A model generated the notes under the pieces. That model made no database searches. It had not been told where the DNA came from and saw nothing but the letters and a program-made list of their open reading frames with translations. A stretch of 64,000 nucleotides of DNA from Nitrosopumilus cobalaminigenes (GTDB lineage: Archaea > Thermoproteota > Nitrososphaeria > Nitrososphaerales > Nitrosopumilaceae). Within the stretch, counting starts at the first letter, position 1. The number at the start of each line of letters is the position of its first letter. The position numbers and the translations under genes were made by a program. This document shows, piece after piece, positions 1-64,000 of the stretch. The stretch spans positions 372,001 through 436,000 of the forward strand of contig NZ_CP026993.1 in the NCBI RefSeq assembly GCF_013407145.1, read 5' to 3'.

Positions 1-206
1 GGGGAACTAAAATGTGCTCAAAAGTTTTCATCATGCGTTCCTGCACAAGAAACTAGGATATTGTTGTACATAGATGAATATTCTCAAAGTTGTATTAAAA
101 CTAGTGATAAAATATACTCTAGTACCATTTATTTTCATTGAATTCAGTATGACACTAGATTATCACAAAAGCATTGGTTTTTTTACAAACAAAAAAATTG
201 ATTATT

Positions 207-1265
207 ATGAAAACTGATCTTGAAACTTCTGAGATTGCTCCACTAGAGTGGATATCAATTAACCAATTTTTACATGAAGTAAAACAGATTGATTCTCAAT
301 GCATATCTGTCTATTATCCATATGGCAAGGGACAAGAAACTATATCATTATTACATGAAACAAAGCGAAATGATGCTCTTGAAAGAATAGAATCAAAAAT
401 TGAAAACAAAATTACTGAACTAAAGAAAAATCCTGTCACTGTAGGCAAATTTGCAAAAACCTTGTGCATTTTTGGATGGATAAAAAATGGCAAAGTAAAC
501 CTCAAAGTAATTGGAACTTCAAAAAAACTTCCGTACGTCTACATGGTAAGTAAAAGGCCATTCGTCAAACCTTTCAATGATATTTTAAAAACTAATTATG
601 ATGTTTTGTTAGTAACCCTAGATCAAAAAACTGCAAGAATTCAAAAATTTCATGGCAATCAAATAATTCAAGAAGCTAAACTCCGAATTGATTTACAAGG
701 CAGACATAGAAAAGGTGGACAGAGCCAGGGGCGATTTCTTAGAGCAAGACAAACAAAAATCCATGTTTTCTTCAAAAAGATAGCAAACAAAGTGAGAGAA
801 ATGGATTCAAATTCAATACTGATTTTATTAGGTGGAATTGGTCCTGCAAAAACTGAATTTTATGACGAACTTAATTCAGAATTGGTAAAAAAATGTCGGT
901 TTGTAGAAAATTTGTCATTTTCCACCTCAATGAAAGACATTGACACGAAAATAATCCATCATTTGTATCAGCACAGAAGAAAATACGTTGTAGAATTAAT
1001 TGAAAAATATGAGACTCTATTCAAAGATGGATTAACTGCTAGACGAAATGATGTAATTTACAAAGCACTAGAAATTGGGGCAGTAGACACCCTAATTGTT
1101 TCTGCAAACTATCATACAAATTCACAATTCAAAAAAATTATGAAAATGCTAGAGATTGCAAAAAAAACCTCTACTAAAATAGAATTTGCAGTTTCCCCAA
1201 AAATAATAAAAAAACTAGATATTGATAATTCTGTTCTAGCCATACTTCGATACAAAATAAAGTAG
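207..1265 (+). CDS. aRF1/eRF1-family paralogue with GGQ motif, lacking NIKS
   Basis: The 351-residue protein resembles archaeal release factor 1 in its N and M domains. GGQ lies at residues 170-172 in the context GRHRKGGQSQGRF, the peptidyl-tRNA hydrolysis motif of the class-1 release factor superfamily. I find no NIKS or YxCxxxF stop-codon motif in the N domain, and the protein is shorter than a true aRF1 (about 410). By family knowledge, paralogues of this kind (Vms1/VLRF1-like) act in ribosome rescue rather than normal termination; that role here is inference. I chose ATG at 207 over an in-frame TTG at 174 because homology to aRF1 begins well after it. It is convergent with the next gene, 24 bp away. 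Confidence 0.75.
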   Translation: MKTDLETSEIAPLEWISINQFLHEVKQIDSQCISVYYPYGKGQETISLLHETKRNDALERIESKIENKITELKKNPVTVGKFAKTLCIFGWIKNGKVNLKVIGTSKKLPYVYMVSKRPFVKPFNDILKTNYDVLLVTLDQKTARIQKFHGNQIIQEAKLRIDLQGRHRKGGQSQGRFLRARQTKIHVFFKKIANKVREMDSNSILILLGGIGPAKTEFYDELNSELVKKCRFVENLSFSTSMKDIDTKIIHHLYQHRRKYVVELIEKYETLFKDGLTARRNDVIYKALEIGAVDTLIVSANYHTNSQFKKIMKMLEIAKKTSTKIEFAVSPKIIKKLDIDNSVLAILRYKIK

Positions 1266-1289
1266 TTTTCTCGTACTAGGAATTTTAAA

Positions 1290-2597
1290 TCACTGCAGTT
1301 TTTCTATGATTTCTGAGAATTTCCATGGCCCGCAAACTGCTTCTTCTTCTTCATTAGTAATCAAACCTATCTTGTTTAGATGATTTACAATGTGTGCAGA
1401 AAATGGCAATGCACCTGTAGCTCCTGGAGAATTATAGTTCAAAACATGAAATGACATCTCATCTTCTATTAGAATTACATCCGGTACAAATTTCCCCTTG
1501 TCATCAATGATTGATGATCTAATGCCTGCTGTACCTTTTTCAGTAATTTTCTTTGCATCTATTTTTGGCAAGAATTTTTTTACTCTGTTCACCATTGTCG
1601 TTTTTGACATTGATGATTGAATTTCATTCATGGCAAGTTCTTGAAATTGCTTATCAAAAACTGCTTTTCTTGCACCAGAATTTAGCATCTCAAGCATCTT
1701 TGGAATGAACTCTTTGATGTTTTCTGCCGCATCATACCCATGTGGACTAAATACTGGAACTGCATTTGGTCCAATTTCACAACTGCCATCTACCCTGATT
1801 ATCCAGTGCGGATCTAAAAATGGATAATCTGGGAATTCAGGTACAGAATACACACTTGATTTTGTAAGCTTGTTGTATTCTGATGGTGCTTTCCAATACT
1901 CTCCTCTAAAATGAACATCTGTAAATTTTTCTGCCACATCTACGCTATGTGCAACATCTACAGCTTCTCCTCCTGCAGCATTGATTAGAAATTTTGCATA
2001 AATTTCATGTTCATCATTTAATGTGATAGTCCATTTGCCACTTTCTTTTTTTATTTTAGTGACTTTGGTGTCTAGTAGAAAATCTGTACCGCTCTCTTTA
2101 CTGTCTTTCATAATTGATTTTGTAAAAACAGAATAGTCCGTTGATGCATCCCTGTACACACACAGTGCAGATTCACATTTTATTTCCGGTTCTGTTTTTT
2201 TCATCTCCTCTTTGTTTACTAGTTTGATGTCTTTTTCTTCCAAACCATTTTCTTTTCCCCATTTGAGATATTTCTCAAGGACTTTGATTCCTTTTTGATC
2301 TGTTGCAACTTCAATAACTCCGTCTTCCTTAAACGGCAAATCTCTTAATTTTGCATATTCTTCCCACATTTCATAACCATGAAAAGCAGATTTTGCAAAC
2401 AATTTTTTCTTTTCAGGGTTGTATAGATAGGGAGCATGAACTTTTCCGGTATTTCTTCCACTTGTGTGAAATGCTACACTATGTTCTTGCTCTATTACAG
2501 CTATTTTTTTTGATTTGTTTAGTGAAGATAGAAAATACGATAATGAAGTTCCAAGAATTCCGCCACCAATTATTACGATATCAAAATCATGTGCCAA
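1290..2597 (-). CDS. FAD-dependent oxidoreductase, L-2-hydroxyglutarate dehydrogenase-like
   Basis: The 435-residue protein starts with a Rossmann FAD-binding motif, IVIIGGGILGTSLSYFL (residues 7-23), followed by a DAO-family fold. The segments HFRGEYWK near 235 and GPNAVPV near 280 resemble those of LhgO/L2HGDH, which oxidises L-2-hydroxyglutarate to 2-oxoglutarate and passes electrons to a quinone. No signal peptide or TM helix is evident, so it is probably cytoplasmic or peripheral. Its length fits the family. Substrate is inferred from similarity; a related 2-hydroxyacid or amino acid is possible. It is transcribed divergently from the gene at 2680. Confidence 0.75.
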   Translation of the reverse strand: MAHDFDIVIIGGGILGTSLSYFLSSLNKSKKIAVIEQEHSVAFHTSGRNTGKVHAPYLYNPEKKKLFAKSAFHGYEMWEEYAKLRDLPFKEDGVIEVATDQKGIKVLEKYLKWGKENGLEEKDIKLVNKEEMKKTEPEIKCESALCVYRDASTDYSVFTKSIMKDSKESGTDFLLDTKVTKIKKESGKWTITLNDEHEIYAKFLINAAGGEAVDVAHSVDVAEKFTDVHFRGEYWKAPSEYNKLTKSSVYSVPEFPDYPFLDPHWIIRVDGSCEIGPNAVPVFSPHGYDAAENIKEFIPKMLEMLNSGARKAVFDKQFQELAMNEIQSSMSKTTMVNRVKKFLPKIDAKKITEKGTAGIRSSIIDDKGKFVPDVILIEDEMSFHVLNYNSPGATGALPFSAHIVNHLNKIGLITNEEEEAVCGPWKFSEIIEKLQ

Positions 2598-2679
2598 TTA
2601 CTTTTAATGGAATTGTCTTGATAATAAATTGAATCTGTAACAATCAAGATTAATATCCAATACAATCTCAAGATTGATA

Positions 2680-2961
2680 ATGCTACCTGACAAGTGTTCT
2701 GTTTCAAAAGAAGGCAAACAATGTGTTAATCCTCCTGAATTCATCGTATCAATTGTTGATGATAAAGACGAATACATGGTAGGTGTTACTTGTGGACGAC
2801 ACAAACAAGTCGTAACTGGAAAAATTGGCCATTTACAAAAAGAAGGCAAAATCCATGATGGAAAGATTAGTTTCTCCCCTGTAAAGGCTGTAGGAACTGA
2901 CTGTGTTCATGGAGATACTGATGATTTTGTTCAAATTGACATGAATCGTTCAAAAAACTGA
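2680..2961 (+). CDS. conserved-looking hypothetical protein with Cys/His residues
   Basis: This is a 93-residue protein I do not recognise. It contains Cys near residues 6, 15 and 39, a CGRH motif, and a later Cys/His (TDCVHGD), so metal binding is conceivable, but the spacing matches no family I know. I use ATG at 2680; a TTG two codons upstream (2674) is also in frame. It lies 26 bp before a second small gene on the same strand and may be co-transcribed with it. No membrane segment or signal peptide is visible. Confidence 0.6.
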   Translation: MLPDKCSVSKEGKQCVNPPEFIVSIVDDKDEYMVGVTCGRHKQVVTGKIGHLQKEGKIHDGKISFSPVKAVGTDCVHGDTDDFVQIDMNRSKN

Positions 2962-2987
2962 AATAATTTCTAATTTGATGTTATACA

Positions 2988-3359
2988 ATGCTTTTAGAAT
3001 TATTGTCTGATTTGATAAAAATTGATGATACCTTACTTATCGTAAAAAACAGCGGTGCAATAAGTGAGGTTAGAGGGCCACTTTCTATACGACAAAAAGA
3101 AAAGTGGATTACTATTGGTGAAAATGACGGTCCTGCACATCTGCATGTAAATTCAGAATTGATAAAATCTGCAGAGTTTGTTCAAGAAGAAAAACCTGAA
3201 CGCACAAGTTTCAGTGTTCATTTTTTTGATGAAAGCGGTGAGCGAATCATTGCAGTGTTTTTTACAAAAATGTATGATGATTCTAAACAATTAATTCATG
3301 ATAGAAAAAAAATCTATGACAAACTAAATCAAAAATTTACTTCAAAAATTCAATTTTAA
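2988..3359 (+). CDS. small protein resembling one HemS/ChuX haem-utilisation domain
   Basis: The 123-residue protein has a pattern reminiscent of the HemS/ChuS/ChuX fold: W-x-T-I-G near residue 41, then HLHV near 50, an alternating beta stretch, and FFDESGERIIAVFF near 74-87. HemS repeats show a comparable arrangement of W..V, LHL, and F.DxxGxxIxxFFG. Proteins of this fold bind or degrade haem in bacteria. The resemblance is by eye and distant, so function is not claimed. It follows the 93-residue gene by 26 bp and ends at a hairpin. Confidence 0.45.
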   Translation: MLLELLSDLIKIDDTLLIVKNSGAISEVRGPLSIRQKEKWITIGENDGPAHLHVNSELIKSAEFVQEEKPERTSFSVHFFDESGERIIAVFFTKMYDDSKQLIHDRKKIYDKLNQKFTSKIQF

Positions 3360-3365
3360 AAAAAA

Positions 3366-3386
3366 ACTTGTCTGAAAAAGACAAGT
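3366..3386. terminator. 7-bp hairpin between convergent genes
   Basis: ACTTGTC (3366-3372) and GACAAGT (3380-3386) form a perfect 7-bp stem around a 7-nt loop. It lies 6 bp after the stop at 3359 and 12 bp before the stop of the opposing micro-ORF, so it could act in both directions. A-runs flank it on the plus strand. Confidence 0.45.
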
Positions 3387-3397
3387 GAAAAATTCTT

Positions 3398-3487
3398 TTA
3401 TTCTTTAGATTCTTTCTCTTTCTTCTCTTTTTCAGATTGTTGTTTAGCTAATTCTAATTCTTCATTCGTATGTTTGAATTTCTTCAT
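3398..3487 (-). CDS. 29-residue highly charged micro-ORF
   Basis: The ORF encodes a very Lys/Glu-rich, probably helical peptide (starting MKKFKHTNEELELAKQQSEK). It sits alone between convergent and divergent neighbours, with a hairpin just past its stop. No family is recognised. Composition could reflect a real charged micro-protein or chance in AT-rich DNA. Confidence 0.35.
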   Translation of the reverse strand: MKKFKHTNEELELAKQQSEKEKKEKESKE

Positions 3488-3556
3488 TCTGATTTTATGT
3501 CACGATTTAGATATAAAAACTGCACATTTGATGTACAGACAACCCAAGCGTGAAAA

Positions 3557-4525
3557 TCAGTATCCTACTGAGTAAATCGGTTTTTTGCCTTTCATTCCAA
3601 GATCCAAATTTTTAACAGTAATCTCTGCCATTTTGCTTCTCGTCTCTTTTGTTGAACTTCCTATGTGAGGTGCAAGTACAATATTTGGTAATTTGACAAA
3701 TGGGTGCTTTTTACTAATTGGCTCTGATTCAAACACATCTAATCCTGCACCTGAAATGATTTTCTTCTTCAAGGCAGCCACAAGATCTTTTTCATTGATC
3801 ACCTTTCCTCTTGATGTGTTGATCAAAAATGACGTCTCTTTCATTTTTTTGAAAACTTTCATGTCAAACAACTGGTCTGTCTCTTTTGTATGTGGAACAT
3901 GAATTGAAATAAAATCACTCTGTGAGACTAGTTTCTCAAATGACACATACTTTGCACCTAGTGCTTTTTCTCTAGATTTTGAAACTCGCTTTCTGCTGTG
4001 GTATATAATTTTCATGTCAAATGCCTTTGCTCTTTTAGCCATCGTACTGCCAATTCTCCCCAAGCCCAAGATTCCAATTGTTTTGCCTTGTAAATCCACT
4101 CCGACATAATCATATGCGCCGTAGATTTTTTTCCACTTTCCATCTCGAATGATTCTATCCCCTTCTGAAACCCTTCTTGAAACATCAAGTAATAATGAAA
4201 ATGCTAAATCAGCAGTTGCATCTGTTAGTACTTCGGGAGTATATCCTACGCGGATTTTCTTTTCTTTGGCATACTTTGTATCTATATGATCAAAACCTAC
4301 ACTATAGGTGCTAATCACTTTAAGATTCTCAGCGCAATCAATTGTCTCTTTTTCAATTTTGTCATATGGGAAACAAATCAGCCCATCAATCTCTTTAATC
4401 TTTGATCGCAGCTTTGTTTTAGGTATTGGAATTTTTCCAGAATGAATTTCAATTTGATATCTTTTTCTTAATTCTTTTAGTGCAAAATCATGTAGAGTTC
4501 TTGTAAGGAACACTTTATTTTTCAT
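3557..4525 (-). CDS. D-2-hydroxyacid dehydrogenase (glyoxylate/hydroxypyruvate reductase-like)
   Basis: The 322-residue protein is a complete D-isomer-specific 2-hydroxyacid dehydrogenase. The NAD(P)-binding motif GLGRIG is at residues 154-159. The expected catalytic triad is visible as Arg239 (in NTSRGK), Glu268 (in VFESEP) and His287 (in APHIGSST). By family, it reduces a 2-oxoacid such as glyoxylate or hydroxypyruvate with NAD(P)H in the cytoplasm. There is no C-terminal ACT domain, which argues against a long-form SerA. It begins with ATG and is divergent from the small zinc-ribbon gene at 4579. Confidence 0.85.
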   Translation of the reverse strand: MKNKVFLTRTLHDFALKELRKRYQIEIHSGKIPIPKTKLRSKIKEIDGLICFPYDKIEKETIDCAENLKVISTYSVGFDHIDTKYAKEKKIRVGYTPEVLTDATADLAFSLLLDVSRRVSEGDRIIRDGKWKKIYGAYDYVGVDLQGKTIGILGLGRIGSTMAKRAKAFDMKIIYHSRKRVSKSREKALGAKYVSFEKLVSQSDFISIHVPHTKETDQLFDMKVFKKMKETSFLINTSRGKVINEKDLVAALKKKIISGAGLDVFESEPISKKHPFVKLPNIVLAPHIGSSTKETRSKMAEITVKNLDLGMKGKKPIYSVGY

Positions 4526-4578
4526 CAGTCTTGATATTCATCTCAAACCATTTATACGATTTCCTTGTAATTTTATCA

Positions 4579-4725
4579 ATGTCTTCTAAAGTTGAAGAAG
4601 AGGAAGAATTTGCTATTTGTGTTGAATGTGGAAATTCAATTGAAAAATGTGTATGTGTCTGTCCTTATTGTGGTGAACGTGATAAATGTGAGTGTGCATT
4701 GTTTGATGCAGCCACCGGAGGTTAG
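4579..4725 (+). CDS. 48-residue Cys-rich zinc-ribbon-like micro-protein
   Basis: After an acidic N-terminus (EEEEEF) the peptide carries CVECG, then CVCVCPYCGERDKCEC. Eight Cys occur within about 30 residues, in CxxC and CxC pairs typical of zinc ribbons. I use ATG at 4579; the frame stays open upstream, but no better start is seen. It lies 49 bp before the 2-oxoacid oxidoreductase genes and might be co-transcribed with them. Specific function unknown. Confidence 0.6.
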   Translation: MSSKVEEEEEFAICVECGNSIEKCVCVCPYCGERDKCECALFDAATGG

Positions 4726-4774
4726 AAGATATGGACTATCATACTATTAAGATTCAGGAAATGAGTGAAAATCT

Positions 4775-6685
4775 GTGAGTTCTGTTGATTTTACATGGCT
4801 AATTGGAGGTCCTCAAGGAAGTGGGGTTGAATCTGGAGCAAATATTTTCTCTCGTGTATGCGCTGAAATGGGTTATCAAATTTTTGGAAAAAGAGAATTT
4901 TATTCAAACATCAAAGGTGAACACAGTTACTTTACAGTAAGAATTGCTGATAAAAAAATTCATTCAAATGTCGATGATGTAAATTTAATGGCATCCTTTG
5001 ATGCTGAAACCATTTTTCGTCATTATGATGAAGTAGTTTCTGGTGGTGGAATTATTTACGATTCAGATTTAGATGGAATAAAAACTGATGCTGTACATAC
5101 ACTTGATGCACCATTCAAAGAAAGACTGCACAAAGAATTAGAATCAAAAAATAAACCATTTACAATTGCAGGTGTATTAGAAATTGCTAAAGAAAAGGGC
5201 GTAAAACTATTTCCAGTATCTTTCAAATCAATTTTACTAACATTATCTGAAGAAACTGAAAATCCTCGTCTAAAGGGATTGATTCGAATGTATAATGTCA
5301 TTGGAGTGTCATTATCTTTAGGTTTGGTAAAGATGCCTACTGATTCATTACAAAAAACAATTGATAATATTTTTTCAAACAAACCTGAAATTGCAAAAAT
5401 TAATCAGCAGACTGCAAATTATTCATACAATTACGCTGCTGCAAAATTTGAAAACTTTGACTACACTTTGCCTGGAACACAAAAAGAACCTGGAACTTTA
5501 CTTGTTCAGGGATTTCAGGGAACAGCGTTAGGAAAAATGGCATGTGGATGTAGACTTCAACCATACTATCCAATCACACCAGCTTCAGATGAATCAGTAT
5601 TCTTGGAATCAAACGAAATTTTAGAAATTAATGGTGATAGGCCAGGTTCAACTGCTGTAATTCAAACTGAAGATGAGATTTGTGCAATGGGAATGACTAT
5701 TGGTGGTGCATTAACTGGAACACGTTCTGCTACTTGTACTTCTGGCCCTGGATTTGCATTAATGACTGAAATGTTAGGCTGGGCAGGCATAAATGAAGTT
5801 CCTATAGTTATTACTAATTATCAGAGAAGTGGCCCATCAACTGGACTGCCAACAAGACACGGCCAAGATGATTTACTGTTTGCAGTATTTGCAGGACACG
5901 GTGATTTCCCAAAGATTGTTTATGCATCTGGAGAAATTGAAGAGAGCTTCTATGATACTGGCAATTGTTTTAACTATGCAGATACTTTTCAAGTTCCAGT
6001 AATTCACTTGATGGATAAATTCCATGCAAGTTCTGTTATTACTTGTAAAAGATTTGACACTGAAAAAATTTCAATTGATAGGGGCTTGTTGCTAGATAAA
6101 GTTGAGGATGGTTACAGAAGATTTGAATTCACTGAAGATGGTATATCTCCTCGTTCAAGACTAGGAATTGATAATGGAATCTTTTGGGATACTGGAGATG
6201 AGTCTGATGAAACAGGCCATATCACAGAGGATCCAATATTGCGTGTAAAGATGATGGATAAGAGAATGTCTAGATTAGAATTGATTTCAAAACGTATTCC
6301 AAATGAGGAACAAGCAGTATCGTTTGGAATTGAAGATTATACAATAATTTCTTGGGGTTCTACAATCGGTCCAGTCAAAGATGCATTAGACATGCTAAAA
6401 AAAGAAGGAATCTCTATAGGATTAATTCAACTAAAACTAATGCATCCATTTCCAGCAGACTATGTTTCATCTTTACTTAAAGACGCAAAAACCATAATCG
6501 ATGTAGAGGCAAATCATTCAGGTCAGCTAGGAAAAATATTCAAACAAAACATAAGCCGGGATGTTGACTATTTTATCTTAAAATACTCTGGACGTGCAAT
6601 GACTAGTACAGAAGTTTATGATGCACTTAAGAAAATTGTTCAAAACAAAGCAGAAAAAAGGGAGGTTCTAATGCATGGCGCTTAA
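4775..6685 (+). CDS. 2-oxoacid:ferredoxin oxidoreductase, fused gamma-alpha subunit
   Basis: The 636-residue subunit joins a gamma domain (about residues 1-200, beginning with GGPQGSGVESG) to an alpha domain. The YPITP motif at 265-269 is characteristic of the fused-subunit enzymes known from Sulfolobus. With the beta subunit it should catalyse CoA-dependent oxidative decarboxylation of a 2-oxoacid (2-oxoglutarate or pyruvate), or the reverse carboxylation, with ferredoxin as electron partner. The substrate cannot be read from the sequence. Start is GTG at 4775; the nearby ATG at 4761 runs into a stop after five codons. Confidence 0.9.
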   Translation: MSSVDFTWLIGGPQGSGVESGANIFSRVCAEMGYQIFGKREFYSNIKGEHSYFTVRIADKKIHSNVDDVNLMASFDAETIFRHYDEVVSGGGIIYDSDLDGIKTDAVHTLDAPFKERLHKELESKNKPFTIAGVLEIAKEKGVKLFPVSFKSILLTLSEETENPRLKGLIRMYNVIGVSLSLGLVKMPTDSLQKTIDNIFSNKPEIAKINQQTANYSYNYAAAKFENFDYTLPGTQKEPGTLLVQGFQGTALGKMACGCRLQPYYPITPASDESVFLESNEILEINGDRPGSTAVIQTEDEICAMGMTIGGALTGTRSATCTSGPGFALMTEMLGWAGINEVPIVITNYQRSGPSTGLPTRHGQDDLLFAVFAGHGDFPKIVYASGEIEESFYDTGNCFNYADTFQVPVIHLMDKFHASSVITCKRFDTEKISIDRGLLLDKVEDGYRRFEFTEDGISPRSRLGIDNGIFWDTGDESDETGHITEDPILRVKMMDKRMSRLELISKRIPNEEQAVSFGIEDYTIISWGSTIGPVKDALDMLKKEGISIGLIQLKLMHPFPADYVSSLLKDAKTIIDVEANHSGQLGKIFKQNISRDVDYFILKYSGRAMTSTEVYDALKKIVQNKAEKREVLMHGA

Positions 6686-7637
6686 ACCTGCTGAATTTAA
6701 AACCGATGTTCACAATGACTGGTGTCCTGGATGTGGGGATTTTGGTATCGTAAATGCTATCCAAATGGCACTAGCTGATATGGGTGTACAGCGAGACAAG
6801 ACTGCTATATTTTCAGGAATTGGCTGTTCTGGTAAGACATCTCACTACATCAACACGTATGGAGTTCACACGTTACATGGTAGGGTTTTGACATTTGCAC
6901 AAGGTGCAAAAATTGCAAATCCTGAGATGACCATAGTCGCTGTAGGCGGTGATGGTGATGGTTTGGGTATTGGTGCTGGTCACTTTGTTGCTGCTGGTAG
7001 ACGAAATGTAAACATGACATACATTATTTTTGATAATGGCGTTTATGGATTGACTAAAGGTCAAGCATCTCCAACTCTGAAATTAGGAGAGAAAACAAAA
7101 TCACTTCCATCCCCTAACACAAATTCAAACGTCAATCCAATTGGATTGGCAATTGCTAGTGGATTTACATTTGTTGCACGTGGATACTCTTATGACATAC
7201 GACATCTCAAAGACTTGATAGTTCAAGCTGTTAAACATCCTGGATTGTCTTTCTTAGATGTATTGCAACCATGTCCTACATACAATGATCTAAACACAAG
7301 GGATTGGTATGCAGGAGCTGATTTGATGGATGAAGCACAAAAAAGACATTCAAGAATTTACAAACTAGAGGAGACTGGATATGAACCAACAGTACATTAT
7401 GATTCTGAAATTGAGATAAATGAAAAACTATCTCAGGCATTAATCAAATCTTTAGAATGGGGAAACAAAATACCAATTGGAGTATTTTACAAAAATGAAA
7501 ACACTACTCCTTACACAAAAAGACTGCAAGATAAGATTCCAAATTATTTGGAAAATCCTCCTGCAAAACAAAATGTTTCAAAGAATGGCCATTCTAATAC
7601 TGATATTTCAAAAATTTTAGATTCACTAGAAGTATAG
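6675..7637 (+). CDS. 2-oxoacid:ferredoxin oxidoreductase, beta subunit
   Basis: The 320-residue thiamine-diphosphate subunit has the CPGCGDFG motif near residue 17, GIGCSGK near 46, the diphosphate-binding GGDGDGLGIG near 93, and a later PCPTYND. The Cys residues in these motifs are those expected to hold a [4Fe-4S] cluster. The gene overlaps the end of the alpha-subunit gene by 11 bp and has a good GGAGG ribosome-binding site at 6661-6665, supporting translational coupling. The last 20-30 residues are Asn/Lys-rich and probably disordered. Confidence 0.9.
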   Translation: MALKPAEFKTDVHNDWCPGCGDFGIVNAIQMALADMGVQRDKTAIFSGIGCSGKTSHYINTYGVHTLHGRVLTFAQGAKIANPEMTIVAVGGDGDGLGIGAGHFVAAGRRNVNMTYIIFDNGVYGLTKGQASPTLKLGEKTKSLPSPNTNSNVNPIGLAIASGFTFVARGYSYDIRHLKDLIVQAVKHPGLSFLDVLQPCPTYNDLNTRDWYAGADLMDEAQKRHSRIYKLEETGYEPTVHYDSEIEINEKLSQALIKSLEWGNKIPIGVFYKNENTTPYTKRLQDKIPNYLENPPAKQNVSKNGHSNTDISKILDSLEV

Positions 7638-7674
7638 TTTGTTTTGAATCTAAAATAATTATTATTTTGAAAAA

Positions 7675-7803
7675 TTAATCTGAATATTCTCTTTTTCTTC
7701 TATATGCTCCACATTTAGGACATGGTTTTTTCTTCTCGCCTGTAGGAGTCAACTCTAAGGAAGTTCCACAATCAAGACAAGATTCTGTTACATTCGATGA
7801 CAT
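7675..7803 (-). CDS. 42-residue zinc-ribbon micro-protein (fourth of four)
   Basis: The peptide has CLDCG at residues 9-13 and CPKCG at 28-32, separated by 15 residues, which is a textbook small zinc ribbon, and a basic tail (YRRKRE). Its ATG overlaps the TAA of the upstream micro-ORF by one base (TAATG), so translation is probably coupled. It is the last of four adjoining minus-strand micro-ORFs. Confidence 0.6.
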   Translation of the reverse strand: MSSNVTESCLDCGTSLELTPTGEKKKPCPKCGAYRRKREYSD

Positions 7804-7910
7804 TATTTTTTACACTCTGAGCATCCACAATCAAACATTCCTGCTTTACCCATACACTGATCATGGTGTGAATTATAGCATTTATTACAAATTACCATTT
7901 TAAGATCCAT
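7803..7910 (-). CDS. 35-residue Cys-rich micro-protein (third of four)
   Basis: The peptide contains CNKC (8-11), HH (15-16), a Cys at 19, and CGCSEC (28-33), enough for one or two metal sites. It overlaps the upstream micro-ORF by 11 bp and the downstream one by 1 bp. The regular spacing of ligands and the tight packing argue that it is a real gene despite its size. Confidence 0.5.
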   Translation of the reverse strand: MDLKMVICNKCYNSHHDQCMGKAGMFDCGCSECKK

Positions 7911-8001
7911 TTTGATGAGTTTTTTCATGAGTCAATACTAGGTTAAAAGTATCTGAAAATCCTTCCCACTTGTAATTACATTCTCTACAATTGTATTTCA
8001 T
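7900..8001 (-). CDS. 33-residue zinc-finger-like micro-protein (second of four)
   Basis: The peptide begins MKYNCRECNYKWEGF and ends with HEKTHQNGS. Spacing CxxC-x16-H-x3-H resembles a C2H2 finger with a long central section. It starts one base after the upstream micro-ORF's stop codon and overlaps the next by 11 bp. No family assigned. Confidence 0.5.
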   Translation of the reverse strand: MKYNCRECNYKWEGFSDTFNLVLTHEKTHQNGS

Positions 8002-8002
8002 T

Positions 8003-8116
8003 TTATCTTGTTTTATCCTCTTTTTTCTTTTCGGATTCTTTGAATGCGTTTACATCTTCTGTAGATTCAGTTTTGCAAGAACCGCATTTCAGTTTTTCAA
8101 TTATTTTTTTAAACAT
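8003..8116 (-). CDS. 37-residue micro-protein with CGSC motif (first of four)
   Basis: The peptide begins MFKKIIEKLKCGSCKTE, with a single CxxC pair at residues 11-14 and a very charged tail rich in Lys, Glu and Asp. It is the promoter-proximal member of the four-gene micro-ORF run. One CxxC alone would need a partner or dimer to bind metal. It is divergent from the gene at 8197. Confidence 0.45.
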   Translation of the reverse strand: MFKKIIEKLKCGSCKTESTEDVNAFKESEKKKEDKTR

Positions 8117-8196
8117 ACTATGTCTTGATTCTCGTTAGTATATACTGGCGCTTTATTCCGAATTTTAGCCTAAATACTAGTATAACAGAGGACAGT

Positions 8197-8346
8197 ATGA
8201 ATTGTCATAAAATTAGTGAACCACATGTTTGGAGATACTCTAAACATACCAAAATGCGTAGATGTCTCAAATGCAAATCTAGACTCCAAATGACTGAAAA
8301 AGAATATCATCTCAAATGGGGAATGCATAAAATTACTACAAAATAG
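8197..8346 (+). CDS. 49-residue Cys/His micro-protein
   Basis: From ATG at 8197 the peptide carries NCHK near the start, CLKC (residues 23-26) and an HLKWGMH segment near 38-44. The frame is open further upstream to 8125, but that part looks non-coding and lacks a good start. It is basic overall, so nucleic-acid contact is possible. It is divergent from the micro-ORF run at 7675-8116. Confidence 0.5.
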   Translation: MNCHKISEPHVWRYSKHTKMRRCLKCKSRLQMTEKEYHLKWGMHKITTK

Positions 8347-8399
8347 TATTCAAATGAATTCTGAACGTAGAAGTTATAGGCAAGTTTTAGAATATTATT

Positions 8400-8840
8400 T
8401 TGCATTTGAATATTAATGAGGCAAATAGAATTTTTAGAAAATCTATCATAAAGGGTTTCTTTGAACCCCAGTTGGTAAATTTAGATTTTAAAAAATCATC
8501 TGTTAAACATCCTTCAATTAGTGATGATGGTCTTATGCAGTCTGATTTACTGCATGTATTTTTTGACATAGAGACTGGCTCTGACTATCCTGATGGTGAT
8601 GAGTGGTTTATTGTAGAATTAGTATTTCCTCATGATGTTAAACTTCCAGATTCTTTGAAAGGGACTGATTATTTTACAACCTTGTCAGTTGATGAGGGAA
8701 AAACATACTGGCATCATCGTGAGTTAATTCGCTACAAATATGGAAAGTCTAAAAAATTACTTGATGCATTAGGATTTCTAGAATCAAAATACAAAGAACT
8801 TCATGAATTACTAGAACCTTTACAAAAAGATCTCAAGTAA
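8400..8840 (+). CDS. hypothetical protein, 146 residues
   Basis: I do not recognise this mixed alpha/beta protein. It is acidic in the middle, and the C-terminal 40 residues look like an amphipathic helix (KYKELHELLEPLQKDLK). There is no ATG near the start: TTG at 8400 or TTG at 8406 are the candidates. Its 3' end overlaps the convergent gene at 8833 by 8 bp, a compact arrangement typical of this genome. Confidence 0.6.
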   Translation: MHLNINEANRIFRKSIIKGFFEPQLVNLDFKKSSVKHPSISDDGLMQSDLLHVFFDIETGSDYPDGDEWFIVELVFPHDVKLPDSLKGTDYFTTLSVDEGKTYWHHRELIRYKYGKSKKLLDALGFLESKYKELHELLEPLQKDLK

Positions 8841-9366
8841 TTTCATTCCATGAATCTCCACTGAACGTGTACTTTTTGTTTTCAGATGAAGCTGAATCTA
8901 GACGCCATCTGATTGATTCAGGATCAAATTTGTATATTATCTGTGAAATTTCAGCTGGGATTTTTTTAGGATCCATGTGATATGGTAATAATTCTAAAAC
9001 AAAATCAATCTTTTCTAATGCATTATCAAACCATTGCTTATCTTCTATATCTATAGTGAAGATAATTTTTGGATTTCCTGAAAAATTAATCACAATTTTT
9101 AATGCATTGCCACTTCCTCGTCTTCTTTTCATTTCCTTGAAAACTGCTTTGACTTTTTCCCATCGCTTAAAATCAAACCATTGGAAAAATGCTTCATTAA
9201 ATTGAAGTGGAATATCAATATCTAAGAAACTGACAAAATTCTCATCATCTGCTTCAATTTCATCCTGAACAATGGTAAAATGGGAATTTAAAAATCCATA
9301 AAGAACTTCAATCTCCCAAGGAGAAACTCCGTAATATCGTAGTGTGGTTTTCACATTTTCTGACAA
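8833..9366 (-). CDS. hypothetical protein, 177 residues
   Basis: This soluble-looking acidic protein has no motif I recognise. It contains a basic patch (KEMKRRRGSGN, near residues 77-87) followed by beta-rich sequence, and aromatic residues are frequent. The proposed start is TTG at 9366; the only nearby ATG on that strand is followed at once by a stop. It is convergent with and overlaps the gene at 8400. Confidence 0.55.
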   Translation of the reverse strand: MSENVKTTLRYYGVSPWEIEVLYGFLNSHFTIVQDEIEADDENFVSFLDIDIPLQFNEAFFQWFDFKRWEKVKAVFKEMKRRRGSGNALKIVINFSGNPKIIFTIDIEDKQWFDNALEKIDFVLELLPYHMDPKKIPAEISQIIYKFDPESIRWRLDSASSENKKYTFSGDSWNEIT

Positions 9367-9470
9367 TGATTTAAAATCCAGAAAATTGTAATTAAAGCTT
9401 CAAAACTAGTCAAACTAGTACAAATTCACCTTAAAATTAAAATTATATGGAATGAGATACAACTCTAGAC

Positions 9471-9797
9471 ATGAAGAAAGAATTTGTAGTAAAAAGCATA
9501 GATTCTGCACCTGATGGGGCACCATATGTTGTAATCTCATTATCATCCCTCAAGGATCTAAAAGAAGGAAATCAACCACAACAACCTCCTTTTGGAACTC
9601 CAAAAGTTATGGGATTTTCAAACATGAATGACATGATGAAAGATTTGAACAAGATGATGTCTGGAATGGGCGGAGCAGGTATGCAATCTGGAATTACTCA
9701 GCTAAAACTTGAAATGCACGAGTACAAAGAGATGGGTCTCTCAGTTGGAGATAAGGTCTTTTTAGAACTAAGTAAGGCTGAAACTTTGGGCGTTTAA
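9471..9797 (+). CDS. hypothetical protein with Met/Gly-rich central loop
   Basis: The 108-residue protein has a beta-rich start (EFVVKSIDSAPDGAPYVVISL), a central low-complexity segment rich in Met, Asn and Gly (about residues 44-72), and a beta-like end with GLSVGDKVFLEL. The two ends together resemble a small beta-barrel interrupted by a flexible insert. I cannot assign a family. It is convergent with the tail-anchored protein at 9800, 2 bp away. Confidence 0.6.
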   Translation: MKKEFVVKSIDSAPDGAPYVVISLSSLKDLKEGNQPQQPPFGTPKVMGFSNMNDMMKDLNKMMSGMGGAGMQSGITQLKLEMHEYKEMGLSVGDKVFLELSKAETLGV

Positions 9798-9799
9798 TC

Positions 9800-10354
9800 T
9801 TACCAGATTGTGTTGAAATATTTCCAACCATAAAATGCAGCAATAGTTCCAATTACAAACAACATTGGTTTCCATGCAAATACAGGAATGCTTGGAGTTG
9901 CAAGCTTTACTTTGTAATTATCTACAATTGCATGCACATTTTTCTTAATTTTATCGTGCCAGATGTTATAGTCTACTTGATATTTTTTCAAAATCTCTTC
10001 GACTTCGTATACTACTGGAGTTCTTTGTGAAAACAAATGTTGCAAATAATCCCTTGACACTTCTACTTCTGCATGAATTCCGATTAATCCTTTTTTCAAA
10101 TCAACCATTCTGACATGCATTTCCCATGGTTTTTTTAATTTAAGATTTAGACCACTTCCAATTTGATCTGGTTGTTTATGTTCAAGCTTTACTTTGGTAA
10201 ATCCTTCATCTGTGAAAATTTTAGTTAACTCTTCAAAACTTTTCTTAACTACAATATGGAGCTGCTCTACACCGTCTTTGCTATCTACATCAATTTTGTG
10301 TTTTATTCCATCAAAGAATGACACAGTTTTTGGATATGTAGTTAGATATTCCAT
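9800..10354 (-). CDS. tail-anchored hypothetical membrane protein
   Basis: The 184-residue protein has a long soluble N-terminal part and a single hydrophobic segment near the C-terminus (about residues 164-181, FAWKPMLFVIGTIAAFYGW), ending a few residues later. This is the layout of a tail-anchored protein with the soluble part in the cytoplasm. The soluble region has alternating beta and helix and resembles no enzyme I recognise. The start is ATG at 10354. Confidence 0.6.
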   Translation of the reverse strand: MEYLTTYPKTVSFFDGIKHKIDVDSKDGVEQLHIVVKKSFEELTKIFTDEGFTKVKLEHKQPDQIGSGLNLKLKKPWEMHVRMVDLKKGLIGIHAEVEVSRDYLQHLFSQRTPVVYEVEEILKKYQVDYNIWHDKIKKNVHAIVDNYKVKLATPSIPVFAWKPMLFVIGTIAAFYGWKYFNTIW

Positions 10355-10401
10355 ATTTTTTCCACTAGATGCCTCTATTTAAAGCAGAACAGAAATTTAG
10401 G

Positions 10402-11178
10402 CTAAATTTTTGGAGGATTTGACAACCCTCTGACATACACACATTGATCTGGGGAAATTGCCATTTCTGATGGTTTGATTTTTCTATCAGTTAGCTTTGC
10501 ACCTGAATTTTTAATTATTGCAAATGGTTTTGATTCTGCACCTTCTCCCATCTTGTGATTGGCTATTGTAGCAAGGTTGTCAACGACTGCTTGAAATGTT
10601 ACTTTTAGTGGATTTCCATCAAGATCTTTTTTTGCCCTCATATCTAAAACCGGTTCAATTCCTGCACAAGATATCGCTACACCTGAAGTTCCAATTCTTG
10701 CTGGCATCAATCTGCTATCGACTAAAATTATTCCTACATGAATGAAGAACTTTAAGAAAATTTTTCTCCGAATCTCTTCTGCAGTTTGATACGGGTTTGT
10801 TGGATAAAGTATTGCTCTACCTTTTTTTGCATTTGATTTATCAATTCCTGCATTTGGAGCCATGATATTATCTGAAGATGTGATTACAAATCCTCCAATG
10901 CCTCCAAATATCTTATCTGATTCTCTGATGATTATCTCTGCAATTTCTGATTTTAATTGAAATGATTTTGAAACTTCTAATCCTTCTTCTGATGGTTTGA
11001 TTTTCTCTAATTCTACTATTCTTCCTTGTGAATTTGATACATATTTTGTTGAAATTACTAAAACATCTTGATCTTCTAGGGTTGTGTTGTTTTTTTCCAA
11101 TGCTTCTAAGAGTGCCTTGAAAATATCAAATTCTCCTTCTTTTCTATCTGCTAATAATGGTAATACAGTTAATTGCAT
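10402..11178 (-). CDS. cofE: coenzyme F420-0:L-glutamate ligase
   Basis: The 258-residue protein matches CofE. Visible signatures are NAGIDKSN near residue 110, a YPTNPYQTAEEIRRKIF stretch, the DSRLMPARIGTSG segment near 155-167 and the DLDGNPLKVTFQAVVDNLA segment near 185-203. CofE adds gamma-linked glutamates to F420-0 using GTP and a divalent metal, in the cytoplasm. Length fits the family. It implies that the organism makes F420, consistent with a deazaflavin-dependent oxidoreductase-like gene at 51728. Confidence 0.9.
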   Translation of the reverse strand: MQLTVLPLLADRKEGEFDIFKALLEALEKNNTTLEDQDVLVISTKYVSNSQGRIVELEKIKPSEEGLEVSKSFQLKSEIAEIIIRESDKIFGGIGGFVITSSDNIMAPNAGIDKSNAKKGRAILYPTNPYQTAEEIRRKIFLKFFIHVGIILVDSRLMPARIGTSGVAISCAGIEPVLDMRAKKDLDGNPLKVTFQAVVDNLATIANHKMGEGAESKPFAIIKNSGAKLTDRKIKPSEMAISPDQCVYVRGLSNPPKI

Positions 11179-11360
11179 AATATTCTGAGTATTATCTACT
11201 GTAAAATATTTTGTTTATCTTTACACTATGATTCATTAGAACTGCTTATCAACCCCATAGAAATTTAGTAATCAAAAGATGATTCGTTTGCTGTTTGCAT
11301 TATTGTTAATTCCTGTCTTGATATGATATCTAGTGTAAATTTTTAAAAAATAAAAAGAGG

Positions 11361-11888
11361 TTATGGCGGAACCATGGGTCTTACAAGATTACCTACACCT
11401 GATTCTGTAAGAACATGGTATTCCCAAGTTCCCCATATCGACCAGTCGGGATTGTCTCTGTATCGAGGGTCTGTCTCATGTACTATCAGATAGTTGTAAT
11501 GACCATTGTCATCATATCCTTGACAATTGATGTGATTTTGTATCCAACCTGAATCCATGAAAGGATTGTTTTCAAAGTTTCCTCTGAAATTTACGACATA
11601 ATCGCAAACAGTTAGTGTATCTGAATCTAGTTCATCTACTGAACCAACAGAACCCAATATGCGTCCATCTCCAAGATCCCAATACCAATCCCCGAGATTA
11701 TCGTATGCATAAACTGAGGTATAGTGACCGTTTACAGTAACTCCTTTGTCTGGAATTCCGTTGTTATCCTTGTCATTTTTAGATTGTTTATCGTGACCTG
11801 GAACAACAGTTCCGGCATCTGCAGACATCATAAATCCTGAACTTGCAAGCATTATTGCAGCTAGAATTATTGCCATTGTTTTAGTCAT
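11361..11888 (-). CDS. secreted hypothetical protein with DxDxDG-like calcium loop
   Basis: The 175-residue protein has a Sec signal peptide (hydrophobic residues 5-20, cleavage probably after SADAG). It then has a Lys/Asp-rich segment with DKDNNGIPD, like a thrombospondin type-3/EF-hand calcium loop, and an aromatic, Asp-rich globular domain with two Cys (CDYV and NCQGY). It probably acts outside the membrane. No enzyme motif is seen. Confidence 0.65.
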   Translation of the reverse strand: MTKTMAIILAAIMLASSGFMMSADAGTVVPGHDKQSKNDKDNNGIPDKGVTVNGHYTSVYAYDNLGDWYWDLGDGRILGSVGSVDELDSDTLTVCDYVVNFRGNFENNPFMDSGWIQNHINCQGYDDNGHYNYLIVHETDPRYRDNPDWSIWGTWEYHVLTESGVGNLVRPMVPP

Positions 11889-12025
11889 TGGTATTATGAA
11901 TTGATGAAAATAATTAAAGATGATCTTGAAATTTGAAAATGTTACAGGTTTGCAAACTATATGTAAATCATTGATCTGAACAAATCATTCATGAACGTTA
12001 TAAACCGAACTTACCATTATACAAT

Positions 12026-12094
12026 ATGTCACAAAATGATGAATCATGGGAACAACTTTACGGATTGTCATGGACTATAATTGATGACGAATAA
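12026..12094 (+). CDS. 22-residue acidic micro-ORF
   Basis: This short ORF (MSQNDESWEQLYGLSWTIID, then DE) lies 18 bp upstream of the gene at 12113 and could be a leader peptide or a genuine micro-protein. Its composition (two Trp, acidic) is not typical of random AT-rich sequence, but evidence is thin. Confidence 0.3.
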   Translation: MSQNDESWEQLYGLSWTIIDDE

Positions 12095-12112
12095 TTTTAG
12101 AGGTTAGATACA

Positions 12113-12328
12113 ATGGAGCCAGAACAAATTGATGAAATTATTCAACACATCAATTCAAAGTATGATGAGAATGTGCCTCGTCTAGTCAAGATGCTGGTGC
12201 GAAAAAAGATTGGCAGTTTACAGTCATTTGATGTTGAATCTGTGCCTGAGTCATTACGAAACTGTACTGTTGAGGAACTAATTGGGATTGTAAAAGATGG
12301 GTTGGATTCTGGTAAATTAGAGCTTTAG
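12113..12328 (+). CDS. small helical hypothetical protein
   Basis: This 71-residue acidic protein is predicted by eye to be all-helical, with a basic centre (RLVKMLVRKKIGS). The ATG at 12113 is preceded by GAGGT at 12100-12104. I do not recognise a family. It stands apart from the dehydratase operon that follows (132 bp gap). Confidence 0.6.
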   Translation: MEPEQIDEIIQHINSKYDENVPRLVKMLVRKKIGSLQSFDVESVPESLRNCTVEELIGIVKDGLDSGKLEL

Positions 12329-12460
12329 TGTTTAACTTGAAAGATAAATCTCTATAAGAGAACTAATCGTGGTTTTGAGATAAAATCAAATATGTTTTTT
12401 TCATATCTGATAATTGGACATCTGAAAAGCTTTTAATCTGTAGAACAAGCTTTTTTCATT

Positions 12461-13729
12461 ATGAACATTACTGAGAAGATTCTTGCAAAAGGTGCTGGAA
12501 AGTCTTCAGTAGCACCTGATGATGTAGTCTTTGCAAAGGTTGACAAGGTAATGATGCATGATGTCTCAGGCCCAGGCGTGATTAAGGTATTTGACAAATT
12601 AAAGAAGCAAGGAATTTCAGTTGACAAATTATGGGATCCTACAAAAGTTTGGGTAGCTGAAGATCATTTTGTTCCATCGGCTGAAAAAGTATCTGCTGAA
12701 AATATTGTGAAATTAACAAACTTTACAAAAAATTATGGAATTGAAAAACACTTCAAGTATGGAATGGGACAATACGGAATCTGCCATACTATCTCTCATG
12801 AGGAAGCAATGGTAATGCCAGGTGATGTTTATGTTGGTGGAGATTCTCACACCAATACGACTGGAGCCTTGGGTGCTTTTGCTTGCGGTCTAGGACATAC
12901 TGATGTTGCATATGTTTTGCTTAATGGTGAGATTTGGTTCAAGGTTCCTGAAACTTTTCTCTTCAAGTTAAATGGAAAATTGCCTGAACACGTGATGGCC
13001 AAAGATCTTATTTTAAAAATTATTGGAGAGATTGGAACTGATGGCGGTGCATACCAAACAATGCAGTTTGGCGGAACCGGAGTTGATGAAATGTCAGTTG
13101 AAAGCAGATTAACCCTATGTAATATGACTACAGAAGCTGGAGCAAAGAATGGAATAGTTGAACCTGATCAAAAGGTAGTTGATTATCTTACTCAGAGAGG
13201 TGCAACAAATTTCAATTTGATCAAAGGCGACGATGATGCTGAATATGCCAAAGTTTTCGAGTTTGAAAGTTCTGAGATGGAGCCAACAATTGCAAAACCA
13301 TTTTCTCCAGAAAATACTTGTATTGTTAGAGAAGCCCCTTCAGTTGAACTGGACAAATCCTACATTGGTTCATGTACTGGAGCAAAATACGAAGATTTGG
13401 AAGCTGCAGCAAAAATTCTCAAAGGAAGAAAAGTAAAGATTAGAACTGAGATTTTACCTGCTGCAATTTCGATTTATCAGAGAGCAATGGAGAATGGATT
13501 GTTGAAAATATTCTTAGATGCCGGTGTTACTGTTGGGCCTCCTACTTGTGGTGCCTGCTGTGGAGCACATATGGGCGTCTTGGCAAAAGACGAAATCTGC
13601 ATTAGTACTACAAACAGGAATTTCCCAGGCAGAATGGGCCATGTAGAGTCACAAACCTATCTTTCATCTCCATTGGTAGCAGCAGCATCTGCTGTAACTG
13701 GAAAAATAACTGACCCGAGGGATTTGTAA
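12461..13729 (+). CDS. 3-isopropylmalate dehydratase/homoaconitase large subunit, archaeal type
   Basis: The 422-residue protein belongs to the aconitase family. Cluster ligands appear as IGSCTGAKYEDL and PTCGACCGAHMG; the substrate-side motif GDSHTNTTGALGAF is near residue 124. At about 420 residues it is the shorter archaeal/HacA-type large subunit. It should hold a [4Fe-4S] cluster and isomerise a 2-hydroxy-dicarboxylate. Isopropylmalate (leucine), homocitrate (LysW-type lysine pathway) and citramalate (isoleucine) are all possible. Its stop overlaps the start of the small subunit (TAATG). Confidence 0.85.
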   Translation: MNITEKILAKGAGKSSVAPDDVVFAKVDKVMMHDVSGPGVIKVFDKLKKQGISVDKLWDPTKVWVAEDHFVPSAEKVSAENIVKLTNFTKNYGIEKHFKYGMGQYGICHTISHEEAMVMPGDVYVGGDSHTNTTGALGAFACGLGHTDVAYVLLNGEIWFKVPETFLFKLNGKLPEHVMAKDLILKIIGEIGTDGGAYQTMQFGGTGVDEMSVESRLTLCNMTTEAGAKNGIVEPDQKVVDYLTQRGATNFNLIKGDDDAEYAKVFEFESSEMEPTIAKPFSPENTCIVREAPSVELDKSYIGSCTGAKYEDLEAAAKILKGRKVKIRTEILPAAISIYQRAMENGLLKIFLDAGVTVGPPTCGACCGAHMGVLAKDEICISTTNRNFPGRMGHVESQTYLSSPLVAAASAVTGKITDPRDL

Positions 13730-14220
13730 TGAAAGGTAACGTCATAAAATATGCTCAAGACAATGTTGACACTGATGTAATTATTCCAGGTCAATATCTC
13801 AAAGTCCATGATTATGCAGAACTTGCAACACATGCAATGGAAGGATTGGATCCTGATTTTCATTCTAAAGTCAAAGAAGGTGATTTTATTTTGTCAGGTA
13901 AAAATTTTGGCTGTGGCTCATCTCGTGAACATGCCCCTATTGCATTATCTCACTCTGGAGTAAAGGCCGTACTTGCATTGTCTTTTGCAAGAATCTTTTA
14001 TCGCAATTCAGTTGATGGCGCATTTTTGTTACCTATTGAAATTGAACAGGATGCATATGATGGTATTTCTGAAGGTGATGAAATAGACATTGATGTCTCT
14101 GCAAATGAAATTAAAAATATTACAAAAAACCAAACCTACAAAATGAAACCATTTTCAGAAATTATTGGAAAAATAATTGCAGCTGGTGGTTTGTTCAAGT
14201 ATAAACCAGACCAGGATTGA
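13729..14220 (+). CDS. 3-isopropylmalate dehydratase/homoaconitase small subunit, archaeal type
   Basis: The 163-residue swivel-domain subunit carries [13 protein letters not shown] near its start and the [13 protein letters not shown] substrate-binding loop near residues 62-74. Size and motifs match archaeal LeuD/HacB proteins. It is translationally coupled to the large subunit upstream by a 1-bp overlap and is followed after 1 bp by a second, bacterial-type pair, suggesting one four-gene transcript. Confidence 0.87.
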
Positions 14221-14221
14221 A

Positions 14222-15637
14222 ATGGGAAAAACGCTTTTTGAAAAAATTTGGGAATCTCACGTTGTTGTTGAAAAACAAAATGATCCTTCACTAATCTACA
14301 TAGACAGACATCTTGTTCATGAGGTGACTTCTCCACAAGCTTTTGATGGATTGCGAATGAATAACAGAAAAGTTAGAAGACCTGATCTTACTATTGCTAC
14401 AATGGACCATAATGTTCCAACTACTGACCGTTCACTTCCCATATTGGACCAAACCTCTTCAGTCCAAATCCAAACTTTGGAAAAAAACTGTAAAGATTTT
14501 GGAATTAAATTATTTGATGTCAATAGCCCAAATCAGGGAATTGTGCATGTCATTGGCCCTCAATTAGGAATCACATTACCTGGGACTACAATTGTTTGTG
14601 GGGATAGTCATACATCTACTCATGGTGCGTTTGGAGCACTAGCTTTAGGAATAGGTACTAGTGATGTTGAACATGTTTTGGCCTCTCAGACTATGTGGCT
14701 AGAAAAACCAACTCCTTTTGAAATTAGAGTTGAAGGTAAGCGAAAAAACCCACATGCTGTGACTGCCAAAGATATCGTACTCTCAATTATCAAAAATATT
14801 GGTACTGGTGGTGGAACAGGAACAGTAATTGAGTACCGTGGTGAGGGAATAACTGATCTTTCAATGGAGCAAAGAATGACAATATGCAACATGTCAATTG
14901 AGGCAGGGGCTAGAGCAGGTTTGATTGCACCTGATGAAAAAACATATGATTATCTAAGAGACAGGGAGTATACTCCAAAAAATTATGAAACCTTGGTTGA
15001 CACTTGGAGAGACAATTTAAAAACAGATGGCGATGCAAAATTTGAAAAACAATTCACACTACACATTGATGATATTGCTCCTCAAGTAAGTTGGGGAACT
15101 AATCCTGGAATGACTTGTGATGTTACTGAACTAATTCCATCACCTGATGAATTCTCAAAAGGTGATCCTAATCAAAAGAAGGGGGCTGAAAAAGCACTTG
15201 ATTACATGGATTTGAAACCTGGAACTTCAATTGAGGATATCAAAATCGATAGAGTATTCATTGGCTCTTGTACTAATGCTAGACTAGAAGATCTTATTGA
15301 GGCATCCAAAGTAATCAAAGGACAAAAGATATCTCCAAATGTTCATGCCATGGTTGTCCCAGGATCTCAAATGGTCAAAAAACAAGCTGAAGAAATGGGA
15401 TTGGATAAAATTTTCATTGATGCAAACTTTGAGTGGAGAGAAGCTGGTTGTAGTATGTGTCTTGGAATGAACCCTGATATTTTATCTCCCGGTGAACGAT
15501 GTGCAAGTACTTCAAATAGGAATTTTGAAGGCAGACAAGGAACTGGTGGTAGAACTCATTTGGTTAGCCCTGTAATGGCAGCTGCTGCTGCTATTGAAGG
15601 TCATTTTGTAGATGTTAGGAAAATGGATTTGAATTAA
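14222..15637 (+). CDS. leuC: 3-isopropylmalate dehydratase large subunit, bacterial type
   Basis: The 471-residue protein is a full-length bacterial-type LeuC. It shows [20 protein letters not shown] near residue 130, [12 protein letters not shown] near 347 and [11 protein letters not shown] near 416, which supply the [4Fe-4S] cluster Cys and substrate contacts. It catalyses isomerisation of 2- and 3-isopropylmalate in leucine synthesis together with LeuD. I choose ATG at 14222, one base after the previous stop. Upstream in-frame codons overlap the previous gene and lack homology. Confidence 0.9.
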
Positions 15638-15638
15638 A

Positions 15639-16223
15639 ATGGAATGTTTTAAAAAAATCTCAAGCATTGTAACTCCACTTGACAAGGTAAATGTAGACAC
15701 TGATCAAATTGTCCCTAAACAATTCCTAAAATTAGTTCAAAAATCTGGATTTGGAAAATTCCTATTTTTTAATTGGAGATTTGATGAGAATGAAAACAAA
15801 AAACCCGATTTTGTTCTAAATGACTCTAAATACGAAAATTCCAATATTCTCGTAGCTGGAGATAATTTTGGTTGTGGTTCTAGTCGTGAACATGCCGTTT
15901 GGGCCCTTCTTGACTATGGCTTTTCAGTAATTATTGCTCCTTCATTTGCAGATATCTTCTTTAGTAATTGCTTCAAGAATGGAATTTTACCTATCACTTT
16001 GAATCAAAAAACGGTAGAAAAACTGCAACAAGAAACTGGTGTTGTTGAAGTTGATTTGGAAAACCAAACCATCACTACTCCATCTGAGAAAATATCTTTT
16101 GAAATTGACGCTTACAAGAAAAAAATTCTTTTAGAGGGATTAGATGATATTGCTCAAACTTTTCAGTATGAAGAAAAAATCTCTGCCTTTGAAAAAGAAT
16201 CTAAAATCCCATCTGTTTTATAA
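15639..16223 (+). CDS. leuD: 3-isopropylmalate dehydratase small subunit, bacterial type
   Basis: The 194-residue LeuD has the expected NVDTDQIVPKQFLK near the start and [17 protein letters not shown] near residue 79. It is longer than the 163-residue archaeal-type paralogue at 13729 and carries the extra C-terminal region of bacterial LeuD. It starts 1 bp after leuC. Its 3' end overlaps the convergent nucleotidyltransferase gene by 23 bp. Confidence 0.9.
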   Translation: MECFKKISSIVTPLDKVNVDTDQIVPKQFLKLVQKSGFGKFLFFNWRFDENENKKPDFVLNDSKYENSNILVAGDNFGCGSSREHAVWALLDYGFSVIIAPSFADIFFSNCFKNGILPITLNQKTVEKLQQETGVVEVDLENQTITTPSEKISFEIDAYKKKILLEGLDDIAQTFQYEEKISAFEKESKIPSVL

Positions 16224-16920
16224 TCTTCTTTACTGTTTTTTCGTTTCTTTCTAAAACCATTGGAGATTCTGCATCCATCCATTCTTTTTCACCAATATCA
16301 AAAGCACTAATTTTTCCTTCTTTTGATAGTTGTTGTAAAATATCATAAGATAGATTGATCTCTTTTTGTTTTTGTTTTGATTTGATTCTTTTAATGATGT
16401 CTTGTCCTAACATGTAGATTCCAAGACATTCAGATAACTGTAGTTTCATTACTGGTTTTTCTTTGAATTCTGTAATTATCCCATTTTCAACTGTTGCAAA
16501 TCCTGTTTCTTCTTTTCTTTTTGTTCTTGTAGCAATACATGCTGAACTCTTTTTTTCTTTGAAAAATTCTCTCATTTTTTTAAGGTCTATGGCACACAAG
16601 TTATCTACAAACCACAAAACAAACTCTGATTCATTTTTGAGTTTATCTGCAATGTGCAACAAGTCTCCACCTGTCCCACTTTGAGAATCCTGAACAAATG
16701 TAATCTTTTTTTGATTTCCATAATAATTTTTGATTTGACCTCCCAGTCCCTCAAAATCTGAAATAATAATTACTTCATTTACAAAACTAAATGATTTTAG
16801 ATATTTTACAACATAATCTATCAACGGCTTTCCATTGATAGGAGTCATTGCTTTTGGAAAATATTCTGTATATGGTTTGCCTCTTGTTCCCTTGCCGCCT
16901 GCAAGAATTACAGCCTTCAC
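16201..16920 (-). CDS. sugar-phosphate nucleotidyltransferase family protein
   Basis: The 239-residue protein opens with the nucleotide-binding signature KAVILAGGKGTRGKPYTEYF, followed by PKAMTPINGKPLIDY, as in glucose-1-phosphate thymidylyl/uridylyl-transferases. VDN near residue 115 corresponds to the metal-binding Asp site. There is no C-terminal left-handed beta-helix, so it is the short form. It should activate a sugar-1-phosphate with an NTP; the sugar is unknown. Start is GTG at 16920. It lies just downstream of the ribosomal protein genes on the same strand (3 bp). Confidence 0.8.
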   Translation of the reverse strand: MKAVILAGGKGTRGKPYTEYFPKAMTPINGKPLIDYVVKYLKSFSFVNEVIIISDFEGLGGQIKNYYGNQKKITFVQDSQSGTGGDLLHIADKLKNESEFVLWFVDNLCAIDLKKMREFFKEKKSSACIATRTKRKEETGFATVENGIITEFKEKPVMKLQLSECLGIYMLGQDIIKRIKSKQKQKEINLSYDILQQLSKEGKISAFDIGEKEWMDAESPMVLERNEKTVKKIIKQMGF

Positions 16921-16923
16921 AGC

Positions 16924-17373
16924 CTAACGGTATGATTTCTGCTTTCTTCTTCTTGCACCAGGTCCGCCAAACTTCTTTGGTTCTTTTCTTCTGGCATCTC
17001 CACTGACTAGGTATTTATCAAAATCAGTGATTCTTTTTCTAAGGTCTTCTCTAGTTGATTTTGGGAAAGGATGATCTTTTGGCTCTTTCTTGGATTTAGT
17101 CCATCCAGTAAGTGCTCTTGAAATTCCAGTTGCTATGGCACTGGCTTGACCCATAAAACCTCCACCTCTTACTCTTACAGAAATATCGATTTTATCCCTC
17201 AAATCTCCAGTAATTTCTAAAGGTGCTAAAATAACTTCACGGGCAGTTTCCTGTGGAATCATTTCTACTGGGACGTTGTTAATTCTAATTTTTCCTTTAC
17301 CTTTGGTAATGTAAACATGGGCACTAGCTGTTTTTCTTGTTGCAAAATAGATTTCAGTTTTTGGAGTTGTCAT
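16924..17373 (-). CDS. rps9: ribosomal protein uS9
   Basis: The 149-residue protein is archaeal uS9, shown by ATRKTASAHVYITKGKGKIR near the start, RVRGGGFMGQASAIATGISRAL in the middle, and the basic C-terminal tail ending GGPGARRRKQKSYR, which reaches the P-site tRNA in the ribosome. Its ATG overlaps the uL13 stop codon by 2 bp. The order eL18-uL13-uS9 after Rpo3 is the common archaeal arrangement. Confidence 0.95.
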   Translation of the reverse strand: MTTPKTEIYFATRKTASAHVYITKGKGKIRINNVPVEMIPQETAREVILAPLEITGDLRDKIDISVRVRGGGFMGQASAIATGISRALTGWTKSKKEPKDHPFPKSTREDLRKRITDFDKYLVSGDARRKEPKKFGGPGARRRKQKSYR

Positions 17374-17864
17374 TCAGTCCACCCAATTACCCTACATAAT
17401 TCTCCTAGTGCTGTATAGTTTGATGGAGTTTTTCTAATCAATGCTTTTTCAAATTGAATTTTTTCAAGTGATTTAATTTCTTGAGGTGAACCAATGTATG
17501 TTCTTAGTCTTTGGAATGCTTCTTTTCCTGATGGCTTTCTATCAAAAGGAAGCATTTGACGAATCATCTTTGCCATTACAGTATCTGGTCTTCTGTAGTG
17601 TTTTGGTCCGTGTTTGTAATTGATAATACTGTTAATCTCTAAAAATTCTCTATACTCTTGAATTTGGTTGCTTCTTGCACCGCTCATCATAATTTTTTCA
17701 CAGTTAACTACTGATACTCTGTTTCCTTGTATCAATAATTTTGCAACATTGGATGCTAGTCTACCTGCAATATGGTTAGTTGCATCTACTACAATTGGTC
17801 TGTCAGTTCTTACAACTGTTTCTTGTTTTGCTCCCTTTGGTTTGTTGATTCTTCCGTTAGCCAA
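17370..17864 (-). CDS. rpl13: ribosomal protein uL13
   Basis: The 164-residue protein matches archaeal uL13: VVDATNHIAGRLASNVAKLL near residue 25 and the later HGPKHYRRPDTVMAKMIRQM. It starts with TTG at 17864 and overlaps the eL18 gene by 8 bp, indicating coupled translation. A leading segment of about 20 basic residues precedes the conserved fold. Confidence 0.95.
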   Translation of the reverse strand: MANGRINKPKGAKQETVVRTDRPIVVDATNHIAGRLASNVAKLLIQGNRVSVVNCEKIMMSGARSNQIQEYREFLEINSIINYKHGPKHYRRPDTVMAKMIRQMLPFDRKPSGKEAFQRLRTYIGSPQEIKSLEKIQFEKALIRKTPSNYTALGELCRVIGWTE

Positions 17865-18204
17865 GTAGAACTACTCCTTTTCCAGTTGGGTTTTGTTCAA
17901 TCAAATCTGAATGGGTAATGATTTTTCCACCTTTTTCAATGATTTTGTTTGCTGCAGATTCTGAAATTGAAAATGAGAATAATGTGATTTTGTGAGAAAT
18001 ATTACCTGTTCCAAGTACCTTACCTGGGAAAACTACTGTATCATTATCTTTTGTCAACTGACCAATTCTATTCAAATTAAGATCTCTTCTTGCAATAGAT
18101 GGTTTTAATGCATATTCGGCCAATTTGCCCCAAATTGGTGCATCGTTCTTTGTAGATGCTTTCTTTAGATCTTTTGCCATGTGTATGACGACTTGACTAG
18201 TCAT
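17857..18204 (-). CDS. rpl18e: ribosomal protein eL18
   Basis: The 115-residue protein has the eL18 core LNLNRIGQLTKDNDTVVFPG and VLGTGNISHKITLFSFSISE. Two ATG starts are plausible: 18204 (used here) and 18180, which would remove the first eight residues and begin MAKDLKKAS. Neither changes the fold. It lies 46 bp after rpo3 and overlaps uL13. Confidence 0.92.
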   Translation of the reverse strand: MTSQVVIHMAKDLKKASTKNDAPIWGKLAEYALKPSIARRDLNLNRIGQLTKDNDTVVFPGKVLGTGNISHKITLFSFSISESAANKIIEKGGKIITHSDLIEQNPTGKGVVLLG

Positions 18205-18249
18205 GTGAATAATCCGGTTTGAAACCCAAATATAATGTCTATGCTTAGA

Positions 18250-18888
18250 TTATGCTTCAACTTGGTCAATCATTTCTTTAAATTGACCTATTCTATTGCT
18301 GACCTCGTCTACTCCTGAAATAATGATTTGTTCTGGATTGAGAGCTCCTGTAGATTCTACAGTTAGTACTTTGACATCCTCTTTGTCAGTATCAGTAAGA
18401 GTTGAAATTGTTGCAGCATTCCATTTTGCGTGTTCTGTTCCACGACCTAGTCTTGCATAGCATTCAATTTTGATTCTTTGACCTGGTGCTAGTTGGACTA
18501 TGGGAATTTTGTCTGATGTTGGTTTAATTGAATCATCTTCAGAGGACAGTTCACTTGAAAGAACTGTTCTTGTAACGTCTGAATCCCCTGAATCTAAAAC
18601 TAGCATAACTTTACAATTTGAACATCCTGTTTCACTTTGGCATTCACATTTTGAAGGTTCATTGAATCTAGACAAATCTGTAGTTATTGGAATTAGTCCT
18701 AATCTGTGGGCCAATCCTTCATCTGGCAATACTGAAGAATTCTCAATAATGTCTACAGTATCTACTGCAAATGTTGGAACGCCATTGAGGCATACACGTC
18801 TTAATGCATTTGCATATTGTAATGGAATACCTGTAAGTTTTACAGCAATTTTTTGATTATCTTTACTAATTACATCTAAGGATGACAA
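18250..18888 (-). CDS. rpo3: RNA polymerase subunit Rpo3 (RpoD)
   Basis: The 212-residue protein is archaeal RNA polymerase subunit D, homologous to eukaryotic Rpb3 and half of bacterial alpha. The dimerisation domain includes GIPLQYANALRRVCLNGVPT near residue 20. A metal loop is seen at Cys81, Cys83, Cys89 and Cys92 (CECQSETGCSNC), in CxC...CxxC spacing like the Rpb3 zinc loop. There is no second ferredoxin-like set of Cys. TTG at 18888 is the only sensible start. uS11/uS4/uS13 are not upstream, unlike in many archaea. Confidence 0.93.
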   Translation of the reverse strand: MSSLDVISKDNQKIAVKLTGIPLQYANALRRVCLNGVPTFAVDTVDIIENSSVLPDEGLAHRLGLIPITTDLSRFNEPSKCECQSETGCSNCKVMLVLDSGDSDVTRTVLSSELSSEDDSIKPTSDKIPIVQLAPGQRIKIECYARLGRGTEHAKWNAATISTLTDTDKEDVKVLTVESTGALNPEQIIISGVDEVSNRIGQFKEMIDQVEA

Positions 18889-19007
18889 TGAGCAAAATCT
18901 TCAAAATCCACATAAAAATCTAGCTGGTTTTGGGCACAGTGATAATGACATTCTGGTTTGTCCTATTTCTCTAGATATGCTTAAGTCCACAATGGAGTAT
19001 CTGATTT

Positions 19008-19367
19008 ATGGATTTTGACAAGTTATTTTCTGATGTTCTAAATGTCGATTCTAGTATTCGCTATGCTGCAATTCAAAATAATGCTGGCAAAATAATTACT
19101 GGTGGTTTTCGAGAAAACATCAACCCGATTCTAAATGATGAAGATCTTCAAATGATGCACCATTATGCATCTCAGAGATGGCAAACCCGAAAAAATATTG
19201 AACATAAACTTGGTCCTGCAAAATATGCAATGGCCGAATATAATGAAATCAAAAGAATTTCATTTCCAATTGATGAAAGACACTTGCTAATGGTTACAAC
19301 TGAAATAAACACAGATCACACAAATGTTATTTCAAAAATTCTTGAATTAATCAATCATTCAAAATAA
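19008..19367 (+). CDS. roadblock/LC7-like small protein
   Basis: The 119-residue protein has a profilin-like pattern seen in roadblock/LC7 proteins: a helix, a beta hairpin (IRYAAIQNNAGKIITGG), a central helix, then ISFPIDERHLLMVTTE as paired strands and a final helix. Such proteins often pair with small GTPases. Similar thaumarchaeal proteins exist as uncharacterised families. The fold assignment is by eye, and no GTPase gene lies nearby. It is divergent from rpo3. Confidence 0.5.
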   Translation: MDFDKLFSDVLNVDSSIRYAAIQNNAGKIITGGFRENINPILNDEDLQMMHHYASQRWQTRKNIEHKLGPAKYAMAEYNEIKRISFPIDERHLLMVTTEINTDHTNVISKILELINHSK

Positions 19368-19443
19368 CAAAGTCATCAAATATCGTTATTGTCTATGTTC
19401 TATTAGTACAGATAAATAGCAAATCCTCATATCTAATTTAGAA

Positions 19444-20130
19444 ATGGTCGATGTAACATTAGTAAGATATTCCTTTGAAGGGGAAAAATTTGAGATTATG
19501 GTAAAGCCTGATCCTGCATTGGATTTCAAAATGGGAAAGAAAAAAGATATTTCCGCAGTTTTAGTTTCTGACGAAATTTACACTGATTCTGGAAAAGGTA
19601 CTAGGCCTTCTTCTGAGAAATTACTCAAAGCTTTCAAAACTGAAGACCAGACTGAAATTGCTCAGATTATTCTAGAGAAAGGTGATCTAAATCTTACTAC
19701 TGATCAAAGACGAAAAATGGTAGAAGACAAGAAAAAACAGATTGTTACGTTTATTGCCAAAACCTATGTGGATCCAAAAACTCACTTGCCTCACCCTCCG
19801 TTGAGAATTGAGCAAGCAATGAAAGATGGAAGAGTTTCAGTTGATCCTCAAAAAAATGCTGAAGAGCAGGTAAAAGATATTGTTGAAAAACTTCGTTCAA
19901 TCATTGCCCTAAAAACAGAAAGCCTACAATTGGAAATTACTATTCCGGCACAATTTGCATCCCAATCATATGCAGTTCTAAAATCAGTAGGTTCTCTAAA
20001 ATCTGAAGAATGGCAAAATAACGGTTCACTAAAAGCAATACTTGAAATACCCGCTGCGGCAAGGCCAAACGTGATAGACAGATTAGGTTCTATAACTAAG
20101 GGTTCAGCTTCAGTTGAGGTAGTTCAATAA
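19444..20130 (+). CDS. sdo1: SBDS family ribosome maturation protein
   Basis: The 228-residue protein matches SBDS/Sdo1: the N-terminal FYSH domain includes DISAVLVSDEIYTDSGKGTR near residue 35, followed by TTDQRRKMVEDKKKQIVTFI and the conserved PHPPLRIEQAM stretch. SBDS helps release eIF6/aIF6 from the large ribosomal subunit. It leads the exosome gene cluster, the normal archaeal position, and its stop overlaps the rrp4 start. Confidence 0.93.
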   Translation: MVDVTLVRYSFEGEKFEIMVKPDPALDFKMGKKKDISAVLVSDEIYTDSGKGTRPSSEKLLKAFKTEDQTEIAQIILEKGDLNLTTDQRRKMVEDKKKQIVTFIAKTYVDPKTHLPHPPLRIEQAMKDGRVSVDPQKNAEEQVKDIVEKLRSIIALKTESLQLEITIPAQFASQSYAVLKSVGSLKSEEWQNNGSLKAILEIPAAARPNVIDRLGSITKGSASVEVVQ

Positions 20131-20813
20131 TGGATAATAAAAGAAAATACGTTATTCCTGGCGATGTAGTAACTACAGGCCCATTTAGACCTGAACAAAA
20201 TGTAATTCTTGATGGTGATAAGATAATTTCTACAACTATAGGAATTTCTGAAATTTATGATGATTCTGTTAAAGTAATCCCATTAACTGGAAAATATATT
20301 CCAAAAATTAATGATTTAGTAATTGGTAAAGTTATTTCCCATACTTCACTATCTTGGGAATTAGATATCAATTCATGCTATGTAGGATTTTTGCCTGCTC
20401 AAGATGTCTTTGGACGAGACTTTTCTGCTCATGCAGATGAACTATCCACCAAACTAAAAACTGGTGACTTGGTAGCTGCAAGAATAGCTAATTTTGATAG
20501 AACAAGAGATCCACTGGTGACAATTTCTGATAGAGATTTAGGTGCAATTGACTCTGGTGACTTGGTAAAAATCTCACCTAGTAAAGTCCCTAGATTGATT
20601 GGAAAACGCGGAAGCATGATCCAGATGATCGAAATGGCAACTAATGCTGCTGTGACTATTGGACAGAATGGTTGGGTAGTGGTGGCATGTGAGACTCCCG
20701 AGGGATTATTAAAGGCTAAAAAAGCAATTGAAATGATTAACGAAAAGGCACATGTTGCTAATTTGACTGATCAAGTGAAAGAAATGTTAGAAATAAAGGA
20801 TGATGAATCATAA
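20130..20813 (+). CDS. rrp4: exosome RNA-binding subunit Rrp4
   Basis: The 227-residue cap subunit of the archaeal exosome has an N-terminal beta domain (VIPGDVVTTGPFRPEQN), a central S1 domain (about residues 65-140) and a KH domain with LIGKRGSMIQMIE at roughly 155-167. It guides RNA into the Rrp41-Rrp42 ring. It overlaps both sdo1 and rrp41 by one base, consistent with a tightly coupled operon. Confidence 0.93.
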   Translation: MDNKRKYVIPGDVVTTGPFRPEQNVILDGDKIISTTIGISEIYDDSVKVIPLTGKYIPKINDLVIGKVISHTSLSWELDINSCYVGFLPAQDVFGRDFSAHADELSTKLKTGDLVAARIANFDRTRDPLVTISDRDLGAIDSGDLVKISPSKVPRLIGKRGSMIQMIEMATNAAVTIGQNGWVVVACETPEGLLKAKKAIEMINEKAHVANLTDQVKEMLEIKDDES

Positions 20814-21547
20814 TGGGCGGAAGAGACGCAACAATGGTCCTATTGGACGAGAATGGTATTCGTTGTGATGGTCGTAAAGTAGACGAAACACGACGTGTCA
20901 TGATTAGAGCTGGTGGACTAAAAAATGCCGATGGTTCTGCTTACATTGAATTTGGTGATAATAAAATTTTAGTTGGAGTTTTCGGTCCAAGAGATGTACA
21001 TCCAAAACACATGTCAAACACTGACACTGGAATTTTAAGAGTTAGATATCACATGGAACCATTTTCTGTTGGTGAGAGAAAAAACCCTGCACCATCAAGA
21101 AGAGAAATTGAAATATCCAAAGTAATCAAAGAAGCATTAGAACCTGCAGTAATGTTGGAGAAATTTCCAAGAACTGCTGTTGATGTTTTCATTGAAGTTT
21201 TACAAGCAGATGGCGGAACTCGTTGTGCTGCACTTACAGCAGCATCTGTTGCATTAGCTGATGCTGGTATTCCAATGAGAGATATGGTTGCAGCCGTAGC
21301 AGCAGGAAAAGTTGCAGATACTGTAATTCTTGATGTTAACAATGAAGAAGACCAAGCAGGTCAAGCAGACATGCCAATAGGTTACATGCCAAGCCTTGGT
21401 AAAATTACATTATTACAATTAGATGGCGTTCTAACTCCTGAAGAATACAAGAAATGTGTCGACGTTGGAGTAAAAGGTTGTAAAGATGTTTACGAATTAC
21501 AAAAGAAAGCACTCAAAGACAAATACTTTGGGAATGGAGGAGACTAA
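20813..21547 (+). CDS. rrp41: exosome catalytic subunit Rrp41
   Basis: The 244-residue RNase PH-fold protein is the phosphorolytic 3'-5' exoribonuclease subunit. DGRKVDETRRVMIRAGG near residue 18, the RREIEISKVIKEAL stretch and GQADMPIGYMPS near residue 185 (with the catalytic Asp of the family) are visible. Its active site forms with Rrp42 in a hexameric ring. It is preceded at 1-bp overlap by rrp4 and followed 2 bp later by rrp42. Confidence 0.94.
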   Translation: MGGRDATMVLLDENGIRCDGRKVDETRRVMIRAGGLKNADGSAYIEFGDNKILVGVFGPRDVHPKHMSNTDTGILRVRYHMEPFSVGERKNPAPSRREIEISKVIKEALEPAVMLEKFPRTAVDVFIEVLQADGGTRCAALTAASVALADAGIPMRDMVAAVAAGKVADTVILDVNNEEDQAGQADMPIGYMPSLGKITLLQLDGVLTPEEYKKCVDVGVKGCKDVYELQKKALKDKYFGNGGD

Positions 21548-21549
21548 AA

Positions 21550-22365
21550 ATGACATCTGTATCTGTTCTAGATGAATTAAAGAAAGCACAAATCCTTGAA
21601 CTATTAGAACAAGGAAAAAGAGTTGATGGACGTGCACTTGATGAAGCACGTGAACTTACTATTGAAACTAATGCAATTCCAAAAGCAAATGGTTCAGCAA
21701 GAGTCAGATTAGGTGACACTGAAGTTATTTGTGGAGTTAAAATTCAACCTGATAGACCTTTCCCAGATACTGGTGATAGAGGAATTTTCATGTGTACTGC
21801 TGAACTATTACCACTTTCACATCCAACTGTTGAAACTGGTCCTCCACAACCACCTGTCATTGAATTGGCAAGAGTTACTGATAGAGGAATCAGAGAAAGC
21901 CACATGATTGATGTTAGTAAATTAGTAATTCTAAAAGACAAATCCGTTGTTGGTGTATTTGCTGATAACGTTGTAGTTGATCAAGATGGAAATCTCTTTG
22001 ATGCATGTTCTTATGCTGCTACTGCTGCATTACTTGTAGCCAAAACCCCGAAATGGGATTGGGTTGACGAGAAACCAACTCTAGTAGAAGGTGAAGAAAC
22101 ACCATTACCAATTGAAACTATTCCAGTATCTGTAACAATGGGAAAAATTGGCAATCATATCATCGTTGATCCAAATGGAGATGAATGGGCAAGTATGGAT
22201 GCTCGTGTTACAATTACAAGTGATTCTGATGGAAATATTTGTGCTTTACAAAAAGGTGGTTCTGATGGATTTACCCAAGATGAAATTAATCAGTGTGGTG
22301 AAATCTCAGTCAAAGTAGGCGCAAAAATAAGAGAAAAATTAAAAGCAGCTCAATCAGGAAGTTAA
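21550..22365 (+). CDS. rrp42: exosome ring subunit Rrp42
   Basis: The 271-residue RNase PH-fold protein is Rrp42, the non-catalytic partner of Rrp41. It has GKRVDGRALDEARELTIET near residue 18, NGSARVRLGDTEVICGVK and HPTVETGPPQPPVIELARV. The Asp/Ser phosphate-binding residues of Rrp41 are replaced, as usual. It completes the exosome gene set of the cluster. Confidence 0.94.
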   Translation: MTSVSVLDELKKAQILELLEQGKRVDGRALDEARELTIETNAIPKANGSARVRLGDTEVICGVKIQPDRPFPDTGDRGIFMCTAELLPLSHPTVETGPPQPPVIELARVTDRGIRESHMIDVSKLVILKDKSVVGVFADNVVVDQDGNLFDACSYAATAALLVAKTPKWDWVDEKPTLVEGEETPLPIETIPVSVTMGKIGNHIIVDPNGDEWASMDARVTITSDSDGNICALQKGGSDGFTQDEINQCGEISVKVGAKIREKLKAAQSGS

Positions 22366-22369
22366 TAAA

Positions 22370-22582
22370 ATGGCAAAAGCAAAAAAATCTCTTAAAGGAC
22401 TAGGTGCTCGTTACGGAATTAAACTTAGAAAACAATATACAAAAATTCACCTTCAATTAAAAGAAAAAAGAACATGTCCTGAATGTGGTTCCACATCATT
22501 TAGTCGTGATGCAGTAGGAATCTGGTCTTGCAAAAAATGCAGCTATAAGGTAGCCGGTACTGCATATGACATTAAACTTTAG
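22370..22582 (+). CDS. rpl37ae: ribosomal protein eL43 (L37Ae)
   Basis: The 70-residue zinc-ribbon ribosomal protein has the expected GARYGIKLRKQY start and the CPECG...CKKCSYKVAG pair that binds zinc. Length is slightly under the typical archaeal form. It lies 4 bp after rrp42 and overlaps pcc1 by 17 bp. Confidence 0.93.
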   Translation: MAKAKKSLKGLGARYGIKLRKQYTKIHLQLKEKRTCPECGSTSFSRDAVGIWSCKKCSYKVAGTAYDIKL

Positions 22583-22811
22583 TGCAAAAATTACTGTCGA
22601 CGCAAAAGACAAAACAAAAGCAATTTTCGAATCAGTAAATGCTGATAATGAGTTTTATCCAGAAAATCCTGTAAAAACCAAGATAGCCTTTGATGAAAAA
22701 CTCACCATCTCAGTTGAAACTGATCAATTATCTCACCTTAGAGCAAATTTGAATTCCACACTTAGGTTGATTCAAGCCAGTGATGACACAATTGAATCGG
22801 TAAAGATATAA
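22566..22811 (+). CDS. pcc1: KEOPS complex subunit Pcc1
   Basis: The 81-residue protein fits Pcc1, the small dimerisation subunit of KEOPS, which makes the universal t6A tRNA modification. It has an initial beta strand, a helix, and the conserved C-terminal helix with LSHLRANLNSTLRLIQ. It overlaps the eL43 gene by 17 bp, and its position in the exosome cluster agrees with other archaea. Confidence 0.85.
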   Translation: MTLNFSAKITVDAKDKTKAIFESVNADNEFYPENPVKTKIAFDEKLTISVETDQLSHLRANLNSTLRLIQASDDTIESVKI

Positions 22812-22834
22812 TGAAACAAATTTTTTGATAAAAC

Positions 22835-23236
22835 ATGTCAGCAGGACAAATGCCACCATGGCTTCAAGAACAAATTATGAAAATGCAACAATCTCAACAG
22901 AACCTCCAGTCTGTAATGACTCAAAAACAACATCTTGATATTGAAAAAGCAGAAACTGAAAAAGCTCTTGAAGAATTAAAAAAAGTAGCCGATGGTGATG
23001 CAGTGTTCAAACAAGCTGGTACTGTTTTGATTAAATCAAAAAAACAGGAATTAGTTGATGAGTTGGAAGAAAGAATTGAAATGACCAAAACACGTGCTAC
23101 TGTTTTAGAAAAACAAGAAACACGACTCAAAGAATCTCTAAAAGAACAAGAAACAAAAATTACTGAAATGATGAAAAGTGGTTCTGGAAATGCTCCGCCA
23201 AATTCACCTCCTGCTGAAGACAATCCTAGAAAATAA
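22835..23236 (+). CDS. pfdB: prefoldin beta subunit
   Basis: The 133-residue protein has two long coiled-coil helices joined by a short beta hairpin (VADGDAVFKQAGTVLIK), the prefoldin beta layout. The hexamer captures unfolded proteins and passes them to the thermosome. The C-terminal 20 residues are Pro/Asn-rich and probably disordered. It lies 23 bp after pcc1. Confidence 0.9.
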   Translation: MSAGQMPPWLQEQIMKMQQSQQNLQSVMTQKQHLDIEKAETEKALEELKKVADGDAVFKQAGTVLIKSKKQELVDELEERIEMTKTRATVLEKQETRLKESLKEQETKITEMMKSGSGNAPPNSPPAEDNPRK

Positions 23237-23280
23237 AATCTCAAGCGTATTTCATATAAGATATTAACAATTCTTTTCAT

Positions 23281-23976
23281 GTGTTACTTGTGGAGTTAAA
23301 AAATCTTAGAATTGTTGTAGATGAAAGGGAGCGAAAAAGTGGAATTCCTGATTTACTAAAATCTATTGGATTAAACATTGAAATGAAAACACTTCCAATT
23401 GGTGATTATATTGTGGCTCCTGAAACTATAGTTGAGAGAAAAAGCATTCGAGATTTAATGGCATCTGTATTTGATGGACGCCTTTTTGATCAGTGCTCTA
23501 GACTAAAGGAGCATTTTGAGCATCCTGTAGTTCTCATGGAAGGAAACGTTGATGAAATTGAGGAAATAACTGAAAATCCCCTGATATTTTATGGCGCAAT
23601 TTCTTCTGTTGTTCTTGATTTTCAAATTCCCGTGATTCCTACTCCAAGTGCAACTCATACTGCAAAATTACTTGTATCCATGTGTTCAAGAAAAGATGTT
23701 TCAAAGGGACCTTTTCTCAAAAAGATAAAGAAATCTTCAGATTTGGAAAAACAGCAACTGTCAGTTCTGTGTAGTTTACCTGGAATTGGGGAAAAATTTG
23801 CAGTTAGAATGCTTGAGAAATTTGGAACCCCGTTGAAAGTTTTTAGTGCAACAACTGCCGACTTGGCAAAAGTTGAAGGTCTTGGTGATGCTCGTGCCAA
23901 AAAAATCAAAAAAACTTTGGACACCAAAAGCAAATATCTAAAAAAATCAAATCAGAAAACACTACATGATTCCTAA
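23281..23976 (+). CDS. XPF/ERCC4-type nuclease with HhH domain (helicase-less)
   Basis: The 231-residue protein has the ERCC4 nuclease core: VDERERKSG at residues 13-21, GDY at 41-43 and the catalytic VERKS at 51-55. Near residues 155-215 two helix-hairpin-helix motifs (LPGIGEKFAVRML and VEGLGDARAKKI) follow. It lacks the N-terminal helicase of Hef, so it is the short crenarchaeal-type XPF that cuts flap and branched DNA, usually with PCNA. The C-terminal end (NQKTLHDS) is only vaguely like a PIP box. The start used is GTG at 23281. Confidence 0.9.
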   Translation: MLLVELKNLRIVVDERERKSGIPDLLKSIGLNIEMKTLPIGDYIVAPETIVERKSIRDLMASVFDGRLFDQCSRLKEHFEHPVVLMEGNVDEIEEITENPLIFYGAISSVVLDFQIPVIPTPSATHTAKLLVSMCSRKDVSKGPFLKKIKKSSDLEKQQLSVLCSLPGIGEKFAVRMLEKFGTPLKVFSATTADLAKVEGLGDARAKKIKKTLDTKSKYLKKSNQKTLHDS

Positions 23977-24018
23977 TTCCTCTCCAAAACAGGGAGGTGT
24001 TTATGAAATAAAAGAAAA

Positions 24019-24213
24019 TTAGATTTTTTCTTTACAATCTTTTTTGTGCTTTCTAAGATCTTCAATCGTATGAAATTCAGTACCACATGCTCTGCATTTC
24101 TCTTTTTTCTTATTATGTGCAATTTCTTTATGTTTTTCCAGCCTATGAGGATACTTGAACCTTGCATCACATTTATCACATTTTAGAGTTCTTCCAAAAT
24201 CGACTGATGACAT
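24019..24213 (-). CDS. two-finger C2H2 zinc-finger protein
   Basis: The 64-residue protein has two classical C2H2 fingers: CDKCDARFKYPHRLEKHKEIAH (written in parts: CDKC at 12-15, His at 28 and 33) and CRACGTEFHTIEDLRKHKKDC (CRAC at 40-43, His 55, Cys 60). The first closely fits the eukaryote-like C-x2-C-x12-H-x4-H spacing. It is basic, so nucleic-acid binding is likely. It starts with ATG and is convergent with the XPF-type nuclease gene. Confidence 0.75.
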   Translation of the reverse strand: MSSVDFGRTLKCDKCDARFKYPHRLEKHKEIAHNKKKEKCRACGTEFHTIEDLRKHKKDCKEKI

Positions 24214-24362
24214 GCTTTGTTTAGAATCCCCATAGTACTAAAACTCATGTCCATATTCATATTCAGATCTGGGGATTTTTTGATCTCTATTCGTTGTATG
24301 AATTGATTTGTGTTTTAATTTACAATCTGAACAGACAACCAGCCCCTAAGGGTTCGTTCTTC

Positions 24363-24387
24363 GGTAAGCTGATTAGCTGACTATACC
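24363..24387 (-). promoter_or_regulatory. candidate operator, copy A of a shared 20-nt motif
   Basis: Read on the minus strand this is TAGTCAGCT-AATC-AGCTTAC. The same 9- and 7-nt flanks with a different 4-nt centre (GAAT) recur at 28345-28368. It contains an inverted core (AGCT...AGCT) and lies upstream of the micro-protein/multicopper oxidase genes. A regulator site is inferred. Confidence 0.4.
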
Positions 24388-24417
24388 TTATCATCACAAG
24401 CATCGTATCTATCTCAT

Positions 24418-24478
24418 GCGAGAACAATATTTCCCTAGACACGAAAGAAATTGTGAGTTTTTTTCACAATGTTCTCGC
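24418..24478. promoter_or_regulatory. nested inverted repeat upstream of the multicopper oxidase genes
   Basis: Outer arms GCGAGAACA (24418-24426) and TGTTCTCGC (24470-24478) are perfectly complementary. Inside them, ATTGTGA (24450-24456) pairs with TCACAAT (24464-24470) around a T-rich loop. The element ends 23 bp before the micro-ORF at 24502, in an otherwise gene-free stretch of 24214-24501. It could be a 5' UTR structure or a terminator of an unseen short RNA. Confidence 0.5.
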
Positions 24479-24501
24479 TTCACACTAACGGAGATAATAT
24501 T

Positions 24502-24612
24502 ATGAAATTATCAATTAAACAAAAACTTGGAATCCCACGTCACAGAAAGGCATTTTATGGATTCTATATCATTGCAGCAGTTTCTATAGTAGTATTATCT
24601 TTGGTACTATAG
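24502..24612 (+). CDS. 36-residue single-TM micro-protein
   Basis: The peptide has a basic N-terminus (MKLSIKQKLGIPRHRKAF) and one hydrophobic helix (about residues 20-36). It ends 12 bp before the multicopper oxidase start, with AGGAG overlapping its stop region, so the two are almost certainly co-transcribed. It may be a small membrane partner of the oxidase. A perfect nested hairpin precedes it. Confidence 0.6.
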   Translation: MKLSIKQKLGIPRHRKAFYGFYIIAAVSIVVLSLVL

Positions 24613-24624
24613 GAGAAAAATAGA

Positions 24625-25959
24625 ATGAAGCAAAACACAACAATGTTTGTAATAGTGGGTGTAATCATTGGATTCAGTATTGCATTTGTAGCATTTATCC
24701 AATCTCCTGAAATTCAAACAACTACTGCAGAATCATCTGAGATTTATCCAAAATTTACAAATCCTAATCCTAAGACATTATCTTATACGTTAATTGCTCA
24801 AGATGCGAAAATTGAAGTATCTCCTGGCGTCCAAGCTAAAGTCTGGACGTACAACGGAACAGTCCCTGCACCAACTTTGAGATTTTCAGAAGGCGATGAC
24901 GTTACTGTAAAATTTGTAAATGAAACTCCATATGCCCACACAATCCATTTTCATGGAACTCATGATTCTACAAATGATGGTGTTTTTCCACAGATAATGC
25001 CTGGTGAGGAATACACGTATCATTTTGTTGCACATGAAGCTGGCATGTTCATGTATCACTGTCATGCGTTTCCAACATCTGAACATGTGAGAATGGGAAT
25101 GTTTGGTGCAATGATTATTGATCCTGCAATACGTCCAATGGAGCCTGCACGGGAATACTTTTTCACTCTAAGTGAGTTTGATCCTAATAATGCATTAGAA
25201 TACTTTACAGAATTTTATCCAGTAAACGGATACGCAAACCAGTATATGGATAACCCAATACAAGTTGTTTCTGGGGAATTAACTAGATTCTATGTAATGG
25301 GAGTTGGTGGCGTATTGCAATCTCCTTTCCATGTGCACAGTACAATAATGAAAGTATATCCTTCAGGAATTTTATGGAATGAACCATACTTTGCACAGAC
25401 ACATCTAATTGGAAATGGTGACACTGCAATTATAGAGGCAACATGGGATACTCCAGGAAAATATCTATTCCATGTTCACGGTATTCAAGAAGAACGTGGC
25501 TCTATGGCAATAATTGAGGTGTTAGAAGATGCATCATCATTATCTGAAATTCAAACTCCTAGTAACAACAAAGGAAGTTATTCCATGATAGAGTGGCAAG
25601 AAGATTTGATAAGAACACTAGAGCAACCAAAACTAATCACATATGATAACTTGGGAGAAGCCAAAGTAATTGATGCACCAAAAATTAAAACAGACAAAGT
25701 AATAATTGTCAAGGATTCATGGAATCCTGACGTTGTAGAATCTTATGATCCTACTGCAATTGAGATTGCTTCAGGTACTACTGTAACTTGGACAAATGAA
25801 GACTTTGTTATACACACTGTTACAGATGATGAAAACACATTTGATTCAGGATTTATTCAAGCAGGAAAAACTTGGTCAAACACATTTGAAAAGTCTGGTG
25901 AATATGGTTATCTCTGTACTTTACATCCTTGGATGAAAGGAACTGTTAGTGTAAACTAG
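24625..25959 (+). CDS. two-domain multicopper oxidase fused to a C-terminal plastocyanin domain
   Basis: The 444-residue exported protein has an N-terminal anchor/signal (about residues 7-25), two cupredoxin domains and a third C-terminal cupredoxin. In domain 1, His105, Cys146, His154 and Met159 form a type-1 copper site. HxH pairs at 108/110, HCH at 145-147, HVH at 235-237 and HVH at 282-284 give all eight His of a trinuclear copper cluster, unlike plain NirK. The C-terminal domain has its own type-1 ligands (His about 396, Cys 430, His 433, Met 436). NirK-like and laccase-like roles in N-oxide chemistry or copper homeostasis are both possible. Confidence 0.85.
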   Translation: MKQNTTMFVIVGVIIGFSIAFVAFIQSPEIQTTTAESSEIYPKFTNPNPKTLSYTLIAQDAKIEVSPGVQAKVWTYNGTVPAPTLRFSEGDDVTVKFVNETPYAHTIHFHGTHDSTNDGVFPQIMPGEEYTYHFVAHEAGMFMYHCHAFPTSEHVRMGMFGAMIIDPAIRPMEPAREYFFTLSEFDPNNALEYFTEFYPVNGYANQYMDNPIQVVSGELTRFYVMGVGGVLQSPFHVHSTIMKVYPSGILWNEPYFAQTHLIGNGDTAIIEATWDTPGKYLFHVHGIQEERGSMAIIEVLEDASSLSEIQTPSNNKGSYSMIEWQEDLIRTLEQPKLITYDNLGEAKVIDAPKIKTDKVIIVKDSWNPDVVESYDPTAIEIASGTTVTWTNEDFVIHTVTDDENTFDSGFIQAGKTWSNTFEKSGEYGYLCTLHPWMKGTVSVN

Positions 25960-26025
25960 ATGAGATATGATTACTAAAAATCAAATTTCATCAAAGGATT
26001 TAAAGTGTAATTTCTTATAATACAC

Positions 26026-27900
26026 ATGAAATTATTTCTGACAATTATTCCTTTGATATTTTTAGGAATTGTGGGTTTACAGGAATCATATGCTGAAGAT
26101 ATGGCAGTGGTAAATTCATCCATAACTCAGCAGGAATTAAAAACCATGGTTGAGAATTGGATGAATAATCCCGATGAGAATGATACAAACCAACGTCTAG
26201 AAATCATGAAAGCATATTATGCATTTAAAGAGACAGGACAGAAACTATCTCACGATAGAGAAGGATTAGTCTTGATGAACCAGATTACAAAAATGGTTAG
26301 TTTTGATATGCCTAGAGAGGAACTTGATGAATTAAGAAGTCAAGTGAGGGTGGAACTTGGATTAGAGACACCTTCTGAAACCAAAATTCTATACATTGAT
26401 TCAAAACTGGTTGACTGTGTTGGAGTTGGTCCACAAAAATGCATGAATGTTCGTGAGAGTATGGATTTCAGTTGGAAAAATTTCTATGATTCCATCAAAG
26501 GATTTGATTATGTTGAGGGAAAATCCTACAAGATTTCTGTAAAAGTAACTGATGTTGAAAACCCTCCTGCTGATTCATCAAGTAAAAAATATGAATTAGT
26601 TGAAATTCTTGATACTAAATCATACTCTAAACATATTCCATACAACAACATTTGTGCACCAGGTTATGTTTCACTTGGTGAAATCTGTGTTCTAAATGAC
26701 AGATGTGGACCTGGAATATATCCTGGAAAAGTCTGTGTTATGGATGGAGTAAAGCAACCCTATCTTAGACCATATCAGCAGGGCAATGCAGGAATTTCAG
26801 CAAACGATGTTATTTGTACAGAAGATAGACAACTACTCTTCAAGTCTGATGCAACACCTGTCTGTGTTAAACCAAGCTCTATGGATAGATTAGAAAAAAT
26901 TGGATGGCATGTTGACATACCACCTATTGCATGTACTTTGGAATATGCTCCTGTTTGTGGTGTTAATGAAAAAACATATGGAAACATGTGTGCATTAACT
27001 GCAGATCATGTTGCAATGAAAAACAAAGGTGAGTGTAAAGCAATTATGCATGACACTTTTGGACTATTTGAAAATACATTACAATATGCTTCTATACCTC
27101 CAATAGTGTCTGAAGAAAAAGGATATGTTGTAACTGAAATTGCAAATGGAGTATTTTGGCTTGTTGGAAGTGGATACCAGACAATGTTTCTAACTACTGG
27201 AGAGGGTGTTGTTGTAATTGATGCACCAAAACCTATTGGTGAAAAATATCTAGAAGCAATTAACGAAGTAACTGATGAACCCATCACTCACATGATTTAC
27301 TCTCATCACCATCAGGATCATACTGGGGCTGCAGGTATGATATTTTCTGAAGATATAACATACATTGCACACAAAGATGCTGCCGATTTGCTTGTATCTG
27401 ATAATGATCCTAACCGTCCTATACCCAATATGGTTCTTGAAGGTGATTTCAATACTCTGGAAATTGGTGATAAAACTATTGAATTACACAACATTGGGGA
27501 CTTTCATTCTAAAGGAAATTGGCTGATTCTTTTACCTCAATATGAAATTGCAATGCTAGTTGATTTGTTTCGTCCTGCTGAATCACCATATCGTGCATTT
27601 GGAGTAACTCCTGACATTGATTTGTATTTGGAAACTCATGATGTCTTGCAAACTTTTGATTTTACGGTTCTTGTATCAGGTCATACTGAATTACTTGCAA
27701 CAAAAAAACATGTAGGTACAAATCAAATGTTTACACAAAGCATAATGGATAATGCTCAGATTGGATTAGATTCTGATGTTGACTCTCTTGAAATATGTGT
27801 CAATACTTCTATCTCTCAATGGGAAGGGAAATTAGGAAATCTTGATGCGTTTATGGTTGATCATTGTAATGCAATGATAGAGTATCTGCAATCCAAATAA
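26026..27900 (+). CDS. secreted multidomain protein: DUF4377-like, Kazal and metallo-beta-lactamase domains
   Basis: The 624-residue protein has a signal peptide (1-23), a helical segment, and a domain at about 120-200 resembling DUF4377 (DCVGVGPQKCMNVRES, NPPADSSSKKYELVE). Next come a Cys-rich region (about 205-282) and a Kazal-type inhibitor domain (about 303-337: CTLEYAPVCGVNEKTYGNMC). A metallo-beta-lactamase domain follows (about 360-560) with HxHxDH at 427-432, His494, Asp513 and His553, so both metal sites look intact. It probably acts outside the membrane as a hydrolase of unknown substrate. It follows the oxidase gene by 66 bp, with its own promoter space. Confidence 0.75.
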   Translation: MKLFLTIIPLIFLGIVGLQESYAEDMAVVNSSITQQELKTMVENWMNNPDENDTNQRLEIMKAYYAFKETGQKLSHDREGLVLMNQITKMVSFDMPREELDELRSQVRVELGLETPSETKILYIDSKLVDCVGVGPQKCMNVRESMDFSWKNFYDSIKGFDYVEGKSYKISVKVTDVENPPADSSSKKYELVEILDTKSYSKHIPYNNICAPGYVSLGEICVLNDRCGPGIYPGKVCVMDGVKQPYLRPYQQGNAGISANDVICTEDRQLLFKSDATPVCVKPSSMDRLEKIGWHVDIPPIACTLEYAPVCGVNEKTYGNMCALTADHVAMKNKGECKAIMHDTFGLFENTLQYASIPPIVSEEKGYVVTEIANGVFWLVGSGYQTMFLTTGEGVVVIDAPKPIGEKYLEAINEVTDEPITHMIYSHHHQDHTGAAGMIFSEDITYIAHKDAADLLVSDNDPNRPIPNMVLEGDFNTLEIGDKTIELHNIGDFHSKGNWLILLPQYEIAMLVDLFRPAESPYRAFGVTPDIDLYLETHDVLQTFDFTVLVSGHTELLATKKHVGTNQMFTQSIMDNAQIGLDSDVDSLEICVNTSISQWEGKLGNLDAFMVDHCNAMIEYLQSK

Positions 27901-27913
27901 TTTCTTTTTAAAA

Positions 27914-28132
27914 TTAAATTCGTGGAAAATCTGCACGTCTTTTAGATTTTGGTTTAGTTCTCAAACGTTTGTGACAACACGGACACCAGACACCTTCATA
28001 GTGAATCCATTGATTACACATCTGGCATAACTTTTGTCCCAACTCATACCGTTTACTTAATCCATATCTTTTCACCTGAAACTCTTGACATTTCCCTATG
28101 CATAATGGATGTGGCCCTGCATTTCTTGACAT
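27914..28132 (-). CDS. 72-residue basic zinc-ribbon protein
   Basis: The peptide has a Cys pair (CIGKC, residues 11-15), then CQMC near 36-39 and CPCC near 50-53, followed by a strongly basic tail (KRLRTKPKSKRRADF). Four to six Cys could bind one or two zinc ions, and the tail suggests contact with nucleic acid. Its ATG overlaps the TAA of the upstream Cys-rich gene (TAATG), so the two are coupled. Confidence 0.65.
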   Translation of the reverse strand: MSRNAGPHPLCIGKCQEFQVKRYGLSKRYELGQKLCQMCNQWIHYEGVWCPCCHKRLRTKPKSKRRADFPRI

Positions 28133-28314
28133 TATGCTACCTCAGAAATTTGTGGCCTGTGATTCATATCTACCAATCTGCATAATGAGTGAATTTGTTC
28201 CTCTGATTCAAAGTGGCATTTTTTACAATCAAACTTGATAGTTTCATTGCAAATTGAACAATTTTGTTTGATTGTTAATTCTATTCCGCATTTTCTGCAA
28301 CTATCAATTCTCAT
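28132..28314 (-). CDS. Cys-rich micro-protein, family A copy 1
   Basis: The 60-residue protein has ligands C6-x2-C9-x9-C19-x2-C22-x7-C30-x2-C33-x8-H42-x2-C45, identical in register to the paralogues at 29950 and 31280. Eight ligands suggest two zinc sites (treble-clef or B-box-like). It is divergent from the one-TM micro-protein at 28421, and the 106-bp gap holds the shared 20-nt motif. Function unknown. Confidence 0.75.
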   Translation of the reverse strand: MRIDSCRKCGIELTIKQNCSICNETIKFDCKKCHFESEEQIHSLCRLVDMNHRPQISEVA

Positions 28315-28344
28315 GATAAAGATACGTCAAAATTGACAATATAC

Positions 28345-28368
28345 CTTAGTCAGCTGAATAGCTTACTT
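28345..28368 (+). promoter_or_regulatory. candidate operator, copy B of the shared 20-nt motif
   Basis: CTTAGTCAGCTGAATAGCTT (continuing AC) lies in the divergent promoter region between the Cys-rich gene at 28132-28314 and the TM micro-protein at 28421. It shares TAGTCAGCT and AGCTTAC with copy A at 24363-24387 in the opposite orientation. A common regulator is inferred. Confidence 0.4.
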
Positions 28369-28420
28369 GTCATTTGTTAGTTTTACCAGATTCTATCTAC
28401 TACTATTCCTAACTATAATC

Positions 28421-28570
28421 ATGAAATCACAACCAATCTCAAACTGGGATAAAATGGTTCATGCCCCTTTCAAAAAGGTCGTAAAATTTGACCTTCTCTG
28501 TATGGGAATCGGTGTAGTAATTGGAGTGGGCATTGGAGCATACTCTGTTGCTAGCGGAATCTTTGGCTAG
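28421..28570 (+). CDS. single-TM micro-protein with FKKVVKFDLLC core, copy 1
   Basis: The 49-residue peptide has a short polar start, the core MVHAPFKKVVKFDLLC (residues 12-27) and a Gly/Val-rich TM helix (about 28-47). The same 16-residue core occurs in the peptide at 31116, while the DNA differs at many third codon positions, which shows selection on the protein. The core is amphipathic and basic and probably lies on the cytoplasmic membrane surface. ATG at 28421 fits the copy-2 start better than in-frame upstream starts. Confidence 0.75.
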   Translation: MKSQPISNWDKMVHAPFKKVVKFDLLCMGIGVVIGVGIGAYSVASGIFG

Positions 28571-28666
28571 CAACAAAACTTCTTTTTTATAATTTTTGAC
28601 ATGACTAAAGGAATTCATTCAAACCATAGAATAAAATCTGTGATCATTTTTATCCTGTATTGAGTA

Positions 28667-29476
28667 GTGTTATCATTGACAGATCTATTTGATGAAACTG
28701 CAAATTATGTACTTGATTTAGCTAGTCCTCAAAGAATGCAAATTTTATTCAAGTTATTAGAAAAAAACTCTACTCCAACTGCACTAGCAAAAGAGATTGA
28801 TGCAACAAAACAAGAAGTACATAGAAATTTCACACGATTGGAAGAAAGCGGTTTAATTGAAAAGAAAACTGATGGAAAATACACGTTAACGACATTTGGA
28901 CAAACTGTATGTACTCAGGTTCCATCCTTGGTTTTTCTTACACAAAATAGGAAATATTTTGAAGAGCATAATTTTGGAGAAATTCCACATAAATTCAAGA
29001 TGCGTTGTGGGCAATTAGCTGCAAGTCAACGTGTAAAAGGATTTTCTAAAACAATGGAGCAGTGGAAGAATATTTACAAAAATTCTGATGAATACATCTA
29101 TGAAATATTATCAGAAGTTCCTTTAGACCTGATAGAGCCCCTGATAAAACAAGTTAAGAAGGGTACAAAATTTGATTATATTTTTTCTGAATCTGCAGTA
29201 GTTCCAAAAGGAAGAAAGGCCCTTCTCAAGAAATTGGGATTTGATAAATTGATGGATGATGGATTAATTCAAAGAAAAATGGCAAAAAATGTTCAAACAG
29301 TACTTGTAATGAATGAGAAAGAGGCATGCATAATGTTTCCAACAGTTGATGGGGAGGCTGATATTAGTGAGATGTTTTATTCAGAGGATCCAATGTTTCA
29401 TGAGTGGTGTCTTGACTATTTCAGATACTGTTGGTATGGCTCTGATGTTTTCAAAGAGAGTAAATTAAAAGAATAA
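28667..29476 (+). CDS. winged-helix transcription regulator, possibly FilR1-type
   Basis: The 269-residue protein has an N-terminal winged helix (about residues 15-85: LASPQRMQILFKLLEKNS, then TALAKEIDATKQEVHRNFTR and a wing ending KYTLTTFG). A longer C-terminal sensor-like domain resembles the FilR1/DUF1724 middle domain found in archaeal regulators. It should bind DNA as a dimer; the ligand is unknown. Start is GTG at 28667 or TTG at 28676. It lies between two micro-protein loci, so it is a candidate regulator of them. Confidence 0.7.
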   Translation: MLSLTDLFDETANYVLDLASPQRMQILFKLLEKNSTPTALAKEIDATKQEVHRNFTRLEESGLIEKKTDGKYTLTTFGQTVCTQVPSLVFLTQNRKYFEEHNFGEIPHKFKMRCGQLAASQRVKGFSKTMEQWKNIYKNSDEYIYEILSEVPLDLIEPLIKQVKKGTKFDYIFSESAVVPKGRKALLKKLGFDKLMDDGLIQRKMAKNVQTVLVMNEKEACIMFPTVDGEADISEMFYSEDPMFHEWCLDYFRYCWYGSDVFKESKLKE

Positions 29477-29623
29477 ACTCAATTTTCTACCTGTTTTCAT
29501 TCATTTTGTCATCAAAATAGTCGATGTGTCTTCATAAAGTGGAACTTGACTAGAACTTCACAGATCCAAACCCTGTTGTATTCGTTTTAATTTTTGCAGA
29601 TTTGAATTTGGTACCTGTGTGGC

Positions 29624-29797
29624 TTAGGCTTCTTTGGGAACATAGTTTTTACATGAACATTTTGTGCATAATATTTTTGATTGCAATTTTCCACTTGGCA
29701 TTGATGTACCTGGTAAGAAATCTCCGCTGCCTATTCTACCTAATGTAAGCTTGTGATCCTCTTTTGTGTGAAGGCAATTCTCACAATCATCATCCAT
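29624..29797 (-). CDS. 57-residue Cys-rich hypothetical protein
   Basis: The peptide has CENC at residues 5-8, His at 10 and 15, and CTKCSC at 44-49, separated by a Gly/Ser-rich middle. This is a plausible zinc-binding mini-protein with widely separated ligand pairs. It occupies the otherwise empty 29477-29949 region; nothing else was seen there. It is divergent from the Cys-rich gene at 29950. Confidence 0.55.
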   Translation of the reverse strand: MDDDCENCLHTKEDHKLTLGRIGSGDFLPGTSMPSGKLQSKILCTKCSCKNYVPKEA

Positions 29798-29949
29798 GAA
29801 TCAATAATGTAAACCTGAGTTATAATTCTGGCTATTCATTAGAACCCTTTATGACTATCTCAAATAGAGAATAATAAAATTAGTATTTCCTAATTAGCTG
29901 ATTCTAATTTTCGATTAGTTTTTAAATTTATTTTACTATACTATATCTC

Positions 29950-30135
29950 ATGGAAAATAAATCCTGCAAAATATGTACTTCTAGATTAGAAGTAGAACAT
30001 AGATGCAAATTCTGTAATGAGCCAACTAGACTCTTTTGTCACACTTGTGGGATAATGGCTGAAAAAATTGCACATCCTGCATGTATGATACTTGATGTTA
30101 ATAGAATGCTAATGCAAACAGAAATGCATCCATAA
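29950..30135 (+). CDS. Cys-rich micro-protein, family A copy 2
   Basis: The 61-residue protein keeps all eight ligand positions of the family (C6, C9, C19, C22, C30, C33, H42, C45) in the same register as 28132 and 31280, although the residues between differ a good deal. It is monocistronic as far as can be seen. The upstream region carries ATTAGCTGA at about 29892, a fragment of the shared motif. An AT-rich TATA-like stretch lies just before the gene. Confidence 0.72.
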   Translation: MENKSCKICTSRLEVEHRCKFCNEPTRLFCHTCGIMAEKIAHPACMILDVNRMLMQTEMHP

Positions 30136-30145
30136 TTTTTTCTTT

Positions 30146-30349
30146 TTACCTTGATTCAATAAAAATGACATCTACAAGATCATTGTTACTTCGTTTGGTA
30201 ACGGTATCTCGATTTGCATTGTGATGATTTTGCAAATGGGCCTTTCTAGTTTTTATTCCATAATTTCTGCATAATCTGCAAAAGTAGGTCACATGTCTCT
30301 GTGATTTTGGTTTTGCCTGATTCTCATATTCTGCAACTAAAGTTTGCAT
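30146..30349 (-). CDS. single C2H2 zinc-finger protein
   Basis: The 67-residue protein has one finger, FCRLCRNYGIKTRKAHLQNH (CRLC at about 24-27, His near 40 and 44-45), in a basic background (NANRDTVTKRSNN). I start at ATG 30349; the frame is open further upstream, but that part overlaps the promoter palindrome. It is divergent from hsp20 and convergent with the gene at 29950. Confidence 0.6.
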   Translation of the reverse strand: MQTLVAEYENQAKPKSQRHVTYFCRLCRNYGIKTRKAHLQNHHNANRDTVTKRSNNDLVDVIFIESR

Positions 30350-30391
30350 GATATGAGAAACATCATTCTGATATTTTAATATTGTCAGTAG

Positions 30392-30409
30392 TATGACATT
30401 ATTGTCATA
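30392..30409. promoter_or_regulatory. perfect palindrome in the hsp20 promoter region
   Basis: TATGACA (30392-30398) and TGTCATA (30403-30409) are exact inverted repeats around TTAT. It lies between the divergent zinc-finger gene and hsp20. A TATA-like CTTTATATTT follows at 30431-30440, so the palindrome sits where an archaeal operator or activator site would be. Confidence 0.5.
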
Positions 30410-30475
30410 TATAGATAATATATGCAAAATCTTTATATTTTGTAATCTCTATTACATTAAATCGGTGATTAAAAG

Positions 30476-30967
30476 ATGTTTGATGACCAATTCGAAAAAA
30501 CATTTCGAAGACTATCGAGCCCCTTTTTTTCAATGGGTGATGTCTTTGATGCTCCACAAGGAGAAATCCAAACACATGGACCATACTATTATGGTTATCA
30601 GATGACCATAGGTCCTGATGGAAAACCCATTGTAAAAGAATGGGGTAATACAAAGCCGCTCTCTGCAATTAGTGATTCTGGCATACGAGATGTGTATGTG
30701 GATGAGACGATTGATGAACAAGATCGTGTCATTAAACTCGTAGCTGAAATGCCTGGTATTGAAAAGTCTGACATCCAGGTTAATGTGGCAGATAATGTTG
30801 TATCAATTTCTGCAGAACACGGAGAAAGAAAGTATGGAACAAAGTTTCCATTAAAGTATGACGTTGATGGAAATTCTGCAAAAGCAAAATACACAAATGG
30901 TGTATTGGAGCTGACATTTTCTCTTGCCGAAAAAAAACCAAAAGGCAGGATTGTGTCAGTAGAATAA
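30476..30967 (+). CDS. hsp20: Hsp20/alpha-crystallin small heat-shock protein
   Basis: The 163-residue protein has an alpha-crystallin domain at about residues 72-163. It includes LVAEMPGIEKSDIQVNVADN, the conserved GVLELTFSL near the end, and a final RIVSVE. The N-terminal 70 residues are aromatic and glycine-rich, as in other small Hsps, and the C-terminal IxI anchor is reduced to IVSV. It is an ATP-independent holdase. It starts an apparent operon with three micro-proteins, with GGAGGT (30969-30974) after its stop. Confidence 0.88.
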   Translation: MFDDQFEKTFRRLSSPFFSMGDVFDAPQGEIQTHGPYYYGYQMTIGPDGKPIVKEWGNTKPLSAISDSGIRDVYVDETIDEQDRVIKLVAEMPGIEKSDIQVNVADNVVSISAEHGERKYGTKFPLKYDVDGNSAKAKYTNGVLELTFSLAEKKPKGRIVSVE

Positions 30968-30982
30968 TGGAGGTACAATGAA

Positions 30983-31105
30983 ATGAAAAATATTTCATCA
31001 ATCCATCAACTCAAAAAGTCTGTCAAATCTTCCATGGAGAAAGTTTCTTCATATCCTGAAGAAGTAATTTCTAAATGGAAGATTGGGAGAAAAAACTTTC
31101 CTTGA
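30983..31105 (+). CDS. 40-residue basic micro-protein in the hsp20 operon
   Basis: The peptide (starting MKNISSIHQLKKSVKSSMEK) is basic and helical, with no Cys. GGAGGT at 30969-30974 gives it a good ribosome-binding site; an ATG six bases earlier stops after two codons. Its stop codon overlaps the GAGGTGA ribosome-binding site of the next gene, which argues for coupling. No homology recognised. Confidence 0.5.
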   Translation: MKNISSIHQLKKSVKSSMEKVSSYPEEVISKWKIGRKNFP

Positions 31106-31115
31106 GGTGATACAT

Positions 31116-31268
31116 ATGGAAAAACAAAATACTTGGAATGCAATGGTACATGCTCCATTTAAGAAGGTAGTAAAATTTGATCTTCTTTGCATTGCAATGG
31201 GAATTCCCATTGGTGCAGGAATTGCAACTGCCTTTCTAACTGGTGACATATACAATCTAATTCCATAG
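31116..31268 (+). CDS. single-TM micro-protein with FKKVVKFDLLC core, copy 2
   Basis: The 50-residue peptide repeats the exact core MVHAPFKKVVKFDLLC (residues 10-25) of the peptide at 28421, followed by a TM helix (about 26-43) that differs in sequence. A strong GAGGTGA lies at 31104-31110. It sits between a basic micro-ORF and a Cys-rich micro-protein in the hsp20 operon. Function unknown; a membrane-surface adaptor is one guess. Confidence 0.75.
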   Translation: MEKQNTWNAMVHAPFKKVVKFDLLCIAMGIPIGAGIATAFLTGDIYNLIP

Positions 31269-31279
31269 GAGGAAAAAAT

Positions 31280-31462
31280 ATGCCAGACACGTTATGTAGA
31301 CGATGTGGAGGGGAGTTGGATGTGGGAAAGCAATGTTTTCATTGCACTCAGCCTATCCAACTAGTTTGTACAAAATGTACAAATCCTACAGAAGTTAGAT
31401 TCCACAGTCAATGCATGTACAGTGAGGAGATCCTATGTCATACAGTAGCTGCTCTTGCATAA
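31280..31462 (+). CDS. Cys-rich micro-protein, family A copy 3
   Basis: The 60-residue protein has the same C6/C9/C19/C22/C30/C33/H42/C45 register as the paralogues at 28132 and 29950, plus an extra Cys near the end (EILCHTV). It follows the TM micro-protein by 11 bp, with AGGAGG before the ATG, and is the last gene of the hsp20 operon, ending near a strong terminator hairpin. Confidence 0.75.
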   Translation: MPDTLCRRCGGELDVGKQCFHCTQPIQLVCTKCTNPTEVRFHSQCMYSEEILCHTVAALA

Positions 31463-31484
31463 GTCATAGAACACCTGATTCAAC

Positions 31485-31523
31485 CATGTGGGGGATCCCT
31501 TCTCCCTCACATGTGACCATTTT
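31485..31523 (+). terminator. strong GC-rich hairpin followed by a T-run
   Basis: CATGTGGGGGA (31485-31495) pairs with TCCCTCACATG (31503-31513), with one G-T wobble and a short loop, and TTTTT follows at about 31519-31523. In this AT-rich DNA the stem stands out. It closes the hsp20 operon and faces the convergent Nob1 gene. Confidence 0.65.
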
Positions 31524-31560
31524 TGAAATCATGTTAAGAAAATAAAATTTAAAGATATTT

Positions 31561-32040
31561 TCAATCTTTAAGCAATTTTCTTTTCAATGGAGTGCCACAA
31601 GCTGGGCATTCAGTCCCACTAGAGTGATTCGTTCTACACCCTGGACAATAATGCACCCATTTTCCAACATCTGTAATCCCTTTAGTCATAATTGGCGAAA
31701 TTTTCAATTCTAAATTTTTGGCTACGTTTGAAATGGCAAAATCATCAGTAATTATCTCACCCTTTGTTTCAATGCATAGTGCAATAACTGACATGTCTTG
31801 TTTTGAGAGTTGTGGAAAATCTCCAGTATCTTTAGCTGCTTTAATTGCACTTTTTGTTGATTCCTCGCTAGGCTCTCGAATTTTTAGTCTGTTAGTTTCA
31901 AGCAAAGTTCCTAATGCATCATGATTTTTCTTTATGTGTTTTATTTCATCATATACGGATGATGTTGTGTAACAGTCCTCTGATGATCGAAATGGGACTC
32001 CTGCATAAAAGGCACTGGCATCTAAAATTCTAAAATCCAA
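31561..32040 (-). CDS. nob1: rRNA maturation endonuclease Nob1
   Basis: The 159-residue protein has a PIN domain (ILDASAFYAG near the start with a catalytic Asp; KQDMSVIALCIE and EIITDDFAISNVA supply further acidic residues). A C-terminal zinc ribbon with CPGC and CPAC follows. Nob1 makes the final 3' cut of small-subunit rRNA. The proposed TTG start at 32040 overlaps the end of the NAD kinase gene by 11 bp, suggesting coupled translation. Confidence 0.88.
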   Translation of the reverse strand: MDFRILDASAFYAGVPFRSSEDCYTTSSVYDEIKHIKKNHDALGTLLETNRLKIREPSEESTKSAIKAAKDTGDFPQLSKQDMSVIALCIETKGEIITDDFAISNVAKNLELKISPIMTKGITDVGKWVHYCPGCRTNHSSGTECPACGTPLKRKLLKD

Positions 32041-32845
32041 GCTTGCTCATCTGTCTCAGTCCTCTTTTCTTTAATCTTAAAAAGACTGCTGGTTTTTTAT
32101 ATTTTTTAATTGTGATTGCTTCTTCATATCCAGCTGTTTTTACAACTTGTGCATCCATTGCGATATTACAATCATGAGAACAAGTAATTTCGATTTTTTC
32201 ATCTGGAACAATCAATGATGCCAATCTGTAAACTGGTGCAACAGGTGTAATGATTAAGACATCCAAACTTTCATGCAGAATTGGACCTCCAAGTGAAAAC
32301 GAATGTCCTGTAGAACCACTTGGTGTTGCGATAATTACTCCGTCCATCTTTTGTGTTACCGTATCGTCTTGAAATTTAATTTCAATTTCTGCAGTTTTTG
32401 TCAAATTTGTTCTTGTAATGTAAATTTCATTTAATGCAGGTGGGAATTCTTTTCCTCCGCATGAAGCTACCACTCTGGTTCTTTTGTCTAAAAAGAAATT
32501 ATCTTTTAAAATTTCTTCAATTGCATTATCAATTTCTTCAATTGTAATTTCTGCTAAAATTCCTCTGTTTCCTCCCACGTTAATCGTGAGAATTGGAGTT
32601 TCATTTTCTAAATTTCTAAAAACCCTGAGTGTGGTACCATCCCCTCCGAGAGTAATCACCAAATCCAGTTTTTCTTTCTTTAATTCTTCTAGTGTCTCAA
32701 GTTGTTTTGCCCCTTCAACTTCAATTGGGGATATTGTAAACACTGTAGATTTTTTTGCTAATAGTTTTTTTGTAACTTCTTTTGCAGCTTGCTCTGAATC
32801 CTTGGATCCTACCTTGCTTACCACTGCTACTTTTTGTAATTTCAA
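32030..32845 (-). CDS. nadK: NAD kinase
   Basis: The 271-residue protein has the GGDGT motif at residues 67-71, which binds phosphate and the catalytic Asp. A NEIYITR segment and the family's GVIIATPSGSTGHSFSLGGP, with the usual TP-GSTAY-like turn, follow. It phosphorylates NAD to NADP in the cytoplasm. The best start is TTG at 32845. It is divergent from the rhodanese gene at 32936. Confidence 0.9.
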   Translation of the reverse strand: MKLQKVAVVSKVGSKDSEQAAKEVTKKLLAKKSTVFTISPIEVEGAKQLETLEELKKEKLDLVITLGGDGTTLRVFRNLENETPILTINVGGNRGILAEITIEEIDNAIEEILKDNFFLDKRTRVVASCGGKEFPPALNEIYITRTNLTKTAEIEIKFQDDTVTQKMDGVIIATPSGSTGHSFSLGGPILHESLDVLIITPVAPVYRLASLIVPDEKIEITCSHDCNIAMDAQVVKTAGYEEAITIKKYKKPAVFLRLKKRGLRQMSKLGF

Positions 32846-32935
32846 GCAGTTCTTCTGAAGTCTATTTACATAAAAATGATATTTTTGTTATTCCTTGGAA
32901 AAACAAATAAGTATGAAAACAAATTCGTAGAAATT

Positions 32936-33781
32936 ATGAGTTACGCACATCCTGAAGTTTTAGTAGACACTGAATGGGTTTCACAAAACCCTCCAAATGA
33001 AAATAGAAAATTAGTTGAAGTTGATTATGATCCTGTAAATGGATATCAAAAAGGTCACATTAATGGTGCCAGTTTAATCTGGTGGAAACGAGACATTAAT
33101 GATCCTGTTACTAGAGATATCATTAGCAAAAAAGAATTTGAAGCATTAATGTCAAAAAACGGAATTACTGCAGACACTGAAGTAATTCTTTATGGAGACT
33201 TTAACAATTGGTTTGCCGCATTTGTTTTCTGGGTTTTCAAAATATACGGTCATGAAAACTTGAAAATTATGAACGGTGGAAGAAAAAAATGGGAATTAGA
33301 AAATAAAGATTACACCACTGATGAACCTCAAATAGCATCAACAAAATACATTGCACAACCACCAGATGAGGGATTGCGTGCATATCTATTTGATGTTAGT
33401 AGAGGAATTGGTAAAGAAGATACTGTAATGGTTGATGTAAGATCTCCTGCAGAATTCACTGGTCAAATAACTGCACCTCCAGAATATCCAATGGAGCATG
33501 CACAAAGAGGTGGTCACATCCCTGATGCAAATAATATTCCATGGGCAACTGCAGTTAATGACGCTGATGGCACATTCAAAGCAGTTGAGGAATTGAGACA
33601 AAACTATGAACCAAAAGGTGTTACTCCAGACAAAGATGTAATTTGTTATTGTAGAATTGGAGAGCGTTCATCACACAGTTGGTTTGTTTTGAAATATCTA
33701 CTTGGATATCCAAAGGTCCGAAACTATGATGGTTCTTGGACTGAATGGGGAAACATGATAGGAAATCCTGTGGAAAAATAA
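32936..33781 (+). CDS. tandem-rhodanese sulfurtransferase
   Basis: The 281-residue protein has two rhodanese domains. The C-terminal one carries the active loop CYCRIGERSSHSWF with the catalytic Cys239 (of CRIGERSS). The matching loop in the N-terminal domain (YGDFNNWFAA, near residue 86-95) has no Cys and is structural. It should transfer sulfur from thiosulfate or a persulfide to an acceptor. ATG at 32936 is preferred over in-frame upstream codons. Confidence 0.87.
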   Translation: MSYAHPEVLVDTEWVSQNPPNENRKLVEVDYDPVNGYQKGHINGASLIWWKRDINDPVTRDIISKKEFEALMSKNGITADTEVILYGDFNNWFAAFVFWVFKIYGHENLKIMNGGRKKWELENKDYTTDEPQIASTKYIAQPPDEGLRAYLFDVSRGIGKEDTVMVDVRSPAEFTGQITAPPEYPMEHAQRGGHIPDANNIPWATAVNDADGTFKAVEELRQNYEPKGVTPDKDVICYCRIGERSSHSWFVLKYLLGYPKVRNYDGSWTEWGNMIGNPVEK

Positions 33782-33854
33782 ATTGCTTCTAGACCTTCCT
33801 GTTTTAAAGAAAGGTATTTTCTATTTTATCAAAGACGGCGAGTCTGATATTATT

Positions 33855-34094
33855 ATGGAAGATAAAACCAAACGAGGTCTTGAAATTAAAGAAACTTCAA
33901 TTGATGAAAAAATCAATGTCAAAGCCGATAAAGGCATGATCCATGACATGGATGGTATAGGCCATTGGGTTCCTATTCGTTGGTATTTTTCAAAGGATTC
34001 CTATGATCTCTCCCAAGTAGAAATTCATGCAGAAGCAATGGAAAAAAAATACACCGAACTCCGAGAACTTACCTGTCCTGACGATGACGACTGA
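33855..34094 (+). CDS. hypothetical protein, 79 residues
   Basis: A small acidic protein with a charged start (MEDKTKRGLEIKETSIDEKI), a central GIGHWVPIRWYF segment and an acidic end (CPDDDD). I do not recognise a family. ATG at 33855 is chosen; the open frame begins at TTG 33783. It lies between the sulfurtransferase and the ferredoxin on the same strand and may belong to that transcript. Confidence 0.6.
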   Translation: MEDKTKRGLEIKETSIDEKINVKADKGMIHDMDGIGHWVPIRWYFSKDSYDLSQVEIHAEAMEKKYTELRELTCPDDDD

Positions 34095-34130
34095 TAACCT
34101 TTTTATCTAAAAAAAAATCACAAAAACTAG

Positions 34131-35078
34131 ATGTCCTTACTTCTCAAAGATCGAGTTTATTCAATGGAGGCCCCAACTGCAAAACGTGGTGTTTATCCGT
34201 TACATGGATTCAAACTCGGATTATACAGATTACCAATTAAACTTGAAGAAGTTGCAGAGCTAAAATCAGTTCATGATGGTCTCAAAAAGGCATTTGAAAT
34301 GGACATGTATGCAGATAGAATTTTTGCAACTTATAGATGGAAAGAGCAAAACATGGATGATCCTGATGCAAAAGGATACGAAGAAGTTGATTTATCAGTT
34401 ACAGTAGAAATCGTCACTGGTGAAGTTGTAGATATTATTTATCAAATTTTCCCAATTGAAAAGTTTGGTGATCCAAACTGGGTTAGAGATTATAGAAAGA
34501 AAGCAGACCATTTTGCAAAAATGGTAATTGATACTATTTTACGAAATACTATTTTGGCTGATAAGATGATTTCATACTTTGCTAAAACTGAAAAATTATC
34601 TGAAGTTGCAGCAATTCAAAAACTAGAAGAATTAACTCCTCTGGCAAAGATTGTTCTTGGTGCAAAACCAAAACCAGTTGAAGCTAAAGATGATGAGGAA
34701 GAAGAAGATGACAGTGCAATTGAAATTCCAGATGGTGCAAAACCTGGACCAATTGATGTTGATTATAAATCAAAAATGAAACCATCAAAGGCTTATGATG
34801 CTCCAGAGCATACCATCAAAACTTGGGGTAGGAAAGGCACTTCAAATGGTATCATGGGTGTTTGGGGCGAATTCGTTTCAGTAGATTATGATATTTGTAT
34901 TGCAGATGGTGGATGTCTTGAAGCATGTCCTGTAGGTGTATACGAATGGTTTGATACTCCTGGAAATCCTGCATCTGAAAAGAAACCATTAATGTCTAAA
35001 GAACCAGATTGTATTTTCTGTCTTGCATGTGAGGGTGTATGTCCTCCACAAGCAATTAAGATCTATGAGCAAAAATAA
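34131..35078 (+). CDS. dicluster [4Fe-4S] ferredoxin with a long N-terminal domain
   Basis: The 315-residue protein ends in a two-cluster ferredoxin (about residues 250-315). CIADGGCLEACPVGVYEWF gives one cluster, and CIFCLACEGVCPPQAI the second. These resemble the Sulfolobales zinc-containing ferredoxin sequence. The N-terminal 180 residues form an uncharacterised alpha/beta domain, joined by an acidic linker (KDDEEEEDDS). The extension is unusual for a ferredoxin. It may be the electron carrier for the 2-oxoacid oxidoreductase at 4775, though the genes are not adjacent. Confidence 0.8.
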   Translation: MSLLLKDRVYSMEAPTAKRGVYPLHGFKLGLYRLPIKLEEVAELKSVHDGLKKAFEMDMYADRIFATYRWKEQNMDDPDAKGYEEVDLSVTVEIVTGEVVDIIYQIFPIEKFGDPNWVRDYRKKADHFAKMVIDTILRNTILADKMISYFAKTEKLSEVAAIQKLEELTPLAKIVLGAKPKPVEAKDDEEEEDDSAIEIPDGAKPGPIDVDYKSKMKPSKAYDAPEHTIKTWGRKGTSNGIMGVWGEFVSVDYDICIADGGCLEACPVGVYEWFDTPGNPASEKKPLMSKEPDCIFCLACEGVCPPQAIKIYEQK

Positions 35079-35131
35079 TATTATTTTTTTACAAGTATAA
35101 ATAGCGATTAGTGATTCTGTGAATTTGGGAC

Positions 35132-37213
35132 ATGGCAATAAACCCCTTTACTTCATTAGTATTTGATCTGTTCATAATTTCTGCAATTATCATTACTGCG
35201 TACACTGTAAATTTCTACTACCTTGCATTCCTTTCTAGAAAAAGAAAAAATGTTCATACTACTAAAGACTGGGGTACTCCCTCAGTTACAATACAACTGC
35301 CAATATACAACGAAAAGTATGTTGCAAAAAGGCTAGTAGACGCTGTTTGTAATTTAGATTATCCAAAAGACCAGATGAGAATAATGGTTTGTGATGATTC
35401 TGATGATGATACAGTTGAATTGATGCATGATGTAGTTGATGGTTATCAAAAACAAGGTTTTCAAATTGAACATGTGAGGCGTGGAACTAGAAAAGGGTAC
35501 AAAGCTGGTGCTTTGAAGCATGCAATGAAAACAACTGATACTGATCTTGTTGCAATTTTTGATGCTGATTTTATTCCTCCAAAACAATTTCTTAAAGAAG
35601 CAATTCCGCACTTTTCAAAATCTAATATTGGTCTAGTTCAATGTCGTTGGGGACATGTTAATGAAGACTATTCTACAATTACTCAAGTCCAAGCACTTAG
35701 TCTTGATTTTCATTTTCTTGTAGAGCAAAAAGCAAAAAGCAATTCTCATCTTTTTATGAATTTCAATGGAACTGCAGGAATTTGGAGACGTGAGTGTATT
35801 GAGAATGCTGGTGGTTGGCATACTGCCACTCTTGTTGAAGATCTTGATTTGAGTTACCGCGCACAAATGAAAGGATGGAAATGTGTATTTTTGCCTGATA
35901 TTGTAGTTGATGCAGAACTACCTGCACAAATGAACGGAGCTAAAAGACAACAATTTCGTTGGGCAAAAGGCTCTATTCAATGTGCTGTAAAATTACTTTC
36001 TGATGTAGTTATGAAAAGAAAAGTTGCAATTGAAGCAAAAATTCAGGCTTTCATTCAACTTACACGTCACATTGTATATCCGTTAATGCTTATACAATTT
36101 TTAGCATTACCTGTTTTGTTAGCTGGCCAAATCAATCTTTATGTGGTAAGTTTTCTTCCTGCACTAACTATTGCTACGTATCTTGCAATGGGACCTGGTG
36201 CATATATTATCATTATACAAGGCATGTATGGTAAATCTTGGAAATCAAAAGCAAAACTACTTCCTGCATTACTAGTTTACAATGCAGGAATGTCTGTAAA
36301 CAACACTGTTGCAGTTTTTGATGCTGTACTTGGAAAGAAAAATGAATTTCTTCGAACTCCAAAATATGGAATCATAACAAAAGATGATGATTGGAGAGAC
36401 AAGGCATACAATTTGCCATTTACTCAAACTACTCTTTTGGAAATATTTTTTGGCGTTTATGGTATAATGGGAGTATTCATTTCAATATTCTCAAATAATC
36501 CTGTGTTTGTACCGATTATTCTACTACAAACTGTGGGATTTTTCTACATCGCTTACATGAGTTTGTCGCATACTCGATTTAAAAAAAATAAATCTGTCAA
36601 TGACAAACCACTTACAAAAAAGGAAAAAACTGCAAAGAATATCTATCGACTTGCAATGACTGGGATAATTGGAATAATTATTTTTGGCGGCTATATGGTA
36701 GTTTCTGGTTACAATACTGACATTTACCCTCTAGATAGAATTCGTGGAAACCTTGATGGTGTTATGGCCTCATCTGATCCGGAAATGATTCGTAATCACT
36801 TGGTGGCAATTCAAACTGATTTGGATTTAGTGATGGCAAATTTACCTGAAACCACAGATGAAAGTGGTAATATTTGGAAAAACCCTGTTTGGATATTTGG
36901 TACTGAATCTACCAACTTTGTTCGTATTCAAAATAACATAGACATGATGTTTATCAGCGTAAATGAAATTTCGTCTATTCCAAAAGATAATCCTGCATTC
37001 CATACTGGAATGATGGATGTTCATGATAGAGCATCATTATTACAAATCAACATAATGGATGTAACTCCGCATATGTATGTCAGTCCTGAAAATATGATGC
37101 TAAGTGCTATTTGGATTGCAGCAATAATTGGAATCTTTGCTATGCTAAAAAGAAAGAAAGAACAACTCAAAAAAGTTGATTTGACAAATGAGATTCCTTT
37201 AGAAACTAACTAG
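35132..37213 (+). CDS. membrane-bound GT2 family glycosyltransferase with extra C-terminal domain
   Basis: The 693-residue protein has an N-terminal TM helix, a cytosolic GT2 domain (IFDADFIPPKQF with the metal-binding DxD; LVEDLDLSYR; the QQFRW motif of processive synthases), several TM helices (about 300-480), and a C-terminal part at about 500-690. That last part has two TM helices around an extracytoplasmic segment. It should make or extend a polysaccharide, like cellulose synthase or mannan synthase family members. The C-terminal domain is duplicated in the following gene. Confidence 0.85.
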   Translation: MAINPFTSLVFDLFIISAIIITAYTVNFYYLAFLSRKRKNVHTTKDWGTPSVTIQLPIYNEKYVAKRLVDAVCNLDYPKDQMRIMVCDDSDDDTVELMHDVVDGYQKQGFQIEHVRRGTRKGYKAGALKHAMKTTDTDLVAIFDADFIPPKQFLKEAIPHFSKSNIGLVQCRWGHVNEDYSTITQVQALSLDFHFLVEQKAKSNSHLFMNFNGTAGIWRRECIENAGGWHTATLVEDLDLSYRAQMKGWKCVFLPDIVVDAELPAQMNGAKRQQFRWAKGSIQCAVKLLSDVVMKRKVAIEAKIQAFIQLTRHIVYPLMLIQFLALPVLLAGQINLYVVSFLPALTIATYLAMGPGAYIIIIQGMYGKSWKSKAKLLPALLVYNAGMSVNNTVAVFDAVLGKKNEFLRTPKYGIITKDDDWRDKAYNLPFTQTTLLEIFFGVYGIMGVFISIFSNNPVFVPIILLQTVGFFYIAYMSLSHTRFKKNKSVNDKPLTKKEKTAKNIYRLAMTGIIGIIIFGGYMVVSGYNTDIYPLDRIRGNLDGVMASSDPEMIRNHLVAIQTDLDLVMANLPETTDESGNIWKNPVWIFGTESTNFVRIQNNIDMMFISVNEISSIPKDNPAFHTGMMDVHDRASLLQINIMDVTPHMYVSPENMMLSAIWIAAIIGIFAMLKRKKEQLKKVDLTNEIPLETN
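36633..37172 (+). repeat. 540-bp duplication, copy 1 (C-terminal part of the GT2 gene)
   Basis: This segment aligns without gaps, at a constant 766-bp offset, to 37399-37938. Most differences are single bases and many are synonymous. It begins at the domain's first TM helix and ends in a KRKKEQL stretch. Copy 2 is in the next gene. Confidence 0.85.
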
Positions 37214-37268
37214 TTTTGTTTCTGGAAATTCCAGTGAATTTTTATGTGTCATACAGGTAAATTACCTA

Positions 37269-37961
37269 ATGCCTGAATTTGGTACAATTGCAATGGTGGT
37301 ATTGGCTGTTGCAATAATTGGTGTTGTAGCAGTAACTGCAAGATCAAGATTATCTTCAAATAATGTAAATGCAGGTGTTGGTGATAAAACAACAATGTCT
37401 GATAATATCTACAAGTTAGCCATGGTGGGAATTCTTGGAATAATTATTTTTGGCGGTTACATGGCAATTTCTGGTTACAATGCTGACATTTACCCTCTAG
37501 ATAGAATTCGTGGAAACCTTGATGGAATTGTATCTTCTTCTGATCCTGTAATAATTCGTGAACATTTGGTAGCAATCCAAACTGATTTGGATTTAGTGAT
37601 GGCAAATCTGCCTGAAACAACAGATGAAAGTGGCAATGTTTGGAAAAACCCTGTTTGGATATTTGGTACTGAATCTACCAACTTCATTCGAATTCAAAAT
37701 AACATCGATACAATGTTTGCAGGTATAGATGAAATATCTTCACTCTCAAAAGATAATTCAGCATATCATACAGGAATGTTGGATATCAACGATAGGGCAT
37801 TGTTATTGAAAATCAACATAATGGATGCAACCCCCTACATGTATGTTAGTCCTGAAAACATGATGTTAAGTGCTATTTGGATTGCCGTAATTATTGGAAT
37901 CTTTGCTGTCTTGAAAAGAAAGAAAGAACAATTACAAAAAGAAGATGAAATAGGAATCTAA
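37269..37961 (+). CDS. stand-alone paralogue of the GT2 C-terminal domain
   Basis: The 230-residue protein has an N-terminal TM helix and then a copy of residues about 500-685 of the preceding glycosyltransferase. The shared stretch includes ETTDESGNVWKNPVWIFGTE and RIQNNIDTMF. The domain faces outside between two TM helices. The gene lies 55 bp after the GT2 gene and is probably co-transcribed. It may act as a partner or regulator of the synthase. It overlaps the convergent coiled-coil gene by 4 bp. Confidence 0.8.
   Translation: MPEFGTIAMVVLAVAIIGVVAVTARSRLSSNNVNAGVGDKTTMSDNIYKLAMVGILGIIIFGGYMAISGYNADIYPLDRIRGNLDGIVSSSDPVIIREHLVAIQTDLDLVMANLPETTDESGNVWKNPVWIFGTESTNFIRIQNNIDTMFAGIDEISSLSKDNSAYHTGMLDINDRALLLKINIMDATPYMYVSPENMMLSAIWIAVIIGIFAVLKRKKEQLQKEDEIGI
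37399..37938 (+). repeat. 540-bp duplication, copy 2
   Basis: Second copy of the segment at 36633-37172, in the same orientation and frame. Aligned anchors such as GGAATAATTA and AGAAAGAAAG are offset by exactly 766 bp, so no indels separate them. Confidence 0.85.
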
Positions 37962-39463
37962 GAAATATTCAAATCTTTTCTAATTTCATCAACTGCTCTA
38001 ATTCCGTAAATATCTCTAACTTGTTGAACTCTGATTGCTTCTTTTAGCATGTCTCTTCCTATTGCATTAGTCAAAATCGAATAAACATCACTAAATCTAA
38101 CTTCCCATTTATCAGCACAATCTAAGATTTTACTTACTGCCCATTGTCTGACCTCGTGAGGTAATGGGATATTTTCGCCTGATTCAATTGAAACTCTATC
38201 AAAGAGATTTACAATATCTGCAGTTTGAGATGCCATTTTTTCAATGTCTTTAGCAACTCCATATTTTGATTCTGCATTCATTCTGATATTTGATTGGTAT
38301 TCTGATAACTTTAGGAGTGCCATCATTTCTTTTGATGAATCACTTGATGATTTGCTTGTGACTTCTTTGACTGATTGTAATTCTTCAAAGAGTTTTTCAG
38401 ATTTTTTATGGAATTCGATAGTAGATTCATCTTGTCTTTTCAATGTGTCAGAAACTGATGATATTTTTTGCTCAATACTGTTAGTTTTATCAAATACATT
38501 TTGTTTGAAATTTGAAAATTCTTCTTGAACTGATTTTAGGCCTTCTCCAACAAATGCTGTTGAATCTGCCCTTTGAGCTAGTGAACCAATCTCAGTCTCA
38601 ATTTTGTCAATCTTTCCTCCCAAATCTTTAATCGATTCTAGGCTCAAATTGTCTACTGAACTTGCTTTTGATGCTATGGTGTCAAATTGTTGTTTTAGTC
38701 CATCAATTACCCCTCCCAATGAATCAATTTTTGATGCTTTTGATGATATGGCATCAATGGTGACTTTGATTGCATCTAATTCTGCGTTAAGATTTGAACT
38801 TGAAGACACTCCTTCTGAAATTCTTCCTAGTTCTTGTTTGAGACTTTCAATAATTTGAGATCCTGTATCTAATTTTGCAGTTTTTCCTGAGATTTCTTCT
38901 ATTGTACTTTTGAGATTATCCATTTCAGAACCAATTTCTAAAAATGAATCTGTCTTTCCAGAGACTTTTCTTAAATCATCTCTGACCTCATCAATTCTCT
39001 GAGCAATTTTGATAATCATTTGAGAATTATTTTTAATTGAATTCATACTGTCTTCTACTTGTTTAGATAATTCTTGCGGTTTTGATGATTTTTGTAATTC
39101 TGTTATTCTACCAATTTCTTTTTCTAATTTTGAAGTTTGGTCATTAATTTTATTTACTAAATTTGACTGTGTTCTCACTTGATTTAATCCTGCATATAGC
39201 TTCTGTGTGTCGTCTTCAATTATGTTGATTTGTTTTGATTGTTTTTGAATGTGTTCTAATGTTGATGTTAATGTGTCAATCATACTTTTCATTGAAAGTA
39301 GAACTTTTTGATTTTCACCGAAAATTTTTGACATTACTTTGATCTCTTTTTGTAATGCTTTGTTAGAATCTGAAACTGATGCTACTTTTTTTAATAATAC
39401 TGATGGACTAGGCTCTTTTTTTGCTTTAGTTGCAGTTTTTTTCTTTACAATTTTGGCAGCCAT
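37958..39463 (-). CDS. long coiled-coil protein
   Basis: The 501-residue protein begins with a Lys-rich segment (AAKIVKKKTATKAKKEPSPS), followed by about 370 residues of coiled coil with repeating Ser/Asn/Gln/Ile patterns and no membrane segment. A C-terminal globular region of about 90 residues follows (near 410-501, with LPHEVRQWAVSKILDCADKW). It might be structural, or a chromosome- or surface-associated scaffold; these are guesses. Start is ATG at 39463. Confidence 0.7.
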   Translation of the reverse strand: MAAKIVKKKTATKAKKEPSPSVLLKKVASVSDSNKALQKEIKVMSKIFGENQKVLLSMKSMIDTLTSTLEHIQKQSKQINIIEDDTQKLYAGLNQVRTQSNLVNKINDQTSKLEKEIGRITELQKSSKPQELSKQVEDSMNSIKNNSQMIIKIAQRIDEVRDDLRKVSGKTDSFLEIGSEMDNLKSTIEEISGKTAKLDTGSQIIESLKQELGRISEGVSSSSNLNAELDAIKVTIDAISSKASKIDSLGGVIDGLKQQFDTIASKASSVDNLSLESIKDLGGKIDKIETEIGSLAQRADSTAFVGEGLKSVQEEFSNFKQNVFDKTNSIEQKISSVSDTLKRQDESTIEFHKKSEKLFEELQSVKEVTSKSSSDSSKEMMALLKLSEYQSNIRMNAESKYGVAKDIEKMASQTADIVNLFDRVSIESGENIPLPHEVRQWAVSKILDCADKWEVRFSDVYSILTNAIGRDMLKEAIRVQQVRDIYGIRAVDEIRKDLNIS

Positions 39464-39524
39464 GTAAATTCAATTAAAAATTTAAAGATAAAAAAGTTGG
39501 GTGTAAAATAAAAAATGTAAAGAG

Positions 39525-39632
39525 TTACTTGTTTACAACTTCTGGTTCATGAAGTAATTCATGAAATGTCTTTTCAGCCAATCCATTTGCTGTTTCAATA
39601 AACCCTCTTGGACAATATTCACATTGAATCAT
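39525..39632 (-). CDS. 35-residue C2H2-like micro-protein
   Basis: The peptide (starting MIQCEYCPRGFIETANGLAE) has CEYC at residues 4-7 and His at 24 and 28, a C-x2-C-x16-H-x3-H finger. A perfect 10-bp-arm palindrome begins two bases upstream of its start codon. It lies alone between the coiled-coil gene and the antiporter. Confidence 0.5.
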   Translation of the reverse strand: MIQCEYCPRGFIETANGLAEKTFHELLHEPEVVNK

Positions 39633-39633
39633 A

Positions 39634-39656
39634 TAGTACGGTATGGTACCGTACTA
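39634..39656. promoter_or_regulatory. perfect 10-bp-arm palindrome
   Basis: TAGTACGGTA (39634-39643) and TACCGTACTA (39647-39656) are exact inverted repeats around TGG. It starts 2 bp upstream of the ATG of the micro-ORF at 39525-39632 and 33 bp before a second micro-ORF on the other strand. The length and exactness suggest a protein-binding site. Confidence 0.6.
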
Positions 39657-39688
39657 TTAATAGCAAGGTGATTACAAAGTAACCAATT

Positions 39689-39778
39689 ATGCAGTCAGAT
39701 ACCCCAGGTCATATCTCTTCATACAATTCAGATGACCTAATCATCACTCTGCATATCGATTATGATCTTTGGGCATAA
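39689..39778 (+). CDS. 29-residue micro-ORF, doubtful
   Basis: A short acidic ORF (starting MQSDTPGHISSYNSDDLIIT) lies divergent from the micro-ORF at 39525, with the palindrome between them. There is no clear ribosome-binding site and no recognisable motif. Apart from this, I see nothing in 39657-39873. Confidence 0.22.
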   Translation: MQSDTPGHISSYNSDDLIITLHIDYDLWA

Positions 39779-39873
39779 AGAGGTTAAAGATTTTGAAAAC
39801 AATTGAGCCTGTCAAAAATAATTCCAAATTTGTAATTCGTAATCATTTTTAAACAATTTTGTTAACGGATAAC

Positions 39874-41199
39874 ATGCAGAACCTTTCACTTCAACTGGAT
39901 TCTGGTGGAATTCAAAGTTCTCTAAACAATACTGTATCTAGTTTAATTGAACAAATAACTCCTGAACTTCCACACACTAGTTTTGTCACTGATTTAGCTT
40001 TCATTATGATCATTGGTGCTGTTGTAACTCTTGCTTTCTTTAAAATTAAACAACCCTTGATTATTGGATATCTTTTTGCTGGGATGTTAATTGGTCCCTT
40101 GTCTCCATTTTGGTCTTGGGTTTTACCTGAAGGTGGCCCTTCTACTGATGTAGTAGGTGGAGTTGGAATACTGTCTGATATTTCTGCGTTAAATCTTTTT
40201 GCAGAAATTGGTGTTATTTTACTTCTATTTGTCATTGGTATTGAATTCCCATATGCAAAAATCAAAAGCATTGGTAAAATGGCAGTTGGCGTAGGAACAA
40301 TTGGATTGTTTTCAACTCTGGGTGTTTTGTTCTACACTGCAAGTGCACTTGGATTAGAATTCATGGATGCATTGTTTATTTCTGCAGCATTATCCATTTC
40401 CAGTACTGCAATAATTGTCAAGATTTTAGAGGAGATGGGGAAGATCAAAAAGGAATCATCAATTCTTGTTTTGGGTATTTTGATTGTAGAAGACGTCATA
40501 GCAGTTATCTTGATTTCTTCATTACAGTCCATTGCTCTAGTTGGAACTGTATCTATCGAATCAATAATTGTGGTTGTATTGGTAGCAACTGGATTAATTG
40601 TTGGAACGTTTACCGTCGGAACTCGTGTTATCCCTCCATTAATTGACAGAGTTGCAGCTGCGGAACATCGTGAAATCTTGCTTCTTAGTGTACTTGGTGT
40701 TTGTTTTGGTTATGCCTTATTTGCAAATATTGTGGGATTATCTGTTGCAATTGGCGCATTTTTGGCAGGAGTCTTAGTTGCCGAATCAAAATCTGCTGAA
40801 GTTGCAAAGTTACTTTCTAGTCCAATTAAAGACATGTTTGTGGCTATTTTCTTTATCTCGGTTGGTGCTTTGATGGATGTCTCTCAACTTGAAAATTATA
40901 TTTTTGTAGCAATTGCTTTGATTGCAGTTGCCACGGGAATGAAATTTGGAGGAAACATGCTTGGAAATTTCATTTTCAGACAAAAGCGCGGTAAGGCTCT
41001 ACGTTCAGCATTTACACTAGCTGCACCTAGAGGTGAATTTTCAATTGTTATTGTTAAAGTCGGTGTAGATATTGGTGCTGTAAGTGCTTTCTTGTTCCCA
41101 TTAGTTGGTATCATTTCAATTATCACTGCATTCATCTCGCCATTTTTAGTAAAGGCTGGAGACAAAATAATCCCTGCATTAGAAGAAAAAGATGTCTGA
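39874..41199 (+). CDS. CPA2-family monovalent cation:proton antiporter
   Basis: The protein (441 residues from ATG 39874) has about 12-13 TM helices of the Kef/NapA type, including IKQPLIIGYLFAGMLIGPLS near residue 61 and SISSTAIIVKILEEMGK near 170. No C-terminal TrkA-N nucleotide domain is attached. It probably exchanges Na+ or K+ for H+. The end overlaps the next gene by 8 bp. Specific ion is unknown. Confidence 0.82.
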   Translation: MQNLSLQLDSGGIQSSLNNTVSSLIEQITPELPHTSFVTDLAFIMIIGAVVTLAFFKIKQPLIIGYLFAGMLIGPLSPFWSWVLPEGGPSTDVVGGVGILSDISALNLFAEIGVILLLFVIGIEFPYAKIKSIGKMAVGVGTIGLFSTLGVLFYTASALGLEFMDALFISAALSISSTAIIVKILEEMGKIKKESSILVLGILIVEDVIAVILISSLQSIALVGTVSIESIIVVVLVATGLIVGTFTVGTRVIPPLIDRVAAAEHREILLLSVLGVCFGYALFANIVGLSVAIGAFLAGVLVAESKSAEVAKLLSSPIKDMFVAIFFISVGALMDVSQLENYIFVAIALIAVATGMKFGGNMLGNFIFRQKRGKALRSAFTLAAPRGEFSIVIVKVGVDIGAVSAFLFPLVGIISIITAFISPFLVKAGDKIIPALEEKDV

Positions 41200-41617
41200 A
41201 GAACTAAGAAATTTTTTAGAACAGGTACATCCTGGAATAACCACTTTTGATTTTGATGGGAAGGAAACTCCTTGTATAGAATTAGATGAGAAAAAATATG
41301 ATGAAATGTTATCCAAAGTTGCAGGACAATCTTTGTCAATTAACACAGATTTGAATATTTTACAAGATGGATTAGGAAATGCTTTTGTTGAAGTAACTTT
41401 GACATTTTCAAAAGGAAACATTGTAGAGAAATTCCTTGTAAATGCCAAAACACATCTTACATTCTTTGAAGCACTTGCAAAAACTTCTATGCTTGCTCTT
41501 TCTTCTCCAAAATCTAATTATGGTAAAGACAATGTGTTTATGATTCAATTACCACGTCCTGAAAAAGCTCAGGATGCACTTGATATTATTCAAGATGCAT
41601 TGATTCCAAAGAATTAA
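41192..41617 (+). CDS. hypothetical protein, 141 residues
   Basis: The soluble alpha/beta protein is not recognised. It overlaps the antiporter gene by 8 bp (same strand), so the two are probably co-translated, and it could be a cytoplasmic accessory subunit. The C-terminus is helical (AQDALDIIQDALIPKN). A tRNA gene on the opposite strand follows 11 bp later. Confidence 0.6.
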   Translation: MSEELRNFLEQVHPGITTFDFDGKETPCIELDEKKYDEMLSKVAGQSLSINTDLNILQDGLGNAFVEVTLTFSKGNIVEKFLVNAKTHLTFFEALAKTSMLALSSPKSNYGKDNVFMIQLPRPEKAQDALDIIQDALIPKN

Positions 41618-41627
41618 TGAAAAGTGG

Positions 41628-41701
41628 TGCAGTTACCGGGATTTGAACCCGGGTCACGTACTTGGCAAGCACGAGTACTAACCAGACTGTACTATAACTG
41701 C
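41628..41701 (-). tRNA. tRNA-Gly (anticodon GCC)
   Basis: The minus strand folds as a full cloverleaf. The acceptor GCAGTTA pairs with TAACTGC; a D arm with GTAC stems follows. The anticodon stem CGTGC/GTACG surrounds TTGCCAA, with anticodon GCC at its centre, and the T arm contains GGGTTCAAATCCC. There is no intron. CCA follows the discriminator base A in the DNA, possibly by chance. Confidence 0.92.
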
Positions 41702-41764
41702 AACAACCCACAAGGCTGAATTTGGATATTAAACTGTTTTTAACTATTTCAAACAAGGAGTAGT

Positions 41765-42028
41765 ATGGATGAAACTCTTCTAAAGAAAATAGACCAAAAA
41801 ATTCAAGATTCTATTTCAAACAAAGATGAAATTAAACAATTAATTCAATTACTATCAAACATTGATGATTCAAAATCTTTTGCTTTGGGAATTGTTGTAG
41901 GAAGAATCTACAATGCATTTTATTATCAAACAAAAAGAATTCTGGACCGAGAACCTACTAAAGAAGAATTTGATGAATTTTTAGAATTTGTTAAAAGTAA
42001 GAAATCTGAATTAGATGGTTTATGGTGA
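41765..42028 (+). CDS. small helical hypothetical protein
   Basis: The 87-residue protein appears all-helical, with two or three helices and an acidic end (EFDEFLEFVKSKKSELDGLW). No family is recognised. Start is ATG at 41765. It overlaps the 3' end of the convergent uL16 gene by 9 bp. Confidence 0.6.
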   Translation: MDETLLKKIDQKIQDSISNKDEIKQLIQLLSNIDDSKSFALGIVVGRIYNAFYYQTKRILDREPTKEEFDEFLEFVKSKKSELDGLW

Positions 42029-42529
42029 TAGTTTATTCCATTCGACCACTTTGATTAGAGGTGTTCCTGGTAATTTCACACATGAACCGTGAAGTGCTTT
42101 TTTGGCTGCTTCTAAATGAGCATCTCCGTTTACAAAAAGTTCCATGATGCATTGACCTTGTTTTACTCTGGCACCTAAACTGACTGCTTTACCCCATGAT
42201 CTTCTCATTCCTTCTGAAACTCTGTCTGCACCTGCAGTTGCAATCTGTTTATTTTCTCTAAGAAGATTATGTGGATAAATTCTGAGTCTTGAATAATAAC
42301 CTGATTCCCCAGTTGTTTTTTCTAATGTTTTGTTGGCAGCTAATCTGGTTGATTCGATTGCCATGTGTCTAATTTGGATTTTTTCGTTTAGTAGCAATTG
42401 AACACAATATTGGTATGTTCCTCTTTTGCCACCTTGAAATTTTGCAATTTTAATTTGTGGTTTACCTTTGATGTATTTTTTTCTGGTAAATACTTGACCA
42501 GTCCCATCTCGATAATTTGCACCATGCAT
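42020..42529 (-). CDS. rpl10e: ribosomal protein uL16 (L10e)
   Basis: The 169-residue protein matches archaeal L10e: SGYYSRLRIYPHNLLRENKQ and the AGADRVSEGMRRSWGK segment, followed by ARVKQGQCIMELFV, lie at the conserved A-site-tRNA-binding face. I prefer ATG at 42529 (MHGANYRDGTG). The frame extends upstream to 42592 without homology. It is convergent with 41765. Confidence 0.92.
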   Translation of the reverse strand: MHGANYRDGTGQVFTRKKYIKGKPQIKIAKFQGGKRGTYQYCVQLLLNEKIQIRHMAIESTRLAANKTLEKTTGESGYYSRLRIYPHNLLRENKQIATAGADRVSEGMRRSWGKAVSLGARVKQGQCIMELFVNGDAHLEAAKKALHGSCVKLPGTPLIKVVEWNKLSP

Positions 42530-42627
42530 GATATTCTCAAGCCAAAATGCCCATATTTTAACGGTTAGCAGGACGTCATTCGTGTTCTCCAATGCTTATA
42601 TGGAAATCCATTGATTTTCACATCATT

Positions 42628-43191
42628 ATGGAAGATACTCCGATAGTTAATGGAGAATTGATTTCAGATCAAACATGTATTTCTGATAAGAATATGATTC
42701 ATGAACTTGATTTGAAGGGATTTGGAGAAATTGAAAAAGCAAAATTGTTTCTCAAATCTTTTGAATCTCTTTATTTGTTATACACAAAAAGATTGATTCT
42801 AAAGAAAAATAAAAAGAAGATTGACTTTGATTTTTTTATGAGTCTTTGCCAAAAGACTGATTCAGATATTTTGACAAAATTTCTGATTTATCGTGATTTA
42901 AGAAATAGGGGCTATGTTGTCAAAGATGGATTTGGATTTGGTTCTGATTTTAGAGTTTATGAGAGGGGTCATTACGGTGAAAAAGGTGCCAAATTCCTCA
43001 TCTTTGGTCTCAATGAAGGCCAACAAGAAAAAATGGGAAATTTACAAAAAAAAGTTGAAGAAATTACTCAGATGGGAAAGGAACCTATTATTGCCGTTAT
43101 AGAACGTCGTGGTGAAGTAATTTACTATAAAATTAATAAAATGAATTTTTATGAAAACAAATCTCGACTTGAAGAATCGTTTCAGCTTTAA
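42628..43191 (+). CDS. endA: tRNA-intron endonuclease EndA, variant active-site loop
   Basis: The 187-residue protein has the EndA fold: LIYRDLRNRGYVVKDGFGFG near residue 86 and SDFRVYERG with the expected catalytic Tyr111. The usual His lies in a KHxxYLV-type motif, but here the corresponding sequence is GEKGAKFLIF. The only nearby His is His115, so the catalytic His is missing or displaced. A Lys-rich stretch is at 141-151. It cuts tRNA introns in archaea. ATG at 42628 is chosen. The 3' end overlaps the next convergent gene by 4 bp. Confidence 0.8.
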   Translation: MEDTPIVNGELISDQTCISDKNMIHELDLKGFGEIEKAKLFLKSFESLYLLYTKRLILKKNKKKIDFDFFMSLCQKTDSDILTKFLIYRDLRNRGYVVKDGFGFGSDFRVYERGHYGEKGAKFLIFGLNEGQQEKMGNLQKKVEEITQMGKEPIIAVIERRGEVIYYKINKMNFYENKSRLEESFQL

Positions 43192-43844
43192 TCCTGCAAA
43201 ATCCACTCAGACGAATATTTCAAAAGACTATTTTCTTCTGCTTCCATAAAATCATACACTTCAACATACTTTGTTTTATTTTCCCACAATTCCTCAAAAT
43301 CTTTCATCTTTCTTTTCACTCTTGATTTGTCATTCCAGGATGTAAAAACATCAACTGATTCAAAATCTCTGGTTTGAGCAGAAAATGATTCTCTGGATGT
43401 TCCTGTAAATGCTACTGCTTGATCATGCTCATCTCTGAATATGCCAATTCTTTCTGAGAATGAATCTGCAACTTGTTCTGAATTTGGGATTGCAATCTTT
43501 AGCTCTATCTGACCATTATCTACAATGCTCTGAAGTTTTTGAATTTTGGAATCTTTGATTAGTTTACCATCAAATGGTTTTGAATATTTTTCTGAAAACA
43601 GTTTTGTAAACAGGTTCAAATCACTTGTTTTGAATCTATGTCCTGTTACCATTCTTAATTTTGCTTTACCTCCAGAAAAATTTTCAAATGCCATAGATAT
43701 TGTGGCTAGTGTCTGAACAGACAAAAAATCAACACACCTATCATATTCTATACAATTTTCAAGGCAAGGAAAGAAAAATTCTGTAACAATGTCATCTCTA
43801 TCTGAACGATATTCCTCTTTCAATTCAATTTCTCTGAGACTCAA
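43188..43844 (-). CDS. PLD-like domain protein, stand-alone
   Basis: The 218-residue protein resembles the phospholipase D-like domain often fused to helicases in defence and repair systems. The segment RIGIFRDEHDQAVAFTGTSR fits the second-half PLD motif (H/R-x-K...GS/TS), but the canonical HxK is not clearly present. No helicase is adjacent. The proposed start is TTG at 43844. Function uncertain; a nuclease role is inference. Confidence 0.5.
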   Translation of the reverse strand: MSLREIELKEEYRSDRDDIVTEFFFPCLENCIEYDRCVDFLSVQTLATISMAFENFSGGKAKLRMVTGHRFKTSDLNLFTKLFSEKYSKPFDGKLIKDSKIQKLQSIVDNGQIELKIAIPNSEQVADSFSERIGIFRDEHDQAVAFTGTSRESFSAQTRDFESVDVFTSWNDKSRVKRKMKDFEELWENKTKYVEVYDFMEAEENSLLKYSSEWILQD

Positions 43845-43894
43845 TAATGATTCATCCTGATTTTGTTATTTAAAGACACAATTATGAATCTAAA

Positions 43895-43969
43895 TGCTCC
43901 CATCGGGATTTGAACCCGAGTCTTTGGCTTGAGAAGCCAAAATGCTTAACCGGACTACACTATAGGAGC
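43895..43969 (-). tRNA. tRNA-Glu (anticodon CTC)
   Basis: On the minus strand the acceptor GCTCCTA pairs with TGGGAGC. The anticodon stem TTGGC/GCCAA surrounds TTCTCAA, giving anticodon CTC, and the T arm TCGGG/CCCGA encloses TTCAAAT. D-loop GTCCGGTTAAG is as expected. No intron and no encoded CCA. Confidence 0.92.
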
Positions 43970-44081
43970 TTGATAAAAAACAAATCCAATCTCAATTTAA
44001 AGGAAATGTTTTGACTTTGCATGAATTAGTAAAACTTTGTGAGTTAATTCCTTTATAGAAAAATCACCTCAAGCAAATTAG

Positions 44082-44966
44082 ATGGATATTAAAAAATTTG
44101 TTGAAGAAAATGGTTTTTCTGATTTTCCAATTGGTTTGGGTGGCTGCAGGATATCTGATCTATCTTTTGATTCATGTGATTATGATGTGTTTGTTTTTGA
44201 TGAAAAAGCTGAATCTGCTAAAATTCTTAAATTTGAAGATGAATTTATTGTAGTTCACCATGCTTCATTGGGAGAAACAAATTCAGAGAAACTTCTTCAA
44301 TATCACAAATTGGAAATAATTCATGATGAATCTTGGGAATTGCGAATGTCTCTTTCCAAAATTCATAAAAAACATATTTCATTATTTTCTGATTTTGCCA
44401 AAAATTCTTTAATAGAGTCTCAATTTTGTTGTCAAAAAACTAAAGAAGCGATTCAAACATCTGATGTATTTGCTCCTTGTTGGCAAAAATGTGCAAGTTT
44501 CTATTTAGCAAATGCAATTTCTTCCATAAATCATCAACCGTCAAGTCCTTCTCATATGCTTGATTCACTTAGAAAACTAGAAAAAAATACTGTCAATGAA
44601 CATATTTCAACTGTTACACAAACAGTCGGTATTGAGAGGGCCACACCAATTTTGTTAGAACGTATGTTAAAATCCACTATTGGTTTTTCTGATTCTGTTG
44701 AAAATAATGGTCATTCAAAAATTATTCAACAAAAACATGATTACTTTGTAAAAAATTCAATGCTTTCTGACTGTTATTTTTATTTGGGTTTTGTCAATAA
44801 AGAAAATTTTGTCAAAATAAAAAATACCTTAAATCGAGAACAGGATCTTTTCCATATTCTAAAGATTGCCTTTGATGTGGAGGCTGACTCGAATTTACTT
44901 GAGCAGCAATCTGATCTGATACAAAAATCCTGTAATGAAATTCTTGAAATTCTTACAAGTGCGTAA
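44082..44966 (+). CDS. hypothetical protein with nucleotidyltransferase-like N-terminus
   Basis: The 294-residue protein starts with a stretch, GLGGCRISDLSFDSCDYDVF near residues 18-37, that recalls the GS...DxD motif of Pol-beta-like nucleotidyltransferases. The match is loose. The rest is helical with several Cys and His and no recognised motif. Start is ATG at 44082. It stands alone between the tRNA-Glu and the metallothionein-like gene. Confidence 0.5.
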   Translation: MDIKKFVEENGFSDFPIGLGGCRISDLSFDSCDYDVFVFDEKAESAKILKFEDEFIVVHHASLGETNSEKLLQYHKLEIIHDESWELRMSLSKIHKKHISLFSDFAKNSLIESQFCCQKTKEAIQTSDVFAPCWQKCASFYLANAISSINHQPSSPSHMLDSLRKLEKNTVNEHISTVTQTVGIERATPILLERMLKSTIGFSDSVENNGHSKIIQQKHDYFVKNSMLSDCYFYLGFVNKENFVKIKNTLNREQDLFHILKIAFDVEADSNLLEQQSDLIQKSCNEILEILTSA

Positions 44967-45019
44967 TGTTCTATCTGGATGTACTAACCTTTTAAAATAA
45001 GTAAAATCTCTAGTTTACC

Positions 45020-45163
45020 ATGGTAGATCAAGCATGTGGATGCGAAGCTGACAGCGGCGATCCAGATTACTCATGTGATTGTGCAATGCAAGGTCATTGT
45101 ATATGCAGTTCTGATTGCAAATGTAATACCGACGTTTGTAAAGAAGCAACTAAAGATATGTAA
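45020..45163 (+). CDS. metallothionein-like micro-protein
   Basis: The 47-residue peptide holds nine Cys in CxC-rich spacing: C6/C8, C19/C21, C27/C29, C33/C35 and C40, with one His (26) and many Asp/Ser. This is the pattern of a small metallothionein, able in principle to bind several Zn, Cu or Cd ions. It has its own ATG and is followed by a convergent Cys-containing micro-protein at 45201. Confidence 0.62.
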   Translation: MVDQACGCEADSGDPDYSCDCAMQGHCICSSDCKCNTDVCKEATKDM

Positions 45164-45200
45164 TTGGATTAGTTCCAAATACTAACTTTTTATTTTTTGA

Positions 45201-45368
45201 TTAATCTTCTTCTTCCTCAAAGCCCCATGATTTTACTAATTCTTTTTGGAACTTATCTGCTTGTTTTTCATCTAATGAAAATCCGCAGTTTTTATGAGTA
45301 GGAACGACTGTCATACCATCTAGTTTGAACTCCACTTCAAACAAGTGAACTTTTGAACATTCGCACAT
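45201..45368 (-). CDS. 55-residue Cys/His micro-protein
   Basis: From ATG at 45368 the peptide begins MCECSKVHLFEVEFK and has a later HKNCGF and an acidic C-terminus. CxC plus two His and a third Cys could bind one metal ion. The frame is open further upstream, without a good start. It is convergent with the metallothionein-like gene, 37 bp apart. I see nothing else in 45369-45493. Confidence 0.5.
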   Translation of the reverse strand: MCECSKVHLFEVEFKLDGMTVVPTHKNCGFSLDEKQADKFQKELVKSWGFEEEED

Positions 45369-45493
45369 TTCTGGAATTTCTGTACTTATTCCTCTATATT
45401 TGCTTATTTGAATTAGATTTCACTCATAGTTTTTCTCATTTTTTACATATTTGAAAAACGTTTAACTATCCGGTTTGCCAATTTTTTTTAGAT

Positions 45494-46969
45494 TTGAATG
45501 GATCATTATTACTAATTACAGCTATTACTGCGCTATTGTTTGGTTCATTGGCAGTCCCATCATCTTTTGCTCAATTGCAAGCTGGTGGAGTAGATCATCC
45601 CGGTTCTTGGTATGCTGGTGAAGGTCTCAAACAAGGAGATTTCTTTTCATATTCAATGTGCCACGTAGATTACAAAGAGTGCACAAATTTTGAATTGGAT
45701 ATGTGGATTAAAGGTGATAAGCAAGTTGGCAGTGAATCAAAATGGCTAGCTGAAGTTGCAGTATTTGATGGAAATAAAATAATTGTTGGTGAAATGGAAC
45801 TTGGAAAAATTGCACCAGAACCAACTGGAGGTAGTATAGAACTTGGTAAATATCGTGGCGCATTCAAATCCTCGGTAGTTTGGTTATCTGCATTTGCAAC
45901 CTCTGATGATAGCTCTGGTGGAAAAGGTCCAAAGAAGTTTGCAGATAAATCTTGGGGAAAGATTGGAAATATTGGGGGAGAACAAGTTGTTCCAATGGTA
46001 CTTGAAAAAGTTGTAACCCCTGCAGGAACATGGGATACAGTTCAAGTTGGATGGAAAACTGGTGGTGTCACAAGTAAAGTTTGGATAGTAGATGATTTTC
46101 CATTTCCCGTAAAAGCTAAAACATACACTCATGTTTCAGAAGGAATTCCACCAACAGAATATGATTTTAGATTATTAGATTACAAAGAAAATGTTCAGGA
46201 ATCTCCTATTGCTCAATACACATCATCTGATGTAGATTTTGCAGCAGCTGGCTGTGAAACTAATATTGAAAAATCGACTAGCATAAAAAAACCTACAAAA
46301 GATTTTGATTATCAAATTCATATTTTCTATGGTCCTGAAGATTTAGTTCAAGGTTGTGAATCCCAATGGCTGATTAAATTTATTAGTAAATACGATGACA
46401 CTGAATTCTTAAACCAAGTTCAATATGATTTTCTTGTTGTCGATGATAATTTAACTCCATTAAGATCTATTGCTCAAGAAGAAGGCAGGAATTATCTTTA
46501 TTCTCCATCTGGACAAGCTATACTTGATTTTATTGTTAAAGAAAAACCTGGTACAGCAAACTATGTAGTTTGGGTTTATGGACTATCTCCTGAAGGCATA
46601 GTTCCAAATGTTGCATCAGACTATCTAAAAATCCCTGTTAAAATTTACGCCGGTGAAGGTGCTGCTGTAACAATACCTGATCCAGTCCCAACACAAGAAA
46701 TCCCATCTTGGATAAAGAATAACGCCGGATGGTGGGCAAAAGGTGCAATAGATGATGGTTCCTTTGTTCAGGGAATTCAATTTTTGATTCAAGAAGGTAT
46801 TATGAAAATTCCTCCAACTTCTCAAGGATCTTCTGGTGGATCCAGTGAAATCCCATCTTGGATAAAGAATAATGCCGGATGGTGGGCTGATGGTCTAATT
46901 GATGATGATTCCTTTGTTCAAGGCATTCAATTCTTAATTAAAGAAGGAATCATGAGTGTATCTTCCTAA
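45494..46969 (+). CDS. secreted protein with two C-terminal WIKNNAGWW repeats
   Basis: The 491-residue protein has a signal peptide (about residues 1-26, ending SSFAQ). A beta-rich extracellular region and two tandem repeats near the C-terminus follow. Each repeat is about 40 residues with IPSWIKNNAGWWA and FVQGIQFLI, separated by a Ser/Gly-rich linker. This repeat is widespread in Thaumarchaeota surface proteins; its role is unknown (cell-wall attachment is a guess). The start is TTG at 45494. Confidence 0.75.
   Translation: MNGSLLLITAITALLFGSLAVPSSFAQLQAGGVDHPGSWYAGEGLKQGDFFSYSMCHVDYKECTNFELDMWIKGDKQVGSESKWLAEVAVFDGNKIIVGEMELGKIAPEPTGGSIELGKYRGAFKSSVVWLSAFATSDDSSGGKGPKKFADKSWGKIGNIGGEQVVPMVLEKVVTPAGTWDTVQVGWKTGGVTSKVWIVDDFPFPVKAKTYTHVSEGIPPTEYDFRLLDYKENVQESPIAQYTSSDVDFAAAGCETNIEKSTSIKKPTKDFDYQIHIFYGPEDLVQGCESQWLIKFISKYDDTEFLNQVQYDFLVVDDNLTPLRSIAQEEGRNYLYSPSGQAILDFIVKEKPGTANYVVWVYGLSPEGIVPNVASDYLKIPVKIYAGEGAAVTIPDPVPTQEIPSWIKNNAGWWAKGAIDDGSFVQGIQFLIQEGIMKIPPTSQGSSGGSSEIPSWIKNNAGWWADGLIDDDSFVQGIQFLIKEGIMSVSS
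46697..46966 (+). repeat. two 120-bp coding repeats at a 150-bp period
   Basis: GAAATCCCATCTTGGATAAA starts at 46697 and again at 46847, with high identity through the FVQGIQFLI codons of each unit. These are the DNA counterparts of the C-terminal protein repeats. Confidence 0.8.
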
Positions 46970-47018
46970 TCTAGTCTACATTCAAATTGTGAATATTCAT
47001 TAAAAATTATGAGTAATT

Positions 47019-47378
47019 ATGGTTGGTCTTTTCAATAAACCAAAACGTCATATCAAAAAACTCCTCAAAGATGGAGAATATGATGAGGCAATAAAATTTG
47101 GACTAAATTTGGAAACTGAATATGCTGATGATCATGATTTTATGTTTATTCTAGGAAGTGCATTCTTTATTGTAGATGATGCAAAAAGAGCTTTACCCTA
47201 TTTTGAAAAAGCATTTGAATTAGATCCTGATGATGTTGAAACATTGACTTTGAAAACTAATGTACATTTAGCATTAGAGCAAAAAAATGAAGCAATTGAA
47301 TGCTGTAGAATGGTAGTTAAACTACAACCTAAAAATTCTGAAGCTCAAGATTTACTTGAAAAACTTGAAAGTCTATAA
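47019..47378 (+). CDS. tetratricopeptide repeat protein
   Basis: The 119-residue protein has about three TPR units. The clearest is ALPYFEKAFELDPDDVETLT, with the preceding helix pair AIKFGLNLETEYADDHDFMF and a following NEAIECCRMVVKLQPKN. TPR proteins act as adaptors, and no enzyme domain is present. It starts with ATG and is convergent with the next gene, 9 bp away. Confidence 0.82.
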   Translation: MVGLFNKPKRHIKKLLKDGEYDEAIKFGLNLETEYADDHDFMFILGSAFFIVDDAKRALPYFEKAFELDPDDVETLTLKTNVHLALEQKNEAIECCRMVVKLQPKNSEAQDLLEKLESL

Positions 47379-47387
47379 TTTTTGAAA

Positions 47388-47954
47388 TTAATTCTTCTTT
47401 TTCATTTCATATGCATTTTCCATTAACCAATTACAAAATGCTGTGACATTATCATTAAAATCAGTCCAAATATGAACTGAGTGTGGTAAGATGTCAATTT
47501 TCCAATCATCAGTAAATACTCTAACTCCTTCTTTGTTCTCATACATGTAAGCATCTTCAGTTTTAACGTCACCTAACATCTCTATTGCTTTTTGTTTGAT
47601 GATTTCTCTATCCATTGGAAATCTCTTTCTGTCATAATCAACAATCAAACTCAAATCTCTTTTTCCGTATTTTTCAAATTCTTCAATTTTTCCTTGTTTT
47701 GGAAAATTTACAATTAATTTGATATTGTATTTCTTACCTACTTCCTTGCCAATCTCGACAATCCTAGTATATGCCATTGCTGGGTTTTTCTTTAATAGAA
47801 ATCTGATTTGTGCAAGGTCTTTTTTTAATTCTATTTGTAAATCCTCTACCAATTCTGAAAATATCATAATGTATGTTGAAAAATTCCTATTATATTCATT
47901 AATTTCTTTCAAGATTGGTTTTTTTAGAACTTCATCTAGATCATAGCATGGCAA
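47388..47954 (-). CDS. hypothetical protein, 188 residues
   Basis: The protein has a helical N-terminal half and a mixed C-terminal half rich in aromatic residues (WKIDILPHSVHIWTDF). I see no known motif. TTG at 47954 is the upstream start; the next in-frame Met is about 30 codons later. It overlaps the start of the divergent gene at 47948 by 7 bp, so the two promoters must overlap coding sequence. Confidence 0.55.
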   Translation of the reverse strand: MPCYDLDEVLKKPILKEINEYNRNFSTYIMIFSELVEDLQIELKKDLAQIRFLLKKNPAMAYTRIVEIGKEVGKKYNIKLIVNFPKQGKIEEFEKYGKRDLSLIVDYDRKRFPMDREIIKQKAIEMLGDVKTEDAYMYENKEGVRVFTDDWKIDILPHSVHIWTDFNDNVTAFCNWLMENAYEMKKKN

Positions 47955-48592
47955 TGCCTATGGATTTTGATGGGATGAGAACAGATGATGCCTCATTAAG
48001 AACAGATAATGTTGATGATTACAAGCGTACTTGCATTGATTTTATCGAGGATATTTCTCATGATTATGAAGCATGGGTTGATTATTACAAATTGCCTGAA
48101 GATGAGGATAAACGCAGACGAGCAGGGATTCATGCTACTATTACACGAACCAATGAATGGATAGCAAAAGTTGCAACATCTATCAAAGCAATAGATGTTG
48201 TAATGAATGATGGAATTCAAAAGATGGCTGAATCTACTGCAGGAAAACCTCTTGAAATTGGAGTTTTTGTAAATCAAAAATCTGGATACACTGAAACCAG
48301 TCCTGGAATAATTGATGTAAACGTCAAAGGATCTGGGAGAAAAGGAAGGAAAATTAAACTAGGTTTTCATTTTAAAGACGATAGATTTAGAATCGAGTCT
48401 ACCTGTGGTGCTTCATTAGATGAAGAGAATTTACCTACTCAGGAATCTGAAATGCTAGATATTCATCTGAAACTTCATGCAGAGAATGCAAAACCACGTG
48501 ATGTAATTTCATTTACTGTTACGCTAAGTGAAATTGAAAATGATGTAGAGATTGATAGACGCGGTGTTTCGACTATTGTCCATCTGGTATAG
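47948..48592 (+). CDS. hypothetical protein, 214 residues
   Basis: The soluble protein has a helical first half with many Asp (ISHDYEAWVDYYKLPEDED) and a beta-rich second half. No family recognised. The chosen ATG at 47948 gives MAMPMDFDGM; a start at the second Met is also possible. Its 3' end overlaps the convergent beta-propeller gene by 20 bp. Confidence 0.55.
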   Translation: MAMPMDFDGMRTDDASLRTDNVDDYKRTCIDFIEDISHDYEAWVDYYKLPEDEDKRRRAGIHATITRTNEWIAKVATSIKAIDVVMNDGIQKMAESTAGKPLEIGVFVNQKSGYTETSPGIIDVNVKGSGRKGRKIKLGFHFKDDRFRIESTCGASLDEENLPTQESEMLDIHLKLHAENAKPRDVISFTVTLSEIENDVEIDRRGVSTIVHLV

Positions 48593-50804
48593 CTTCACGA
48601 ATTACTTCTTCATCAAGGTACTCGATAAATTTTCCAGTGTTTTCAAGTTTTATTGAATTGATTTCTTCCAAATTATTCATAAGGTTCATCTTCAAAAATC
48701 CTTCAGATGCAGTATACAATATATCATCAATATAGAAAGTCCTTGCATTGCCCATTCCGTAATAGCGTGAATCTTCAGCTGAATGGGTTACTGTTCCTTT
48801 GAGATTAAATCCTTCAGATGTATCCAAGTCAAATACATAGAATCCACTCCATCGATTGTAATCTGGTGCAAACATCTTGGAACTTGAAATTCCATTTAGA
48901 TTTTCAGCATCTCCACTTACTGGAATCGATAACACTCCACTTTTCTTATCAAAGAAGAATGCCTTGTGATTATGCAATGCTTCTGAATGTGTTGAACTAT
49001 CTCCAATTATGATGTCATCTGCAACTATAGGATTCTTTACATCTGCCACGTTAAACAATGCTATTTTGATTCCTAGTTGTTGGACTCTCCCATTATCTAC
49101 TTCTTTTGTATCTCTACCAAAGCCAATAACATGGTCTTCATCGTATGGGTGCAAATAATTTGAAAATCCTGGTATCTTTAGTTCTCCTAGGATTTTTGGA
49201 GTGTCTGAGGACAAGTCAATTACAAAGAATGGGTCAATTTGTTGGAATGTTACCAAGTATAGTCTATCATCCATAAATCGTGCTGAGAAAATACTCTCAT
49301 CTGGGGCGATTTCATCTAATCCTCCTACAATGTTTAGTTGCTCATCAAGAACATAGACAGCATTAGCTCTTACAGTGCCTTGATGTTGAATATAATATTC
49401 CGTAGTTGTTGCAACTCTAAATCTGTCTCCGTTTTCATCCATGGAGAATTGATTTAGTAATCTACCTGGAACTGAACCTTTTGCAACGTATTCTATTTTA
49501 TCCCCATCAATTGAAATTTTATGAATGATTGTTTTTCTTGTCTCTTCTTGAATTTTGGCATCATGTTCATTTAATGCTTCTCTAATTATTTCAAATAATT
49601 TTTCTTTTTCATTTTTATCCATTTGATTATATGATTCTTGCATCAATTCTGAAATTTTCATCCATTGAGTTGTAGAATTAATTGAAGAATCATTTTGTAT
49701 TGCTTTGATTTGTTCTTGAATGTTACTTGGTAATAGTGGAACTACAACATCAAAGAATCTATCTCGTGATGAGTTTTCATAAAATCCAAATGGTGCATTT
49801 TGTTGGTATGTCAAGTAGAAATTATCTTCTGAAACATAGAATGTTCCTGAATATCCCATTAGGAATGATTCTGAATTTATTTTGTCTCCAAAAATATCAA
49901 TTGCAGTTAGTGTGTTAAAGTTTGAAAATTGTTCAACATTATCAAAGTAAAATGCGTCTGGTGTCATGATTCTAACTGAATCTTCCATGATTACTGGTAG
50001 TCTTGGATATTGATGATCTAAATTGCTATTTGTTACAAAGTATGCATAATCTCCAATCATTCTTGCATCCATGAAATGACCATCAATTGAATAATCTTTG
50101 AGAATTGTTGGATTTTCTTTATCTGATACATCTACAATTAATGCATGTGTAACTGGACTGTATGAGCGTCTTGGGATAAAGTCATACTGTGGAATAATTT
50201 CGTCATCACTTTGTCCGTTGTAAAAAATTACTAATTTATCATCATTAAGGAACATGTTCTGAATGTATTGAGATTCGATATCTAATGCAATTTTTAGAAC
50301 TAATTCTGCAGATTCTGCAGGATATGCATCAATAATTGAAAGTGTATTTTGTGATACAATGTAAACATACTTTGAATCATTTTTTAGATAATCCGGTTCA
50401 TCTACATTTTGAACTTGAACATTAGTTGTTGAATATTCGGATCCTCCTGATTCAAATTTAGAAACCCCTGATGTTGGAACTGCCATCATTGAATCTGCAC
50501 TCTCCATCATAACCATATCATCTACTGCCATGAATGCTCTAGGAAATACTCGGTTGTCGTAGAAATTTCCTCCAAGCAATGATGATGTCTCAAGAATTTC
50601 TTTTAGATTTTCTTGTGATGATATTTTTTTAATATCATTTGTTCCCTCAAAAAATTCTGAAACTGTGTTATCTACATAGATTATTTCAGTTTGAGTGGTT
50701 TGTGTGATTTGTGGCTGATTTTCAAATCCTAATGAGAACATAATTCCTGCTGTCACTATTACCGAAATGGCGATTACAATTGGTATTGTTATTTTTGAAT
50801 TCAT
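48573..50804 (-). CDS. membrane-anchored secreted beta-propeller protein
   Basis: The 743-residue protein has one N-terminal TM helix/signal anchor (about residues 6-26) and then the archaeal/bacterial Beta_propel (PF09826-like) domain. Repeated blades include VQNVDEPDYLKNDSKYVYIV, DARMIGDYAYFVTNS and SARFMDDRLYLVTFQQIDPF. It faces outside. Its role is unknown (substrate binding, adhesion or sensing). ATG follows GAGGAG (a strong RBS). It is divergent from the membrane HTH regulator at 50952, a conspicuous pair. Confidence 0.82.
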   Translation of the reverse strand: MNSKITIPIVIAISVIVTAGIMFSLGFENQPQITQTTQTEIIYVDNTVSEFFEGTNDIKKISSQENLKEILETSSLLGGNFYDNRVFPRAFMAVDDMVMMESADSMMAVPTSGVSKFESGGSEYSTTNVQVQNVDEPDYLKNDSKYVYIVSQNTLSIIDAYPAESAELVLKIALDIESQYIQNMFLNDDKLVIFYNGQSDDEIIPQYDFIPRRSYSPVTHALIVDVSDKENPTILKDYSIDGHFMDARMIGDYAYFVTNSNLDHQYPRLPVIMEDSVRIMTPDAFYFDNVEQFSNFNTLTAIDIFGDKINSESFLMGYSGTFYVSEDNFYLTYQQNAPFGFYENSSRDRFFDVVVPLLPSNIQEQIKAIQNDSSINSTTQWMKISELMQESYNQMDKNEKEKLFEIIREALNEHDAKIQEETRKTIIHKISIDGDKIEYVAKGSVPGRLLNQFSMDENGDRFRVATTTEYYIQHQGTVRANAVYVLDEQLNIVGGLDEIAPDESIFSARFMDDRLYLVTFQQIDPFFVIDLSSDTPKILGELKIPGFSNYLHPYDEDHVIGFGRDTKEVDNGRVQQLGIKIALFNVADVKNPIVADDIIIGDSSTHSEALHNHKAFFFDKKSGVLSIPVSGDAENLNGISSSKMFAPDYNRWSGFYVFDLDTSEGFNLKGTVTHSAEDSRYYGMGNARTFYIDDILYTASEGFLKMNLMNNLEEINSIKLENTGKFIEYLDEEVIREAIPDGQ

Positions 50805-50951
50805 TTTTTCTCCTCACTTTATCAGATAATACGTTTTTTGAAAACTGACATTTAGTGATTACTACTACTTTGTAGTTTGGGATAAAAGGTTTAGTGAAAT
50901 TCAAATTTTACCAAACAATTTACATATACTAGAATTCCATAACCAACTCTA

Positions 50952-51731
50952 TTGTCTACTGATGAATTACCAAATGATGAACAAACTGAAAATTTCAAAA
51001 TCCTTGCAACTGATGATGAAAAAATAAAGTCATTTGGAGAGATTTTTACTAATGATTCTAGTCGTGAAATTCTCCAATTATTGTTTAATGAGGAGTTAAC
51101 AGCTACTCAAATTGCTCAAAAAAGTGGAGTGTCTCTTCAATTAGTCAAATACCATCTTAACAAACTACAAGATCTTGGTGTTGTAAAAATATCAAAGATA
51201 GAAAAAAATTCAAAATCTCAGGATATGAAAATTTACACAGCTTCAAAGTTTAGTATTGTTATTGTTCCTCCTAAACTTTCTGAAAAAACTAAAGAAAGCA
51301 AACTTTTAGTTCGTTCTTTTAGACACATCTACAAAATTGCAGGTCTAGGAATTGCAACAGGTCTTTCAGGATTATTTTCATTATCTCAAATTAATCAAGA
51401 AAAACAAATTCCGATAACTGAGACCATGTCAAATAGAGGTGTCTCATCTATTGAGGAATCTCAAAAGTCTGTACCGTCTCAGTTCCTTGCTGCTGATGAA
51501 TTAGTTGCGTCACCTACTGCATCTGCTCCGATGGTTGCTGAATCTGATCCTCAAATGGCTTTGGATGCCTTTGAAAGTCATGAAGAGGAATCTTTGAAAA
51601 TTACTGAGAATGTGTTATCTTCAAATGAATTAATTACAACTGATCTATTCTTCCCCTTTGTAATTATTACTTCTGTTCTTGGTGGGTTAACTATTTACTA
51701 TTTGTATAAATTTTTTAAAAAACCAAATTAA
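50952..51731 (+). CDS. membrane-anchored HTH transcription regulator
   Basis: The 259-residue protein has an N-terminal ArsR-like winged helix (about residues 30-95: SREILQLLFNEELTATQIAQ, then GVSLQLVKYHLNKLQDLG). Two TM segments (about 132-148 and 235-252) flank an extracytoplasmic loop of about 85 residues rich in Ser, Ala and Glu. It looks like a one-component regulator that senses something outside and binds DNA inside. The start is TTG at 50952. It is divergent from the beta-propeller gene and so may control it. Confidence 0.78.
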   Translation: MSTDELPNDEQTENFKILATDDEKIKSFGEIFTNDSSREILQLLFNEELTATQIAQKSGVSLQLVKYHLNKLQDLGVVKISKIEKNSKSQDMKIYTASKFSIVIVPPKLSEKTKESKLLVRSFRHIYKIAGLGIATGLSGLFSLSQINQEKQIPITETMSNRGVSSIEESQKSVPSQFLAADELVASPTASAPMVAESDPQMALDAFESHEEESLKITENVLSSNELITTDLFFPFVIITSVLGGLTIYYLYKFFKKPN

Positions 51732-52045
51732 TTCAACGTTACTTCTATGGTAACTCTTTTCTCATTGGCTCTTTCTTCACCTGGATATTTTAACAATGAA
51801 ATTTTTTTATCAAGTTCTTCATCTTGAACTAGTTGAGCTTTACCTGTGAATATTTTCTCATTATATTCAATTTTTACATCCGAATTTGATAATGCATTCT
51901 GAAACCAATCTCCATCTGGTTTGTGTCTTGAAAAATAGATTTTACCATTATAATTCACTGCTCTGAGCATCACTGAATGTTCTTTTCCTGTTTTCCTGCC
52001 CTTTGTTGTTAGGATTGGCCTGAAGCGCTCTTCCTTAATTTCCAT
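51728..52045 (-). CDS. deazaflavin-dependent oxidoreductase-like (DUF385/DDN family) protein
   Basis: The 105-residue protein has the LTTKGRKTGKEHSVMLRAV and YFSRHKPDGDWFQNAL segments typical of F420H2-dependent nitroreductase-like proteins of the split beta-barrel fold. It is shorter than most of the family. An F420 partner is consistent with CofE at 10402. Its substrate is unknown. It overlaps the convergent HTH gene by 4 bp. Confidence 0.7.
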   Translation of the reverse strand: MEIKEERFRPILTTKGRKTGKEHSVMLRAVNYNGKIYFSRHKPDGDWFQNALSNSDVKIEYNEKIFTGKAQLVQDEELDKKISLLKYPGEERANEKRVTIEVTLN

Positions 52046-52133
52046 GCGTAAATTCTTTCTGTCAAGTAATTTAACCCCATTGATAGGAATTTCTGATATT
52101 CGATATGATAAGCAAATCTGTTGATTAGGCTAC

Positions 52134-52586
52134 ATGTCCGTAAAACTTGAAGGAATGCCAAACAATTTGGCAACTGCAGATACATTTACTGGAAAAAAAG
52201 TCATTGACAGAGAAGGAATCCGATATGGTAAAGTCAAACACATTCACATTAACCAAGATACCTTGGCTGTAAATGGCGTAACAATTCATCAAGGATTTAG
52301 AAGAGACTATTTTCTATCTGATGACTATATTGACAAGTTTTCAGAAGAAACTTTGCTTCTTAGTAGACCTCCGGTAAGAATTGGAATTCCTGTAACTGAT
52401 ATTGACAGCCATAAAATTGGTAAAGTAAAACGATTGCACAGAAATTCTGAAACTGACGAATTGGAAACAATTGAGGTCAGTGATGGTTTAATGCATTCTA
52501 AAACCTTATCCAAATCTGAAATTTGGGGAGTGGGAGAAAAAGTCATTCTGAGAATGACTAAAGAAGAATTCAAGAAACTTGAATAA
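52134..52586 (+). CDS. PRC-barrel domain protein
   Basis: The 150-residue protein has two PRC-barrel-like halves. The first begins TADTFTGKKVIDREGIRYGK (about residues 15-34), and the second VRIGIPVTDIDSHKIGKVKR (about 81-100). PRC-barrels occur in RNA-processing factors and in photosynthetic reaction-centre H subunits. Here no partner is indicated. Start is ATG at 52134. Confidence 0.75.
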   Translation: MSVKLEGMPNNLATADTFTGKKVIDREGIRYGKVKHIHINQDTLAVNGVTIHQGFRRDYFLSDDYIDKFSEETLLLSRPPVRIGIPVTDIDSHKIGKVKRLHRNSETDELETIEVSDGLMHSKTLSKSEIWGVGEKVILRMTKEEFKKLE

Positions 52587-52623
52587 TTTCTTTTAATTTT
52601 CTTTTTTCAAAATACCTTTTTGA

Positions 52624-52722
52624 TTAATCTGATTTTTTAGTACAGATTTCACATACAGGAATTCCTTCTTGAACTGTTACTTCCACATTCGATGAGTGAC
52701 ATTTTTGACATAATCCTTTCAT
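52624..52722 (-). CDS. 32-residue zinc-ribbon micro-protein
   Basis: The peptide (starting MKGLCQKCHSSNVEVTVQEG) has CQKCH (residues 5-9) and CEIC (24-27), a compact zinc ribbon. Start is ATG at 52722. It is divergent from the ABC transporter genes and convergent with the PRC-barrel gene. Confidence 0.6.
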   Translation of the reverse strand: MKGLCQKCHSSNVEVTVQEGIPVCEICTKKSD

Positions 52723-52793
52723 GGTTTAAATTCTCTATTTGGTCTTTAAATTTTTTATGAGGATCGACTGGAATGATCCTTAGCAATTTATAA

Positions 52794-53813
52794 TTGACAA
52801 CTGCGATCAATGTATTGTATTCCATTGAGACTAAATCTCTAACAAAATCATTTGGAGATGTAATTGCAGTAAATGATATTTCTTTCACTGTAGAAAAGGG
52901 TGAGATTTTTGGTTTCTTAGGACCAAATGGTGCTGGTAAAAGTACTACTATGATGATTCTTACTACTTTACTAAAACCAACATCTGGCGAAGCTTTAATC
53001 TCTGGATTTGATGTAACTGCAAATCCTAAACAAGTTAGAGAAAATATTGGATATGTTCAACAAGAATCCACAGTTGATGAATATCTAACTGGACGAGAAA
53101 ATCTAATACTCCAAGCAAAATTAAACCATATTCCAAAAAATGAAATAAAAAAAAGAATTGATGATGTTTTAGAATTAATTGAACTAGTTGACAAACAAGA
53201 CCAGGCTGTTGTCACCTATTCAGGTGGAATGAGGAAAAGATTGGATATTGCAGGTGGATTACTTCACCGGCCCAAAGTTTTGTTCCTTGATGAGCCTACA
53301 GTGGGATTAGATATCCAAACTCGGAGAAAAATCTGGGAGTATATCAAAAAAATTCACACTGAATTTGACATGACTATTTTTGTCTCAACACATTACATGG
53401 AGGAGGCAGATCAATTATGTGACAGGGTAGGAATTATTGATGGTGGCAAAATTCAAGTGATTGATTCTCCACAAAAGATGAAAAACGCAATGGGAAATGA
53501 AGTGATTTCTATTGTTATTGATGAAGGTGAAAATAGAAACTCTTTCTTGACTGAGATTAAAAAAATTGAATTTATAACAAAAATTAATGAAGATGGTTCT
53601 AAACTAACTTTGTTTGCATCAAATGGTACTGAAGTAATTCCAAAAATATTTCAAATATCTGCAGAACTTGGAATTAAAATTAAATCAATTTCATTAACCC
53701 AACCCACGCTCGATGATGTTTTCATTTCTTATACTGGACATGAGATTAAAGGGGATGAATCTGGATTTAATCGAAAACGTGAACATGCAAAGATGAAGAG
53801 GTTGAGAGCATGA
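52794..53813 (+). CDS. ABC transporter ATP-binding protein (DrrA/Nat type)
   Basis: The 339-residue protein has the Walker A motif FLGPNGAGKSTT (about residues 41-52), an LSGGQ-like YSGGMRKRL (about 142), Walker B VLFLDEPTVGLDIQTR (about 161), and the H-loop STHYMEEADQ. The C-terminal region of about 100 residues resembles the DrrA/daunorubicin-resistance type. It forms an exporter with the next gene. There is no ATG at the start: TTG at 52794 or 52815. Confidence 0.87.
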   Translation: MTTAINVLYSIETKSLTKSFGDVIAVNDISFTVEKGEIFGFLGPNGAGKSTTMMILTTLLKPTSGEALISGFDVTANPKQVRENIGYVQQESTVDEYLTGRENLILQAKLNHIPKNEIKKRIDDVLELIELVDKQDQAVVTYSGGMRKRLDIAGGLLHRPKVLFLDEPTVGLDIQTRRKIWEYIKKIHTEFDMTIFVSTHYMEEADQLCDRVGIIDGGKIQVIDSPQKMKNAMGNEVISIVIDEGENRNSFLTEIKKIEFITKINEDGSKLTLFASNGTEVIPKIFQISAELGIKIKSISLTQPTLDDVFISYTGHEIKGDESGFNRKREHAKMKRLRA

Positions 53814-54595
53814 ATACTGTTCTTTATGATACATATACAATTTTTTGGAGAGAACTTAAGAGATACAAAAAATCTCGCAGTGGTGTCTTAATTAGATTAA
53901 TTCAACCTGCAATTTGGATTATAGTAATTGGAAATACTTTTTCTGGAACTCAACCATTAATTCAATCAGTTGGGTTTGAAGGTGAGTATATTGAATTTAT
54001 GGCACCTGGTGTCATAATTCTCACTGCAATTTTTACAAGTATTTTTGGCGGTGTGAATACTTTGTGGGATCGACGGTATGGCTTTATGAACAAAGCTTTG
54101 TCTTCTCCTATTTCGCGTTCTGCAATTGCATTAGGAAAGATGGCAGCAATTTCATTAATTGCAGCGTTACAAGCTAGCTTGATTTTAGGAATTGCTCTAG
54201 CTATTGGTGTTAACTTTCCAAATCCTATAATGATTGCACCAATTATGGCAATTGTCATTTTGTTTTCATTGGGATTCTCTGGAATTTCAGTAATGATTGC
54301 CGCAACTGCAAAGTCTCAAGAAACTTTTTGGGGCATGATTAATTTCCTTGGGATGCCGTTGTTTATGCTCAGTCCTGCATTATTCCCATTAGAGTTACTT
54401 CCAGATTGGCTTGCCGTGATTGCAAAACTAAATCCTGTCACTTACACCGTCTTGTTGGTTAGAGAGTTAATGACAGGTGTTTCAGAAGGTGGAATCCCCA
54501 TTATTTTGAGCCTAGGAATTTTAGTAGCCTTTGTAGTTGCAATGATTGCACTTGCAAGCTATGTGTTTACACGTGAAGTAAACAAACCATTTTGA
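53810..54595 (+). CDS. ABC-2 type transporter permease
   Basis: The 261-residue protein has six TM helices and the ABC-2 signature region near residues 140-180. An amphipathic N-terminal IYRxLK-like segment (FWRELKRYKKSRSG) precedes the first TM. It overlaps the ATPase gene by 4 bp, so they form one exporter. The substrate, possibly a drug, lipid or polysaccharide, is unknown. Confidence 0.87.
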   Translation: MNTVLYDTYTIFWRELKRYKKSRSGVLIRLIQPAIWIIVIGNTFSGTQPLIQSVGFEGEYIEFMAPGVIILTAIFTSIFGGVNTLWDRRYGFMNKALSSPISRSAIALGKMAAISLIAALQASLILGIALAIGVNFPNPIMIAPIMAIVILFSLGFSGISVMIAATAKSQETFWGMINFLGMPLFMLSPALFPLELLPDWLAVIAKLNPVTYTVLLVRELMTGVSEGGIPIILSLGILVAFVVAMIALASYVFTREVNKPF

Positions 54596-54636
54596 GATAA
54601 AATTGACAATAATTGTAACATTAGCTAACTCTGGTT

Positions 54637-56232
54637 ATGTTTCTCAAATTTTGTCATAACTCATTGTTGAAACTCTCAATTACAATTATGACTATTTCTG
54701 TTCTTTTGTTAGCCACATCATTTAGTCAAACTTCATTTGGATTTGGAGATTATGATTATCTAACAGAATGGGGCTCCTTTGGAATTGTAGATGCTGGACA
54801 TTTCTCACATCCTCAATTCATTGCAGTTGGTGAAGATGGTAGTATCTATGTAAGTGATTTAGGTAACAAACGTGTTCAAAAATTCACAAGTGAAGGACAA
54901 TATCTAACAGAATGGGGAAAAAGTGGTAAACTTGCAGGAGAATTCCACTATCCGTCTGGAATTGCAGTATCTGGGGATTCTGTTTTTGTAGCTGACCGTG
55001 ATCTTAATCGAATTCAAAAATTTACCACTGATGGAGAATTTGTTTCTCAATGGGGTGGAAAAGGAATCTATGAAGGACAATTTTATTTTCCAAATGGAAT
55101 TGCAGTAAATAATGGAACTGTATATGTTGTAGATACAGGTAACCAAAGAATTCAAACATTTACAACCGATGGTGATTTTATCTCTTCATTTGGCTCTAGT
55201 GGATTAAGTGAGGGTCATTTCTTGACTGCAGTTGGAATTGATATTGATGATAATGGCAATGTCTACATTACTGATAAAGGAAATAGCAAAGTTGAAAAAT
55301 TTGATGCAGCAGGAAATTTCTTACAGTCATTATCATTCCACTCTTCAAATTATGCCTTTACTCCTGAAGCAATTGCAGTTGATCCAACTGGAGGAATGTT
55401 TATTGTAAATTCTGCAAATGATAGAATTCTGCATTTGTCCCAAGATTCTGGTTTGAAATTAAATATTTTTGATCAGGTGGGACCATACACTGATTCATTT
55501 GAAATAATTACTGATATTGCAATTGGAATCAATGGTGAATTACTAGTTGTGGACTCTGCAAAACATAACATCAAATCATTTGAGACTTCCTTTTACACCG
55601 AACCAGTAATTGTTGATTTTGTTCCAACTGTGGAAGTAGTTGAGGGAATAATTGACGACAAGACAAAACCTGTCATCGTTGCCCCTATCTCATTAGAAGT
55701 TGAAGCCGCTGATTATCTAACTATGGTATCATATGGAAATGCCACTGCTACTGATGAAAATGGAATAAAAGCTCTAATCAATAATGCACCTGATGCATTT
55801 ACTCCTGGTGTTACTACTATCATTTGGATAGCTTTTGATCCAGTTGGTTATTCTTCAAGTGCTTATCAAACAATTACTGTAAACACCTGTGGGCAAGCAT
55901 ATTCTGATTATAATCTCATTGAAGGAACTGAAGGTGACGATGTTATCCAAGGAACTGATGGAAATGATTTGATCTTTGGATTGGCAGGAAATGATCTAAT
56001 CTCTGGAGGATTGGGAGATGACTGCATATTTGGTGGTCATGGTGATGATATTGTGTCTGGCGGAGATGGAGATGATACTATTAGGGGAAATTCTGGCCAT
56101 GATGTGTTGAAGGGTCAGTCAGGAATTGATGTAATTTATGCCAATTCTGGTTCTGACGTTATTGATGGCGGTGCAAATTCTGATAGATGTTACATTGATT
56201 CAGAAAAAGATCTTTTGTTGAATTGTGAATAA
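54637..56232 (+). CDS. secreted NHL-repeat protein with HYR-like and RTX calcium-binding repeats
   Basis: The 531-residue protein has a signal peptide (about residues 1-35) and six or so NHL beta-propeller repeats (for instance IYVSDLGNKRVQKFTSEGQ and VYVVDTGNQRIQTFTTDG, residues about 40-320). An HYR-like segment (about 345-415) and C-terminal RTX nonapeptide repeats (GGxGxDxxx; about 428-515) follow. RTX repeats bind Ca2+ and are typical of bacterial secreted proteins. It probably acts on the cell surface. It follows the ABC exporter by 41 bp. Confidence 0.8.
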   Translation: MFLKFCHNSLLKLSITIMTISVLLLATSFSQTSFGFGDYDYLTEWGSFGIVDAGHFSHPQFIAVGEDGSIYVSDLGNKRVQKFTSEGQYLTEWGKSGKLAGEFHYPSGIAVSGDSVFVADRDLNRIQKFTTDGEFVSQWGGKGIYEGQFYFPNGIAVNNGTVYVVDTGNQRIQTFTTDGDFISSFGSSGLSEGHFLTAVGIDIDDNGNVYITDKGNSKVEKFDAAGNFLQSLSFHSSNYAFTPEAIAVDPTGGMFIVNSANDRILHLSQDSGLKLNIFDQVGPYTDSFEIITDIAIGINGELLVVDSAKHNIKSFETSFYTEPVIVDFVPTVEVVEGIIDDKTKPVIVAPISLEVEAADYLTMVSYGNATATDENGIKALINNAPDAFTPGVTTIIWIAFDPVGYSSSAYQTITVNTCGQAYSDYNLIEGTEGDDVIQGTDGNDLIFGLAGNDLISGGLGDDCIFGGHGDDIVSGGDGDDTIRGNSGHDVLKGQSGIDVIYANSGSDVIDGGANSDRCYIDSEKDLLLNCE

Positions 56233-56326
56233 TCCTTTTTTAGAATACTCTTTTGTTATACCCCTATATTCTCAATATAGAAAACGTTGTTTTTGTTTAT
56301 AGTGTAAGAATACTTTTTCTTTTTTA

Positions 56327-57922
56327 ATGACTACCAAAAACATTCTGTTAACAACAACATTGAGTTTATTTGCAATTCTTTCAATTGCAATGATTCCAAA
56401 CTATGAGGCATTTGCAGAGGAAGAAAAATCTGGATATAAGATGGCTGAGAATGTCAAAGCCGTTATGACTTTTACGTTTAGAGACGGAGTAGAAATACAC
56501 GAGTTCCCATCTTTTTCAATGACTACTGATTTTGTCTCAAATACTGGAACAACATTTGAAGTAAAAGGAGTAATTGGTGAGTCTCCTCACTTACACAAAG
56601 CACTAGATGAGTCTTACAAGTATAGATTGATGATTGATAGTGCAAATGGAAGTTGGGATTATGATTATCGTTATTTTGATGTAGATGTGGATTTCTTAAG
56701 AGATGACATTGTCTTTAGTTCCATTGGATACTATAACTGTGAAATTTTAGCCTATTCTGCTGAGACGTTGAATTCTGGTGATTTTGAAAGTTACACTTCT
56801 TCTAAATCTGGATTTGCAATAGTTGATGATATTGAATTCAGATGTGGAGGTCTAAACTCAAACAATCCTGTAGATTTATCTATGTATGAAGGAACTTTTA
56901 CTGATTATGCAACAGTTCCGTTAGATTACACATTTGCTGAAGATGTAAGAACTATTGTTACATTTGACTTTGAAAATGGACAAGAACGAATCGAATATCA
57001 TGGATTCTACATCAATTCAGGATTTGGAGAAACCGATGATGCAGGTCCTGAATTTTCAGTAGAGCGTACTCTTGATTTCTTCCCACTATTAGGTAAAGAA
57101 ATTGACACTGCTAGGAAAACTTCTGCTCTTCCAACATCTTACAATTCTGATTTTAATGCTAAAGTAGAATTTGTAAATGGAAAATCTATAAGAACAATTG
57201 ATTATACTGATTGTAGAATTAATGGTGCAGATATAGAAACAAAATCTGACAAGGAAGAAAGCTTTACTGGTAAATCTGGATTTGCAATTGTTCAAAACAT
57301 CGACTTTGCATGTGCCGGAATTGACACTACCAATACTGGCTATGGTCAGATGGCTGGAACCACTAAAGTTTGGAAAACCACTATGACTGAAAGCATTGCT
57401 CCTATTCATGAATATAATATGGGTCAAGGCGCAACAGCAAAGGTCATATTCACATATCGTGATGGGGTTGAAATAATTAACTTCCCAATCTTTGATCAAC
57501 ACAATGTTCTAGATAGATCATATCCAACATTTACTCTGGAAGGAATTGTGGGTGATTTTCCAATGCTCTATCAAAGAGTAGATGAGAATCTTTCAATTCA
57601 AAGCGTTCAAGGTTCAAACTATGTTGAAAACTTTGATGTTGATGTAAATCTCATGTATGGTGAAGAAACTGCTCGAGTATACAATTACTCTGGTTGTCGT
57701 GTAACAGATTATGAAATAAACTCTGCAATGAACAAAGAAGAAACTTACATCAAGGGTAAATTTGCCTTTGAGAATACTTTTGACTTTGAATGCAAAGGTT
57801 ACACACCAAATAGTCCTGTATATGATGCAATGTTTGATACTACAACATATGCAAAAACCCTAAACACCGGTGATCTTAGAAACACCGATAGTTGGGGCCC
57901 TGGATTTACAGTACAAGAGTAA
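56327..57922 (+). CDS. secreted protein with three repeats of an unknown domain
   Basis: The 531-residue protein has a signal peptide (about 1-30, NYEAFAEEE after cleavage) and three tandem domains of about 155 residues. Each has a core of FxFxxGxExxxF, then a TFEV-type segment, a DVDV-like segment, a YxxC, and a FAxxxxxxFxC segment with conserved Cys pairs. No catalytic motif is evident. Its upstream gap from the RTX protein is 94 bp. Confidence 0.7.
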   Translation: MTTKNILLTTTLSLFAILSIAMIPNYEAFAEEEKSGYKMAENVKAVMTFTFRDGVEIHEFPSFSMTTDFVSNTGTTFEVKGVIGESPHLHKALDESYKYRLMIDSANGSWDYDYRYFDVDVDFLRDDIVFSSIGYYNCEILAYSAETLNSGDFESYTSSKSGFAIVDDIEFRCGGLNSNNPVDLSMYEGTFTDYATVPLDYTFAEDVRTIVTFDFENGQERIEYHGFYINSGFGETDDAGPEFSVERTLDFFPLLGKEIDTARKTSALPTSYNSDFNAKVEFVNGKSIRTIDYTDCRINGADIETKSDKEESFTGKSGFAIVQNIDFACAGIDTTNTGYGQMAGTTKVWKTTMTESIAPIHEYNMGQGATAKVIFTYRDGVEIINFPIFDQHNVLDRSYPTFTLEGIVGDFPMLYQRVDENLSIQSVQGSNYVENFDVDVNLMYGEETARVYNYSGCRVTDYEINSAMNKEETYIKGKFAFENTFDFECKGYTPNSPVYDAMFDTTTYAKTLNTGDLRNTDSWGPGFTVQE

Positions 57923-57984
57923 ACACTCTTTTTTCTTATTTTATTTTTTTAATGCGATCAAATTTGATTATGTATTTTGATCAT

Positions 57985-58017
57985 GTAACTATATAGAACA
58001 ATAGACTATATGTTCAC
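57985..58017. promoter_or_regulatory. imperfect 12-bp-arm dyad upstream of the phosphate genes
   Basis: GTAACTATATAG (57985-57996) and CTATATGTTCAC (58006-58017) match as inverted repeats at 10 of 12 positions around a 9-nt centre. The left arm contains a TATA-like sequence. It ends 33 bp before the PhoU-like gene, so it may be the binding site of a phosphate-responsive regulator. Confidence 0.4.
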
Positions 58018-58050
58018 TAGCCTTATCTCCAAATTCACCTCCAATCAATC

Positions 58051-58680
58051 ATGGGACAATGGTTATCTTGGATAAAATCCAATGAAAAAGAACTCTTAAC
58101 AATTCTTGATAATTTAGCAAAAAAAGCAGTTGAAACCTCTGAGGCCGTAGTGGTTTTATTTGAACATCTTGATAATTTAGAACAAGTTCAAAAAATTCAT
58201 CGACTTGAAACGGAGGCTGATGTTTTAACTAGAGACATATTTTCTGAACTAAATAAAACCTTCATCACTCCTCTGGATCGTGAGGATATGCAAAGAATTG
58301 CATCAAAAATAGATGATGTAATTGATTTCATGGATGGAATTGCAGCCAGAGTATACAGTTACAAAATCACTACTCCTCCAGCATACACTCAACAGATGGC
58401 TGAGGAATTGGTCAAAGCTACAAAAGAAGTACAATACATGATTTCAAAACTACAGAATATGAAAAATTCAAAAGATATGATTGAACATTGCAGAAATACT
58501 GGTGATATTGAGCATACTGTTGATGACTTGTATAGAGAAGCAATCAAAGAACTTTTTGAAAGTGATGATGCGATTAAAATCATCAAACTAAAAGATATCT
58601 ACGAAACAATGGAGACAGCATCTGATAGATGTGTTGATGTTGCAGATGTCATCGAAGATATAGTTCTAAAATATACATGA
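58051..58680 (+). CDS. PhoU-like DUF47 protein
   Basis: The 209-residue all-helical protein belongs to the DUF47/PhoU-like family often paired with PiT transporters. Conserved segments include ETEADVLTRDIFSELNKTFI near residue 51 and PLDREDMQRIASKIDDVIDF near 73. It is presumed to regulate phosphate uptake through the permease 9 bp downstream. Coiled-coil helices dominate, without TM segments. Confidence 0.88.
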   Translation: MGQWLSWIKSNEKELLTILDNLAKKAVETSEAVVVLFEHLDNLEQVQKIHRLETEADVLTRDIFSELNKTFITPLDREDMQRIASKIDDVIDFMDGIAARVYSYKITTPPAYTQQMAEELVKATKEVQYMISKLQNMKNSKDMIEHCRNTGDIEHTVDDLYREAIKELFESDDAIKIIKLKDIYETMETASDRCVDVADVIEDIVLKYT

Positions 58681-58689
58681 GATGATTAA

Positions 58690-59676
58690 ATGTTAGAAGT
58701 AGCAATAGGTGCCATTATTGTAGCATTAATCTTTGATTTTGTAAATGGATTTAATGATTCTGCAAATTCTGTTGCTACTGTAATTGGAACACGTGTTCTA
58801 AAACCAATACATGCTGTAGGTCTATCTGCAGCAATGAATTTCATTGGCCCATTCGTTTTCGGTGTTGCTGTAGCAGCAACTATTGCAAAAGGAATTGTCA
58901 GTCCTGATGATATTACAGTGTATATGATTGTAGGTGGTCTGGCAGGTGCAATTGGATGGAGTACTTTGTGTACCTATTTTGGATTACCAATTTCAAACAG
59001 TCATTCTTTAGTTGGAGGAATAATGGGTGCTGGTATTGCAGGATTAGGATTTGAAAAATTAGTATATGGTGGTTTAACCAAAGTTTTTGCAGGAATAGTT
59101 ATTGCTCCAATTGGTGGAATTATTTTTGGTCTTCTAGTAACAACTTTGATTATTACAATATTTGCAAGTCGTAAACCTGGACCTGTAAACAAAACATTTG
59201 GTAGATTACAAATTATTTCATCAGCTTGGTTTGCCTTAACTCATGGTGCAAATGATGGACAAAAAACAATGGGAATTATCGTTTTGATTTTGTTTTCAGC
59301 AGGATTGGTTCCAGATCTTGAAATGCCCCTATGGGTAATCTTTGCAGCCGCAACTGCCATGGGTCTTGGTACTTTCTTTGGTGGTTACAAAGTTATCAAA
59401 ACTCTTGGAGTTAAAATCACAAGACTCAAACCATATCAAGGATTTGCTGCTGAAACAAGTGGTGGATTGATGTTGGCAATATTTGCAGTATTTGGCATTC
59501 CTGCAAGTACTACGCACGCAATTACAGGCACCATTATGGGCTCAGGTGCTGCAAGAAGAAAACGTGCTGTTCGCTGGAAAGTTAGTCGACAAATCGTATT
59601 TTCATGGATAATCACAATCCCCGGTGCAGCCGCTATGGGCATTGGTTTTACTTATCTGATTCATCTGTTTGTTTAA
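58690..59676 (+). CDS. pit: PiT-family inorganic phosphate transporter
   Basis: The 328-residue membrane protein has the duplicated PiT signatures: GFNDSANSVATVIGTRVL near residue 21 and THGANDGQKTMGII near 187, with about ten TM helices. It couples phosphate to H+ or Na+. It lies 9 bp after the PhoU-like gene. By family, Pit transporters carry metal-phosphate, and a role with arsenate is also possible. Confidence 0.9.
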   Translation: MLEVAIGAIIVALIFDFVNGFNDSANSVATVIGTRVLKPIHAVGLSAAMNFIGPFVFGVAVAATIAKGIVSPDDITVYMIVGGLAGAIGWSTLCTYFGLPISNSHSLVGGIMGAGIAGLGFEKLVYGGLTKVFAGIVIAPIGGIIFGLLVTTLIITIFASRKPGPVNKTFGRLQIISSAWFALTHGANDGQKTMGIIVLILFSAGLVPDLEMPLWVIFAAATAMGLGTFFGGYKVIKTLGVKITRLKPYQGFAAETSGGLMLAIFAVFGIPASTTHAITGTIMGSGAARRKRAVRWKVSRQIVFSWIITIPGAAAMGIGFTYLIHLFV

Positions 59677-59711
59677 TTTTTATTTCAGCAAAAATTTTTT
59701 GAAATATTCAA

Positions 59712-60797
59712 ATGGACATTTTACAATTAATTCAGGCAAATCTACTAACGCCAATAATTCTATTTTTTCTATTTGGAATAATTGCAGCTAGAATAAAATC
59801 TGATTTGAAAATCCCTGAAGCTATTTCTGAATTCTTACCTATCTATCTTCTTGCAGCTATTGGTTTGCATGGTGGAATCGAAATGCGTAACACTGGATTT
59901 GAAAACATGTTGATTCCAATGTTAGTTGCAATTGGTTTATCTTTGTTGTTTACATTAAATCATTATCAAATTCTAAGAAGACTAGGAAAATTCAATTTGT
60001 TTGATTCTTACGCTTTAGCATCTACTTATGGTGCGGTAGGTGCGGTTCATTTCTCTGTTGGTTTATCATTTTTAAAAAATCAGGGAGTTTCTTCAGAAGG
60101 ATACATTGCAGCCATTCTTGCAGTGTTAGAACCTCTTGCCTTCATTTTAGCAATATTTATGACAAATATGGCAGTAGCAAAACAAATCCGTCAGAAAAAA
60201 CAATCTTTCTCTGATGACAACTCAACTGATATTGATGTTGGATTTAACCAAACTAAGATAAAACTCTCAAAAGTATTACGTGAATCCATTACTGGAAAAG
60301 CAATTGTAATTTTACTTGGTAGTATTGTGATTGGTTACATAATTGGAGAAGAGGGTTTTGAACCAATCAAAATTGTATTTGACGATATGTTTACTGGAGC
60401 AATTGTAATTTTCATGATTGAAATGGGAATAATTGCTGGTCAACGACTTGATGATATCAAAAAAGTAGGCATTTTTCTTACCTCTTTTGCAATAATCATG
60501 CCATTATTCAATGGTATAGTTGGTGTTTTAGTTTCAACTGCATTGGGATTGAGCGTAGGTGGCGCAGTCATGTTTGGATTGTTAATGGCTAGTGCTTCCT
60601 TTATTGCAGCCCCTGCAGTTTTACGTCATGCAATTCCTGAAGCAAAACCAAGTCTATACATAACATCTGCCTTGGGAATAACATTCCCATTTAACATCAT
60701 TGTCACATTGCCTATTCTGTTTACCATCTCCACACTTGTACATTCTGGAGATGGAACGATAGACTTATTCAATTACATTACTGAGGGATTCTTGTGA
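59712..60797 (+). CDS. sbtA: SbtA-type sodium-dependent bicarbonate transporter
   Basis: The 361-residue protein has about ten TM helices in two inverted halves. STYGAVGAVHFSVGLSFL (near residue 106) and MASASFIAAPAVLRHAIPEA are SbtA motifs. SbtA in cyanobacteria imports HCO3- with Na+. An autotroph that fixes bicarbonate through the 3-hydroxypropionate/4-hydroxybutyrate cycle would benefit. The stop overlaps the PII-like gene by 4 bp. Confidence 0.88.
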   Translation: MDILQLIQANLLTPIILFFLFGIIAARIKSDLKIPEAISEFLPIYLLAAIGLHGGIEMRNTGFENMLIPMLVAIGLSLLFTLNHYQILRRLGKFNLFDSYALASTYGAVGAVHFSVGLSFLKNQGVSSEGYIAAILAVLEPLAFILAIFMTNMAVAKQIRQKKQSFSDDNSTDIDVGFNQTKIKLSKVLRESITGKAIVILLGSIVIGYIIGEEGFEPIKIVFDDMFTGAIVIFMIEMGIIAGQRLDDIKKVGIFLTSFAIIMPLFNGIVGVLVSTALGLSVGGAVMFGLLMASASFIAAPAVLRHAIPEAKPSLYITSALGITFPFNIIVTLPILFTISTLVHSGDGTIDLFNYITEGFL

Positions 60798-61096
60798 AAC
60801 TGTACAATGTTAAACTGCTTACAATAACTTGTGAGATTTTGGCACAAGAAAATATCATTGAGATTCTCAAAAAACATGAAATCACTGGATATACAACTTA
60901 TGAAGTTGATGGCAATGGTGCACGTGGACTTCGTGGACAAGGTCTAAAAACTGAAAAAAATGTTAAAGTTGAAGTAATTATGCGTGAGGAAAAACTACAA
61001 GATGTTGTAGAAGAGATCTCAAGAACATTATTTGCAAACTTTGCAATAGTTCTCTATGTTAGTGATGTTGGCGTAGTACGAACTGAAAAGTTCTAA
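60794..61096 (+). CDS. SbtB-like PII signalling protein
   Basis: The 100-residue protein has a PII-type ferredoxin-like fold. A helix and beta pattern is followed by a T-loop-like segment (TTYEVDGNGARGLRGQGL) and ends FAIVLYVSDVGVVRTEKF. It overlaps sbtA by 4 bp. In cyanobacteria SbtB binds adenyl nucleotides and inhibits SbtA. The C-terminal CGPxGC redox motif of some SbtB proteins is absent. It starts with GTG at 60794 and is convergent with arsR. Confidence 0.8.
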   Translation: MKLYNVKLLTITCEILAQENIIEILKKHEITGYTTYEVDGNGARGLRGQGLKTEKNVKVEVIMREEKLQDVVEEISRTLFANFAIVLYVSDVGVVRTEKF

Positions 61097-61392
61097 CAAC
61101 ATTTGTCATCTGAACATAAAATTGGAATCTTTTTACTTGTTTTTGTAACCGTTGAAATCAATTCTGATAGTTGATTATTTGAAATTGTATACATTGCTTT
61201 TTTACCTTCATCCCTTGATCTGACTATTCCACATTTTTTTAGTGTCTTTAGATGATGTGAAACTAATGGCTGATCTTTTTCTAATTTCTCTACAAAATCA
61301 TTCACACACAACTCTTTGTTTTTTTGTAGCAATTCTAAAATTTCAAAACGAGTTTCATCACAAATACATTTTAGAAGGCTGACCCCATTCAT
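61093..61392 (-). CDS. arsR: ArsR-family metal(loid)-responsive repressor
   Basis: The 99-residue protein has an ArsR winged helix (ETRFEILELLQKNKELCVND, then DQPLVSHHLKTLKKCGIV). The classic ELCVCDL site is reduced to ELCVND. The C-terminal end carries CSDDKCC, so sensing may rely on these Cys. It is divergent from arsC, with a dyad over its start codon, and overlaps the SbtB-like gene end by 4 bp. Confidence 0.82.
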   Translation of the reverse strand: MNGVSLLKCICDETRFEILELLQKNKELCVNDFVEKLEKDQPLVSHHLKTLKKCGIVRSRDEGKKAMYTISNNQLSELISTVTKTSKKIPILCSDDKCC

Positions 61393-61420
61393 ATCAATTT
61401 AAATTTATATAAACTGATAT
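61391..61420. promoter_or_regulatory. ArsR-type dyad in the divergent promoter
   Basis: ATATCAATTTAAATTTATAT (continuing to AAACTGATAT) reads as a 30-bp dyad with about 12 of 15 positions matching in each half. It covers the arsR start region and lies 19 bp upstream of the arsC ATG, a good position for autoregulation. Confidence 0.5.
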
Positions 61421-61438
61421 TTATGTGATATTATAGAA

Positions 61439-61840
61439 ATGTCTGAAAATATCCTGTTTGTATGCGTAGAAAATGCAGGTAGGAGTCAAATGGCTGAGGC
61501 ATTTTTTAGAAAATTTGCTCCAAATCATTTCAATGTGTCTAGTGCTGGTACTACTCCATCATCTCAACTTAATCCAATTGTAATTAAAGTGATGAAAGAA
61601 ATTGGAATTGATATGGTAAATCAAAAACCAAAAATTTTGTCTGATGTTATGATAAAATATTCTTCTAAAACTGTCAACATGGGATGCATGGACAAAGAAT
61701 CGTGTCCTTCCTTGTTTGTCAAAGATACTCTTGATTGGAATATTCCTGATCCAAAAGAAAAAACTATTGATGAAGTTAGAGAAATTCGTGATAAAATAAA
61801 ATCTGAAGTTCTAAATTTAATTAAATCTCTTGAGGCATAA
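61439..61840 (+). CDS. arsC: arsenate reductase, low-molecular-weight phosphatase type
   Basis: The 133-residue protein has the LMW-PTP active loop CVENAGRS (Cys9, Arg15) and downstream Cys residues in MGCMDKESCPS. The DP pair (IPDPKEKT) completes the phosphatase fold. It should reduce arsenate to arsenite using thioredoxin or glutaredoxin-like thiols. The aquaporin gene follows 4 bp later, so the arsenite would leave by that channel. Confidence 0.87.
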   Translation: MSENILFVCVENAGRSQMAEAFFRKFAPNHFNVSSAGTTPSSQLNPIVIKVMKEIGIDMVNQKPKILSDVMIKYSSKTVNMGCMDKESCPSLFVKDTLDWNIPDPKEKTIDEVREIRDKIKSEVLNLIKSLEA

Positions 61841-61844
61841 GTAA

Positions 61845-62528
61845 ATGGTCTATTCAAACTTGCAGATTTTTACAGTTGAGTTAATTGGAACTTTCATTCT
61901 TGTAGTTTTTGCAACTGGCTCAATAGTTTATGATGCTGAAGTTTTTGACGGTCAATTAGGAATTCCATTTGCAGCTGTAGCTCCATTTATTGCACTACTA
62001 ATTGGTGTGTATTCCTTTGGAAAAATATCTTTAGCACATTTTAATCCTGCAGTAACTATCGGTTATTATATTACAGGCCACATTTCTAAAATTCAAATTG
62101 TATATTATTTTACAGCAGAAATAATTGGTGCAATATTAGGATCACTTTTTGTTTTAACATTCATTGGAGACAAAATGAATCTTGGAGCAAATGCTCCCAA
62201 TCTTGATTTTTCAATTTTTGTAATTTTTCCAGTTGAAGTTTTAGCTTCTGCGATGTTAATGGGTGTGATCTTTTATGTTGTGTATACTAAAGGTTTGAGA
62301 GGATTTAGTGGAGTCGCAATTGGAGGAATAGTTGGATTGGATATTCTGTTTTTGGCTTTTATTTCTGGCGCATCTATGAATCCTGCTAGGGCTCTTGCCC
62401 CCGCATTATTGTCTGGAACTTTTGAACATCTCTGGCTTTACTGGACTGCACCCTATGTGGGAACTACAATTGCGGCATTTTTCTTTAGAAAGAAATTCCA
62501 AGCACAAAGAGCCGCAAATTACGAATAA
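61845..62528 (+). CDS. MIP-family channel (aquaglyceroporin-like)
   Basis: The 227-residue protein has six TM helices and both NPA boxes (FNPAVT at residues 66-71, MNPARA at 178-183). In AqpS-type operons such a channel replaces the ArsB/Acr3 efflux pump and releases arsenite downhill. The ar/R selectivity residues cannot be judged without an alignment, so water or glycerol permeability is also possible. Start is ATG at 61845. Confidence 0.87.
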   Translation: MVYSNLQIFTVELIGTFILVVFATGSIVYDAEVFDGQLGIPFAAVAPFIALLIGVYSFGKISLAHFNPAVTIGYYITGHISKIQIVYYFTAEIIGAILGSLFVLTFIGDKMNLGANAPNLDFSIFVIFPVEVLASAMLMGVIFYVVYTKGLRGFSGVAIGGIVGLDILFLAFISGASMNPARALAPALLSGTFEHLWLYWTAPYVGTTIAAFFFRKKFQAQRAANYE

Positions 62529-62553
62529 TAATGACCCAAAATACCCATGAGTA

Positions 62554-63831
62554 GTGTCTGAATCCAAAAAATTATTCAATATTGCAAAAAAGGTGATCCC
62601 CTCAGGCGTTAATAGTCCAGTTAGATATTTTGAACCCTATCCATTCTTCACAAAAAAAGCAAATGGTGCATACATCTGGGATGCTGATAACAAGCGTTAC
62701 ATTGATTTTTGCAATGGATATGGTGCTTTACTCTTAGGACACAGAAGAAAAGAAATAATCAAATCTGTATCAAACCAATTATCAAAAGGCACTCTATACT
62801 GTACTCCCACTGAATCCGAAATTGAACTCTCAAAATTAATCATTGGAAATTTTCCATCTGTTGACAAAGTAAGATTGATGAACACTGGAGGCGAAGCAAC
62901 AATGACTGCAATTAGATTAGCACGTGGGTTTACAAAAAAGAAGAAAATAATAAAATTTGAAGGATGTTATCATGGTGCACATGACTCTGTTTTAGTCAAA
63001 GCTGGTTCTGGTTCTGCTCATAATGGAATTTCTGTATCTGATGGTGGTTTGGATGAAGTTTCAAAAAACACATTGGTTGTAGAATATAATAATATTGAAG
63101 ATTTACAAAAAACAATTAGAAAAAATAAAGACATTGCAGGAGTTATTGTGGAACCAATTCTTGCAAATATGGGATTAATTTTACCTGAAAAGAATTTCCT
63201 TTCTGATTTACGAAAAATTACTAAAGAAAATAACATTCCATTAATTTTTGATGAGGTTGTTACAGGTTTTAGAGTTGCACCTGGTGGAGCGCAAGAACAT
63301 TTTGGAATTAAGCCTGACATAACTACAATGGCCAAAGCACTAAGCAATGGATTTACTATCTCTGCAGTTGGAGGTAAAAAAGAAATCATGGATTTACTTT
63401 CCCCTAGAGGGAAAGTTTACCAAGCAAGTACATTTGCTGGCAATCCAATTTCTGTTAGTGCTGCAATTAGTTCAATTAAAACAATTAACAAAATCAAAAA
63501 TAAACTATATTCAAAACTTGAGCGATTCAATTTGCTATTTTCTACCGCACTAGATGACATGGCTACTGACATGAAAATCCCACACCAAATCAATTTTACA
63601 GCCTCAATGTTTCAGATTTTCTTCACAAACAAACCTGTTGTAGATTATCAATCATCTAAGAATGCAAATGCAAAGAAATTCCAAAAATTATTCCAAACTC
63701 TACTAAAAAAGGGAATTTTTATTGCTCCTTCTCAATTTGAAGTGGTTTTTCTCTCTGATGCTCACACTCAAACTGATCTAAACAAAACTCTTGATGCATA
63801 CCATTCTGCATTAACATCGGTGAAAAATTGA
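62554..63831 (+). CDS. hemL: glutamate-1-semialdehyde 2,1-aminomutase
   Basis: The 425-residue PLP enzyme (class III aminotransferase fold) has NTGGEATMTAIRLAR near residue 110, FDEVVTGFRV near 232, and the PLP-binding Lys261 in TTMAKALSNGF. It forms 5-aminolevulinate from glutamate 1-semialdehyde, the C5 route to haem and vitamin B12. The stop codon overlaps the start of hemC. GTG at 62554 is used. Confidence 0.88.
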   Translation: MSESKKLFNIAKKVIPSGVNSPVRYFEPYPFFTKKANGAYIWDADNKRYIDFCNGYGALLLGHRRKEIIKSVSNQLSKGTLYCTPTESEIELSKLIIGNFPSVDKVRLMNTGGEATMTAIRLARGFTKKKKIIKFEGCYHGAHDSVLVKAGSGSAHNGISVSDGGLDEVSKNTLVVEYNNIEDLQKTIRKNKDIAGVIVEPILANMGLILPEKNFLSDLRKITKENNIPLIFDEVVTGFRVAPGGAQEHFGIKPDITTMAKALSNGFTISAVGGKKEIMDLLSPRGKVYQASTFAGNPISVSAAISSIKTINKIKNKLYSKLERFNLLFSTALDDMATDMKIPHQINFTASMFQIFFTNKPVVDYQSSKNANAKKFQKLFQTLLKKGIFIAPSQFEVVFLSDAHTQTDLNKTLDAYHSALTSVKN

Positions 63832-64000
63832 AGTACATAGTTGGAGCTAGGGGAAGTCAACTATCTGTTGCACAGACAAACTGGGTGATCTCTGAATTAA
63901 AAAAAGTGAATCCTGATTGCGAATATGAAATCAAACCAATTACCACAAAAGGTGATACTGATACTAGACCATTATTTACAATAGATCAAAAAGGAATCTT
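63828..64000 (+). CDS. hemC: porphobilinogen deaminase, 5' end only
   Basis: The visible 57 codons (starting MKYIVGARGSQLSVAQTNWV) match the N-terminus of HemC, with GARGSQLSVAQ and the later TTKGDTDT segment. It continues past the window. The TTG start at 63828 overlaps the hemL stop by 4 bp. HemC joins four porphobilinogens into hydroxymethylbilane. Confidence 0.88.
   Translation, partial: MKYIVGARGSQLSVAQTNWVISELKKVNPDCEYEIKPITTKGDTDTRPLFTIDQKGI

Follow-up and report, generated by a model that had tools for sequence, protein, structure and literature searches.

The 64-kb stretch of DNA analysed here, called the window in the following, belongs to a genome assembled as a single contig of 1.56 Mb. 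Within it, an intergenic region separates korB (2-oxoacid:ferredoxin oxidoreductase beta, named from its sequence), which ends at 7637, from ORF F, which starts at 8400 and codes for a hypothetical protein of 146 aa. The small genes A to E and the promoter element found in this region are reported in Table 1. Four ATG-initiated ORFs lie end to end on the minus strand between 7675 and 8116, as the earlier note had described, and each of them, as read, includes at least one CxxC motif (CGSC, CREC and CNKC in A, B and C; CLDC and CPKC in D). A structured RNA was discarded as an explanation of the cluster, since an Rfam search of the whole window returned two tRNAs only.

Table 1. Features located between korB and ORF F; coordinates are those of the window.
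Feature	Coordinates	Strand	Description
Gene A	8003..8116	-	37 aa, MFKKIIEKLKCGSCKTESTEDVNAFKESEKKKEDKTR; homologues found; dN/dS 0.28
Gene B	7900..8001	-	33 aa; predicted single C2H2-like zinc finger (C5, C8, H25, H29); dN/dS 0.20
Gene C	7803..7898	-	31 aa from the conserved start; C-x2-C-x4-H-x2-C-x8-C-x-C; dN/dS 0.057
Gene D	7675..7803	-	42 aa; zinc-ribbon-like, two CxxC; start overlaps the C stop (TAATG); dN/dS 0.097
Cassette promoter core AAAGCGCCAGTATATAC	8138..8154	-	TATA begins with the T at 8144, at a distance of 28 nt from the start codon of A
Gene E	8197..8346	+	49 aa, Cys/His-rich, divergent from A; dN/dS 0.098
korB-F intergenic region	7638..8399	.	contains A-E; about 713 bp longer than in some 20 relatives, where it is about 50 bp

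A chain of at least four linked CxxC micro-ORFs occurs only once in the window. In a random control, for which 60 sequences of 64 kb were generated from an order-2 Markov model, no four-ORF CxxC chain was found, and two-ORF chains appeared at a rate of 0.1 per sequence. The suggestion that such touching micro-genes exceed what chance would produce is borne out by this control and by the preservation of frames and order in relatives.

The reading of gene C was corrected by reference to its homologues. The ORF had been drawn at 7803-7910, corresponding to 35 aa, and an in-frame ATG at 7928 would give 41 aa; both forms were rejected, because in about 60 distinct homologues the protein begins at MVICNKC or equivalent, with ATG, GTG or TTG as the start codon. 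As C starts at 7898, the 11-bp overlap between B and C does not exist. The spacing originally reported (+1, -11 and -1 bp) is thus reproduced for the ORFs as drawn and loses its middle value after correction; similarly, the lengths of 37, 33, 35 and 42 residues hold for A, B and D, while C is reduced to 31 aa. The corrected junctions read TAA-A-ATG for both A/B and B/C, and TAATG for C/D.

All four ORFs have homologues within the genus Nitrosopumilus. Homologues of B and of C were each detected in 51 of 95 genomes, and those of A in 43, the counts for C and A taking in a few weak matches; strong homologues of D were found in 16 of the same 95. The extracted copies maintain the reading frame and the conserved residues, and visible decay is confined to a minority of copies elsewhere. 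Ratios of dN/dS were computed by the Nei-Gojobori method, pooled over pairs less than 30% divergent, which are not independent of each other. All the pooled values, for A to E, are far below 1 (Table 1); for B, the lone comparison of the window with its sister genome G032 gave 0.50, a weaker indication than the pooled value. The conserved Cys/His patterns are C-x2-C-x16-H-x3-H in B, C-x2-C-x4-H-x2-C-x8-C-x-C in C, and two CxxC in D. The expectation of a regular Cys pattern across all four ORFs fails at A, whose CxxC is present in few copies and is not conserved (position C11 is usually F and C14 is variable) and whose signature is instead the segment DVNAFKESEKK; a zinc finger was consequently rejected for this protein.

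Chance ORFs in AT-rich intergenic DNA would also be short, as all of these are, and would find no counterpart among curated families; in fact no Pfam model (for A-D, E and F) or NCBIfam model scored above its cut-off. Such an origin is nevertheless extremely improbable, given that frames, order and promoter are conserved across dozens of genomes at dN/dS values of 0.06-0.28, and that the four-ORF chain is itself unexpected by chance. Judged by their sequences, A, B and C code for proteins and are arranged head to tail, with coupled starts. D, too, is a gene, independent of the cassette formed by A, B and, often, C.

This cassette was encountered at about 40 distinct sites, in the order A-B-C, A-B, A-B-B or A-B-C-B, always on a single strand and with its genes nearly always touching. 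The gap between A and B is -4, 0 or +1 at 33 of 39 junctions, and that between B and C is -1, 0 or +1 at 24 of 25. Persistence of the ORFs and of their overlaps in related genomes, on which the earlier note had made its case depend, was therefore found for A-B(-C), and not for the Cys pair of A. The four ORFs do not travel as one unit: D directly follows C only in the window and in the sister genome G032; in G085 it lies 0.4 kb beyond C, and elsewhere it stands alone. E is a frequent, not constant, neighbour of the cassette. Adjacent to the cassette in G032 (L119, about 3122-3301), and also at L212 and L231, is another microprotein, MAGYMGDKSNMVVHHLEMMSTDCKIHDVEKANMHYFVPDMLDQARKENFVPCKYCNETKT, which has about 60 aa and is absent from the window.

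The korB-F junction of about 20 relatives measures about 50 bp and contains none of A-E; it is longer by about 713 bp in the genome of the window (G000) and by about 1070 bp in G032. The occurrence of short, empty junctions alongside long ones indicates that the cluster was gained or lost at this site. Read by eye, the korB-F junction showed neither a convincing duplication of the target site nor convincing terminal repeats, and no transposase was recognised at the junction or among the neighbours of the cassettes; in this reading, a transposon was not apparent as the means of insertion. Among 300 genomes sampled from the class, C was found in one family only (99 genomes, 11 genera), and the named contigs carrying it are mostly from Nitrosopumilus and Nitrosarchaeum, with a few labelled otherwise. 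A group of Nitrosarchaeum-type contigs (L248, L254, L257-L261, L263, L270, L271) features a single C gene in conserved surroundings, its neighbours being a 356-aa GTPase-like and a 231-aa phosphatase-like protein, both named from sequence. The comparison of genomes shows that the cassette and its promoter form, in Nitrosopumilus, a multi-copy unit which is scattered over the genomes and variable in its presence. No description of it was found in the open-licence literature.

The promoter element was derived by aligning the DNA upstream of 40 cassettes. Its consensus consists of AGGC followed, after about 14 nt, by AATTACGCCGGTATATATC. In 38 of 39 cassettes, the distance between the first T of the TATA sequence and the start codon of A is 28-30 nt, and in the window copy it is 28 nt. 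In archaeal promoters such a spacing between TATA and ATG predicts a leaderless mRNA, which is accordingly predicted for the cassette in the window. A search for the exact pattern WWTWMGYCRGTATATAYC in 95 genomes returned 33 sites, against 0 for a reversed-pattern control. Thirty-two of them are followed, at a distance of 38-173 nt, by a listed cassette gene, and the remaining one precedes a decayed A-B pair. A pattern derived from cassettes matches cassettes by construction, the added information being that it matches almost nothing else. The element in the window has two mismatches to a shortened pattern and is hence not matched by it. The near-exclusive association of the element with the cassette family fits either autoregulation or a dedicated initiation factor.

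Related forms of the promoter (e.g. ATTAAGTCGGTATTTATCA) precede the lone C in several Nitrosarchaeum contigs. At eight loci (L240, L250, L252, L253, L264, L268, L274, L275) C is alone and divergent from a TBP gene, at a distance of about 60 bp, and is mostly preceded by another promoter type (ATTTAAAGAAATTTAAAA). Two decayed A-B cassettes, L315 (G109:C115) and L316 (G108:C27), have retained intact promoters; behind both, an ORF (MSLRCKVCNTSGGIN...GEWECQTCGNILD) is found which resembles a stand-alone TFB-type zinc ribbon.

Clustering of the genes next to cassettes revealed numerous TFB genes and, in smaller number, TBP and Alba genes, the names being assigned from sequence. In nine single-contig genomes, at least 8 of 29 B loci are no more than 1 kb from a TFB gene, when 0.38 would be expected; the observed number is about 20 times the expected one, and none of 20,000 random placements was as extreme. 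A single family, of histidine kinases, was taken as a control, and none of its 86 members had a listed TFB gene within 5 kb. The following orders recur: Alba-B-C-78aa-TFB; a TBP gene divergent from C, with a TFB gene beyond it; A-B-C convergent to TBP-TFB; and A-B followed by TFB. About two thirds of the cassettes are not near a TFB gene, and the one in the window is 228 kb from the nearest, among the TFB genes listed. Since related genomes share loci, the arrangements which count independently towards the linkage number roughly four to five. In the first of the orders, which is operon-like at L214, L217, L218 and L219, the TFB gene is preceded by that of a 78-86-aa protein, for which no credible family match was found.

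The same features could be read in terms of a toxin-antitoxin-like or selfish module, in which A would be an amphipathic toxin-like peptide, and B and/or C zinc-finger antitoxins repressing the shared promoter, so that the spread of the cassette would reflect self-maintenance and not service to the host. Small touching genes under one family-exclusive promoter would fit such a module, as would a patchy multi-copy distribution with empty sites and decayed copies. This reading is considered unlikely, because B-C is found without A in the Alba-B-C-78aa-TFB clusters and A without B in G068 (L114), and because C is strongly constrained (dN/dS 0.057) and persists as a lone gene in the conserved Nitrosarchaeum surroundings; moreover, linkage to TFB genes is not among its predictions.

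Features of the proteins bear on two further explanations. The ligands C5, C8, H25 and H29 of B are invariant in an alignment of 39 sequences, viral ones included (A5). An AlphaFold2 model, with a pLDDT of 84.9, has a beta-beta-alpha arrangement, with strands at 2-4 and 11-13 and a helix at 20-30; the best structural matches are mostly C2H2 fingers, with a TM of about 0.6 and E-values which are not significant for so short a chain. No Pfam family was matched by B up to an E-value of 1, and its inner spacing of x16 departs from the classical one (C-x2-4-C-x12-H-x3-5-H). On the strength of its Cys2His2 residues and of the predicted fold, B is classified as a C2H2-like finger with non-classical spacing.

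The viral sequences in this alignment raise the possibility that the B-like fingers come from tailed viruses, the cassette being either domesticated or directed against viruses. Eight IMG/VR contigs encode B-like proteins of 42-55% identity, some of them together with portal or terminase genes, and the dispersed, patchy distribution would also fit. Yet neither A nor C is carried by any viral contig in IMG/VR, B has no match among 50,697 phage records, and no viral genes were recognised among the chromosomal neighbours examined, all of which makes this origin quite improbable. The proteins from the eight contigs (L277-L284) share the MKY-C-x2-C...HEKTH motif of B, and several have a Cys-rich second half (CSFCGC).

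C has six invariant Cys/His residues, ending in a CxC. Its AlphaFold2 model is of low confidence (pLDDT 68) and gave no structural match, and sequence comparison gave weak matches to PHD fingers (E 0.2-0.9) and to Prok-RING_1 (E 0.04). By its residue pattern, it is assigned as a novel CCHC-CxC microprotein. So dense a set of conserved Cys/His, six of them invariant, may also suggest a role in metal homeostasis or stress, in which C and B would act as buffers or sensors of zinc or copper and control their own promoter by feedback; their proximity to TFB genes would be a by-product of shared variable regions. For some C(P)XCG microproteins of Haloferax, binding of metals other than zinc has been described (PMC11241148), which would be compatible with this role. 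We find it doubtful, as no metal transporter or metallochaperone recurs among the clustered neighbours, where TFB, TBP and Alba do, and as the histidine kinases, another accessory family, lack the linkage to TFB.

The existence of a conserved cassette of microproteins, provided with a promoter of its own, is secure at the level of sequence; its function we infer. The reading that we tentatively prefer, at somewhat less than an even chance, is that the cassette is a self-regulated accessory of TFB/TBP-directed transcription, which modulates initiation. B, as a predicted single C2H2-like finger, would contact nucleic acid; C would be a second small metal-binding protein; and the general transcription machinery would be the target of both, which most likely modulate initiation at promoters that particular TFB/TBP paralogues serve. 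It is also probable that the cassette proteins act on their own promoter, by repressing or tuning it, because the GC-rich element abutting TATA is found, in the genomes searched, at cassettes only. A may be a short adaptor or a leader peptide, and D, a zinc-ribbon-like microprotein, would have joined the operon secondarily. The proposed function is suggested by linkage, by the exclusivity of the promoter and by precedents (PMC2253796, PMC3541406), in organisms which have expanded TFB/TBP sets (PMC7554672, PMC12448741).

In the signature element, GCCGG abuts the TATA box, a position which is the normal place of the factor-B recognition element. A more specific version of the accessory role, by analogy with bacterial anti-sigma and co-sigma factors, would see the cassettes as a microprotein layer, in which each specialises a TFB/TBP pair and the GCCGG element serves as a specialised recognition site for a particular TFB acting jointly with B or C; this is a speculative extension, and an unlikely one at present.

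In the sea, ammonia-oxidising archaea belong to the most abundant cells, and the frequent presence of the cassette beside extra TFB copies may point to a small layer of transcription control, so far undescribed, in the marine ones. With its proteins of 31-37 residues, its near-exclusive promoter and its repeated location beside TFB, TBP and Alba, the cassette is a concrete, testable candidate for telling TFB/TBP paralogues apart. It also exposes a class of genes below the Pfam and NCBIfam cut-offs, as exemplified by the 31-residue C at a dN/dS of about 0.06.

Among known systems, B is similar to the eukaryotic C2H2 finger in its Cys2/His2 ligands and predicted beta-beta-alpha fold, but differs in the inner spacing, which is about x12 in the former and x16 in B, and in lacking a Pfam match. 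AFV1p06, from the virus AFV1, is an archaeal C2H2-type protein which binds zinc and DNA (PMC3541406). By description, it resembles B in being a small archaeal protein with a single finger of this type; its fourth His is missing and it is extended at both the N and the C terminus, whereas B has all four ligands and a 16-residue inner loop. C shares the C-x2-C-x4-H-x2-C spacing of a PHD/RING half site, but PHD and RING domains are cross-braces of two zinc sites with eight ligands, and C has no second CxxC site.

The haloarchaeal zinc-finger microproteins (HVO_2753, HVO_0758, C(P)XCG proteins, Brz) are likewise archaeal, shorter than 70 residues and provided with Cys-based metal motifs; Brz, from Halobacterium, is a small zinc-finger protein which regulates the neighbouring bop gene (PMC2253796). 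Their paired CPXCG motifs are missing in A, B and C. D contains two C(P)XCG-type motifs, CLDCG and CPKCG, within 42 aa, and scored 16 bits against the HVO_2753 model, whose cut-off is 80, so that it is not a member of that family. The haloarchaeal proteins are described, in the accessible text on them, as single genes, in contrast to the multi-copy tandem cassette with a signature promoter reported here.

Lastly, one report on ammonia oxidisers gives 4-11 TFB and 2-5 TBP genes for mesophilic ammonia-oxidising archaea, and proposes this multiplication as a regulatory network (PMC7554672); in another, the dominant TFB is stated to switch in biofilms (PMC12448741). The relevant passages of the two accounts make no mention of linked microproteins. 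The expanded TFB/TBP sets are found in the same kind of genomes as the cassettes, and often at the same loci.

Follow-up and report, generated by a model that had tools for sequence, protein, structure and literature searches.

A four-cysteine Kazal domain joined to a metallo-beta-lactamase-fold domain in Nitrosopumilus cobalaminigenes, and its shuffling among surface proteins of the Nitrosopumilaceae

Kazal inhibitors are known mainly from animals. What, then, might a Kazal domain be doing on the same polypeptide as a putative extracellular hydrolase in a marine ammonia-oxidising archaeon? The gene raising this question lies in a window of 64,000 nucleotides (the whole stretch of DNA analysed here) of the single-contig, 1.56 Mb genome of N. 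cobalaminigenes. The joining of the Kazal domain to a metallo-beta-lactamase (MBL) domain is real; an artefact of gene prediction or assembly can be ruled out, as the identical fusion is found in independent genomes and in NCBI MAGs. The single open reading frame and its surroundings are organised as follows, in coordinates of the window:

24625..25959, plus strand: neighbouring gene outside the system, 66 bp upstream, multicopper oxidase with a C-terminal cupredoxin (Pfam)
25999..26004, plus strand: TATA-like TTTAAA, 27 bp before the ATG (from the sequence only)
26026..27900, plus strand: whole gene, DUF4377 / Cys-rich / WING-49 / Kazal / MBL, one open reading frame of 624 amino acids from the ATG at 26026 to the stop at 27900
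26026..26094, plus strand: predicted Sec signal peptide, residues 1-23, cut after ...SYA (ESYA-ED; read by eye)
26119..26364, plus strand: N-terminal helical domain, residues 32-113 (helices of the model, architectures of relatives)
26392..26610, plus strand: DUF4377, residues 123-195 (Pfam, E=2e-26)
26632..26769, plus strand: Cys-rich motif of 46 residues, 203-248, with C210, C221, C227 and C237 (sequence)
26770..26910, plus strand: WING-49, residues 249-295, with C264 and C280 (NCBIfam NF058652, E=6e-17)
26923..27036, plus strand: four-Cys Kazal domain, residues 300-337 (Pfam; model and Foldseek match to 4hgu; alignment of 73 sequences)
26938..26943, plus strand: predicted reactive-site bond, P1 Leu305 - P1' Glu306 (position relative to CII as in OMTKY3 and GmSPI-2)
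27112..27897, plus strand: MBL-fold domain and C-terminal helices, residues 363-624 (Pfam; model pLDDT above 90; Foldseek)
27304..27321, plus strand: HxHxDH metal motif, here HHHQDH, residues 427-432 (H427, H429, D431 and H432 invariant in 21 relatives)
27505..27507, plus strand: metal ligand His494 (invariant in 21 relatives)
27562..27564, plus strand: bridging metal ligand Asp513, at the Cys221 position of B1 enzymes (invariant in 21 relatives)
27682..27684, plus strand: metal ligand His553 (invariant in 21 relatives)

Much of this anatomy had been described in the initial annotation and has stood: a putative signal peptide can be read by eye, the DUF4377-like domain belongs to DUF4377 proper (92.1 bits, Pfam cut-off 25), and the Cys-rich region resolves into the 46-residue motif followed by a WING-49 domain (61.4 bits, NCBIfam cut-off 22).

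The four-cysteine Kazal domain

The presence of a genuine Kazal domain, likewise proposed before, is borne out by two Pfam families scoring above their cut-offs, Kazal_1 (PF00050) at residues 302-329 (E=4e-7, 30.4 bits against 21) and Kazal_2 (PF07648; E=2e-5, 25.0 bits against 22.8), and by a model that superposes on solved Kazal inhibitors. The six cysteines then ascribed to it have to be corrected, however: direct counting gives four (C303, C311, C322 and C337), all of them invariant in 73 aligned archaeal copies, while the half-cystines CI and CV are absent from every copy of this alignment. The spacing C-x7-C-x10-C-x14-C recurs in 74 of 75 archaeal pattern matches, one of which is spurious, and two weaker Kazal-like matches outside the alignment differ, L002 by extra cysteines and L112 by being partial. 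A classical Kazal domain with six Cys and three disulfides can thus be ruled out by the direct count and the 73 relatives, and judging from its sequence the domain is a non-classical four-Cys form resembling GmSPI-2.

The structural evidence comes from a model of the cassette (residues 203-341, built on 73 sequences), in which the Kazal part reaches a pLDDT of about 94. In Foldseek comparisons it superposes on GmSPI-2 (4hgu) with 0.9 A over 39 columns and a TM-score, taken by target length, of 0.91. The leech tryptase inhibitor (1an1) gives a TM-score of 0.90, whereas follistatin aligns poorly. The predicted fold is accordingly the beta2-alpha-beta fold of Kazal domains, and the disulfides would be CII-CIV and CIII-CVI, corresponding to C303-C322 and C311-C337. 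The Foldseek E-values are weak (0.015) because the Kazal domain makes up only 39 of the 139 residues modelled, and the sequence evidence for its identity is much stronger than these values. In a model of the full-length protein, built on a shallow alignment, the Kazal domain reaches a pLDDT of about 30, too low to fix its position towards the MBL domain.

The closest solved sequences include the ovomucoid third domain and GmSPI-2, with agrin repeats also among the matches. GmSPI-2 from the silk of the insect Galleria mellonella is a four-Cys inhibitor with two disulfides, acting strongly on subtilisin and proteinase K (PMC4169406). It (4hgu, 2m5x) has the identical cysteine spacing, the same fold, 44% identity and a similar reactive loop (CTTEWDPVCG, as compared to CTLEYAPVCG in the archaeal domain), but it is a free inhibitor of 36 residues with Thr at P1, whereas the archaeal domain sits inside a multidomain enzyme and has Leu305 at this position. 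The turkey ovomucoid third domain, OMTKY3 (Kazal, MEROPS I1; ACTLEYxPxCG....KTYGNxC), contains six Cys and three disulfides, in contrast to the archaeal domain lacking CI and CV, and yet the reactive loop A-C-T-L-E-Y is identical in both, including T-L-E-Y at P2-P2'. Four-Cys Kazal domains are also encoded on plasmids of the alphaproteobacteria Pseudochrobactrum and Shinella, with the loops CTMEYAPVCG and CTMEYRPVCA; these are short proteins made up of Kazal repeats with a longer middle loop, devoid of MBL, WING-49 and DUF4377. As the four-Cys form is shared with alphaproteobacteria, a bacterial source of the archaeal domain is possible. A viral or phage source was considered as well and dropped, since relatives of the module were found neither in viral contigs nor in phage records.

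With P3 Cys303, P2 Thr304, P1 Leu305, P1' Glu306, P2' Tyr307 and the spacer Asn320, the loop residues are compatible with a predicted inhibition of serine proteases. Among the 73 archaeal copies P2 is Thr in 71, the Asn corresponding to Asn320 is kept in 72 and the P4' Pro in all 73, and these three positions together with the Gly after CIII are nearly fixed in cassettes and other carriers alike. P1, by contrast, is Leu in 27 of 30 cassettes and Met, Leu or Lys in the other carriers, and P3' is variable across the same alignment, resembling the variation seen in inhibitors tuned to different proteases. One would expect such conservation in inhibitors, not in a fold with a structural role alone.

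The hydrolase domain and the adjacent copper oxidase

Pfam places Lactamase_B at residues 386-487 (E=7e-6, 26.6 bits, cut-off 22.7), and the complete MBL site claimed for this protein holds: none of the seven ligands (H427, H429, D431, H432, H494, D513 and H553) is missing, and in 21 relatives all of them are invariant, like a Cys pair in the C-terminal helices (C591, C614). The domain was modelled with a pLDDT of about 90 or more and superposes on solved MBLs, the nearest structures being 8d2z, class B1 beta-lactamases, chlorothalonil dehalogenase and an alkylsulfatase (Foldseek). The predicted fold and the HxHxDH, His, Asp, His ligands place it in the MBL superfamily. With 8d2z (an uncharacterised MBL protein from Burkholderia cenocepacia), the B1 beta-lactamases and the Pisa1 alkylsulfatase it has the MBL fold in common at 12-20% identity, differing in Asp513 instead of the B1 Cys221, in the helices with C591 and C614 and in the fused Kazal domain. 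We regard this ligand set as the one used by general dinuclear MBL hydrolases, among them glyoxalase II, lactonases and alkylsulfatases; it would suit an enzyme that hydrolyses a small ester, a lactone or a sulfate ester.

The best matches include models and structures of class B1 beta-lactamases, and one could imagine a true beta-lactamase conferring drug tolerance on the archaeon. The scores, however, fall far under the cut-offs of the curated lactamase families (45.7 bits against 100 and 44.7 against 200), and Asp513 takes the place of the B1/B2 ligand Cys221 in all relatives; membership in class B1/B2, that is, a canonical beta-lactamase, is ruled out on these two grounds. To our knowledge, archaea moreover offer no peptidoglycan target, and we regard drug tolerance as an exceedingly improbable function.

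The copper oxidase reported next to the gene is real as well. It contains four HxH motifs (HFH, HCH, HVH, HVH), as do two-domain laccase-type multicopper oxidases, and with 113 bits it stays far under the nitrite reductase cut-off of 296. From its position on the same strand, only 66 bp away, it had been suggested that both proteins jointly process an external substrate, and one further locus (L066) holds homologues of both, about 4 kb apart. This locus is, however, the only other one among 20 family loci with an oxidase homologue near the fusion, and TTTAAA before the ATG is possibly the fusion gene's own promoter, giving a leaderless transcript. Because the linkage is this rare and a separate TATA-like element precedes the gene, the suggested joint function is unsupported: an operon or pathway with the oxidase was rejected for want of conserved linkage, and a common role of the two proteins in one pathway appears very unlikely. 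No functional neighbour of any kind is conserved in the 20 family loci, where only the common genome context of close relatives recurs.

Distribution of the fusion and of its parts

About 17 of 200 Nitrosopumilaceae genomes, belonging to six genera, contain a joined Kazal and MBL domain, and NCBI MAGs add further cases. Among 300 Thermoproteota genomes sampled, Kazal_1 was detected in 31, all of them Nitrosopumilaceae (5 genera) and none outside this family, and WING-49 in 41, again all Nitrosopumilaceae, while close relatives of the MBL domain are found in Nitrosopumilaceae and in one genome from another family of the order. The surprise earlier expressed at a Kazal domain fused to a hydrolase in an archaeon has a partial precedent as regards the domain, for a Kazal-type inhibitor, arCOG10350, has already been mentioned for a sponge-associated thaumarchaeon of the same phylum-level group (PMC6697440); where that source names it, the mention is an annotation, without fusion, architecture or cysteine count.

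Across the different architectures, what stays constant is the block Cys-rich/WING-49/Kazal. DUF4377 is located before it, after it or nowhere, and the helical domain is N-terminal, C-terminal or encoded by a separate small gene. In two genomes (G048 and G032; L064 8001-9991, L065 7975-9959) the gene for the helical domain lies on the opposite strand and directly abuts the gene for DUF4377, Kazal and MBL, a layout that looks like the outcome of an inversion within one original gene. In five fusion loci (L018, L019, L023, L040, L041) Kazal and MBL are separated by about 200 additional residues, a stretch without a Pfam match in L018, and one fusion locus has two Kazal domains. In G143, one of the about 17 genomes with the fusion, a single in-frame TGA (L017 2143-2145) cuts the Kazal half off from the bulk of the MBL domain, representing either a pseudogene or a sequencing error; L017, labelled 'no Kazal' in the tree, is the C-terminal half of this interrupted fusion. 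The MBL tree groups the fused proteins and places L022 and L024, both devoid of Kazal, within their cluster. A single fusion followed by loss of the cassette would fit this arrangement, though branch support leaves room for other histories. As these close MBL relatives lack the cassette, the enzyme can do without it.

The Kazal module is shuffled among many surface proteins of Nitrosopumilaceae. Of the other Kazal proteins in this family, 25 of 38 contain a plastocyanin-type copper domain (cupredoxin), and typically begin with a hydrophobic anchor, followed by Kazal, a stalk rich in Pro and Glu, and one or two cupredoxins; further carriers comprise a nuclease-like protein (L089, recognised by eye) and membrane-anchored proteins (L116). 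The genome of N. cobalaminigenes alone encodes four Kazal proteins: P1 is Leu in the fusion, Lys in a DUF1254/DUF1214 protein and Met in a cupredoxin protein, and the fourth carrier, a DUF4377 protein, has a different, more Cys-rich Kazal domain. At L002 of this genome (1510-2160, minus strand; contig 1 near 223500) Kazal is combined with DUF4377, the Kazal domain scoring just under the Pfam cut-off and containing extra cysteines, so that its sequence would place it in a lineage separate from the four-Cys type. L050, also in this genome (406-1716, minus strand; contig 1 near 868600), encodes an apparently secreted protein in which two WING-like Cys motifs and about ten VEDEQTLP repeats in tandem are combined with a C-terminal part, seemingly MBL-like although lacking the HxHxDH motif, in which Pfam detects no MBL; this part is possibly a dead MBL.

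What the Kazal domain may do

Taking these data together, we consider the protein a probably dinuclear-zinc MBL hydrolase, predicted to be secreted via Sec and to carry its own Kazal inhibitor, which most likely protects against extracellular serine proteases; to this reading as a whole we assign a probability of about one half. The hydrolase would be exported with the inhibitor mounted on a surface module rich in disulfides. Using the standard mechanism, the Kazal loop would bind and block proteases of the subtilisin or chymotrypsin type, and carrier and cell surface would thereby be shielded, be it from the archaeon's own subtilases or from proteases of neighbouring bacteria. Protection seems the most likely role because one inhibitor type has been built into many exposed proteins of Nitrosopumilaceae, and its recurrence on otherwise unrelated proteins favours protection over the regulation of one particular protease.

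Kazal-fold domains in animals, for example in agrin and follistatin, can be non-inhibitory. The archaeal domain might accordingly serve as a structural or binding spacer, which together with the Cys-rich motif and WING-49 would keep the hydrolase attached to the S-layer or to a polymer; its position in a mosaic of small Cys-rich modules, its place between N-terminal anchor and cupredoxins in other carriers and the agrin repeats among the sequence matches all are in line with such a role. We nevertheless find it rather unlikely, considering that nearly all copies retain the loop positions typical of inhibitors, that P1 varies among residues accepted by proteases, and that the structural match is to inhibitors and a poor one to follistatin. 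Less probable still is that the Kazal domain acts in trans, restraining the archaeon's own secreted subtilases, with the hydrolase as an unrelated activity on the same chain. The genome does encode two subtilases, at 358879-360033 and 1354460-1355278 of contig 1, and one trypsin-like protease, and for sponge-associated relatives serpins located next to subtilases have been proposed to regulate them (PMC6790972). The subtilase genes, however, are about 38 kb and several hundred kb away from the fusion gene, no protease gene recurs near the fusion in 20 loci, and many carriers that are unrelated to each other contain the inhibitor. Returning to protection by a built-in inhibitor, it is tempting to extend this reading to the family, with the shuffled Kazal domain as a general in-cis 'protease shield' on exposed hydrolases and copper electron carriers of marine ammonia-oxidising archaea, a generalisation that we offer tentatively, as a possibility somewhat short of even odds.

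Each of the domains discussed here has been known before. In the open-licence literature searched we found no description of their combination in the Kazal-MBL fusion, of the shuffling or of the strong link between Kazal and archaeal cupredoxins, and surface protection by an in-cis inhibitor, as suggested here, is not known to have been described in archaea. A Kazal domain of the two-disulfide type is present on a hydrolase and on membrane-anchored cupredoxins in one of the most abundant microbial families of the ocean. If these domains do inhibit, they would form a natural collection of serine-protease inhibitors, very small in size and differing in their P1 residue, and they would provide a testable account of how cells that grow slowly and expose a protein surface and redox proteins may survive among protease-secreting bacteria.
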